NCBI GenBank assembly: GCA_002726415.1
Contig: PBSU01000069.1
Coordinates: forward strand, 1 to 39,067
DNA length: 39,067 bases
Direction: 5' to 3'
DNA from: Acidiferrobacteraceae bacterium
Lineage (GTDB): Bacteria > Pseudomonadota > Gammaproteobacteria > Arenicellales > UBA868
This document shows positions 1-39,067 of the stretch, piece after piece. The notes below the pieces were generated by a model. It saw only the letters and a program-made list of their open reading frames with translations, made no database searches and was not told the DNA's origin. A program made the translations under genes and the position numbers. Numbering within the stretch: the first letter of the stretch is position 1; the number at the start of each line of letters is the position of its first letter.

Positions 1-311
1 AGGCGGGTGACTCCACCGTAGACATCATCCCCGCAGACGATATGGTCCCCCCCGCTCAGGAGTTTGAAACACGAATCCACTGCGGACATACCGCTGGCAA
101 AGCTGATCGCGTACTTGCCATTTTCTATGGCCGCCAGATTTTCCTCTAGTACCTGACGGGTTGGGTTTGATGATCGGGTGTAGTCAAAGCCCAAATCCCG
201 TCCTACTTCCGGGAGTACATAGGTGGCCGTTTCGTAGATCGGTGGCAGGATAGAGCCCGTAGTGGGGTCCGGGCTGATGCCCGCGCGGACGACCTTGGTA
301 TCAAATTTCAA
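1..311 (-). CDS. Cystathionine gamma-lyase/gamma-synthase, N-terminal part (truncated by window edge)
   Basis: Partial gene of the Cys/Met-metabolism PLP enzyme family; about 103 N-terminal residues are inside the window and the rest lies to the left. The translation contains family landmarks: PPIYETATYV near residue 25, the phosphate-contacting Y-TRSSNPTR segment near residue 45, and FASGMSA near residue 73 followed by GDHIVCGDDVYGG. The start is most likely TTG at 311, because a GGAGA Shine-Dalgarno sits about 7 bases upstream and no ATG lies in frame nearby. It begins 37 bases after the stop of cystathionine beta-synthase on the same strand. That pairing argues for cystathionine gamma-lyase (cystathionine to cysteine, 2-oxobutanoate and ammonia). 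Gamma-synthase cannot be excluded without the C-terminus. Confidence 0.88.
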   Translation of the reverse strand, partial: MKFDTKVVRAGISPDPTTGSILPPIYETATYVLPEVGRDLGFDYTRSSNPTRQVLEENLAAIENGKYAISFASGMSAVDSCFKLLSGGDHIVCGDDVYGGVTR

Positions 312-348
312 TGCAGTTCTCCATTTCTTCAGGTAATGCCCAGCCGGG

Positions 349-1737
349 TCAGGCGGCGTGGCGGTTTTTTTGGGTAATAAACTCAAGCAGGTCTATCTTA
401 TTGATGATGCCGGTAATTCTGCCTTCGTCGACCACCACAGCGACATTATCGTTCTCAAAGATTTGCTGCACGTGGCTGAGGTTGTCTCCAGGGCTGACTT
501 GTCCCTGCAGCGGTCGGGCGATCTCCCGCGCGCAGTTTTCCAAGGTGTATTCGTTGCTGGCCACGGCCCGCAGAATATCCAACTCCTCGATCATCCGCAG
601 ATCTCCCGGGCCCGAAGCCACAGGCATTTGCGAGATACCGGTGTTGGCCATTCGTGTGATGACATCCTTCAGGGAATCATCCGGGTTAGCGAAGGCAACT
701 TTCTGTTGTCGGAAATCCAGCAGCTGCTGGATGGTGCCCAGGTGCGCATCAGGCCCGAAATAACCCATGTCGCGCATCCATTCGTCGTTAAAGCACTTGC
801 TGATGTAGCGGTCTCCCGAGTCGCACACAATCGCTACCACGATCTTCCCCGGACCCTGTTTTCGCGCCTCTTGGAGGGCGCCGACGAACACCGTTCCGGT
901 GGATCCGCCAGAGAGAATACCTTCCTGACGGGCGAGTCGACGAGCCATCAGGAATGAATCACGATCGGTCACGTTAAGCACCTCGTCGACGACGGAGAAA
1001 TCCAGGGTATCGACCATGAAGTCGTGACCAATGCCTTCAACCCGGTACAACGAAGGATCGCTCCATTCCCCTTTCTCATGCGCCTCCTTATAGATACTGC
1101 CATAGGGATCCGGACCTACAACGCGCACAGTGCGGCCGGCCTGGGCCGCTTTTTCCTTAAGATACTTTCCGGTGCCTGAGATGGTTCCCCCGGTGCCAAG
1201 CCCGGTGACGAACGAATCGATCTGACCCTCCGTGGCCTCCCAGATCTCGGGCCCGGTCGTCAGGTAGTGGGCTTCGGGGTTATGGGGGTTTGAATACTGG
1301 TCAGTATATAGGGCACCGGGTGTTTCTCGGGCGACGCGCTTGGCGACTTCGACATAACTATCTGGATGATGGTGATCCAGATCGGTTGGGGTCACGATGA
1401 CTTCGGCGCCGTAGGATTTGAGCATGTCAATTTTTTCCTGGCTCATTTTATCGGGGATAGTGAATACGCACCGGTAGCCACGAACGGCAGCCGCCATCGC
1501 CAGGCCCAGGCCGGTATTGCCGGAAGTACTCTCGACCAGGGTGCCGCCTGGCTGGAGCAGCCCCGCCTCTTCGGCCCGTTTTACCATGTTGATCGCCATC
1601 CGATCCTTCACCGAGCCTGATGGATTGAGGTTCTCCATCTTGGCGTATACCGTTGCCATACCCGGCTCAACGATATTATTCAAACGGACCAGGGGAGTGT
1701 CTCCTACCAGATCAATAACGCTATCAACTGCTTTCAT
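349..1737 (-). CDS. Cystathionine beta-synthase with C-terminal CBS domain pair
   Basis: 462-residue PLP enzyme condensing homocysteine with serine to cystathionine, the first step of reverse transsulfuration. Seen directly: PLP lysine in NPSGSVKDR (K44), the substrate loop STSGNTG (residues 70-76), the phosphate-binding GTGGTISGTG loop near residue 180, and a C-terminal region from about residue 340 that reads as two CBS motifs. There is no N-terminal heme-binding extension, as expected for bacterial forms. The length fits the CBS/O-acetylserine-dependent CBS group, so O-acetylserine could be the real co-substrate. ATG at 1737 follows an AGGA element. The gene lies between the acyl-CoA dehydrogenase (170 bases upstream) and cystathionine gamma-lyase (37 bases downstream), and probably shares their transcript. 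Confidence 0.93.
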   Translation of the reverse strand: MKAVDSVIDLVGDTPLVRLNNIVEPGMATVYAKMENLNPSGSVKDRMAINMVKRAEEAGLLQPGGTLVESTSGNTGLGLAMAAAVRGYRCVFTIPDKMSQEKIDMLKSYGAEVIVTPTDLDHHHPDSYVEVAKRVARETPGALYTDQYSNPHNPEAHYLTTGPEIWEATEGQIDSFVTGLGTGGTISGTGKYLKEKAAQAGRTVRVVGPDPYGSIYKEAHEKGEWSDPSLYRVEGIGHDFMVDTLDFSVVDEVLNVTDRDSFLMARRLARQEGILSGGSTGTVFVGALQEARKQGPGKIVVAIVCDSGDRYISKCFNDEWMRDMGYFGPDAHLGTIQQLLDFRQQKVAFANPDDSLKDVITRMANTGISQMPVASGPGDLRMIEELDILRAVASNEYTLENCAREIARPLQGQVSPGDNLSHVQQIFENDNVAVVVDEGRITGIINKIDLLEFITQKNRHAA

Positions 1738-1800
1738 GGAGTCATCCTATGTTGTGATTTCGATCGTCGTGGGATGTGAGAGGGAAACGGGTGCCAGGCA

Positions 1801-1814
1801 CGGGTTTAAACCCG
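1801..1814. repeat. Perfect 14-bp palindrome CGGGTTTAAACCCG
   Basis: Lies in the 170-base gap between the acyl-CoA dehydrogenase stop and the cystathionine beta-synthase start. It could be an operator or an RNA hairpin in the intercistronic region. Bases 1808-1830 also match 4115-4137 at 20 of 23 positions, where the sequence encodes the last residues of the acyl-CoA ligase. No T-run follows on either strand, so it is not an intrinsic terminator. Confidence 0.5.
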
Positions 1815-1907
1815 GATTCGCTGTCAGCCAGGCTGCTCCCGGCATGAAAAGATTCGAGTGCGGGTGCGGGCGCCGTTGATGTTGAGAATACACCGGGCTG
1901 TGCCTCA

Positions 1908-3044
1908 TCAGCCTGATTCAACCAGGCTTCGACTGATCACCATGCGCTGCACATCGGATGTTCCCTCGTAGATCTGGCAGATCCGCGCATCGCGATAATA
2001 GCGCTCAACCGGAAACCCCTCGACATAGCCATAACCACCATGAATCTGAATAGCATCAGAGCAGATGGTTTCCGCCGTTTCGCTGGCAAACAGTTTGGCC
2101 ATACTGGCTTCGGCAATACATGACGCACCTTCATCGCGTAGCCGGGCAGCATGGAGGGTTAATTGGCGTGCCGCCTCAAGCCGGGTCACCATATCCGAAA
2201 GTCGGAATGCCACTGCTTGGTGATGGATGATGGGTGTGCCGAAAGTTTCGCGCTGGACTGCATAGCGCTTAGCGGCCTCCAAAGCGGCCCGTGCAATGCC
2301 AACGGCCTGGGCCGCAACAGCAACGCGGCCCGCTTCGAGGTTCGCAAGCGCAATTCGGTAGCCCTGTCCCTCTTCGCCCAACAGCATGTCTGGCGTGAGT
2401 TCAGCATCCTCGAACGCAATCTGACAGGTGTCGGCAGCTCGTTGGCCGAGCTTCTTCTCCTTGGCTACGACGCTGAACCCCGGTGTCGCTGTCGGCATGA
2501 TGAACGCGCTGATACCGCGTTTGCCGGCAGCGGGGTCCGTGACGGCAAAGACCAGTGCGTATTCGGCGATTGAACCAGACGTAATGAACTGCTTTGTGCC
2601 GTTCAGCACATATCGGTTTCCCCGCCGTCTCGCCCGGGTCTTGATCGCGCCGGCGTCCGAGCCTGCATGAGGTTCGGTCAGGCAGAAGCATCCGATCGCA
2701 CCTTGTGCCAGGGGGCGCAGAAAACGCTCTTTTTGCTCATCCGAACCCCAATCCAGCAAAGCGTTACACATTGGTGAGTTGTTTACACTCATTACTGATG
2801 AGGCAGCAGCCCAACCGGCTGCTACTTCCTCCATGGCCAGGCTGTAGGAGGTGAAATCGGCGCCTGCCCCGCCCCACTTTTGGGGAACGCACATTCCCAT
2901 CAGGCCCAATTGCCCCATACCCTCCAACACACCGGGAGCAAAGGCACCCTTCTCATCCCATTCGGCTGCCTTGGGCGCAAGTTCGCGTTGCGAGAAATCC
3001 CGCGCCATATCGCGTATCAAAATCTGTTCTTCGCTAAATCTCAT
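1908..3044 (-). CDS. Acyl-CoA dehydrogenase
   Basis: 378-residue flavoprotein of the short/medium-chain acyl-CoA dehydrogenase family, which desaturates acyl-CoA at C2-C3 and passes electrons to ETF. Seen: FCLTEPHAGSDAG flavin/substrate motif (about residues 119-131), the IHGGYGY segment, and the catalytic glutamate in YEGTSDVQR (E360) near the C-terminus. Length matches the usual 375-385. It is clearly shorter than the roughly 590-residue DmdC of the DMSP demethylation pathway. It starts at ATG 3044, 18 bases after the MetE-like gene, in an operon with a DmdB-like ligase, so it probably oxidises the acyl-CoA that ligase makes. The substrate cannot be read from sequence; a branched-chain or short-chain acyl-CoA is an equally good guess. 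Confidence 0.93.
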   Translation of the reverse strand: MRFSEEQILIRDMARDFSQRELAPKAAEWDEKGAFAPGVLEGMGQLGLMGMCVPQKWGGAGADFTSYSLAMEEVAAGWAAASSVMSVNNSPMCNALLDWGSDEQKERFLRPLAQGAIGCFCLTEPHAGSDAGAIKTRARRRGNRYVLNGTKQFITSGSIAEYALVFAVTDPAAGKRGISAFIMPTATPGFSVVAKEKKLGQRAADTCQIAFEDAELTPDMLLGEEGQGYRIALANLEAGRVAVAAQAVGIARAALEAAKRYAVQRETFGTPIIHHQAVAFRLSDMVTRLEAARQLTLHAARLRDEGASCIAEASMAKLFASETAETICSDAIQIHGGYGYVEGFPVERYYRDARICQIYEGTSDVQRMVISRSLVESG

Positions 3045-3062
3045 GCTTCGTTCTCGACGGTT

Positions 3063-4100
3063 TCAAAGGGATTCGCGCACGGCACGGGCGCCAGCCACCA
3101 TGGCCTGCATCTTCTGGCGCGCGAGATAACGGGGTAAGGCGGAAAAGCCGCAATCACCCGTGATAGTTAACTTCTCGGTGGGAACGTAATCCAGGCAACG
3201 CCGTATCCGACCTGCCACTTCTTCAGTTGTCTCAAGATGGAAATTCTTGACGTCGATGACACCCGCGGCAATGTCAAACTTCGCAGACAACGGGCCGAGC
3301 AGTTCGACGTCCGCCATCTCCCTATTTGCGAATTCCAGAACTAATTGATCGCATTCCAGCGCCTCCATTGCACCCATAAGACGATCGAACCGACGGTCAG
3401 CCATGGGGCGCCCGGCGTTGTTCCCAAAGCAAACATGCACGCCGACTCGACCTGGAAAAGCGTCTACCACCTGATTAACGATGGCCGCTGCTTCACCGTG
3501 AGTGAGACCAAGCGGCGGATGAGGCAACGCCGGCTCATCGATCTGAATATAGCGGGCACCCGCTTTGGCGAGCGCTGTTAATTCATCGCTCACCATCACA
3601 GCGATCTCAGCCATGACCTCGCCAATATCCCGACCTGAAGATCGCAGAGGCATCGCCAGGGTCAGCGGTCCTGGAATAGCAACCTTCAAAGTGCGATCCG
3701 GCGCAGTTGCACGCAGCGCCTCAAAGTCTTCGACCACGCCGAAACCTCGTGGTGATCGAATGGCATCCACGACATTGAAATGTGGTGCCATGTCATAGCC
3801 AGGGACGCCTAGTTTTCGGCCTGGCGAGACTCGCTCCAACCCCTCGACGCAATCGAACATTTCGTAGACGAAGCGTTGCCGGCGCAATTCGCCGTCTGTC
3901 AGAATATCAATACCGGCCTCAATCTGGTCGAGAACTGCGATCCTGGTGGCATCATCAAGCGCTTCGCGAATGTCATCCGGACCGATGCTGCCATCGCGCA
4001 TCTGACGGCGGAATAGAGCGAACCAGCCCGGCGAGGCGTAACTGCCAACACCCATCGTGGGCAACAAAGGTAATTGACCCATCTCTTCAGCTCCCATCAT
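3063..4100 (-). CDS. MetE-like zinc methyltransferase (core catalytic domain only)
   Basis: 345 residues matching the C-terminal catalytic half of cobalamin-independent methionine synthase (about 750 residues in full-length MetE), without the N-terminal domain. The expected zinc ligands are all present: H222 and C224 in VHVCFGN, E256 in LEFANRE, and C317 in TGDCGFS. The QIDEPAL motif near residue 187 fits the homocysteine-binding acidic pair. Stand-alone core-MetE proteins and epoxyalkane:CoM transferases share this layout, so the thiol acceptor may be homocysteine or another thiol and the methyl donor is open. ATG at 4100 overlaps the ligase stop (ATGA). An alternative ATG at 4082 has a GGGAG behind it and may be the true start. 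Confidence 0.85.
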   Translation of the reverse strand: MMGAEEMGQLPLLPTMGVGSYASPGWFALFRRQMRDGSIGPDDIREALDDATRIAVLDQIEAGIDILTDGELRRQRFVYEMFDCVEGLERVSPGRKLGVPGYDMAPHFNVVDAIRSPRGFGVVEDFEALRATAPDRTLKVAIPGPLTLAMPLRSSGRDIGEVMAEIAVMVSDELTALAKAGARYIQIDEPALPHPPLGLTHGEAAAIVNQVVDAFPGRVGVHVCFGNNAGRPMADRRFDRLMGAMEALECDQLVLEFANREMADVELLGPLSAKFDIAAGVIDVKNFHLETTEEVAGRIRRCLDYVPTEKLTITGDCGFSALPRYLARQKMQAMVAGARAVRESL

Positions 4101-5773
4101 GTTTTACCTGTAGCAAACCCGGATTTGCCGTCAGCAAACTGCTTGCGTAAAGCCACCTTGTCGATCTTGCCGGTCCCCGTGTGCGGAATCTCGTTGATAA
4201 AGACAGCATCCTCCGGTAACCACCACTTTGCAACGCGCTCTGAAAGCCAGGCCAGAACATCACCCGCGCTCACATCGCTGCCTTGCCGGCGTACTACGAT
4301 CAGAAAGGGCCGCTCCTGCCAGCGCTCATGTGGGACTGCGATGACAGCCGCTTCAACGATGTCGGGGTGCCCTGCTGCCGCGTTTTCCAGGTCAATCGAG
4401 CTAATCCATTCACCACCAGACTTGATGACGTCTTTGGTGCGATCGGTGAGGCGTAAGTTGCCGTCCGACCCAATCAACCCGATATCGCCGGTAACCAGCC
4501 AACCGTTCGCGTCCACGGCTGGCTTGTTGGGAGCCTTGTAGTAGTCGCTGGCAACCCAGTAACCGCGCGCTCTGAGTTCCCCTGGAGAATCGAACTCAGG
4601 CACTATTGGGTTATCAGCATCGTCAACCACCCTTATTTCCGAGCCATATACGGGCCGCCCCTGCGTCGTACGAATGTCCAGTGCCGTTTTCTCACTAACC
4701 CCATTGGGTGGATGTGAATACGTGGTCGCCGCTGACGTTTCAGTCATGCCCCAGGCATGCGAGGTGGTGATCCCGTAATCAGACTCATACTCCGAGATCA
4801 TAGCCCTCGGCGGTGCCGCGCCTCCCGTTACAATCTTGGCAAGCCGGCCAAGATTGCTTCCTGTCTGGTGCAAATGCTCAAGCATCGACAACCATACCGT
4901 TGGTACTGCCAGTGCAACGGTGACATCCTCAGCCACGATCAGTTCGTGGAGTTTTCCCATCTCCATATCACACCCGGGAAGCACCAAGTTTGCCCCGGCC
5001 ATTGGGCCAGAGAATGGAATTCCCCAGCCATTGCCGTGGAAAAATGGTACCACTGCCATCAACGCGTCTTTGAAGCCCACGCCAACACCGTTCGGCGTGT
5101 TGAAGGCATAAGCATTCAGGACACAACTACGGTGAGAATAAAGAACACCTTTTGGGTCGCCTGTCGTACCTGACGTGTAGCAAAGCGTTGAACCGGTCCA
5201 CTCATCGACCTCTCTCCATGAGAACTTTTCATCTGCACCCTGGAGGAGTTCGTCATAGCAATAGACGTTTTGCAGGTTGGTGTTCGGCATGCCCGCTGCG
5301 TCCGTCAGTACGATATAGGCTTCGACACCTTTCAGGAGATCACGGCAAGCCTCAAAAATGGGCAGGCAAGCGGTGTCCGCAATAATAAAGCGATCCTCGG
5401 CGTGATTCACGGTATAGGCGAGTTGTTCGGCAAATAGACGCGGATTGATCGTGTGCAGGATCGCACCGATGCCGGTCACGCCATAGAAGGTTTCGAGGTA
5501 GCGGTAGTGATTCCAGGATGCCCCGCCCACACGATCCCCGGGCTTGAGGCCAAGGCGGTCGAGAGCATGGGCCAACTTGTGCGCCCGGCGCGCGCAGTCG
5601 CGGTAAGTGTAGCGATGGATCGGCCCTTCGATAGTGCGCGAGATAACCTGTGCATCACCGAAGACTTGGGACGCGTAGTCAATAATGCTTGAGATCGTCA
5701 ACTGCTGTTGCTGCATCAATCCAAGGGATAGAAATTTGCTGTTGGCCGATGTGGAACCTTGGGTCATCAGCAA
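4097..5773 (-). CDS. Acyl-CoA ligase, DmdB/medium-chain FadD-like
   Basis: 558-residue ANL-superfamily enzyme converting an organic acid, ATP and CoA to acyl-CoA. Seen: P-loop YTSGTTGDPKG (about 199-209), the adenylate region GMTETSA, the hinge-region TDRTKDVIKSGGEWIS, and a C-terminal catalytic lysine in HTGTGKIDK. Length and motifs are close to 3-methylmercaptopropionate-CoA ligase (DmdB) and to medium-chain AlkK-type ligases, which sequence alone does not separate well. The first codon of the open frame is TTG 5773; ATG at 5767 is an alternative, and neither has a clear Shine-Dalgarno. It overlaps the MetE-like gene by four bases, so the two are probably translationally coupled. The 199 bases upstream hold no gene I can support. 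Confidence 0.88.
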   Translation of the reverse strand: MLMTQGSTSANSKFLSLGLMQQQQLTISSIIDYASQVFGDAQVISRTIEGPIHRYTYRDCARRAHKLAHALDRLGLKPGDRVGGASWNHYRYLETFYGVTGIGAILHTINPRLFAEQLAYTVNHAEDRFIIADTACLPIFEACRDLLKGVEAYIVLTDAAGMPNTNLQNVYCYDELLQGADEKFSWREVDEWTGSTLCYTSGTTGDPKGVLYSHRSCVLNAYAFNTPNGVGVGFKDALMAVVPFFHGNGWGIPFSGPMAGANLVLPGCDMEMGKLHELIVAEDVTVALAVPTVWLSMLEHLHQTGSNLGRLAKIVTGGAAPPRAMISEYESDYGITTSHAWGMTETSAATTYSHPPNGVSEKTALDIRTTQGRPVYGSEIRVVDDADNPIVPEFDSPGELRARGYWVASDYYKAPNKPAVDANGWLVTGDIGLIGSDGNLRLTDRTKDVIKSGGEWISSIDLENAAAGHPDIVEAAVIAVPHERWQERPFLIVVRRQGSDVSAGDVLAWLSERVAKWWLPEDAVFINEIPHTGTGKIDKVALRKQFADGKSGFATGKT

Positions 5774-5972
5774 TGCCCGGACCTTGGCGTTGTCTGTTTT
5801 ACCTCACCCCTGTTTCCTTCGCCGACCATGGTGGTCCTCGCCTTTTTTCTCATTTCAATCCATGGGGCAGAATTTTGGCACAAGCCCTTGCTGATCACCG
5901 GTGCACCCTCGATGACGATCTGGAACCACATCCGGCTGGCACTTGGCACTGGCTTAAATCTGAGGCTCGACG

Positions 5973-7184
5973 TTAACTCTGGGCAATATCTCGCACGGCT
6001 TCAATAGCCTGTTTCAGGTCTTCATCGTCAGTGAAGTACCCCGGAGCAAATCGTACCGCGCCGTTCTGAGCAACCGTTCCCAAGAGCTCGTGTACATCTG
6101 GAGCACAATGCAGGCCAGGTCTGACGCAGACAGCGTGGTCGGCATCCAGCATCGTTCCCGCCTGGTCTGCCGGCATGTCACCAATATTGATCGATAAGGT
6201 TGAGACCCGGGGCTGTCCCGCCCCCGGGCCATAGATCTTGATGCCCTCGATGGCGCTGAAAGCCTCAATTAATCGCTGGGTCGCACCGGTTTCAGTTTCA
6301 TGGATGTGCGCCAGGGCGGCAGCACAGGCTTGCCCATGCGTGCTGGAATCAGTCGCGCCGTGAGATTTGCCAAGTTCGGCGAACCATTTCTGGGCGGCGT
6401 TCAGGCCGGCGATTCCGGGCACAGAGTGAGTGCCGGTTTCCATGCGGTAGGGATATTCCTCGGGCTGAAATGGGGAGATGGAGTTGACTCCAGTGCCGCC
6501 GGTACGTGGGGGCCGGATCTCGATCCCTTCACCTACCACCATGCCGCCGATACCCATGGGCCCAAACAGGCCCTTATGGCCGGTATAGACCAGCACGTCA
6601 ACACCCCATTCGTCCATGGCAATGGGCACCACGCCCGCTGTCTGGCAACTGTCGAGTACAAAAAGGGCATCGGTCTCGCGTACAAGTTTGCCAATCGCGC
6701 CCGCGTCCTGCAAAGAACCGGTCACATTGGACGCGTGATTGACGACGACGAGTCGGGTATTGGGCTGGATGCTCCTGCGAATTTCGTCAGGGTCTACAAA
6801 ACCGGCGCCGTCGGCACCAATACGGGTTACCGACACATTGTGGTCCCGCTCGTAGTGATTGGCTGGGCGCAGTACACAGTTGTGTTCCATCCGGGTGATG
6901 ATCATATGGTCGCCCGGGTTCAACATGCCCGCCAGGGCTGCATTCATTGAGTCAGTGGCGTTTTGCGAGAACGTGACCCGTGCTGGATCACCCGAGAAGC
7001 CAAAAAACTGACCCAGCATGCGCCGGGTCTGGATAATCATCATTTCGGCCTCTACTGCCAGTTCGTGCCCTGAGCGGCCTGGGTTAACGCCATGGCTGCG
7101 GAAGAACTGATCCATGAACTGGTACACCGGTTCGGGCTTGGGCAGCGTCGTTGCCGCATTATCAAAGTAGTAGTGTTCTTTCAT
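5973..7184 (-). CDS. Cysteine desulfurase-family PLP enzyme (class V aminotransferase fold)
   Basis: 403 residues. Starts with the family signature YFDNAATT, has the PLP lysine K204 in GHKGLFGPMG preceded by the D178/Q181 pair (LDSCQTAG), and a candidate persulfide cysteine C360 in RPGLHCAP. The RxGxHCAP context resembles the IscS-like cysteine desulfurase family often encoded in sulfur or selenium loci, rather than housekeeping IscS or SufS. It should remove sulfur (or selenium) from cysteine to give alanine and an enzyme persulfide or free sulfide. It lies 21 bases after the methyltransferase and before the acyl-CoA ligase on the same strand. A role in disposing of sulfur from cysteine made by CBS/CGL fits the operon, but is inferred. 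Confidence 0.88.
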   Translation of the reverse strand: MKEHYYFDNAATTLPKPEPVYQFMDQFFRSHGVNPGRSGHELAVEAEMMIIQTRRMLGQFFGFSGDPARVTFSQNATDSMNAALAGMLNPGDHMIITRMEHNCVLRPANHYERDHNVSVTRIGADGAGFVDPDEIRRSIQPNTRLVVVNHASNVTGSLQDAGAIGKLVRETDALFVLDSCQTAGVVPIAMDEWGVDVLVYTGHKGLFGPMGIGGMVVGEGIEIRPPRTGGTGVNSISPFQPEEYPYRMETGTHSVPGIAGLNAAQKWFAELGKSHGATDSSTHGQACAAALAHIHETETGATQRLIEAFSAIEGIKIYGPGAGQPRVSTLSINIGDMPADQAGTMLDADHAVCVRPGLHCAPDVHELLGTVAQNGAVRFAPGYFTDDEDLKQAIEAVRDIAQS

Positions 7185-7205
7185 GGTAAGAAATATTCCG
7201 GTTTA

Positions 7206-8726
7206 TCACTCTTCGTTTAAGTGTGCATTGTTACTGACAGATGAAGAAGATGGCCCATGGGAAAGGGAGTTGCGGCGCCGTGATACAACGAAGGTTTCAT
7301 CGTTAAACCAGAGACCGTTATGTTTATGCAACACATTCTGTGTGGCCTCAAGGTATGCCCCTGACGCAACAGCGGGCTGTAGCCGGTCATCTTCAATCTG
7401 CGCCACATAGGTTGATGCGTTCCATGCTGCAAAAAGGGTCGAAGTCCCAATACTGTCCGCGATCTCATTCGGCAGGGTTTTCATCTCGTAACGAAGGATC
7501 GATTTGTTATCTGAGCCGGCGTTAAAATTGTAGTTGGCTGCAGCGCGGCCAAGTTTGTCTTTGAGCGCTTTGAGCAGATCATGGCGATTGACCTGAAACG
7601 GGTTCTCGTCAGGCCAGATCGTGTTCACCAGTTCCATCCCCGGATCTTTTCCGGCTGGCTGCACAGCCAGTAACCGCCCACCCGGCCCCAGGCTGCGTAC
7701 CAGCGGCGCCAGAACTTTCTCTGTCTTGAACTGGGCACTCATCCGGGCTCGCCAGGGTTGCGCGGCCAGGATCAGATCGTAGTCGCCTGAGACTTGCCCG
7801 CGGCGGGGGATAACGGAGTCCAGCAAAAAGCGGTTGTCCTCACGAAATATAACCAGTACAGAGGGTCTGACGTAGCGGGGGTTGCCGGTTTTCTCGCTGA
7901 CTTTTACCTCCCATCCATCAACCAGGATGTCATCGATTGCACGTAATTGCTCGCCGTATTCCTGGGCGGAAGAGCCCTGCAGGGGAATTTCATGCCAATT
8001 AAGCGCAGCGGCTGCTGCCATATTACCGGGCATCAGCCAGGGAGCTTCACTGTAAAAGAGATTGGTGATGCAGATAACACTGGCCGGGTGCTCTGCGAAT
8101 CGGTCGGGAAGGTTGTCCAGGCAAAGTCGGACATCTTCAAGGCTTATCTCTTTGCCCACAACAAAAAATGGGATCGTGGGAAACTTCTGGTGTGTGGCCC
8201 GCAGCAGATAGCTCAGCACGGACCCATCACCCACACCGGCATCAAAAAGCCGCAAGGCCGGCGGCACGGGCTGAACGTGGGATAACTCGTGGGCAGCGCG
8301 TTCGGCCACTTTCCATTTCTCATCACAGGTATTGACGAACCCCAGGTACTTCTGGCGGTTATCGTAAAACCGGAAGGGCCGCTGCTTGGATTGGTCGGTT
8401 TCTTTCGCAGAAGAGGAGGGCGGTTGCGCGCCACCCGATCGACCGTTGGAATTAGGGCTGGCCTTTTGCGACTTAGCCTCCAGACCTGGAGAAAGATTAA
8501 ATGGATTGGCGGCCGTGGTATTTTGGTGGATAAAGGCGTGGATTTTTTGTACCGTGTTAAGAGTAATGCCTTTCCCGGTACGCAGGCGCTGGCAGAGTTT
8601 TCCATCGTTGACAGCTTGCCGGCCGAAAGTGGTTTCTGCCATATCGTAGGAGCGGCAGAATTGCTCAATGTCGTTCAGTAATTCTCGGATCGACTCCTGG
8701 GGTCCCCTGGGCATTTGTGTCTGCAT
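7206..8726 (-). CDS. DNA-binding-like N-terminus fused to SAM-dependent methyltransferase
   Basis: 506 residues. Residues about 25-67 (FGRQAVNDGKL, a basic QRLRTGKG turn, then a helix) look like a small helix-turn-helix-type domain. A Ser/Gly/Pro/Gln-rich linker covers about 80-115. From about 155 there is a Rossmann methyltransferase fold with motif I LFDAGVGDGSV (159-170) and a later DLILAAQPWRAR segment. The C-terminal 30 residues are Ser/Arg-rich and probably disordered. No family-specific methyl acceptor can be read. It is the first gene of the sulfur operon, with GAGAGG five bases before ATG 8726. It might act as an operon regulator responding to SAM or as an enzyme; both are inference. 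Confidence 0.75.
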   Translation of the reverse strand: MQTQMPRGPQESIRELLNDIEQFCRSYDMAETTFGRQAVNDGKLCQRLRTGKGITLNTVQKIHAFIHQNTTAANPFNLSPGLEAKSQKASPNSNGRSGGAQPPSSSAKETDQSKQRPFRFYDNRQKYLGFVNTCDEKWKVAERAAHELSHVQPVPPALRLFDAGVGDGSVLSYLLRATHQKFPTIPFFVVGKEISLEDVRLCLDNLPDRFAEHPASVICITNLFYSEAPWLMPGNMAAAAALNWHEIPLQGSSAQEYGEQLRAIDDILVDGWEVKVSEKTGNPRYVRPSVLVIFREDNRFLLDSVIPRRGQVSGDYDLILAAQPWRARMSAQFKTEKVLAPLVRSLGPGGRLLAVQPAGKDPGMELVNTIWPDENPFQVNRHDLLKALKDKLGRAAANYNFNAGSDNKSILRYEMKTLPNEIADSIGTSTLFAAWNASTYVAQIEDDRLQPAVASGAYLEATQNVLHKHNGLWFNDETFVVSRRRNSLSHGPSSSSVSNNAHLNEE

Positions 8727-9205
8727 TCATCCTCTCCCAAGCTTTTCGCGTCAGGTATCAGGCCGCGCCTTGCTGGGCGGGGTTTTCAAACTCAGTTGGG
8801 CAACGTTAATGAATTATGTGCAAGGAGTAAATACTTTTTTAAAATGTAAAATTACATCTAATCAAAGTGGGCAACATTCGAAAACTCAAAATACCACCTT
8901 AGAACAAGTTAAATAGTGAAATTTTCTGCGTATTCGGATTCGAAGAGTTTGATAAAGTGAGAAAAAGAGGGCGTAGGCCCATTCCCCGCCCACTATCGGC
9001 CCACTCTTGCCCACCTCAGGATAGACCGCTAAGTGCGGTGAGAATGCCGACGTATCGACAGGCCCCTAGCACTGAGCGCCCCCCTTAAGGCAAAAATGCT
9101 CCGGCATGTGACAATGGTATGGTGCGAGCGCTCGAAGGTGTTGCTTGAGGCATCGTTGGTAGACTTACAGCGCAGAAAATTTTCCAGCCGGCAGGGTCCG
9201 ACCTA
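8727..9205. promoter_or_regulatory. AT-rich divergent intergenic region with repeated TGGGCAAC motifs
   Basis: 479 bases without a supported gene between the divergent methyltransferase and OsmC genes. It contains GGGCAAC in near-identical contexts at 8796-8807 and 8867-8878, the inverted form TTGCCCAC at 9007-9014, and a palindrome ATGTAA-AA-TTACAT at 8844-8857. The stretch 8810-8960 is much richer in A+T than the surrounding genes. The repeated motif beside a gene with a DNA-binding-like domain is consistent with an operator for autoregulation, which is inference. I could not place convincing -35/-10 pairs. Confidence 0.45.
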
Positions 9206-9724
9206 ATGAACAAGACGTCATCGAGAAATAAGTTCAAAGAAATATGGAACCAGAAAAGGGATCTTCTCTCGAAGAACCCCGGTAAGAGCGCGGTTACGGT
9301 GAAGGCGGACAGCAGATTAGTGGAAGGATTCATGAGCCGGGTTAAGGCTCGAGATTTTGAGGTCATTGTTGATCAGAATAAGGGCATGGGAGGTTCAGAC
9401 AAAGGACCTAAGCCTAGTGAGTATGTATTGGCTGCGCTGGCGGCCTGCCATGAGGTGACTTATCGGTTGTACGCGGACGCGATGGATATCCCTCTTGAAA
9501 ATGTCGCGGTGAGCGTCACCGGCCATTCTGATGCTCGTGGTTTTTTTGGTCTCGATGATTCCGTACGCGCGGGTTTCTCTCACATCACCGGCGAAATAAA
9601 GGTAACGACCGTTGCGAGTGACGCTGACCTAGAGCGTCTCAGGTTGGCAGTTAACCAGCATTGCCCGGTACTGGATGATCTTCGAAACCCCGTCCAAGTT
9701 GATCTTGAATTGGTGCGGAAATAA
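9206..9724 (+). CDS. OsmC/Ohr-family protein
   Basis: 172 residues of the OsmC fold, which reduces organic hydroperoxides or handles reactive thiols with a cysteine pair. Both family cysteines are present: C81 in LAALAACHEVTY and C153 in NQHCPVLDD. The N-terminal 35 residues are longer and more basic than in short OsmC proteins. There is no signal peptide, so it is cytoplasmic. ATG 9206 has a GCAGGG element about nine bases upstream. It is convergent with the ABC operon and divergent from the sulfur operon. A sulfur-linked role is suggested only by location. Confidence 0.87.
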   Translation: MNKTSSRNKFKEIWNQKRDLLSKNPGKSAVTVKADSRLVEGFMSRVKARDFEVIVDQNKGMGGSDKGPKPSEYVLAALAACHEVTYRLYADAMDIPLENVAVSVTGHSDARGFFGLDDSVRAGFSHITGEIKVTTVASDADLERLRLAVNQHCPVLDDLRNPVQVDLELVRK

Positions 9725-9747
9725 AAAAGGCGCCCGAGAAGGGCGCC
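9723..9747 (-). terminator. Intrinsic terminator of the ABC operon
   Basis: Read on the minus strand this is a 7-bp GC stem (GGCGCCC / GGGCGCC) with a 5-base loop, followed directly by TTTTTT. It lies 24 bases beyond the stop of the substrate-binding protein gene. On the plus strand the same hairpin follows the OsmC stop but lacks an immediate T-run, so termination in that direction would be weaker. Confidence 0.85.
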
Positions 9748-9770
9748 TGGAATTGGAATATTCGTTTTTT

Positions 9771-10859
9771 TCAGTTATATGGGCGCGTTGATCGTGGTTG
9801 GCCCATGATGTCACCAATTGGAGCTTTCAGACCCAGTTCCGCCAGTGCGGCCTTCAGCGGTCCATCGTTGTAAAAATTCTCCGGCGGGTTGGGAGATTTG
9901 AGAACGTTCAACTCATGCAAAAATGCGTACCCATTTTTTGCCAGGGTTATTACGTCATCATCAAAGACCATCTTGGCCTGGTAGGTAACGGGATCACCTC
10001 CGATGGCGACGGGATTTTCCTCGTAGATTGCTGACCAGATAGTGGATTTCGGGTAACCCGTAAGTTCTTCGTAGAGGATTTCTACGGTTTGCTCTGGGTT
10101 GTTGATCATGAACTGCATCGCCTCAATCTCGGCTTTCATCCAGCCGGCTGCGGCTTCGGGATGATTCTCGATAAAGTCCTGACGCATGAGCGTGAAGTCG
10201 GCATCGGTCTCACCCCATGGTGCACCGGTGGCGACATATTTCGCGTGACCGAGTTCGACCACTCTTCGAGCATGCGGCTCCCACATTGCAGCGCCTCCTT
10301 TCATCTTACCGCTCTCAAAATTGCTCGTGATGACTTCAATCGTCATGCTTAGGCGCTTAGAGGGCTTAAATGCACCTTTCATGATGATGGAATCAACAAA
10401 CCGGTTAGCACAGGTTCCACGGTGAACCGCAAACGGTTTTCCTGTCAGCCACGCACTCGCTTCTTCAACACTCTTAAAATCTGGCGCATCTGCAGGGACC
10501 ACTACTTTGTTGCAGTTTTGACCATTGCTGAACATCGGGGTCGAGACGAGGCGAACATCTGCGATCTTTCTTTTTGTCGTTGCCACCAGTGATGGCATGT
10601 CACCCATCGTGCCAATTTGCATTTTGTCTGCAAGAAGGGCATTTACCATTGGCGGGCCAGTCAGGTGGGCTTCGAACTTAACCTTGCTGCCAGCGGGCAG
10701 GTATTTCTCATGTAACTTGAGGTGTTTAATGATTACGCCATTCCACCCGCCAGTCCAATAAGGGTGGTAACCATAGGTAATATCAACCGGCCCGGCTGAC
10801 CATACACGCCCCGAGACTGCGAGTACCAGCATTAGAACAGTTAGTTTTAGGTATTTCAT
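9771..10859 (-). CDS. ABC transporter substrate-binding protein, NitT/TauT (NMT1/SsuA-like) family
   Basis: 362 residues with a Sec signal peptide (basic MKYLK, hydrophobic core, cleavage near VWSA-G at about residue 22). The YGYHPYWTGGWNG opening, the GDMPSLVAT segment and the ligand-binding lobe layout fit periplasmic binding proteins for nitrate, sulfonates, taurine or thiamine precursors. Two cysteines in the mature protein (GQNCNK and RGTCANR) are unusual for this group and might form a disulfide. GGAGGACAAA precedes ATG 10859. It is the last gene of a five-gene transporter operon, and an 83-base gap with its own strong RBS separates it from the ATPase gene. The ligand is unknown; a sulfur compound is suggested by the neighbourhood. 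Confidence 0.87.
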   Translation of the reverse strand: MKYLKLTVLMLVLAVSGRVWSAGPVDITYGYHPYWTGGWNGVIIKHLKLHEKYLPAGSKVKFEAHLTGPPMVNALLADKMQIGTMGDMPSLVATTKRKIADVRLVSTPMFSNGQNCNKVVVPADAPDFKSVEEASAWLTGKPFAVHRGTCANRFVDSIIMKGAFKPSKRLSMTIEVITSNFESGKMKGGAAMWEPHARRVVELGHAKYVATGAPWGETDADFTLMRQDFIENHPEAAAGWMKAEIEAMQFMINNPEQTVEILYEELTGYPKSTIWSAIYEENPVAIGGDPVTYQAKMVFDDDVITLAKNGYAFLHELNVLKSPNPPENFYNDGPLKAALAELGLKAPIGDIMGQPRSTRPYN

Positions 10860-10942
10860 TTTGTCCTCCTAATTTATGGGTTTTGGGAGATACTTCTGCT
10901 TTGGTTCTTCTTTAGAGGCCTCCTGTTGGTGAGAGTTAGAAA

Positions 10943-11746
10943 TTAGTTTTCTTCAGACTGAAATAGAAGATCAATCGCTTTTTCTTTGTGCTCAAGGTAT
11001 GCCTTGCTTACGGTCACATCAAAATTCCGCGGTCTAGGGAGGTCGACGTTGATCACCTCGAGAATTTCAGTTGGGTGGCCGCCCATGATGTAAATTTTGT
11101 CAGCCAGAAAGAGAGCTTCTTCTAGTTCTGATGTAATAAACACGGTGGTTTGTCGGGTTTCCTCAAAAAGGGCTAGGTAATATTCCTGGAGAATCTCGCG
11201 TGTCATAACGTCAAGTCCTCGGAAGGGCTCATCAAGAATCATTACTTTGGGCCTATTGATGAGAGCTTGTGCGATTTCAGCGCGTCGTTTCATCCCCCCT
11301 GATAACTGATCAGGATATTTGTCAGAGAACTCAGCGAGTCCAAATTTAGCCAGGAGGTCATTAGCAGTTTTTCTTAATGTCTGGATATTGGCTTCGCCTC
11401 GGACTTTTGGTCCAAAAATCACGTTCTCAAGGACTGTCATCCAAGGCCAGAGTGCAGTCTCTTGGAATACCAACAATCGTTCCGGGCTCGGCCCTCTGAC
11501 CGGCCTGCTATCGAGCGTTACATTGCCATTGTCGGGGGTTGTGAACCCAGCAAGCAGGTACCCCAGAGTTGACTTGCCACATCCGGAGGTCCCCATAACC
11601 ACATGCAGTTGGTTCGGTTCAAAGGTCATAGACAGGTTGTCAAAAACCGACATATGCGTCCCGTCTGGAGCGGTGAAGCCTTTGCTCACCCGGTCTAGAT
11701 GAATTCCGTCTTTGGCGGGTTTTGATACTGGCGTGTCCTCACTCAT
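10943..11746 (-). CDS. ABC transporter ATPase, NitT/TauT family (second copy)
   Basis: About 267 residues from ATG 11746. Walker A GTSGCGKST, Q-loop FQETALWPW, signature LSGGMKRR, Walker B VMILDEPF and D-loop RGLD are all visible. I chose 11746 rather than the longer open frame from 11764, because AAGGAG lies eight bases upstream and the ATG overlaps the stop of the upstream permease (TGATG), a classic coupling arrangement. It should power one of the two permeases in the operon. Confidence 0.9.
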   Translation of the reverse strand: MSEDTPVSKPAKDGIHLDRVSKGFTAPDGTHMSVFDNLSMTFEPNQLHVVMGTSGCGKSTLGYLLAGFTTPDNGNVTLDSRPVRGPSPERLLVFQETALWPWMTVLENVIFGPKVRGEANIQTLRKTANDLLAKFGLAEFSDKYPDQLSGGMKRRAEIAQALINRPKVMILDEPFRGLDVMTREILQEYYLALFEETRQTTVFITSELEEALFLADKIYIMGGHPTEILEVINVDLPRPRNFDVTVSKAYLEHKEKAIDLLFQSEEN

Positions 11747-12516
11747 CAGGCGCTCCTTCGCCATGGCATCATCTTTCGTTCGATCACATTCACAACTTTA
11801 GTCGACAGGTATCCCGCTAATCCTATGCTGATCATCCCGATCACAAGCACTTCTGGCGTACTGCTGACATAACCCTCCCAGGTGAGTCTGCCAAGGCCGC
11901 TGTCGCTCGCGATCATTTCAGCTGCAATAACCACATCCCAGGTGATGGCAATCCCGAGCGTCATGCCAACAGCAATAGAGGGAATAACGGAAGGGAGCAT
12001 GATGCGCAAAAAAATCGCTGGGCGAGACGCGCCGAGAGAGAGCGCAAGCCATAGGTGCTCGCGTTTTATAGATCGTACTCCATCGAAGACATTAATAACG
12101 ATGATGAAGAAAGCGCCGATAAACGTAATAAAGATAATGCTGGACTCGTTTGTTGGCCAGAAAAGGATTGACATAGGCACCCAGGCAAGAGGAGGAATCG
12201 GTCGCAGCAGTTCAAACACGGGAAAGAAAAGTTCTCGAAATCTATCGTTAGTTCCAAAAAAGAGCCCGAGCGGGATGCCCAGTAATTGTGCAAACAGGAA
12301 GCCCAAAAGAACACGTTGAAAACTGGTAACCCAGGAAAGCCAGTAGTGTCCGTCATGCACATAATCTTTGGCGAACATCTGGATGACCTCTACCGGGTTG
12401 GCCATTTCTGCAAAGCCGGGCAACTTAAGTATGCAGGCGAGATACCAGCTTAGAAAAAATCCAAAGATGGCTATAAAGCCGCGCCAATTTAGCGTTAACT
12501 TGATTTTTTTAAGCAT
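11746..12516 (-). CDS. ABC transporter permease, NitT/TauT (SsuC-like) family (second copy)
   Basis: About 256 residues with some six hydrophobic segments. The EAA-type cytoplasmic loop reads SLGASRPAIFLRIMLPSVIPSI, matching binding-protein-dependent permeases of the taurine/nitrate type. The conserved RPIPPLAWVP segment occurs in both permeases of this operon. The open frame extends to 12570 inside the preceding ATPase gene. ATG at 12516, four bases after the ATPase stop, gives the natural basic start MLKKIK and is preferred. Confidence 0.88.
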   Translation of the reverse strand: MLKKIKLTLNWRGFIAIFGFFLSWYLACILKLPGFAEMANPVEVIQMFAKDYVHDGHYWLSWVTSFQRVLLGFLFAQLLGIPLGLFFGTNDRFRELFFPVFELLRPIPPLAWVPMSILFWPTNESSIIFITFIGAFFIIVINVFDGVRSIKREHLWLALSLGASRPAIFLRIMLPSVIPSIAVGMTLGIAITWDVVIAAEMIASDSGLGRLTWEGYVSSTPEVLVIGMISIGLAGYLSTKVVNVIERKMMPWRRSA

Positions 12517-12520
12517 CGTC

Positions 12521-13348
12521 TTAGGCCAGCTCTTTTTCCCCGCGTTCAAAAGCCTTGCGAGCTTCTTCATGAACAGCGGCTATTGCTTGTTTTTGGAGTT
12601 CTGTAAAGCGCTCGGAGATCGTCATGCTGTTCGTCCGGGGACGAGGGAGATCGACATCAATATTGAGTTTTATCGTGCCAGGTCTGGTAGTCATAACCAG
12701 TACAACATCGGCAAGTAGAATTGCTTCAGCCAGATCATGGGTAATTAACAGAATGGTTGTCTGGAATCGTTGATGGATATCGAGAAGGTGCTGGTGCATC
12801 TTTGATTTCGATACCGTATCCATAGCTCTAAATGGCTCATCCAGCAATAAAATCTTGGGCTGGTTAATCAATGCTCGTAGAATCTCGACCCGTCTTTGCA
12901 TGCCAGATGAAATCTGGCCTGGGAAAGAGTGTGCAATACGTTCCAGGTCGCCAGCTTTGCCCAGAAGTCGCAGTGCCTCATTCTCAGCTTGTTCTCGAGA
13001 CAGTTTTTTTTGCACTATCGGGCCGTACGCGATATTTTCCAGCACCGTCTTCCAGGGAAATAACGCACCGTTTTGAAATACAACTACCCGGTCTGAATTA
13101 GGTCGGATTTTTGTGGATGAGTCGGCCAGCAGCTCCCCGTCCAATTGGATTGCCCCCTTGGAGGGTGAATCAAAGCCTGCGATCATGTTCAAAAGGGTAC
13201 TCTTGCCGCATCCTGAGGGCCCTACCATAGCGACAAATTTTCCAGCAGGTATTTCACAAGTGCAGTCCTCTAGTGCATGCACAGCGGCCCCTTCGGGGTC
13301 ATATATCTTCTGCACGGCATTGATGGAGATTGCCCCTGATTTAGTCAT
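12521..13348 (-). CDS. ABC transporter ATPase, NitT/TauT family (first copy, atypical signature)
   Basis: 275 residues. Walker A GPSGCGKST, Q-loop FQNGALFPW, Walker B ILLLDEPF and switch LITHD are present. The ABC signature reads ISSGMQRR instead of LSGGMxRR: the first glycine of the family motif is serine. This may alter the composite ATP site when paired with a canonical partner, so a heterodimer with the second ATPase is possible (inference). ATG 13348 overlaps the stop of the upstream permease by four bases (ATGA). Confidence 0.9.
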   Translation of the reverse strand: MTKSGAISINAVQKIYDPEGAAVHALEDCTCEIPAGKFVAMVGPSGCGKSTLLNMIAGFDSPSKGAIQLDGELLADSSTKIRPNSDRVVVFQNGALFPWKTVLENIAYGPIVQKKLSREQAENEALRLLGKAGDLERIAHSFPGQISSGMQRRVEILRALINQPKILLLDEPFRAMDTVSKSKMHQHLLDIHQRFQTTILLITHDLAEAILLADVVLVMTTRPGTIKLNIDVDLPRPRTNSMTISERFTELQKQAIAAVHEEARKAFERGEKELA

Positions 13349-14133
13349 TGTGTATTAAGCGCCTGGGAGATGCCGGTAGATTGTTCGCGCCAGCGAACCA
13401 TGTGTTTCCCTAGCTGGCGGATAGCAGCGCTACTGGCATATCCGACAATTCCCAGGGTTGCCATCATGATGACGATGGTCGGATACTGAACGAGGTTATA
13501 GGATTCAAGGATCATGAACCCCAGGCCATACTGGGCTGCAATCATCTCCCCGGCGACGAGAGAGAACCAGGCCGCACCCATTGCAATCTGTAGCCCGGTA
13601 AAAATAGTCGGCATAGCGCCTGGAGCAATAATATCGCGCAAAATGTCACTAGGGCTTGCCCCCAAGCAGTCTGCCGCTCGGAAGAAATCTGGATCAATGG
13701 AACGCACCCCCAGCAGCGTGTTGAGGGTGGTGGCGAAAAAGGCTACCAGGAAAGTGACAAAAATTACCGCGGGCTCATCGCCTGGCAGTATCAGTATGGC
13801 GATCGGGACCCAGGCTAACGGAGGAATCGGGCGCAGGAAATCTAACAGTGCACCGGCATAGGCATTGAAGTTCGCTTTCCATCCCATCATGATCCCGAGC
13901 GGGACGCCAAGTATCACGGCTAAAAGAAACGCTACGGTAGCGCGATAGGTGCTATAGACAATATGCAGATAATAATCTGTAGTGAAAATGGATAACCCGT
14001 AATCCGGGTCCGTAGAAATCCACTCAAGAAATACGCTGAGGGGGTCGGGTAGCCGATTGAATGCGACAAAGGGTGTCCACTTCACCAGCCCATACCAGAC
14101 AAGCACGGAGGAAGTAATTCCCAGAAACATCAA
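13345..14133 (-). CDS. ABC transporter permease, NitT/TauT (SsuC-like) family (first copy)
   Basis: About 262 residues, some six membrane segments, with the cytoplasmic coupling loop CLGASPSDILRDIIAPGAMP. It is the first gene of the five-gene transporter operon. The start is uncertain. TTG 14133 and ATG 14130 lack a Shine-Dalgarno, while a strong GAGGAGGAAA lies about 25-30 bases further upstream in a region that stays open in frame but offers only an ATA codon at the right distance. The true N-terminus may therefore be about ten residues longer, using a non-standard start. Confidence 0.86.
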   Translation of the reverse strand: MMFLGITSSVLVWYGLVKWTPFVAFNRLPDPLSVFLEWISTDPDYGLSIFTTDYYLHIVYSTYRATVAFLLAVILGVPLGIMMGWKANFNAYAGALLDFLRPIPPLAWVPIAILILPGDEPAVIFVTFLVAFFATTLNTLLGVRSIDPDFFRAADCLGASPSDILRDIIAPGAMPTIFTGLQIAMGAAWFSLVAGEMIAAQYGLGFMILESYNLVQYPTIVIMMATLGIVGYASSAAIRQLGKHMVRWREQSTGISQALNTQ

Positions 14134-14452
14134 TAGATGTTTTGATGACTTACTGAAGACTATTTCCTCCTCGAAGATGCTCAGTAGCGATTGATCTGGC
14201 AGGCGGCACTCCCTGAGTCAAGCCTGTTTAAAAGGGAGAAGTTAAATTTCATGATTGGGGTGGCAACCTATCATAAATCCCATTTTATGGGTGAGCTTGT
14301 TTCGGTGGGCATCGTCCAACATGGTCTCCCACCGAGGTGGGCCGGAAGATTTTCTCCTTTGACAAGGCAGGTGGGCCAAGAATTGAACAGGTCAGCGTAA
14401 AGTTTGCGCTATGATAACTACCTACCTATCTACCTACCTGCCGCGAGGACAA
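14134..14452. promoter_or_regulatory. Divergent intergenic region with two hairpins and a CTAC microsatellite
   Basis: 319 bases between the divergent ABC operon and the CoA-binding gene. Seen: inverted repeats CCCAT-TTT-ATGGG (14279-14291) and CCCACC-GA-GGTGGG (14328-14341), a perfect TTGACA at 14359-14364 without a good -10 at the normal distance, TATGAT at 14410-14415, and about five tetranucleotide units (CTAC/CTAT) at 14417-14438, just before the GAGG ribosome-binding site. No gene or known riboswitch class was recognised. Confidence 0.4.
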
Positions 14453-14941
14453 GTGACTGAGATGACTGCAGACATCGAAACATTACGCAAGATTCTTATC
14501 CAGACCAAGGTCATTGCCGTGGTCGGGTTGTCCGCAAATTGGTGGAGACCCAGTTTTTTCGCAGCGAAGTATATGCAGGACCATGGGTATCGGATCATTC
14601 CGGTTAACCCTAACTACGAGGAGATTCTGGGTGAGCGGTGTTATCCGTCGCTTGAGGATATCCCTAAGGATATTGAGGTCGACATGGTGGATCTTTTTCA
14701 AAGATCAGAGATGACACCACCTCTGGCACGCAGCGCAGCTGCGATTGGCGCAAAAGTACTTTGGTTGCAACTGGGGGTAAGGAATGACGAGGCGGCCGGA
14801 TTAGCGGTGGCAGGCGGGCTGGATGTGGTCATGGACCGCTGCGTAAAGATTGAGCATGGGCGCCTGCTGGGAGGTTTGAATCTGTTTGGCGTCACAACCA
14901 AGGTTATTTCAGCCAAGCGCCCTAAATGGCTGGTTTATTGA
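14453..14941 (+). CDS. CoA-binding domain protein (YccU-like)
   Basis: About 162 residues, a single Rossmann-type CoA-binding domain: IAVVGLSANWWRPSF near the N-terminus, YRIIPVNPNYEEILGE, VDMVDLFQRSE, and the C-terminal MDRCVKIEH with the family cysteine. GTG 14453 is chosen because GAGG lies four bases upstream; ATG 14462 is the alternative, and the open frame reaches back to 14411. It is nine bases before the O-acetylhomoserine sulfhydrylase gene. Adjacency of these two families is common in bacteria and suggests a linked role in sulfur assimilation. The biochemical activity of the family is not settled. Confidence 0.87.
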   Translation: MTEMTADIETLRKILIQTKVIAVVGLSANWWRPSFFAAKYMQDHGYRIIPVNPNYEEILGERCYPSLEDIPKDIEVDMVDLFQRSEMTPPLARSAAAIGAKVLWLQLGVRNDEAAGLAVAGGLDVVMDRCVKIEHGRLLGGLNLFGVTTKVISAKRPKWLVY

Positions 14942-14950
14942 GAAAAGATT

Positions 14951-16240
14951 ATGAGTGACCGGGAATTTGGTTTCGAAACTTTATGTCTGCATGCAGGTCA
15001 ATTGCCTGATACCGCTACAGGGGCGCGGGCTGCACCGATTTACCAGACGACATCGTACGTTTTTGACAGCACGGACCATGCCGCCAGTCTGTTCAACCTT
15101 CAGACCTTTGGTAATGTCTATTCGCGCATGATGAACCCCACTAATGCCATGCTGGAAGAACGGCTGGCAACCTTGGAAGGGGGGCGCGCCGGATTGGTAG
15201 TGGGTTCGGGCATGGCGGCACAGATGGTCGCGCTATTGACTCTGCTGGAGTCAGGTGACGAACTGGTTTCCGCGAGCACGCTTTATGGGGGCACTTATTC
15301 ACAGTTCGACTATTCTTTTCGCCGCATGGGTATCAATACCCATTTTGTCGACCCGGATGATCCGCAGAATTTCGCCCGCGCCATTACCCCACAAACTAAG
15401 GCGGTCTACGCGGAGACAATCGGTAATCCGCTGAACAATGTATTGGATATCTCGGCGGTTGCCGCTATTGCCCATGATGCCGGGGTGCCACTGGTAATCG
15501 ATAATACGTTTGGCACTCCGTACCTGTGCCGCCCTTTTGAATTTGGAGCCGATATCGTGGTCCATTCGGTCACAAAGTGGATCGGAGGCCATGGTACGTC
15601 TATCGGTGGCGCCGTAATTGAGTCGGGAAAATTTCCCTGGGATAGCGGTAAGTTTCCGGGAATGACTGAGCCCTCGAAGGGATATCATGGGATCCGGTTC
15701 TACGAAACCTTTGGTGATTTCGGCTTTGTGACCAAGGCGCGCATGGAAACGCTGCGCACCCTGGGGCCATCAATGAGCCCACTCAGCGCGTTTCTTTTCC
15801 TGCAGGGACTGGAGACCTTGCCCCTGCGAATGGATCGCCACTGTGCTAACACATTAGCGGTTGCGCAATTTCTCGATGCACACCCGTCTGTTTCCTGGGT
15901 GAAATATGCCGGGTTGCCGGAGAGCCCGTATTTTCATCTGGCCCAGAAGTATCTTGAGAAGGGGGCCGGGGGAGTGCTGACCTTTGGGATCCGCGGTGGG
16001 CAGGCAGCGGGCATCCGATTTATTGAGAATGCCCAGTTTTTGAGTCACCTGGCCAATGTGGGGGATGCAAAGACATTAGTGATCCACCCGGCATCCACGA
16101 CACACCGTCAACTTAACGAGGAAGAGCAGGCCAGCGCCGGGGTCAGCCCGGATATGATCCGCATGTCGGTAGGCCTTGAGACCCTCGACGATATCCTGTG
16201 GGATATCGACCAGGCGCTGGCCAAATCCCAGCAAGCATGA
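14951..16240 (+). CDS. metY: O-acetylhomoserine sulfhydrylase
   Basis: 429-residue PLP enzyme of the Cys/Met-metabolism family that makes homocysteine from O-acetyl- (or O-succinyl-) homoserine and sulfide, or methionine from methanethiol. Seen: ETLCLHAGQLPD start, YSRMMNPT, the PLP lysine K209 in SVTKWIGGHG, and the C-terminal THRQLNEEEQ loop with HPASTTH. The roughly 430-residue length and the insert around residue 215-240 separate MetY from the shorter (about 390) gamma-synthases. It provides direct sulfhydrylation in a window that also has transsulfuration genes. The acyl-homoserine donor could come from the MetA at 27278. Confidence 0.92.
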   Translation: MSDREFGFETLCLHAGQLPDTATGARAAPIYQTTSYVFDSTDHAASLFNLQTFGNVYSRMMNPTNAMLEERLATLEGGRAGLVVGSGMAAQMVALLTLLESGDELVSASTLYGGTYSQFDYSFRRMGINTHFVDPDDPQNFARAITPQTKAVYAETIGNPLNNVLDISAVAAIAHDAGVPLVIDNTFGTPYLCRPFEFGADIVVHSVTKWIGGHGTSIGGAVIESGKFPWDSGKFPGMTEPSKGYHGIRFYETFGDFGFVTKARMETLRTLGPSMSPLSAFLFLQGLETLPLRMDRHCANTLAVAQFLDAHPSVSWVKYAGLPESPYFHLAQKYLEKGAGGVLTFGIRGGQAAGIRFIENAQFLSHLANVGDAKTLVIHPASTTHRQLNEEEQASAGVSPDMIRMSVGLETLDDILWDIDQALAKSQQA

Positions 16241-16268
16241 AGTATCCGTCGTTGTCCGGTGCGATCAG

Positions 16269-17576
16269 TTGACCTGCTGTCATCACTACCAGTTAAGCCC
16301 CGGCGGCGACCTGTTATTTGCGGTTGACGTCAGCCGCCTGCGTTACGGCGTCGGCGCCATGAATGAGTTGGGTGAGGAGGCCCGACTGCTGGGCCTGAAA
16401 CGCCTGGCGATTTATACAGACGCCCGCATTGCCCAGTTGCCACTTTTTTCTGAGGCGATGGGGGCTTTGCACAGCGCGGGCCTGCAGGCTGTAATCTATG
16501 ATCGGGTACGGGTAGAACCGACCGATGCGTCATTTCGAGAAGCCATCCAGTTTGCGGTGGATGACGAATTCGATGGTTTTATCTCGGTTGGGGGTGGCTC
16601 GGTGATGGACACCTGTAAGGCCGCCAACCTGTACAGCACTTACCCTGCGGATTTTATGGATTACGTGAATGCACCGATTGGTCAGGGGCGACCGGTGCCG
16701 GGTACATTAAAGCCGCACCTCGCCTGCCCGACAACAGCCGGGACAGGGAGCGAATGCACGGGCATTGCAGTGTTCGATCTGCTCCAGCTTGAATCCAAGA
16801 CTGGGATTATGGCCAGGCCCATGTTGCCGGATCGCGCGATCGTAGATCCCCGATGGACCGATACGTTACCGTCGAGTGTGATGGCGGCAACCGGCTTTGA
16901 TGCAATCAGTCATGCTCTTGAGGCACTAACGGCCAAGCCGTACTGTCAACGTCCGGCACCACAGGACGCCTCAGTTCGGCCAATGACTCAGGGCGCGAAT
17001 CCCTGGAGCGATATGCTCTGCCGGGAGGCCTTGCGTCAATGTGGGCAGTATCTGGTGCGCGCGGTCAATGACGATAACGATAAACAGGCGCGACACGGCA
17101 TGATGTACGCCGCAACAGTTGCTGGCATTGCTTTTGGTAATGCCGGTTGCCATCTGCCTCATGCGATGTCTTATCCCGTATCGGCCCGTGTGCAGGATTT
17201 TTCCCCCGAGGGCTATCCCGGGGATGAGTCAATCTGTCCGCACGGGATGTCGGTGATTGTCAATGCGCCGGCAGCGTATCGCTTTACAGCGAGCGGTTGC
17301 CCTGATCGACATCTGGAAGGTGCCGGTCTGCTGGGTGCCGACACCCGAGAGGTCGTCGCGGCTGACAGCGGAGAAATACTGGCACAACAACTTCAGCAGA
17401 TGATGTGCGCAACCGATATGCCCAACGGTATCGGGGGTGTCGGTTTTACCTCATCCCAGGTCCCTGGCCTGGCGCAGGCTGCTGCACTTCAGCAACGTCT
17501 GCTGTCAGTGGCGCCGCGGCCTGTCAGTGATCAGGATCTGCACGACCTTTATCACGATGCTCTCAGTTACTGGTAG
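16269..17576 (+). CDS. Hydroxyacid-oxoacid transhydrogenase-like iron alcohol dehydrogenase
   Basis: About 435 residues of the group III iron-dependent alcohol dehydrogenase family. Evidence: the CCHHYQLSPGGD N-terminus typical of hydroxyacid-oxoacid transhydrogenase (ADHFE1/HOT), the nucleotide-binding SVGGGSVMDTCKA, PTTAGTGSE, and the metal ligands in GFDAISHALEA and CHLPHAMSYPV. HOT moves hydride from a 2- or 4-hydroxyacid such as 4-hydroxybutyrate to 2-oxoglutarate. The open frame extends back to 16176 inside metY without ATG or GTG near the expected start, so TTG 16269, two residues before the conserved CC, is proposed. It starts 28 bases after metY and may be in the same transcript. Confidence 0.85.
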   Translation: MTCCHHYQLSPGGDLLFAVDVSRLRYGVGAMNELGEEARLLGLKRLAIYTDARIAQLPLFSEAMGALHSAGLQAVIYDRVRVEPTDASFREAIQFAVDDEFDGFISVGGGSVMDTCKAANLYSTYPADFMDYVNAPIGQGRPVPGTLKPHLACPTTAGTGSECTGIAVFDLLQLESKTGIMARPMLPDRAIVDPRWTDTLPSSVMAATGFDAISHALEALTAKPYCQRPAPQDASVRPMTQGANPWSDMLCREALRQCGQYLVRAVNDDNDKQARHGMMYAATVAGIAFGNAGCHLPHAMSYPVSARVQDFSPEGYPGDESICPHGMSVIVNAPAAYRFTASGCPDRHLEGAGLLGADTREVVAADSGEILAQQLQQMMCATDMPNGIGGVGFTSSQVPGLAQAAALQQRLLSVAPRPVSDQDLHDLYHDALSYW

Positions 17577-17662
17577 TCGGCCGTGATCGGGCCGCAGATG
17601 AGTGCAGGGCCGAGCGTCATACCCTAAAGCATCTTGCATCTTCTCAGGTACAGTCGCACTTT

Positions 17663-18145
17663 CTAACGCGATGGTGACGGCAGTGCCTCGTTTAAGGTTC
17701 TTTGCACTGCCTCAGCGTGGCCTTTGGTCTTAACCCGTTTCCAGTGTTTTCGGACTTTTCCTTTTGGATCGATTAACACAGTAGAACGGATCACGCCCTG
17801 TGTAATCTTGCCATACATGTTCTTCTCGCCCCATGCCCCGTACTTGCTCATGACCTTGTGTTCAGGGTCTGAAAGCAGGCTGACTTGCAGTTTGTATTTG
17901 CTGATGAACTTGAGGTGCGATTCGCCCGAATCCGGACTGCACCCGAGCACGGTTGCGCCCAATTTGGAAAACTGGTCCAGATTCCGGGTGAAATCCTGAG
18001 CTTCGATGGTGCAGCCTGGCGTATCATCCTTAGGATAGAAATACAGCACGACCCACTGTCCAGCCAGATCAGCCAGCCGGATTTTGTTCCCATACTGGTC
18101 CGGCAAGGTAAAGGCTGGCGCTTTTTTTCCTTCTTCAACAGGCAT
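17663..18145 (-). CDS. bcp: Bcp/PrxQ-type peroxiredoxin
   Basis: 160-residue thiol peroxidase that reduces hydroperoxides using thioredoxin or another reductant. Peroxidatic cysteine C45 lies in KDDTPGCTIEAQ. The usual resolving cysteine five residues later (CTxEAC) is replaced by Gln (Q50), making this a form without the standard alpha2 resolving cysteine; GCSPDSGE further on supplies a second cysteine near residue 66. It is a minus-strand gene convergent with the transhydrogenase, 66 bases after the DsrE-like gene in the same direction, so the two may be co-transcribed. Confidence 0.92.
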   Translation of the reverse strand: MPVEEGKKAPAFTLPDQYGNKIRLADLAGQWVVLYFYPKDDTPGCTIEAQDFTRNLDQFSKLGATVLGCSPDSGESHLKFISKYKLQVSLLSDPEHKVMSKYGAWGEKNMYGKITQGVIRSTVLIDPKGKVRKHWKRVKTKGHAEAVQRTLNEALPSPSR

Positions 18146-18211
18146 CTTCTAGTGTGCTCCTGGGTAGGCCGCCCGATAAAACCGTGCGGCAGGTAAATCA
18201 GAAATCGCTTG

Positions 18212-18550
18212 TTACAGGGTGATAACCTGGTCGGGCATGTTTGCCGCCAGGCTTTCATAAAGGTTGGGGAAGCAACCTATGACTGCGCCGTCCACCAGTT
18301 TGCCATCGATCTGGCGCTCATAGCAGCATTGATCGCAGCCCATCAGCAGTATCTTCTGCTCTTGCGCTACCGTGGCCAGACGCTCACCCAACGGATCCCC
18401 TTTGACCAGCACGTAGTTGTTGTCCTCAAAGAAGAACATGCCGACGACCTCTGGACCATGTGCGTGTTCCTCAAGTTGTGGCAGGATCATTTTGCCGAGT
18501 TTGTACGACACGGTGTGTCCCTGGCTGGAAAAAATGTAAGCAACTTTCAA
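18212..18550 (-). CDS. DsrE/DsrF-like small protein
   Basis: 112 residues with the DsrE-type fold: MKVAYIFSS opening, VVGMFFFEDNNYVLV, and a cysteine-rich KILLMGCDQCCYER motif near residue 73 where DsrE-family sulfur carriers hold their persulfide cysteine. The motif also recalls SaoD-type proteins of selenium/sulfur loci, but this is recollection without a search. TTG 18550 is the start, with a strong AGGAGG nine bases upstream. Its leader contains an intrinsic terminator (18593-18618). It is divergent from the zinc-uptake operon and precedes bcp. A role in carrying sulfane sulfur is likely from family knowledge, not proven. Confidence 0.78.
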   Translation of the reverse strand: MKVAYIFSSQGHTVSYKLGKMILPQLEEHAHGPEVVGMFFFEDNNYVLVKGDPLGERLATVAQEQKILLMGCDQCCYERQIDGKLVDGAVIGCFPNLYESLAANMPDQVITL

Positions 18551-18592
18551 GAATGGATTCCTCCTGATCGGTGATGGATGGATGTGACCGAA

Positions 18593-18618
18593 TAAAAAAA
18601 CTCTGCCCGCAGGCGGGC
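18593..18618 (-). terminator. Intrinsic terminator in the leader of the DsrE-like gene
   Basis: On the minus strand: GCCCGC-CT-GCGGGC stem, then AGAG and seven Ts. It sits 40-70 bases upstream of the DsrE-like start codon and downstream of the divergent promoter region, so it would stop minus-strand transcripts before the gene. The plus-strand reading has no T-run. It could be an attenuator or the end of a small leader RNA. Confidence 0.7.
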
Positions 18619-18704
18619 TTGTGAGATGGCGATGATGCCAGACAAAGGGCTCCTGTTTAAACCACCAAAATCATAAATTTTTATTTTTCGTTGAAAAAAA
18701 AATA

Positions 18705-18725
18705 ATGAAATGATATAACATAACT
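18705..18725. promoter_or_regulatory. Probable Zur operator upstream of znuA
   Basis: The segment around ATGATATAACAT (18710-18721) is an imperfect palindrome (10 of 12 positions symmetric) and, with the preceding GAAATG, resembles the proteobacterial Zur box with its GAAATGTTATA half. It lies about 45-60 bases before the znuA start and in the same interval as the divergent DsrE-like promoter. A zur gene is encoded in the operon, which supports the assignment. Confidence 0.6.
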
Positions 18726-18765
18726 ACTTTAATCTGGAGCTACCCGCTCCACTGGGGTTGTGCTG

Positions 18766-19815
18766 ATGACGGTCAAACTCTTTGTGCTTGCTATGGCTAT
18801 GCTGTTCAGTATGTGCCCGGGTAGTGCTGCGGCACAGGTTCCCCGTGTGGCCACGGACATAGCCCCGGTACACTCATTGACAGCGCAAGTGATGCAGGGC
18901 CTTGGGGTGCCGGAATTGATTGTTCAACGCGGTGCCTCGCCTCATCATTACGCCATGCGTCCGTCGGAAGCCAGGATGGTACAGGCTGCTGATCTGGTGA
19001 TCTCAATCGGTGCGGGTCTGACACCCTGGCTGAACCGTCGCCTGGAAGTTTTGGCGGGCAAGGCACAACATCTGGAACTGATGGCGGTATCAGGAACTGT
19101 GTCTTTGGCATTCCGGGAGGAGGCCCTTTTTACTACCGACAGCGCGGAAACCATTAACGAAGCGCACCAAGAGCACCAAGAGCACGAAGCGCACGAAGAG
19201 CACCAAGAGCACGAAGAGCACCAAGAGCACGAAGAGCACGAAGCGCACGACGGGCACGAAGCGCACCAAGAGCACCAAGAGCACGTGCACGAGGGGATCG
19301 ACCCGCACGGCTGGCTAGATCCAGTCAATGGCCAGATCTGGCTCGACGCGATTGCCTCAGCCCTGTCGCAGTTAGATCCGGCTAACGCTGCTCGCTACAG
19401 CGCCAATGCACTGGCTGGAAAGGAACAGATTTCTCAGGCTAGAACCCGGATTGAACAACATCTCAAGTCGCTACAGGGCCAGGATTTCATCGTTTTTCAC
19501 GATGCCTACCAGTATTTTGAGGCGCGTTTTGAAATCCGATCAATAGGGGCTATCTCTGCAAGCGATGCATTAAAGCCGAGTGCGGCACGGCTAGCACAAA
19601 TCCGCGCGATGGTGCTGGAACACGGAATTGACTGCGTCTTGACAGAGCCCCAGTTCAATTCCGATCTGCTGGGCAGCATTTTTGAAAACACGCCCATCCA
19701 GCAGGGAGTAATAGATTCCCAGGGCCTTAAGTTGGATGCGGGGCCGGCCCTGTATGTGAGCCTGCTCGAAAATATCGCCCGGCAAATTGCCGGCTGTGTC
19801 GGCGCTGGAGCATGA
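18766..19815 (+). CDS. znuA: Zinc ABC transporter substrate-binding protein with long His-rich loop
   Basis: About 349 residues with a Sec signal peptide (hydrophobic LFVLAMAMLF, cleavage after GSAAA). Cluster A-I landmarks: APVHSLTAQV, the first metal histidine in SPHHYAMRPS, HGWLDPVNG, FHDAYQYFE, and TEPQFNS. Between the first two lobes a tract of fourteen 3-residue units each ending in His (about residues 132-173) forms the metal-sensing loop typical of ZnuA, here unusually regular. ATG 18766 is preferred over GTG 18760 because a GGGG element lies eight bases upstream. It captures periplasmic Zn(II) for ZnuB/ZnuC and is likely repressed by Zur through the box at 18705. Confidence 0.92.
   Translation: MTVKLFVLAMAMLFSMCPGSAAAQVPRVATDIAPVHSLTAQVMQGLGVPELIVQRGASPHHYAMRPSEARMVQAADLVISIGAGLTPWLNRRLEVLAGKAQHLELMAVSGTVSLAFREEALFTTDSAETINEAHQEHQEHEAHEEHQEHEEHQEHEEHEAHDGHEAHQEHQEHVHEGIDPHGWLDPVNGQIWLDAIASALSQLDPANAARYSANALAGKEQISQARTRIEQHLKSLQGQDFIVFHDAYQYFEARFEIRSIGAISASDALKPSAARLAQIRAMVLEHGIDCVLTEPQFNSDLLGSIFENTPIQQGVIDSQGLKLDAGPALYVSLLENIARQIAGCVGAGA
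19159..19284 (+). repeat. 9-bp tandem repeat (14 units) encoding x-(E/A/G)-H in znuA
   Basis: Fourteen consecutive 9-base units, variants of GAGCACCAA/GAAGCGCAC, encode tripeptides EAH, QEH, EEH and DGH in an unbroken row, followed by VHE. High nucleotide identity between units indicates recent expansion by slippage or unequal crossing-over, not just amino-acid selection. The reverse strand of the same tract yields artefactual Cys/Ser-rich open frames. Confidence 0.95.
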
Positions 19816-19964
19816 TCAGCAGCAACACTTTTCCGGCGCCGGATCAATTGGATAACAATCAGATCAATATTAAGAAGTTTATGAGCATCAGGTTGTTTGG
19901 GACATCAGGATCACAGGAGAGCCTTGCAGTAAAATAAATCTGTTTTGATAAGGGATAAAACGTT

Positions 19965-20474
19965 ATGAGGGTGAAAGCGCCAATGACGGGTGTGCCGGCT
20001 CAGGCCTTCAGTAAGCACGATCACGGGGCGTGTTGCCGATCAGTGATGAATACCGCCCGCCGACTTTGTGTTGCCCGCGGAGTGCGTTTGACCCCGGTTC
20101 GCGAGAAAGTCCTGGAATTGCTCCTGGAATCCCACGTGGCGCTGGGAGCTTATACCATCCTGGCCCGCCTGGCGGATGCAGGCTTTCGATCTCAGCCCCC
20201 AGTGGCGTACCGGGCGCTGGATTTTCTGGTAGCGCACGGCCTGGTCCACCGGGTTGAAAAATTGAACGCCTATGTGGCCTGCAACCAGCCTCAGGCAGGG
20301 CATTCACCTGCATTCATGATCTGCAGCCACTGCCATCAGGTTGCTGAGACTGTTGGCAAGACCCGTAGTGGAGTACTGGGCAAGACGGCACAGGCCATCG
20401 GATTTGATATCCAGCATACCGTGATCGAGGCCGAAGGGGTATGTGCGACCTGTCAGAAGCGAGCGGTCTCGTGA
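19965..20474 (+). CDS. zur: Fur-family zinc uptake regulator
   Basis: 169 residues. Winged-helix domain with RGVRLTPVREKVLELLLE and the YRALDFLVAHGLVHRVE recognition region, then two CxxC pairs, ICSHCHQ and VCATCQK, for structural zinc, and an N-terminal H/C-rich KHDHGACC. It represses zinc uptake genes when Zn is bound. The location between znuA and znuC identifies it as Zur rather than Fur. A possible own promoter lies upstream (TTGCAG at about 19925, 17 bases, GATAAG), with 149 bases between znuA and zur. It overlaps znuC. Confidence 0.92.
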   Translation: MRVKAPMTGVPAQAFSKHDHGACCRSVMNTARRLCVARGVRLTPVREKVLELLLESHVALGAYTILARLADAGFRSQPPVAYRALDFLVAHGLVHRVEKLNAYVACNQPQAGHSPAFMICSHCHQVAETVGKTRSGVLGKTAQAIGFDIQHTVIEAEGVCATCQKRAVS

Positions 20475-21211
20475 GTCTTGTCCATACCCAGGGTGTCGGT
20501 GTGTGTTTTGGTACACGCCGTATTCTGCGCGACGTGGGGATTTCGATTCGCGAAAAAGAGATCGTCACGATTGTAGGTCCTAATGGATCAGGCAAAACCA
20601 CCTTGCTCAGAGTGCTGATTGGAGCCCAGGCACCGACTGAGGGCGTGGTGGTGCGAACACCCGGGGTTCATATTGGCTATGTACCTCAACGACTCTCGAT
20701 TGATCGTGCCATGCCATTGACGGTATCACGCTGGTTGCGTCTTTGTGGTGCTGCGCCGGCTGCTGAACAGGAACACATGGCCGAGCGTGTCGGGATCAGC
20801 GGTCTGCTGGGAGAGCAAATGGCTGCGCTTTCTGGAGGCGAATTTCAACGCGCACTGTTAGCACAGGCACTGTTGGCCCGTCCGGCTTTACTGGTATTGG
20901 ATGAGCCGACTCAGGGCCTGGACCAGCCAGCTGTTGCCTCGTTTTACCGTCTGATCGAAACAGTACGCGAGGAGATGGGTTGCGCAGTGCTGATGGTCAG
21001 TCATGATCTGCATGTGGTGATGCGTTCGTCCAATCACGTGATCTGCCTTAATGGCCATGTCTGTTGCGAAGGGACGCCCACGGTCGTGTCTGCCGCCCCT
21101 GAGTACCAGGCCCTGTTTGGGTTTGGCACGGAAGGGGCATTAGCCCTGTATCGGCACGAGCACGATCATCGTCACGACCACGCCGACAAGCGGGATACGC
21201 ATGCTGGATGA
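20471..21211 (+). CDS. znuC: Zinc ABC transporter ATPase with His-rich tail
   Basis: About 246 residues. Walker A GPNGSGKTT, Q-loop YVPQRLS, signature LSGGEFQR, Walker B LLVLDEPTQGLDQP, switch VSHDLH. The C-terminus ends in a histidine/aspartate-rich tail (HEHDHRHDH) that may bind metal. GTG 20471 overlapping the zur stop (GTGA) gives the family-typical MSLVH-like start; the open frame runs back to ATG 20441. It energises ZnuB. Confidence 0.92.
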   Translation: MSLVHTQGVGVCFGTRRILRDVGISIREKEIVTIVGPNGSGKTTLLRVLIGAQAPTEGVVVRTPGVHIGYVPQRLSIDRAMPLTVSRWLRLCGAAPAAEQEHMAERVGISGLLGEQMAALSGGEFQRALLAQALLARPALLVLDEPTQGLDQPAVASFYRLIETVREEMGCAVLMVSHDLHVVMRSSNHVICLNGHVCCEGTPTVVSAAPEYQALFGFGTEGALALYRHEHDHRHDHADKRDTHAG

Positions 21212-21995
21212 TTTTCTAGTGCGGGCCGGGCTTGCCGGTATTGGGCTTGCGCTTGCGGCCGGGCCTCTGGGCTGTTTTGTGATCTGGCGGCGGATGGCTT
21301 ATTTCGGGGACGCCACGGCGCATGCTGCTATTCTGGGTGTTGCGCTATCCCTGACTTTCTCGTTGTCGATTTATGTTGGGGTATTGGCCACAGCCTTGCT
21401 TGCGGCATTTGCAGTGCTGGCGTTGTCCGGGCGAATCTACGCCATGGATACTTTGCTGGGCGTTGCGGCCCACGGCGCGTTGGCACTGGGGCTGGTCGCT
21501 GTTTCATTGCTGTCCGGAGTCCGGGTTGATCTGATGGCTTACCTGTTTGGCGATATTCTTGCGGTCAGTCGTATTGATCTTGCGCTGGTGTGGACTGGAT
21601 CATTGGCCGTGCTGCTGTTGCTGCGGCTTCGCTGGCGGGCACTTTTGCTGGTGACATTGAATACTGATCTTGCTGCCGCTCGAGGTTACGACGCCAGGCG
21701 TGAGCAAATGATTCTGACAGCAGCGATGGCAGTGCTGGTGGCTGTGGCGATCAAGATCGTGGGAGCCTTGCTGATTACGGCGATACTGATCATCCCGGCG
21801 GCAGCGGCGCGCGCGTTATCGCGCACACCCGAATCCATGGCAGTAACCGCTGCCCTCACCGGTATTTGTGCTGTTATCGGTGGTCTTGCGGTCTCTTTCC
21901 AGTGGGATACGCCGACCGGTCCCACTATGGTTGTGGTGGCAGTGGCGCTGTTTGCTCTGTCCAGCCTTGTTCCCGCGGTAAGTCGGGGCCGATAG
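21201..21995 (+). CDS. znuB: Zinc ABC transporter permease
   Basis: 264 residues with about seven to eight hydrophobic segments. The GCFVIWRRMAYFGDATAHAAILGVAL segment is the hallmark of ABC-3 family metal permeases, and KIVGALLITAILIIPAA is the second conserved block. It overlaps the znuC 3' end by 11 bases. It forms the inner-membrane channel for Zn(II). Confidence 0.94.
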   Translation: MLDDFLVRAGLAGIGLALAAGPLGCFVIWRRMAYFGDATAHAAILGVALSLTFSLSIYVGVLATALLAAFAVLALSGRIYAMDTLLGVAAHGALALGLVAVSLLSGVRVDLMAYLFGDILAVSRIDLALVWTGSLAVLLLLRLRWRALLLVTLNTDLAAARGYDARREQMILTAAMAVLVAVAIKIVGALLITAILIIPAAAARALSRTPESMAVTAALTGICAVIGGLAVSFQWDTPTGPTMVVVAVALFALSSLVPAVSRGR

Positions 21996-22005
21996 CCGCT
22001 CACTT

Positions 22006-22695
22006 ATGGCTGCGCACCGCTCAATTAGTGCGTATGGCTCGCGCACGCAGGCGATCGATGCAGCGGTCACCCGGCTTGAGGCTGTATTGGAAGCCGCTGT
22101 TGCCTCGCACCGACGCGCGTCTTTGGGTGTCTGCGGCGGCAGGACAGCGGCAGCATTATTGCCGGTACTGGCACAGCGTGCACTGGACTGGAGCCTGATT
22201 GATGTTTTTCTGGTGGACGAGCGCTGGGTTCCCGTCGACAGTGACGATAGCAACGAGAAGTTAGTCCGGAACTCACTGTTACACGGTTCTGCTGCAGCAG
22301 CTCGTTTCTTCGGATTAAAGTCTGCTCATGCTCAGGCTATAACAGCACTGGACGAGGTCGAGCAGAGGCTCGGTCAGATTGCGACCCCTTTTGATGCGGT
22401 CTTTCTGGGAATGGGAGACGACGGTCATGTCGCATCGCTGTTCCCCGCTGGCGCTGAGAATCAGGAGTGCAACCGGCTTGTCGTTGCGTCCACGGCTCCC
22501 GTGCCGCCGTATGAGCGTATCAGTCTGAGCCCCGGTGCATTAGGACAGGCAAGGCATGTTGTTATTCCGGTCATGGGTGCAGCCAAGCGGACGGTACTGG
22601 ACCGGGCTTTACGGGCAGGCCCAGTCGATGAGTTTCCGGTGCGCCATGTACTGGCGTCCGATACCCTCTGCTGTGAGATTTTTGCTGCACCCTGA
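22006..22695 (+). CDS. pgl: 6-phosphogluconolactonase
   Basis: 229 residues, the normal length for Pgl/SOL (DevB-type) lactonase of the pentose-phosphate and Entner-Doudoroff pathways. Seen: GVCGGRTAAALLP (phosphate loop), FLVDERWVPVDSDDSNE, and the catalytic LGMGDDGHVASLFP. It hydrolyses 6-phosphogluconolactone to 6-phosphogluconate. It starts 10 bases after znuB without zwf or edd nearby, so its presence at the end of the zinc operon is atypical; read-through from znuB is possible. Confidence 0.92.
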   Translation: MAAHRSISAYGSRTQAIDAAVTRLEAVLEAAVASHRRASLGVCGGRTAAALLPVLAQRALDWSLIDVFLVDERWVPVDSDDSNEKLVRNSLLHGSAAAARFFGLKSAHAQAITALDEVEQRLGQIATPFDAVFLGMGDDGHVASLFPAGAENQECNRLVVASTAPVPPYERISLSPGALGQARHVVIPVMGAAKRTVLDRALRAGPVDEFPVRHVLASDTLCCEIFAAP

Positions 22696-22755
22696 TTGCG
22701 CCCGTGGGCCGTGTTCGGGGGCCGGTTAGAATGAGGCTGGGATCACCTTCAACGT

Positions 22756-24432
22756 ATGCTTGAATATCAGGCGTGCCAGCGCCTGGGAGGCGCCGTGCTG
22801 AAACCGCTGGTCAATCCAGACGCGCAGTGTTTTGATGATGCATGCCGGGCGTTTAACTGGCAGGTGCCCCCGTATTTCAATATGGCGACGGCGGTATGTG
22901 ACCGACACAGCACCATGCCAAACAGAACGGCGCTTTATTGCGAGAATGATACTGGTGAGACGGCGCAATACACATTCGGGGATCTTCGGTTACTTTCCAA
23001 CCAGTTGGCAAACGCATTCCAGGAGTGGGGAATCCAGCGTGGAGACCGGGTTGCCATTGTTCTACCACAGCGGGTAGAAACAGGCCTTTGTCACCTCGCC
23101 GCGTGGAAAATCGGCGCCATCTCGCTGCCGCTGTCTGTGCTGTTCGGGGCCGACGCGCTACGGTATCGATTGCGCGACAGCGGAGCCCGTGTGGCACTGT
23201 GTGCCGGGGCGGATTTCGATCGGATTCAGGCGCTACGTGCGGAATTGCCCGATCTACAGACCCTAATTAATTGTGATGATCCCGTGGGGGGTTTCTGGCC
23301 AGCACTGGAAAGAGGGGCGGCGTCTTTCAAGGTGATGAATACGCGGGCTGATGACCCGGCCTTGATTATCTACACCTCCGGAACAACGGGCCCGCCCAAG
23401 GGTGCTGTTGTAGCGCACCGCTGCCTTCTGGGCAATCTGCCGGGTTTTGAGATGTCCCAGAACTTTTTCCCCCAGCCTGATGATCTGATGTGGACCCCAG
23501 CTGACTGGGCCTGGACTGGCGGCCTGCTCGATGGACTGATTCCGGCGTGGTTCTACGCTCAGCCGGTACTGGGCTATGACGGGGGACGTTTTGATGTTGA
23601 AAGAGCCTGTGATCTGATGAGTCGCTATCGTGTCCGCAATGCATTTATCCCGCCTACGGCATTGAAGATGTTGCGACAGGTAGATCATCTTGCCGAACGC
23701 GGGGTGCAGTTGCGCAGCGTGATGTCAGCTGGGGAATCCCTTGGGGCGCAACTCTACGAATGGGCTGACCAGATGCTTGGCGTCAAGGTTAATGAAATGT
23801 GGGGCCAGACCGAGTTCAACTATATCGTGGGGAATTGTTCAGCGATTATGCCGGTCAGACCTGGGTCTATGGGTAAATCCTATCCTGGACATCGAGTGGA
23901 GCCAGTGGATAAAGACGGCAACGTGCTTGCGGATGGAGAAACGGGAGAGTTATGCGCCTACCGCGATGACCCGGTCATGTTTCTGGGCTATTGGCAGCGT
24001 GAACAGGCAACCCACGATAAGTTTATTGGCCCTTGGTGGTCAACGGGAGATATGGGTTACCGCGATGCCCAGGGTTACCTGTGGTTCGTCGGTCGCAAGG
24101 ATGATGTAATCTCCAGTGCGGGTCATCGCATCGGGCCCGGTGAGATCGAGGACTGTATACTCAAGCACGCCGCTGTACTTCAGGCTGCTGCCGTTGGCAG
24201 CCCGGACGAATTGCGCGGTGAAATCGTCAAGGCATTTATCGTACTGGCCAAGGGCCATACGCCATCTGAAGCCTTAGCCCAGGGAATTCAAGATGCCGTT
24301 CGTCGAGATCTGGCAGCTCACGAATACCCTCGCGAAATTGAATTTGTCGATGAACTGCCGATGACTACCACTGGCAAGGTGCGCCGGGGGGAATTGCGCA
24401 ATCGTGAGCGTGAGCGCAAGGGGCTTTCCTGA
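22756..24432 (+). CDS. AMP-forming acyl-CoA synthetase (AcsA / medium-chain ACS-like)
   Basis: 558 residues. N-terminal PPYFNMATAVCDRH is typical of the acetyl-CoA/medium-chain acyl-CoA synthetase branch; adenylation motif IIYTSGTTGPPKGAV, EMWGQTEFN, WWSTGDMGYRD and VGRKDDVISSAGHRIGPGEIE, with the catalytic lysine in TTTGKVRR near the C-terminus. It activates a short or medium carboxylic acid (acetate, propionate, acrylate or similar). ATG 22756 has no strong Shine-Dalgarno, but the conserved N-terminal motif requires a start in this area. Convergent with the HIT gene, and followed by an AcuI-type reductase. Confidence 0.88.
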   Translation: MLEYQACQRLGGAVLKPLVNPDAQCFDDACRAFNWQVPPYFNMATAVCDRHSTMPNRTALYCENDTGETAQYTFGDLRLLSNQLANAFQEWGIQRGDRVAIVLPQRVETGLCHLAAWKIGAISLPLSVLFGADALRYRLRDSGARVALCAGADFDRIQALRAELPDLQTLINCDDPVGGFWPALERGAASFKVMNTRADDPALIIYTSGTTGPPKGAVVAHRCLLGNLPGFEMSQNFFPQPDDLMWTPADWAWTGGLLDGLIPAWFYAQPVLGYDGGRFDVERACDLMSRYRVRNAFIPPTALKMLRQVDHLAERGVQLRSVMSAGESLGAQLYEWADQMLGVKVNEMWGQTEFNYIVGNCSAIMPVRPGSMGKSYPGHRVEPVDKDGNVLADGETGELCAYRDDPVMFLGYWQREQATHDKFIGPWWSTGDMGYRDAQGYLWFVGRKDDVISSAGHRIGPGEIEDCILKHAAVLQAAAVGSPDELRGEIVKAFIVLAKGHTPSEALAQGIQDAVRRDLAAHEYPREIEFVDELPMTTTGKVRRGELRNRERERKGLS

Positions 24433-24441
24433 CAGGCACAG

Positions 24442-24798
24442 TTACGCACTGGCAGGCAGCATTCGCCCCAGTGGTCTCCCACCCAGCAGGTGCATATGCA
24501 GGTGGAGTACCTCTTGATTAGCGTGTTGGCCACAGTTCACCAGCAGGCGGTACCCATCTTGATCAACTCCCTCGGCTTGGGCGAGGTCCCGGGCGACGAT
24601 AAACATATGCCCCAGAGTTGCTTCATCCTCGGTGGTCACATCATTCACGGTGGCAATGATGTGGTTGGGCACAATCAGAATATGAGTAGGTGCTTGCGGG
24701 TGAATGTCCCGAAAGGCGGTTACCCGGTCGTCCTGGAAAACAATATCTGCCGGTAGTTCTCCTTTGACGATCTTGCTGAACAGGGTTTCTTCTTCCAT
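24442..24798 (-). CDS. HIT-family (HinT-like) purine nucleoside phosphoramidase
   Basis: 118 residues. Opens [15 protein letters not shown] and has [15 protein letters not shown] and the histidine triad [11 protein letters not shown] with H99, H101 and H103. HinT proteins hydrolyse aminoacyl-adenylates and nucleoside phosphoramidates. ATG 24798 follows CTCCTG on the plus strand, i.e. CAGGAG on the coding strand. It is convergent with the acyl-CoA synthetase, ten bases away. Confidence 0.94.
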
Positions 24799-24978
24799 CA
24801 GTCTTATGCTCCTGGGTGGTCTGTGCGCCCAACTCTTTTAGTGATCCCGGGTTAAATTCGCAGGCCGGATCACCGGATAGTGCTCTGCTGGGATCGCGGC
24901 GTTAGAATTCAGCCCTTCGTTATCGCCGGTATAGAGCCAGATCTTTCCGGCAGCCAGTTAAAAGGAGAATCAGAAAAA

Positions 24979-25968
24979 GTGTCTTTCAAGGCTTTCAGAA
25001 TACACCAACAGGAAAAAGGTGTCAGCGCCGGATTTGAGCAGATGCAGGTTGATGATCTGACTGAGGGAGAGGTGGTGGTCCGCGTTTCTTTCTCAGGGAT
25101 CAATTATAAAGATGCTTTGGCCGCCACCGGGAAGGCGAAAATCTTGCGGGCAGCCTCACTCAATGGAGGAATCGATTGTGCCGGGGTCGTCCAAAGCACG
25201 CAAAGTGCGGCATTTGGGGTCGGCGATTCCGTGCTGGTGTGTGGTTGCGGGCTCTCGGAAATCCGCGATGGTGGTTACGCTGAGTTGGTCCGGGTCCCCG
25301 AGACCTGCGTCGTGGCTTTGCCGAAGGGGCTCGAGTTGCGTGATGCAATGGCTATTGGGACGGCAGGCTTTACGGCCGCGTTGGCGGTGATTCGTCTGGA
25401 ACAAAATGGCCAGAGTCCTGAGCACGGCCCCATGCTTGTGACCGGCGCAACCGGTGGCGTCGGCAGTATCGTGATCGGTATGCTGGCAGCCAAGGGTTTC
25501 GAGGTTATTGCGCTGACAGGTAAGTCTGACCAACACGATTACCTGAAGCAACTGGGTACTACAGACTTTCTTGACCGTCACAGCCTCGAGATGGGAACTC
25601 GGCCCCTCGAAAAGGGCCAATGGGGCGGGGCGGTGGATAATGTGGGGGGTGAGACCCTCGGGTGGCTGACACGCTCGGTCAGACCCTGGGGCAACATAGC
25701 CTCTATTGGTAACGCCAGTGGTATCAAGCTTGAGACCACCGTGATGCCGTTTATTCTGCGCGGTGTCTCACTGCTGGGAATCAACTCCATCGAGATGCCC
25801 ACCGCATTGCGTAACCTGGCCTGGCAGCGCCTGGGTGAGGACCTTAAGCCTGCGCATCTGGACTTGATTGCACCGCGAACGATTGCGTTCGATGAACTCC
25901 CCGGGGCCTTTGAGAGTTACGTGGCCGGGACGGTGACAGGGCGCACCGTTGTCAGGATCGGGCATTGA
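24979..25968 (+). CDS. Acryloyl-CoA reductase-type oxidoreductase (AcuI/YhdH family)
   Basis: 329 residues from GTG 24979, the usual length of the family. MDR fold: VRVSFSGINYKDALAATGK, GIDCAGVV, GTAGFTAALAV, NADPH-binding VTGATGGVGSI near residue 153, and GVSLLGINSIEMP near the C-terminus, which is characteristic of YhdH/AcuI. These enzymes reduce acryloyl-CoA to propionyl-CoA with NADPH, both as a detoxifying step and at the end of DMSP/acrylate catabolism. AAGGAG lies about 11 bases upstream; the open frame continues to 24880 but those residues do not fit the family. A four-base overlap joins it to the thioesterase gene. Confidence 0.9.
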   Translation: MSFKAFRIHQQEKGVSAGFEQMQVDDLTEGEVVVRVSFSGINYKDALAATGKAKILRAASLNGGIDCAGVVQSTQSAAFGVGDSVLVCGCGLSEIRDGGYAELVRVPETCVVALPKGLELRDAMAIGTAGFTAALAVIRLEQNGQSPEHGPMLVTGATGGVGSIVIGMLAAKGFEVIALTGKSDQHDYLKQLGTTDFLDRHSLEMGTRPLEKGQWGGAVDNVGGETLGWLTRSVRPWGNIASIGNASGIKLETTVMPFILRGVSLLGINSIEMPTALRNLAWQRLGEDLKPAHLDLIAPRTIAFDELPGAFESYVAGTVTGRTVVRIGH

Positions 25969-26420
25969 CACAAGATAACGAGAATCCAGAGGAAGTCTCG
26001 CGTCAGGACTATGGGTACTGGCTCCAGATGACCACCCGATGGGCCGATAACGATGTCTATGGGCATGTAAACAATGCGGTTTATTTCAACTACATCGATA
26101 GCGTGGTTAACCAGTTTCTGATAGAAAACAAGTTGCTGGATATCCACCAAAGTGCAGCGATCGGTTTAGTCGTGCAATCCCAGTGTCGTTTCTTCTACCC
26201 TCTGTCGTACCCGGGTGAAGTGGATTGTGGCTTGCGGGTCCGGCATCTGGGTCAGACCAGCGTGGGTTATGAAGTCGGAATGTTTCCTGCTGGTGCCCAG
26301 GCTGTCGCTGCCATCGGTGGTTTTACACATGTGTTTGTTGATCGTCATCAGCGTCAGCCGTGCCCGATTCCAGAACCGGTACGCCATGCGCTGCAGACGC
26401 TTACCCCAATGATGGAGTAG
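25965..26420 (+). CDS. Acyl-CoA thioesterase, 4-hydroxybenzoyl-CoA/YbgC-like hotdog fold
   Basis: 151 residues with the hotdog motif TRWADNDVYGHVNNAVYFNYID (catalytic Asp in WADNDVYGH), a signature of the 4HBT thioesterase family. It starts at TTG 25965, overlapping the reductase stop, so the two are translationally coupled. It probably releases a short acyl group from CoA; the specific substrate is not evident. Confidence 0.88.
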   Translation: MTQDNENPEEVSRQDYGYWLQMTTRWADNDVYGHVNNAVYFNYIDSVVNQFLIENKLLDIHQSAAIGLVVQSQCRFFYPLSYPGEVDCGLRVRHLGQTSVGYEVGMFPAGAQAVAAIGGFTHVFVDRHQRQPCPIPEPVRHALQTLTPMME

Positions 26421-26429
26421 TCAGGTCCG

Positions 26430-27278
26430 ATGTACCGAAAAAAAATGAGCAGTTCGATATTCCGGAAAGTGCCGCATAAGGCGGTAACGCTACTGGGCAT
26501 GTCTGGGTCTGGAAAAACCACTCTGGCTTCGCGATTGCCGCGGCACCACTGGTTTCATTATTCCGGAGACTACCGCATTGGCACGCGCTACATGGACGAG
26601 CCTATTCTGGATAACGTCAAGCGTGAGGCTATGAAGGTGCCTTTTCTGGCGGACCTGTTGCGCTCGGATTCTATTTACCTGTGCCATAACATCACCATCA
26701 ACAATCTGACACCGATTGCCAGTTTTCTCGGGATGATTGGAAACCCAGCGCTGGGTGGGCTCTCAGTAGCCGAGTTCAAGCGGCGCCAGGATTTACACCG
26801 GGCCGCCGAGATAAAGGCGATGCAGGACGTGCGCGGTTTTATGACCAAGGCGCAGGACACCTACGGCTATCCACACTTCATTAATGATGCGGGCGGTAGT
26901 TTGTGCGAACTGGATGAGCCCTCGGTTCTGGAGCGGCTGGCCGAGGATACGCTGATCCTGTATCTCAAGCCCTCGCAAGCCATGCTGGGTCAGATCATGG
27001 AGCGTTCGCTACGTGACCCCAAGCCCATGTACTACCAGAATGGCTTTTTGGACCGGGTTCTGCCGGAGTACCTGGCGGAGCAGAAGCTGGCGTCCTCAGA
27101 CGAGATCGTGCCCGATGACTTCTTCCGCTGGATGTTTCCACGCCTGGTCGAACACCGGTTGCCGCGGTACCAGGCCATCGCGGATGATTACGGTGTGGTG
27201 CTGGAAGCTGATCAGATAGACCATATCCGGGGTGAGGACGATTTCATCGAACTGATCTGCGAGGCCTTAGGCTCATAA
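26430..27278 (+). CDS. P-loop ATPase/kinase-like protein of unknown function
   Basis: 282 residues with a Walker A motif GMSGSGKTT (about 23-31) right after a short basic N-terminus, and a nucleoside-kinase-like layout: SGDYRIGTRYMD, NDAGGSLCEL, and ILYLKPSQ. No membrane segments. It shares one base with metA (TAATG), so the pair should be translated together. I do not recognise a characterised family. Possible roles are a kinase or regulatory ATPase linked to homoserine acylation, which is inference from coupling only. ATG 26445 is an alternative start. Confidence 0.75.
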   Translation: MYRKKMSSSIFRKVPHKAVTLLGMSGSGKTTLASRLPRHHWFHYSGDYRIGTRYMDEPILDNVKREAMKVPFLADLLRSDSIYLCHNITINNLTPIASFLGMIGNPALGGLSVAEFKRRQDLHRAAEIKAMQDVRGFMTKAQDTYGYPHFINDAGGSLCELDEPSVLERLAEDTLILYLKPSQAMLGQIMERSLRDPKPMYYQNGFLDRVLPEYLAEQKLASSDEIVPDDFFRWMFPRLVEHRLPRYQAIADDYGVVLEADQIDHIRGEDDFIELICEALGS

Positions 27279-28339
27279 TGCCTATCGTCGCCGATACCGG
27301 CCTGCCCAGCTTCGAGCGTTTCCGCCGTGAAGGCGGCGAGGTACTTTCTCCGGACCGCGCTGGATCGCAGGATATCCGCGAACTGCACATCGGGTTGATG
27401 AATAATATGCCCGATGCCGCGCTGGAACCTACCGAGCGTCAGTTCCTGCGCCTGGTGGGTGGGTGCAATCGCATTGCTCAGTTTTACGTTTATCCCTTTT
27501 CCCCGCCGCAGGTCCCACGTGGAGAGAGGGCTCAGGCGCACATTCAGCAGTACTACCATGATTTTTCCCAGCTCAAGGAGGCAGGGCTCGATGCCCTGAT
27601 CGTGACCGGGGCAAATCCGGTTTGTGCGCAGATTTCCGATGAGTCATTTTGGGAGCCGATGTGCGAGACCCTGGACTGGGCGGTACAGAATGTGACCTCT
27701 ACCTTGTGCGCCTGCCTTGCGACGCACGCAGCTTTTTTGCACTTTCATGGCATCGAGCGCCAGCCGTTGGCAGCCAAGCGTTGGGGCGTATTCAGTCACC
27801 GAGTAGCGCTTGAGCATCCCCTGGTGCGTAATGTAAACACCCGGTTTGATGTGCCACATTCACGCTGGAACGATATCAGTGCGGCACAGATGAGTGGTGC
27901 ATCGCAACTGGTACTGGCGCAAAGCGCCGAGGCCGGGGTTCATCTTGCAACCAGCGCGGATGGGCTGCGGCTGGTTTTCTTTCAAGGTCATCCAGAGTAT
28001 GACAACTTCAGCCTGCTCAAGGAGTATAAGCGGGAGGTCAACCGGTTCTTGGCCGGTGAGATTGACGATTACCCGCCCTACCCAGACTACTATTTTACCG
28101 AAGAGGCTTATCCCATCCTGGAGGCATACCAGAGCAGGGCGGTTCGGGCACGAGCACAGGGTGTCGCCTGCGATGAATTTCCCGAGCAGCAGGTTCCGGT
28201 AGATAACACCTGGGGTGACACCGGTAAGATCATCTTTAACAACTGGCTGGGTACGGTGTACCAGTTGACCGACCGGGACCGGCGCCGGCCATTCATGCCA
28301 GGGGTAGATCCCTCAGAGCCCTTAGCCCACATTTTTTAG
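27278..28339 (+). CDS. metA: Homoserine O-acyltransferase, MetA family (divergent)
   Basis: 353 residues of the MetA (class I amidotransferase-like) fold that acylates homoserine from succinyl- or acetyl-CoA. Seen: LMNNMPDAALEPTERQ, catalytic Cys C146 in STLCACLATHAA (CWxxQA in E. coli MetA), PHSRWNDI, and the His/Glu pair H238/E240 in GHPEYD. The segment that governs acyl-CoA choice reads TGANPV, where E. coli-like enzymes have TGAPLG or TGAPLE, so neither the succinyl nor the acetyl predictor applies directly. The C-terminal third is longer than in E. coli. It supplies substrate for MetY. Coupled to the upstream ATPase gene. Confidence 0.88.
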   Translation: MPIVADTGLPSFERFRREGGEVLSPDRAGSQDIRELHIGLMNNMPDAALEPTERQFLRLVGGCNRIAQFYVYPFSPPQVPRGERAQAHIQQYYHDFSQLKEAGLDALIVTGANPVCAQISDESFWEPMCETLDWAVQNVTSTLCACLATHAAFLHFHGIERQPLAAKRWGVFSHRVALEHPLVRNVNTRFDVPHSRWNDISAAQMSGASQLVLAQSAEAGVHLATSADGLRLVFFQGHPEYDNFSLLKEYKREVNRFLAGEIDDYPPYPDYYFTEEAYPILEAYQSRAVRARAQGVACDEFPEQQVPVDNTWGDTGKIIFNNWLGTVYQLTDRDRRRPFMPGVDPSEPLAHIF

Positions 28340-28348
28340 TGGTTTTTT

Positions 28349-28357
28349 GGGGGGGGG
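28349..28357 (+). repeat. Homopolymeric G9 tract preceded by T6
   Basis: Nine Gs directly after six Ts, ten bases beyond the metA stop. Such tracts are slippage-prone in replication and error-prone in sequencing. It lies outside coding sequence. Confidence 0.7.
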
Positions 28358-28419
28358 TTGCCGTTTAGGGTCGTTGGGCATCAGCCCACATTTAACCCAT
28401 TTTCTGTTAAACTTTTCAT

Positions 28420-28471
28420 GCGCCGATTTGATTATCAGCTTGCAGGCGCTTTACAAGTTTGCTAAAGCGAG
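28420..28471 (+). promoter_or_regulatory. SAM-II-type riboswitch aptamer
   Basis: The segment follows the SAM-II layout in order: P1 5' strand GCGCC (28420-28424), the conserved GATTT-A loop, TTGCA directly before the P1 3' strand GGCGC (28445-28449), an A-rich joining segment TTTACAAGTTT, then the conserved GCTAAA (28461-28466). It sits 110 bases upstream of betaine-homocysteine methyltransferase, and SAM-II elements are known leaders of methionine/SAM-cycle genes. An intrinsic terminator follows immediately, so the switch is expected to work by transcription attenuation. The pseudoknot pairing was only partly traced by eye. Confidence 0.75.
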
Positions 28472-28484
28472 CGCCGGTTGATGA

Positions 28485-28522
28485 ACCCGCTCTAGCAAAA
28501 GCTGGTGCGGGTTTTTTGTTTT
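28485..28522 (+). terminator. Intrinsic terminator (riboswitch expression platform)
   Basis: Stem ACCCGC-T-CTAGC / GCTGG-T-GCGGGT with an AAAA loop and one T-T mismatch, followed by TTTTTT-G-TTTT. It directly follows the SAM-II-like aptamer and precedes the methyltransferase gene, so it is the likely off switch. Confidence 0.85.
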
Positions 28523-28537
28523 AATGAACCCGGCGCT

Positions 28538-28573
28538 CTCCCGGGAACCCGCCTCGGGGTGCGCCCCCGGGAG
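28538..28573 (+). promoter_or_regulatory. Hairpin sequestering the bmt ribosome-binding site
   Basis: Perfect 8-bp inverted repeat CTCCCGGG (28538-28545) and CCCGGGAG (28566-28573). The 3' arm contains the GGGAG Shine-Dalgarno of the gene starting at 28582. Folding would block translation initiation, a second control layer after the terminator. Confidence 0.65.
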
Positions 28574-28581
28574 AAGCATTG

Positions 28582-29628
28582 ATGCCGGATAACATACTTG
28601 CAAACCTTCTGGCGGAACGCGATTGGCTGTTGGCCGATGGCGCCACCGGTACCAATTATTTTTCAATGGGCTTGCAGTCAGGCGACGCACCTGAACTGTG
28701 GAACCGGGTCTATCCGGATCGGGTGGCTCAATTGCACCGTGAATTTGTCTCGGCAGGCGCTGATATCCTCCTCACCAACAGTTTCGGGGGTTCAGCATAC
28801 CGGCTGAAACTGCACCAGGCTCAGGATCAGGTGACCGAGCTTAACGCTGCAGCCGCACAGATCGCCCGCGAAGTGGCCGATGCGGCGGGTCGTCCCGTCT
28901 TAGTGGCCGGTTCTGTTGGTCCAACGGGTGAGATTCTGCAGCCGGTTGGGGCCCTTGGTGCCGAAGATGCCCAGGCCGCGTTTGCCGAGCAGGCAAGCGC
29001 GCTTGCCCAGGGTGGTGCCGATATGATCTGGCTCGAGACCATGTCCTCCAAAGAAGAATTGCAGGCAGCCGGTGCCGGGGCTGCACAGTGTGGTCTGCCA
29101 GTTGTTGCGACCATGACTTTCGACACCAACGGCAGCACGATGATGGGTGTCCCGCCTGCGCAGCTGGTAGATATTTATCGTGAGACCGTGCCGCGGCTTG
29201 CGGCTTTTGGTGCTAACTGCGGGGTCGGCGCCGCTGATCTGGTGGGGGCCGTTCTGGCGATGCGTCGACGCATCAGCGATGCTGATGTGCTGGTGGCCAA
29301 AGCCAATTGCGGTATCCCCCAGTTTGTCGACGGCGAAATTCGCTACAGCGGAACCCCTGAATTGATGGCTGAATACGCCCGACTGGCACTGGATACAGGC
29401 GCGCGCATCATTGGGGGGTGCTGCGGTACCACACCAACACATCTGGCGGCTATGCACCAGGCACTGGTCAGTCACAAGGCCCGCTCGATTCCTGAGCTTG
29501 ATGCGGTCGTCGCTTCTCTGGGTCCGGTAGCAGCAGGCACCGCTGCCGCCTGCTCTGATCTTCATGGCGATGGGGGCCAGACCCAGCGCCGCACCCGGGG
29601 GAATCGCCGACGCCGGGCCTCAGGTTGA
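28582..29628 (+). CDS. bmt: Betaine-homocysteine S-methyltransferase
   Basis: 348 residues of the Pfam S-methyl_trans fold. Opening WLLADGATGTNYFSMGLQSGDAPELWN, TNSFGG, AGSVGPTGE and MMGV match bacterial betaine-homocysteine methyltransferase more closely than MmuM or MetH. Zinc-binding cysteines C213 (GANCG) and the C280-C281 pair (GGCCGTTP) are present. It transfers a methyl group from glycine betaine (possibly also DMSP) to homocysteine, giving methionine. The C-terminus ends in an Arg-rich tail. ATG 28582 is preferred over the adjacent TTG because of the GGGAGAAG site. Expression is probably reduced by SAM through the upstream riboswitch. Confidence 0.9.
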   Translation: MPDNILANLLAERDWLLADGATGTNYFSMGLQSGDAPELWNRVYPDRVAQLHREFVSAGADILLTNSFGGSAYRLKLHQAQDQVTELNAAAAQIAREVADAAGRPVLVAGSVGPTGEILQPVGALGAEDAQAAFAEQASALAQGGADMIWLETMSSKEELQAAGAGAAQCGLPVVATMTFDTNGSTMMGVPPAQLVDIYRETVPRLAAFGANCGVGAADLVGAVLAMRRRISDADVLVAKANCGIPQFVDGEIRYSGTPELMAEYARLALDTGARIIGGCCGTTPTHLAAMHQALVSHKARSIPELDAVVASLGPVAAGTAAACSDLHGDGGQTQRRTRGNRRRRASG

Positions 29629-29656
29629 TCGTTGACGAGGATGCTATGCTGAGTGA

Positions 29657-30583
29657 ATGAAACATGCGTTTATCATGGATCCGCTGGCACAGGTTAAGCC
29701 GCACAAGGACACCACCTATTTTCTGATGCTGGCAGCGCAGCAGTGCGGTCACGAGGTTTTTCATATCGACCCGACTTCACTGGCTCTGGAGCACGACCGC
29801 GCATTTGCCAGGGGATGTGCGGTCAGCGTATCCGACAGTCATGACGAGCCATTCACCGTTGGACCCGTTGCCCCGCTGGCGTTGGAGACCATGGATGTAG
29901 TCTGGATGCGTAAGGATCCGCCTTTCGATCGGGGATATTTTTACGCTACGTTGATACTGGATTATTTGCCCAGCTGTGTGCAGGTGGTAAACCGACCCGC
30001 CACGATCCGGGATTGGAATGAAAAACTGGCGGCGTTACGTTATCCGGCGCTCACACCACCTACGCTGGTCTCACGGGACCCAGCACAGATTGTTACTTTT
30101 CTCAGTGACCAGGGCCGTATCACCGTGAAACCGGTGGATGGCCACGGGGGGAAAGGGATTATATTTCTTGACGATGACGGGGAAGATGTTGAAGCACAAC
30201 TGCATATGGCGACGCATCAGGGCCGCCACTGGGTGGTAGCGCAGAAATACCTGCCTGCCGCTCAGCAGGGTGATAAGCGAATTCTTTTGCTCGACGGAGA
30301 ACCGCTGGGCGCCATTTTGCGGGTGCATGCTAAGGGCGCAGAACTCAATAATCTGGATCAGGGCGGCACGGCCCGGCCATCTACTTTAGATGCCCGTGAT
30401 CGCCAGATCTGTGATGCGCTTGCAGATGATCTTTCCTGTCATGGGGTACGGTTTGCCGGCATCGACATTATTGGCGGGATGCTAATCGAGGTGAACATCA
30501 CCAGCCCGACCGGGTTGCAGGAAATGAGCCGTTTCGATGGGCAAGACTACCACCATCGCGTGATTCAGGCCCTGGAGGTTTAG
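29657..30583 (+). CDS. gshB: Glutathione synthetase
   Basis: 308-residue ATP-grasp enzyme ligating gamma-glutamylcysteine and glycine. Seen: FIMDPLAQVKPHKDTTYFLMLAA at the N-terminus, VWMRKDPPFD, the glycine-rich ATP loop DGHGGKGI, and the C-terminal FAGIDIIGGMLIEVNITSPTG. Length is normal for the family (about 315). It lies 28 bases after bmt in the same direction, so it may also be under the SAM-II leader. Its stop is three bases from the end of the convergent ggt. Confidence 0.95.
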   Translation: MKHAFIMDPLAQVKPHKDTTYFLMLAAQQCGHEVFHIDPTSLALEHDRAFARGCAVSVSDSHDEPFTVGPVAPLALETMDVVWMRKDPPFDRGYFYATLILDYLPSCVQVVNRPATIRDWNEKLAALRYPALTPPTLVSRDPAQIVTFLSDQGRITVKPVDGHGGKGIIFLDDDGEDVEAQLHMATHQGRHWVVAQKYLPAAQQGDKRILLLDGEPLGAILRVHAKGAELNNLDQGGTARPSTLDARDRQICDALADDLSCHGVRFAGIDIIGGMLIEVNITSPTGLQEMSRFDGQDYHHRVIQALEV

Positions 30584-30586
30584 CGG

Positions 30587-32377
30587 TTACTCGCCTGAAG
30601 CAAGGCCCTCCCGCCGGGGATCTGCGCCGCCGAGCAATTGCCCGGTCGGTAGAATCTGAATCAGGTGCAAGCCGCTGTTCATATCACGAATTCGGGTTTG
30701 ATGGCCCAGTTTCTGCAAGGCTGCATCAGTCGATGGGGCTGAGGCATTCTTTTCCAGATCACTCGCCCCGTTTCGGTTGCAAAAGTGAGGCATGGATACG
30801 GCCTGTTGCGGGCTCATTTCCCAGTCGAGCACCCCAATCAGGGTTTGGGCAACATAACAGATGATCCGGCTGCCCCCGGGTGAGCCGGCAACCAGGATGG
30901 GCATGCCACCTGAGTCAAAAACAATCGTTGGCGCCATGGAGCTGCGGGGTCGTTTGCCCCCTTCAACCCGGTTGGCTACCTTCCGGCCATTGTGGGTTGC
31001 GACAAAAGCAAAATCGGTAAGTTCGTTGTTCAACAAAAATCCCTGAGTCATCAATCCGCTGCCAAACCCGGATTCGATAGTGGTGGTCATTGAGACAATG
31101 TTTCCCTGATTGTCGACAATGCTGAGGTGGCTGGTACCGGGTGCTTCGTGCTGGGTGAACGATGCGTTCGCTGATGTTGCCCCGGGTGGATGACCCGCCG
31201 GCGCCTTGCCGATAATGCTGTCGGCCTGGATTTTCCGGCTACGACTTGCGAGGTAATCCGGATCGAGCAGCCCGTTCACTGGCACCGGGGAAAAATCACT
31301 ATCTGCGATATAGCGCGCTCGATCTGCATAAGCCAGGCGGGATGCTTCCAGGATCAGATGGATGCTGTGCGGGCTGGGCCCCATCCGGGATAGATCAAAG
31401 CGTTCAAGCAACCCAAGAATCTGACCGACCGTGAGTGCCCCGGAACTCGGTGGCCCCATTCCGCAGATGGAATACCCACGGTAGGGTGCGCACACCGGGG
31501 GGCGTAAGATGGTGCGGTAGTGCGCCAGGTCTGTATCGGTCATCACAGCTGGCAGTGCCGAAGTTCCCTGAAGGGCTTGCAGCAACTTCGAGGCGATGGG
31601 ACCCTGATAAAAAGACGAAATGCCCTCGTGTGCAATCTGCTGCAAAGCCTTGGCAAAGGCCGGATTCTTCAGTTGATGCCCGACGGGCAGGGGCACCCCT
31701 TCGTCGGTAAGAAAGTATTCGCGAGTCGGCGTAAAACGTCTCAGGCCTTTGTCTGCCGCGCCAGCGATAGACCGGGCCAGACGGGGTGATACCGAAAAGC
31801 CCTGGGTCGCAAGCGTTATGGCTGGCGAAAACAGTTCAGCCCAGAGTTTCGTTCCGAAAAGATGATGGGCGGTATGGAGTAAGTGAAGCGTACCAGGCAC
31901 GCCCACTGCGCGCCCCCCAACCCTGGCATTGGGCCATTTCAGTAGCGTACCGTTGTGGTCGCGAAAATAATCTGCCCCGGCGGCAGCGGGGGCTGTTTCC
32001 CGACCATCCAGAGTCTGCAATTCCTGTTTGGCGGCATCCCAGTAGAGCATGAATGCGCCTCCGCCAATACCGGAGGACTGTGGCTCGACCAGGTTTAGTA
32101 CCAGTTGTGCTGCAATGGCAGCATCGACTGCATTTCCGCCGGTGGACAGGATGTCTGTCGCTGCGCGTGTTGCCAGCGGATGCGCAGTCACTGCCATGAA
32201 ATGTTGGGCGCGTACTTCAGGTTTTACCTGCCAGCCCGTTGCGGGTTCCGGGGCGGGCGTTGTTGCGGCGCGGATTGGATGAGTGAAGCCAAAAAGGGCG
32301 ATAAGGGTCGCCAGGATACAGGGCCACCGGCCTGGTCCGCGTTGTTGATGGCCGGAGGGTGCCGTTAAAGTAGTCAT
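30587..32377 (-). CDS. ggt: Gamma-glutamyltransferase
   Basis: 596-residue precursor with an N-terminal hydrophobic export segment (about residues 18-38, LIALFGF, A-x-A-like site), so it is probably periplasmic. The autoproteolysis/catalytic threonine is T415 in EAPGTSHLSIVD, with GSPGGSRII in the small subunit and the large-subunit VEPQSSGIGGGAFM. It cleaves the gamma-glutamyl bond of glutathione, giving cysteinylglycine. It faces gshB tail to tail and follows an RDD-domain gene by 15 bases. With gshB it can form a glutathione turnover pair. Confidence 0.94.
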   Translation of the reverse strand: MTTLTAPSGHQQRGPGRWPCILATLIALFGFTHPIRAATTPAPEPATGWQVKPEVRAQHFMAVTAHPLATRAATDILSTGGNAVDAAIAAQLVLNLVEPQSSGIGGGAFMLYWDAAKQELQTLDGRETAPAAAGADYFRDHNGTLLKWPNARVGGRAVGVPGTLHLLHTAHHLFGTKLWAELFSPAITLATQGFSVSPRLARSIAGAADKGLRRFTPTREYFLTDEGVPLPVGHQLKNPAFAKALQQIAHEGISSFYQGPIASKLLQALQGTSALPAVMTDTDLAHYRTILRPPVCAPYRGYSICGMGPPSSGALTVGQILGLLERFDLSRMGPSPHSIHLILEASRLAYADRARYIADSDFSPVPVNGLLDPDYLASRSRKIQADSIIGKAPAGHPPGATSANASFTQHEAPGTSHLSIVDNQGNIVSMTTTIESGFGSGLMTQGFLLNNELTDFAFVATHNGRKVANRVEGGKRPRSSMAPTIVFDSGGMPILVAGSPGGSRIICYVAQTLIGVLDWEMSPQQAVSMPHFCNRNGASDLEKNASAPSTDAALQKLGHQTRIRDMNSGLHLIQILPTGQLLGGADPRREGLASGE

Positions 32378-32392
32378 GATGGCAGATTCACT

Positions 32393-32839
32393 TTAGTTCT
32401 GGGTGTGATGTTCGGGACAACCGACCATGTGGGTTCGAGACAGCCGATCGTGCCAGGTGCGTTGGGTCGGATCTACTAATGCCCATAGGAAACCCAGGCC
32501 GAAGGCGGATAGCGAGAGGCAGGATGCGCCAAAGCGCCAGATGGCATCCTTCCAGGATAGTGATCGGCCATCATCTCGCACAACCTTAACGCGCCAGGCT
32601 TTCATGCCGACGGTTTGCCCCCCATGCACCCAGAATCCGCCGAGGTAGACAAAGCAGGCGATGAGCAGATATCCCCGCTTGGCCACGATCGTCCAGGCCT
32701 CGTCCGGGGCGAACTGATCAAGCACAGGCAGGGGTAGAGCAGCGATAAACAGAACTCCTGCCAGCATAAACATGTCGTAGAGCAATGCACCAAAACGGCG
32801 CGGTCGGCCAGCAGGCTGGAGTGATTGCGCTTCTCCCAC
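32393..32839 (-). CDS. RDD-family membrane protein
   Basis: 148 residues, three hydrophobic segments (about 21-41, 53-72 and 108-127). The RDD features are visible: RPRRFGALLYDM near the N-terminus (Arg and Asp), GGQTVGMKAWRVKVVRDDG, and WHDRLSRTHMV near the end. RDD proteins are small inner-membrane proteins, mostly uncharacterised. It is co-directional with ggt and 15 bases upstream, so they probably share a transcript. Confidence 0.9.
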   Translation of the reverse strand: MGEAQSLQPAGRPRRFGALLYDMFMLAGVLFIAALPLPVLDQFAPDEAWTIVAKRGYLLIACFVYLGGFWVHGGQTVGMKAWRVKVVRDDGRSLSWKDAIWRFGASCLSLSAFGLGFLWALVDPTQRTWHDRLSRTHMVGCPEHHTQN

Positions 32840-32970
32840 AGCTAGGTGAAATTAGGACGCCAAAGCCCCAGGGTGCGGGCGCGTAGCGATGTGATGCTGA
32901 TTGGTATGAGTTTCATCCCCCGCCTGTCCACACGTTATCCACAGCTTGTGCACAGTGATCTTGTGCAAAC

Positions 32971-33273
32971 TGGCGTCCCCGGCAAGATTCGAACTTGCGA
33001 CCTATCGCTTCGTACCCCTTCAGTTTTCACTGCCGGACCGCGGGGCCCGTTTGGAGTCTGGACTTTATCTTCACCAATAGGCCAACCGGCCCTTAGGTGC
33101 TGCCCGTCAAGTCTCTACACCTTCCCGTACCGCGCGGGCTTGGCTCGGTATTGCCACCACCGGTTGTGCTGAGGTTTCACCGAGTTTGAGCAGATTCACA
33201 CAGGCTGTTTCCAGAGCCTGGTGCCCAGAGTGACCCAGGAGGCGATTGCTCTATCCAGCTGAGCTACGGGGAC
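32971..33273 (-). tRNA. tRNA-Arg(CCU) interrupted by a group I intron
   Basis: 5' exon 33273-33237 and 3' exon 33010-32971 splice to a perfect 77-base tRNA: acceptor GTCCCCG/CGGGGAC, D-arm GCTC/GAGC, anticodon stem ATCGC/GCGAT, loop CTCCTAA with anticodon CCT, T-arm GCAAG-TTCGAAT-CTTGC, discriminator G and encoded CCA. The 226-base insertion sits directly after anticodon position 36. A TATACT -10 element lies at 33284-33289 with TTGCCT 19 bases upstream. tRNA-Arg(CCU) with a group I intron is known from Agrobacterium; the intron core here is closer to that of the Azoarcus tRNA-Ile intron as I recall it. Confidence 0.96.
33011..33236 (-). other. Group I self-splicing intron (IC3-like) in tRNA-Arg(CCU)
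   Basis: 226 bases, no ORF of its own. The 5' exon ends in U and the intron ends in G, as the class demands. A GGG at 33226-33224 can act as internal guide pairing with the exon CCU (with the U-G wobble). Next comes a P2-like hairpin AGGCT...AGCCT, the core AAACCTCAGC with CTCGG/CCGAG, a conserved GTGTAGAGAC block, CACCTAAGG, and AAGATAAAGTCC. P7 can form between GACTT (33113-33109) and AAGTC (33065-33061). A CAGT-GAAA-ACTG tetraloop hairpin lies near the 3' end. Confidence 0.93.
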
Positions 33274-33283
33274 GCATGGAGTC

Positions 33284-33289
33284 AGTATA
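33284..33289 (-). promoter_or_regulatory. Promoter -10 of the tRNA-Arg gene, twin of the small-RNA promoter
   Basis: TTGCCT-19-TATACT directly precedes the tRNA. The block GCACTTGGTATACTGA matches GCGCTCGGTATACTGA of the upstream promoter at 14 of 16 bases, and both have a TTGC-type -35 at the same 19-base spacing. The -35 overlaps the U-tract of the candidate small RNA. Confidence 0.55.
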
Positions 33290-33312
33290 CCAAGTGCGCC
33301 TGATCGCTAGGC

Positions 33313-33403
33313 AAAAAAAGGCCCCGGGTCGCCGGCTGGGGGTTGGATGCGCAATGGGGGAGGTCGCCGACGTCCCGGGGTCTGTTCTGTAGAGGGTATG
33401 ATC
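33313..33403 (-). ncRNA. Candidate small RNA: long hairpin with C-rich loop, own promoter and terminator
   Basis: On the minus strand, TATACT (33415-33410) with TTGCAA 19 bases upstream could start a transcript near 33403. It contains a 14-bp stem with one A-A mismatch (CCCCGGG-A-CGUCGGC / GCCGGCG-A-CCCGGGG, 33322-33380), a 29-base loop carrying two C-runs (ACCTCCCCC and AACCCCC), and ends in seven Us at 33319-33313. No gene lies upstream on this strand, so the terminator does not belong to a coding transcript. C-rich loops of this type often pair with Shine-Dalgarno sequences. No known family recognised. Confidence 0.55.
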
Positions 33404-33522
33404 GAATTCAGTATACCGAGCGCTGTCAGTTGTGTTGCAATGAAGCGTAAACCAGGTTATTTCTGGTAACTCGATTTAGTGAATAATTTTTTACCCCCGT
33501 TTTTTACACCTTAGATAATCCG

Positions 33523-34440
33523 ATGAGAAAAGGCCCTGACCTAGATCAAGTTTTCAACCGTCGTGCCACGGTAGTAGGTTTTACGGCAATCTTGATGTGG
33601 TCATTACTGGCGGCGTTAACGGTAGCGACAGGGGATATCCCCCCTTTTCAACTGGCCACCCTTTGCTTTGCCCTTGGCGGTGTGATTGGTCTGGTCTGGA
33701 CTGCTGCCCGAGGCGAGTTGCGGTTGCTCATCAGCCAGCCCGTGATGGTATGGGTGCATGGCGTTGGCGGCATTTTCGGTTACCATTTTTTCTACTTCAC
33801 GGCCTTGCGCCATGGTGCACCAGCGGAGGTCAGTCTTATCGCCTATCTTTGGCCTTTGCTGATCGTGTTGTTCTCAGCTGTATTGCCCGCGCATCGGTTA
33901 CAGGGGCATCACATCATAGGGGCTCTGCTGGGCTTTGCCGGGGTGGCATTGATTTTCGTTGGCCGGGGCAGCGGTATTAGCACCACCGAACCGGTGGGGT
34001 ACCTGGCCGCTGGTGCCTGCGCACTGATCTGGTCCGCGTACTCGGTGGGGAATCGAATTTTCTCGCAGGCGCCAACCAGCCTGGTCACGGGATTCTGTCT
34101 GGTGAGCAGCCTTTTGTCTGGCATCTGTCACCTGGGCTTTGAGCAGACCTTGTGGCCACAGACGACAGCAGCCTGGTGGGCCGTACTGGGACTTGGGCTG
34201 GGGCCAGTCGGCCTTGCATTTTTTGTCTGGGATTACGGCTGCAAGCAAGGCGATCTTCGTATTCTGGGCGCTGCGTCATATCTCGCGCCTTTGTTATCGA
34301 CTGGAGTGCTGCTGGTGTTAGGGTTGGACCGGCTCCGCTTATCCATTATTCTGGCTGCAGTGCTGGTGACCGGTGGTGCTGTTATCGCAGCGCGTGATCT
34401 GGTCAAAGGCGGGTCAGCTGATTCGAAAGCACCTCGCTGA
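33523..34440 (+). CDS. DMT-superfamily (EamA) transporter, YddG-like
   Basis: 305 residues with about ten hydrophobic segments in two EamA repeats. The N-terminal TVVGFTAILMWSLLAALT and the central HGAPAEVSLIAYLWPLLIVLFSA segment are characteristic of drug/metabolite exporters of the YddG branch, which export amino acids. ATG 33523 has no visible Shine-Dalgarno; a GATAAT element lies only four bases upstream, so the start or promoter assignment is uncertain. Confidence 0.88.
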   Translation: MRKGPDLDQVFNRRATVVGFTAILMWSLLAALTVATGDIPPFQLATLCFALGGVIGLVWTAARGELRLLISQPVMVWVHGVGGIFGYHFFYFTALRHGAPAEVSLIAYLWPLLIVLFSAVLPAHRLQGHHIIGALLGFAGVALIFVGRGSGISTTEPVGYLAAGACALIWSAYSVGNRIFSQAPTSLVTGFCLVSSLLSGICHLGFEQTLWPQTTAAWWAVLGLGLGPVGLAFFVWDYGCKQGDLRILGAASYLAPLLSTGVLLVLGLDRLRLSIILAAVLVTGGAVIAARDLVKGGSADSKAPR

Positions 34441-34484
34441 TCGGCTCTGGGTTGTGGACAGTCGGCCCACCCTCACGATAACCG

Positions 34485-35117
34485 TCAGTGCTCAGGCAGA
34501 TAGTTGTCAGACCAGCGCAGTACCACGTTGAAGGAGACAGAAATCCGGTTATCCTGTGAGAGATTCGGATGTACCAGATGATGCAGAAAAGCGGGCCACA
34601 CCAGAATCTCACCGACTTGAGGCTGAATCCGATATTCCGGATCGACCTGGCCATCCGCTTTAATTGCCGCCATGTTTGCCTGGGGTCGTGGATCAAAAAA
34701 GGAAATAGCCCCCGGAGTGCGATCAGCGCGACCCGGGAGATCGACCGGCATATCGGGCACGGAAACATAGTAAGTACCCGATAGCCAGGCGTGGGGGTGG
34801 TTATGCAGATTGTGATAGTCACCAAAGCGGTTGACGTTGGCCCAGCCCTGCAGATGCCAGTCTACTGCGTAATCAATTGCACTATGCTGGATGTACCGGA
34901 TGACAGCGTGGTTGATGCATTCGCGCAGCCATACCAGTGCCGGGTGCGCGGAAGTTAGCAGGTTATCCTCAAGATAGTCTGTCGTGAAGTCGGCCCGTTC
35001 ATTGTCCAGGCGCATAATCTCATCAGTGAGTGCCTGGTTGATGGCCTCATCCGAAGGCAGATGATCGCGCATGATAGCGGTAGGCCATAGCGACAGAAAC
35101 TGGGTCTGGTCGGACAT
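34485..35117 (-). CDS. 2OG-Fe(II) oxygenase-like protein (TIGR02466-type)
   Basis: 210 residues. The HNHPHAWLSGTYYVSVP block and a C-terminal HHLVHPN...RISVSFNV block match a family of putative 2-oxoglutarate/Fe(II) dioxygenases with a double-stranded beta-helix, often phage- or marine-bacteria-associated. The metal ligands are probably among the conserved histidines at LHNHPHAW and HHLVHP, with the C-terminal Arg for 2-oxoglutarate. Substrate unknown. ATG 35117. Convergent with the EamA gene, 44 bases apart. Confidence 0.78.
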   Translation of the reverse strand: MSDQTQFLSLWPTAIMRDHLPSDEAINQALTDEIMRLDNERADFTTDYLEDNLLTSAHPALVWLRECINHAVIRYIQHSAIDYAVDWHLQGWANVNRFGDYHNLHNHPHAWLSGTYYVSVPDMPVDLPGRADRTPGAISFFDPRPQANMAAIKADGQVDPEYRIQPQVGEILVWPAFLHHLVHPNLSQDNRISVSFNVVLRWSDNYLPEH

Positions 35118-35271
35118 GTGTTGCGATGGGTTACAGGGTTTTGCTATTCAACGGCAGCACAATAACCATAAGAATCATGCGCTGTTGTATTTGTGAGTGC
35201 CGATTTGCTGGCATGGTTGCTCCGTCCGTTCAGATTCGATAGTCACGGCTAATCTCAAAGATAACAAACCA

Positions 35272-37077
35272 CTATACAAGATAACTGGCGAATAGACGCC
35301 CAAAGATCGTCGCCATGCCCGCGATCAGCAAGAGGAGACGGCCAAAAATTCGATAAGGCGCAATCAAGCCATAAGAGATCAGGCCCAGACCCAATGCCAG
35401 TTGAAAAAACGACACCAGTGCTTTACCTGGCGCATGTGCCAACTCGATCAGGTCCGGGTTTGCGATCATGCCAACCGGGATAACGTACAGGCCCACTCCC
35501 AGGGCCATCGAGGTGAACGCCACCTTAAGCCAGTTTTCGTTAACCATCCCCGAGGCAATAAACACGGCGCCACAGACGGGCGGCGTGATAGTTGAGATCA
35601 GCGCGAACCAGAACACGAAAAGGTGGGCTTGCAAAGGGTTAAGGCCCAGGTCTATCAGGGCAGGCCCTGCGACTGAAACGCAAATTACATAGGCGGCAGT
35701 CGTGGGAACTTCCATCCCGAGAAGCAGGCACGCCAGTGCAGTCAAAAGCACGGCTGGCCAGATGTTCGCGGCTGATATCGAAAGGATCAACGAGGTGATC
35801 TTGACACCCAGACCCGTTATTCCCAGCACACCGATAATTATTGAGGCGCACAGGATAATCACAGTGATCAGCGCCACCTGTCTTGCGCCAGTAATCAACG
35901 CGCGCGTTATCCTGACCTTCACCTCATTTTTTTCAAAAGCAAAATCTTTATCGACCAATAGCAGGAGAAACCCTGCAAATATTGCGAGGCAGGCTGAATA
36001 TTGCGGCGTCAGGTTGGCGACAAACATTCCCCACAGCAGCACGCTAAACGGGATAAGAAAAAATCCCGATGTCACAATCACATCGCGGATAGCCGGTTTC
36101 TCATCATCCGGAATACCCTTGAGATCATATTTTCGCGCATAAGCATTAATCCCAACCCAGACCGCAAAGAAATAGAGAATAGCCGGGAGTAGCGCCGCCG
36201 CCATGATCCCGGTATAGGGTACCTGCGTGAGTTCGACCATGACAAAAGCACCGGCACCCATTAGAGGAGGCATGATTTGCCCCCCGGAGGAGGCAACCGC
36301 CTCGACCGCACCTGCCAGGCGCTTGGGATAGCCCAACCGGGTCATGGCCGGCAGGGTAATCGCACCGGTGGATGCGACGTTTGCAGACGCGGACCCAGAA
36401 ATTGACCCGAACAGGGCAGAGGAGATCACTGAGACTTTTGCACCTCCCCCTTTGAGTCGCCCCGCTGCAGTCGAGGCGATATTCATGAACCCGCGTCCTG
36501 CCTCCCCACTGTTCAGGATGGCGCCAAAAATGACAAAGATCGCCACCACGTTAACGGAAATGCCCGTTAAGATGCCCCAGATGCCGCCTTCGGTAATGGT
36601 GAGTGTGCCCAGCAGGCTCTCGATCGGCATTCCAGAATGACCGAACTCTCCAGGAATGTGCTCGCCCCACAGGGCATAGGCTAATGCGACTGCGGCGACG
36701 ACCGGGAGTGGCCAGCCGATGGCGCGACGGGCGGCCTCAATGACCACCAAGAGCAAGATGATGGCACCGATGACCTGCCCCGGGGACGCCAAGAAGCCAT
36801 ACTGATCACCTAATGCGTTGTGGGAGAACGCAATCCATAGGCAGCAGGTAACGCCGGCGCTGGCCAGGACAAGCCCGATGATCCTGGATAGCTGTGTTTG
36901 TGCGCCAAGACAGAGAATCCAGGGCAGGGCAAATGCCATATGGATAGGCCGACTGACGAGATTAGGTGTCAGGCCGGAAAAAATCAGAAAAAGATGAAAA
37001 AAGACGCAACTACCGGCGAGAACCAGAGCGGGCCCCTGGTATCTGGCCGGTAGAGAATCTGGGCCTGAGATTGTCAA
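35272..37077 (-). CDS. TRAP transporter fused permease (4TM/12TM, TAXI type)
   Basis: 601 residues, strongly hydrophobic, about 16 membrane segments. It fuses the small DctQ-like and large DctM-like subunits, as usual for TAXI-family TRAP transporters. The block SALFGSISGSASANVASTGAITLPAM and the following EAVASSGGQIMPPLMGAGAF are signature segments of the large subunit, and PTTAAYVICVSVAGPAL is the repeat counterpart. It uses a sodium or proton gradient to import a substrate delivered by the binding protein encoded 85 bases upstream. Confidence 0.95.
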   Translation of the reverse strand: MTISGPDSLPARYQGPALVLAGSCVFFHLFLIFSGLTPNLVSRPIHMAFALPWILCLGAQTQLSRIIGLVLASAGVTCCLWIAFSHNALGDQYGFLASPGQVIGAIILLLVVIEAARRAIGWPLPVVAAVALAYALWGEHIPGEFGHSGMPIESLLGTLTITEGGIWGILTGISVNVVAIFVIFGAILNSGEAGRGFMNIASTAAGRLKGGGAKVSVISSALFGSISGSASANVASTGAITLPAMTRLGYPKRLAGAVEAVASSGGQIMPPLMGAGAFVMVELTQVPYTGIMAAALLPAILYFFAVWVGINAYARKYDLKGIPDDEKPAIRDVIVTSGFFLIPFSVLLWGMFVANLTPQYSACLAIFAGFLLLLVDKDFAFEKNEVKVRITRALITGARQVALITVIILCASIIIGVLGITGLGVKITSLILSISAANIWPAVLLTALACLLLGMEVPTTAAYVICVSVAGPALIDLGLNPLQAHLFVFWFALISTITPPVCGAVFIASGMVNENWLKVAFTSMALGVGLYVIPVGMIANPDLIELAHAPGKALVSFFQLALGLGLISYGLIAPYRIFGRLLLLIAGMATIFGRLFASYLV

Positions 37078-37162
37078 CGTCCGAATTTCGTTAGATCGGG
37101 GCTGACTGCTAATAATAGAAGCGCAAGGGCGCTCCAGCCCGACTCATGTCATAACAGGGCCG

Positions 37163-38125
37163 CTATTGCTGCGCATCGGTGAGCGTGAACCCAGCTTCAA
37201 GATAGTAGCGCACCGCACCGGGATGAATTTTCCCCGTGATATTCGGCATGAGACCCTCGTTGACGCCATTCCACCAGGCGGCACTTGCTCCCATCGATCC
37301 TTTTTGCGCCCAGTAGGTTTTGGCCAGAGCGTAAGCGGTATCATCATCCATAGCGGTGGTGGTGTAGGCCACAACCGGAAGTGAGGTAGTAACGATATCC
37401 TGGCTCTGCCCAGCATAAGTGCCAGCAGGGATAATCAGCCGGGTACGTTTGGTCTTTTTGATCTGATCAGCAGATAATGAAAGCACGCTCACACCGGTAG
37501 AGGCGGCGGCTTCGATGACGTTAGGGGCGGGAAAAGATCCCGCGGTCACAAAGCCATCGATCTGTCCATTCTTCAGTGCGGATACGGCATTTGAGAGTTC
37601 GGCATCCGCCAAGGTCACTTTTCCTTCAAGCCCAAAGAGTTTGATGTACTTGGCGCCTTCTTTCGCACCAAATGATCCTTTGCCCAGCAGGATGGTTTTA
37701 CCCTCTAATCCGGCGAAGTCCGTTACACCACTTTTGTTGGACATCACAAAATGCATCGTCAGAGAGGGTATGGGAAACAGCGCTCGAATCTCGTCAAATT
37801 TGGGATCAGTCTTATCTTTAAACATGGCCTTGCCGGCCTGGGCAAGGCGTACCAGTACCGGCGGAGTGGTAAAAACGTAATCACCGCCGCGCACCTTGGC
37901 TTCCATTACGTTTTGGACCGAGCCCTGGCTCTCTTCTACTGTCACAATGATATTGCCGCTTGATCCTTGTTTCATGGCCTCGGCTATCTGTACCGCCATC
38001 TGGTAGTACGATGACGTTGATTTTGCTGATTTGTAAGTAACACGGGTCTGGGCCTGGGCGGCTGGGTTTATGAGCGCCATGCTGGCGACAAGTGCACAGC
38101 ATATGGTGCCGATTCGAAATCTCAT
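37163..38125 (-). CDS. TAXI-family TRAP transporter solute-binding protein
   Basis: 320 residues with a Sec signal (basic MRFRIGT, hydrophobic core, cleavage after NPAAQA). The mature region shows the TAXI layout with YYQMAVQIAEAMKQ (the YxxGxxI-like segment), LGKGSFGAKEGA and PAGTYAGQSQDIVTT. Known TAXI proteins bind glutamate/glutamine or other dicarboxylates; the ligand here is unknown. ATG 38125 with AAAGGAAC upstream. It is first in the operon, followed by the fused permease. Confidence 0.93.
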   Translation of the reverse strand: MRFRIGTICCALVASMALINPAAQAQTRVTYKSAKSTSSYYQMAVQIAEAMKQGSSGNIIVTVEESQGSVQNVMEAKVRGGDYVFTTPPVLVRLAQAGKAMFKDKTDPKFDEIRALFPIPSLTMHFVMSNKSGVTDFAGLEGKTILLGKGSFGAKEGAKYIKLFGLEGKVTLADAELSNAVSALKNGQIDGFVTAGSFPAPNVIEAAASTGVSVLSLSADQIKKTKRTRLIIPAGTYAGQSQDIVTTSLPVVAYTTTAMDDDTAYALAKTYWAQKGSMGASAAWWNGVNEGLMPNITGKIHPGAVRYYLEAGFTLTDAQQ

Positions 38126-38299
38126 CTGTTGTTCCTTTGGTTTGGTTGTGGCTGATTCTATTTAGCCATAGCCAAAGGGGCTTTTCAAATCTGTTTTGAT
38201 CGCGCGCAACAGAGGGCGTGTGGCAGGTACCGGGGGTGACCTTATCAGGGTGTTTTAATCCATCCCCAGACACCAGTGCATCGATATAATCTCGATACC

Positions 38300-39067
38300 A
38301 TGCTTGAGGATAACAATACCGCCCTGCGCGCACGCCTGCATTTTTTCTTCCTGAATATCGGTCATTTTGTCGATCATTTATTACCGCTGGTGTTTGCCAG
38401 TGTTGCGGCCTTGGCACTAACGCGGGAGTGGGGATTGAGTTACGCGCAATTGATCCCCTACGCTATACCCGGGGTAGTGGCGTTTGGGGTTGGCGCCTTG
38501 CCGGCAGGCTGGCTGGCTGATCGGTGGAGCCGTGAAAAGATGATGGTGATCTTCTTTCTGGGGATCGGTGTCAGCGCTATTGCGACAGCGATGGCGACAA
38601 CACCCGTGACGATAGCACTGGGGCTTTTTGCCATTGGGGTTTTTGGCTCGATCTATCATCCAGTCGGTCTCGCTATGGTCATCCAGGGGCGTCAACGCAC
38701 CGGGGTACCGCTGGCAATCAACGGGATTTTTGGCAATCTGGGTGTAGCCTGTGCGGCCTTGTTCACCAGTTTGCTGATCGAGGCACAAGGCTGGAAAGCG
38801 GCTTTTGTCTGGCCTGGGGCGCTAACTTTGCTGCTTGGCTTTGCTTATATCGTGTTTTTGCTCACGGGCCGGCGGGGCAAGGCCGGCGGGGAAGCCCAGA
38901 AGAGGCAGGACACTGTCAAAGGTCAGTCTGGCTTCACACGCTCACACCTGGTGCGCATCTTTCTTGTAGTTTTTGCCTCGACTGCTCTGGGTGGGCTGGT
39001 CTTCCAGAGTACGACATTTGCTTTGCCCAAGATCGTTGATGAGCGCATGGCAGATATGGCAGTTTCA
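38300..39067 (+). CDS. Major facilitator superfamily transporter, N-terminal part (truncated by window edge)
   Basis: Open to the right edge: 256 codons from ATG 38300 without a stop. It starts HFFFLNIGHFVDHLLPLVF and continues with about seven hydrophobic segments; GWLADRWSREKMM is the MFS A-motif loop (G-x-L-x-D-R-x-x-R-x-x), and FGSIYHPVGLAM resembles fosmidomycin-resistance (Fsr)-type transporters. A TATAAT element lies only nine bases before the ATG, hinting at a very short or absent leader. The substrate is unknown. Confidence 0.88.
   Translation, partial: MLEDNNTALRARLHFFFLNIGHFVDHLLPLVFASVAALALTREWGLSYAQLIPYAIPGVVAFGVGALPAGWLADRWSREKMMVIFFLGIGVSAIATAMATTPVTIALGLFAIGVFGSIYHPVGLAMVIQGRQRTGVPLAINGIFGNLGVACAALFTSLLIEAQGWKAAFVWPGALTLLLGFAYIVFLLTGRRGKAGGEAQKRQDTVKGQSGFTRSHLVRIFLVVFASTALGGLVFQSTTFALPKIVDERMADMAVS

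Follow-up and report, generated by a model that had tools for sequence, protein, structure and literature searches.

The split tRNA-Arg(CCU) gene and its surroundings

The window analysed here, a stretch of 39,067 nt that forms one contig of a 1.99 Mb assembly, carries on its minus strand a tRNA-Arg(CCU) gene (33273-32971) whose anticodon loop, as read from the sequence, is split by an insert of 226 bases. The 5' exon (33273-33237; GTCCCCGTAGCTCAGCTGGATAGAGCAATCGCCTCCT) covers tRNA positions 1-36, ends with the anticodon CCU and is conserved in relatives. The insert (33236-33011; GGGTCAC...GGGGTACG) starts directly 3' of anticodon base U36 and ends with a G at 33011, and the 3' exon (33010-32971; AAGCGATAGGTCGCAAGTTCGAATCTTGCCGGGGACGCCA) runs from position 37 to an encoded CCA. 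Joined, the two halves form a complete tRNA-Arg(CCU) of 77 bases with anticodon stem AUCGC/GCGAU and loop CUCCUAA, the exon-exon junction reading CGCCUCCU on its 5' side and AAGCGAU on its 3' side. With introns allowed, ARAGORN reported a tRNA-Arg(CCT) interrupted after gene base 37 by an intron of 226 bases, which is the boundary read from the sequence. The original prediction, that removal of 226 bases after U36 restores a flawless 77-base tRNA with CCA, was thus borne out by sequence and program alike.

Directly downstream of the tRNA and on the same strand lies a gene for an RDD-family membrane protein (32393-32839; Pfam PF06271), beside which a gamma-glutamyltransferase gene is found. The longest open frame within the insert counts 53 codons, leaving no room for an endonuclease, and the 108-residue ORF that runs antisense over it (32846-33172, plus strand) displayed no Pfam match; the claim that no homing endonuclease is carried therefore stands. 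Promoter and terminator scans returned nothing for the tRNA-Arg(CCU) gene. Upstream of the tRNA (33315-33388, minus strand), a G+C-rich hairpin precedes a run of T and is probably a transcription terminator. Sub-threshold Rfam matches to the F6 sRNA on both strands of this interval were discarded, as they look like the hairpin and its T run and not like an sRNA.

Detection of the insert

Under default settings ARAGORN reported no tRNA in the whole window, and at gathering thresholds Rfam gave no match on the intron. Judged by E-value, the group I model RF00028 matched positions 33242-33046 of the minus strand with 43.7 bits (E = 6.6e-10), and this was the sole group I match in the assembly. 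The score lies below the curated Rfam cut-off of 50, a threshold for annotation that does not define the family; coverage of group I subtypes by the single RF00028 model is moreover considered poor (PMC6125680). Because of this shortfall, intron and tRNA are both missed by default annotation, and tRNA gene counts are too low in genomes harboring such genes. Model R1, which was built from the introns of relatives with the window intron included among them, scored 252 bits on the insert. The minimum-energy fold of the insert alone was no better than that of shuffled sequence (z = -0.21) and was not used as evidence, so that the case for a group I intron is comparative and not thermodynamic.

Archaeal tRNA introns are commonly located one nucleotide 3' of the anticodon (PMC4090602), a position that would suit an archaeal-type (bulge-helix-bulge) intron. 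The host is bacterial, however, the group I model fits the insert, whose P3/P7 pseudoknot covaries (see below), and no group II family matched among all 4,227 Rfam models. An insert of archaeal or group II type is consequently considered extremely improbable.

Secondary structure and covariation

The group I fold was drawn by hand on the first sequence of an alignment of 23 introns (A1) and evaluated on the same alignment, against 500 shuffles that did not keep relatedness and against slid partners. Paired cells amounted to 95.9 % (88.9 % in shuffles), 25 of the 56 pairs were changed on both sides (12.0 +/- 1.9 in shuffles) and the covariation score was 0.257 (0.127 in shuffles); none of the 500 shuffles reached any of these values. 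With slid partners, pairing fell to 26-46 %. Helices P3, P4, P6, P7 and P8 were 100 % paired, and double changes were encountered in P3, P4, P6a, P7, P8, P9.0 and P9. The alignment of relatives thus bears out the group I fold in its entirety, the pseudoknot of P7 included. The proposal of a group I intron was in this way upheld by the covarying fold together with the RF00028 match.

All elements lie on the minus strand. P1 (33239-33224) pairs exon bases CCU (33239-33237) with the guide GGG (33226-33224) and places a U.G pair at the 5' splice site. It is followed by the P2 hairpin (33220-33201), with covarying pairs and a GAAA loop at 33211-33208. The 5' strand of P3 (CUGCUC, 33193-33188) pairs with GGGCAG (33105-33100), two of its pairs being doubly changed. 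In the covariation alignment, P4 (CUCGGU/ACCGAG, 33184-33144) encloses P5/P5a and is followed by P6/P6a (33143-33120). The P5/P5a hairpin is short and has no P5a-d extension; absence of P5(a-d) is a trait of subgroup IC3 (PMC11835236). The 5' strand of P7 (GACUU, 33113-33109) pairs with AAGUC (33065-33061) and should, as in known group I introns, hold the guanosine-binding site. All aligned introns displayed this GACUU/AAGUC pairing except one (L056), which has GACUA/UAGUC, a compensatory change between UA and AU. This same pair of variants had been put forward in the original prediction, by comparison with the Azoarcus intron, and it now appears within the family alignment. P8 (33099-33072) includes a CCUAAG motif resembling a GAAA-tetraloop receptor, a putative role taken from its sequence. 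P9.0 (ACUCC/GGGGU, 33057-33014) encloses P9 and a second hairpin with a GAAA loop; it covaries in relatives, where ACUCC/GGGGU was swapped for ACCAC/GUGGU and ACUAC/GUAGU.

A group I intron of this shape might still be unable to splice unaided, either needing a host protein or being on its way to decay. The sub-threshold Rfam score would fit such a state, and in vivo, group I introns are presumed to rely on proteins to a certain degree (PMC7717549). Compensatory changes nevertheless keep the whole core, the guide, the terminal G and P9.0 intact, and the related Bartonella tRNA-Arg(CCU) intron family self-splices in vitro and also splices in vivo (PMC7717549). Dependence on a protein or decay is therefore regarded as unlikely, though as the most serious competitor to self-splicing.

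Conservation among relatives

A DNA search for the split gene covered 100 relatives, and an intron at the same site was found in 30. Of the 20 genomes in the genus, that of the window among them, 16 had the full split gene, as did most of the family. The remaining four members of the genus had no intact tRNA-Arg(CCU) either, so that intron loss cannot be claimed for them. Intron-free tRNA-Arg(CCU) genes were present elsewhere in the order, where the intron is thus sporadic. Where relatives with the intron were named, they were metagenome assemblies of marine gammaproteobacteria, labelled Arenicellales, Acidiferrobacteraceae or Gammaproteobacteria. One record labelled "Acidobacteria" (L058) differed by a single base from a Proteobacteria-labelled contig (L098) in the stretch shown and is probably misbinned or misnamed. 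Pattern matches named Halococcus (L080), cyanobacterium (L078) and Acidobacteriaceae (L095) carried neither tRNA nor intron and were dismissed as due to chance.

Throughout the family the RDD gene was found 3' of the tRNA, and the gamma-glutamyltransferase gene followed in most members for which enough flanking sequence was fetched; such conserved neighbours indicate that the locus was inherited in place. Within the genus, identity was 98.3 % in exons and 83.3 % in introns, exons being more conserved than introns in 120 out of 120 pairs. Exons that are kept while the intron drifts are what selection on the mature tRNA, with an intron that must be removed, would be expected to produce.

A search for other tRNA-Arg(CCU) genes, as proposed with the original prediction, found none in the assembly, which at 79.9 % completeness may lack an intron-free copy. 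An intron-free tRNA-Arg(UCU), which can in principle read AGG, was present, so that tRNA-Arg(CCU) might not be essential. This last observation would leave room for the gene being a broken pseudogene whose transcript retains the insert. Against this speak the 98 % exon identity across the genus beside a drifting intron, the single exact insertion site and kept fold in 30 relatives, and the retained CCA end, all of which make a pseudogene very improbable.

Splice sites, guides and host tRNAs

All 77 Arg(CCU) introns examined were inserted at the same site, preceded by U36, and ended in G; all 77 also displayed an internal guide GGG matching anticodon CCU. The preceding U, the terminal G and the usable guide proposed for the window intron were thus confirmed. 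GAAA occurred near P2 in all 77 and near P9 in 74, and the CCUA motif in 74 as well; subgroup IC3 is marked by GAAA loops on P2 and P9 with receptors in P8 and P5, contacts for which these motifs are candidates.

Related introns were encountered in the order and class in three further hosts, namely tRNA-Thr(UGU), after U36, and tRNA-Arg(UCU) and tRNA-Leu(UAA), both after U34. The guide varied with the host: it was GCA in Thr(UGU), GAG (or GGG) in Arg(UCU) and GAG in Leu(UAA), each fitting its own exon end, with GAG facing exon end CUU in the same way as GGG faces CCU. Since the guide is fitted to the exon end of each host, it gives independent support to the splice sites drawn in the window.

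The tRNA-Thr(UGU) introns, of the same order, were found at eleven loci (L142, L154, L156, L157, L160, L162, L163, L166, L168, L170 and L173), one of them in the same family as the window. No mention of tRNA-Thr(UGU) as a group I intron host was found in the literature searched. Introns located between positions 34 and 35 of tRNA-Arg(UCU) were found in the order and class at most of loci L143-L153, L155, L158, L164, L165, L167, L169, L171, L174-L180 and L207-L209, and often displayed a long variable stretch between splice site and guide. One tRNA-Leu(UAA) intron (L161, genome G075) was apparently inserted between positions 33 and 34 and not at the usual 34/35.

A tentative scenario, to which we give somewhat less than an even chance, is that within this bacterial order a single lineage of small endonuclease-free introns moved among tRNAs Arg(CCU), Thr(UGU), Arg(UCU) and Leu(UAA), its three-base guide being refitted to each anticodon, with the window intron belonging to the Arg(CCU) branch.

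Phylogeny and distribution

A tree of 110 introns placed those of the window's family in a clade of their own (support 99/83.7). Introns clustered by host tRNA, five changes of host being required against 48.5 after shuffling. For the Arg(CCU) introns, clustering was likewise strong (three changes against 37), with Leu(UAA) introns interleaved among them in the best tree; a single Arg(CCU) clade was neither shown nor rejected (AU p = 0.21). Matches to the intron model, weak ones included, were found in 69 out of 100 relatives, in 61 out of 321 genomes across the class and in 41 out of 398 across the phylum, and were located mostly in tRNA genes among those examined.

Relation to known introns

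Introns of this kind have been known in tRNA-Arg(CCU) since 1992; the alphaproteobacterial ones are reportedly dealt with by Reinhold-Hurek and Shub (1992) and by Paquin, Heinfling and Shub (1999). The first group I introns of tRNA-Arg(CCU) were found in Agrobacterium tumefaciens and further ones then in other alphaproteobacteria, Bartonella among them (PMC7717549), and the novelty implied by the original prediction can accordingly not be maintained. The window intron is an additional member of an established kind. Like those of A. tumefaciens, Bartonella bacilliformis and other alphaproteobacteria, it belongs to group I and resides in a tRNA-Arg(CCU) gene that otherwise goes unannotated, but its host is a gammaproteobacterium. 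Arg(CCU) introns found in other classes of the phylum share its site after U36 and its approximate size (217-255 nt). What is added is a well-supported gammaproteobacterial group of probably self-splicing tRNA-Arg(CCU) introns, inherited with the tRNA across one family.

The group IC3 intron of Azoarcus tRNA-Ile(CAU) is likewise small, endonuclease-free and located in the anticodon loop, with a very short P1; the resemblance was proposed in the original prediction, and its host tRNA is a different one. Proteobacterial introns between positions 34 and 35, as found among the relatives of the window, have related cores, small size and an anticodon-loop location in common with the window intron but use the guide GAG instead of GGG. 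Gammaproteobacterial tRNA introns described in a 2013 paper also lay in genes hidden from annotation; they occupy other tRNAs, and their structure and type were not determined in that paper. Group I introns were further listed in tRNA-Ile2 of Acidovorax and Burkholderia by the authors of tRNAscan-SE (PMC8450103).

Proposed splicing

The insert is very probably an active, vertically inherited self-splicing group I intron of type IC3 in an Arenicellales-like marine gammaproteobacterium, splicing being predicted by analogy; its chemistry, its activity in the cell and any help from proteins are modelled here on known group I introns. In the precursor tRNA, the CCU at the end of the 5' exon would pair with the internal guide GGG and form P1, with the U.G pair at the splice site. 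Attack after U36 would come from a free guanosine bound in P7, and the freed U36 would in turn attack after the terminal G at 33011, so that the joined halves would make a functional tRNA of 77 bases able to read AGG codons. The endonuclease-free intron has been passed on with the tRNA and the neighbouring gene throughout the family, and would be kept because it removes itself.

Intron matches on a plasmid, in a phage and in other genomes

Plasmid pCTX-M3 (NC_004464.2, 61823-62121; L240, 2386-2684) carries a tRNA-Leu(UAA) gene that is complete and interrupted by a group I intron (152 bits to model R1); it is located close to aac(3)-IId, which confers aminoglycoside resistance. A total of 1,257 plasmids have 80 % or more of this stretch of tRNA and intron, with no annotation under it among the matches listed; it looks like a piece of donor chromosome that was carried along. 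Pseudomonas phage KIL1 (L241) displayed three RF00028 matches above the cut-off, one within a putative terminase large-subunit gene annotated as two joined pieces, one at the end of this gene and one in a second joined gene. Paired weak matches to the intron model, a few hundred bases apart, were encountered in gammaproteobacterial genomes (G193:C175, G225:C13, G277:C275, G340:C1 and G362:C481).
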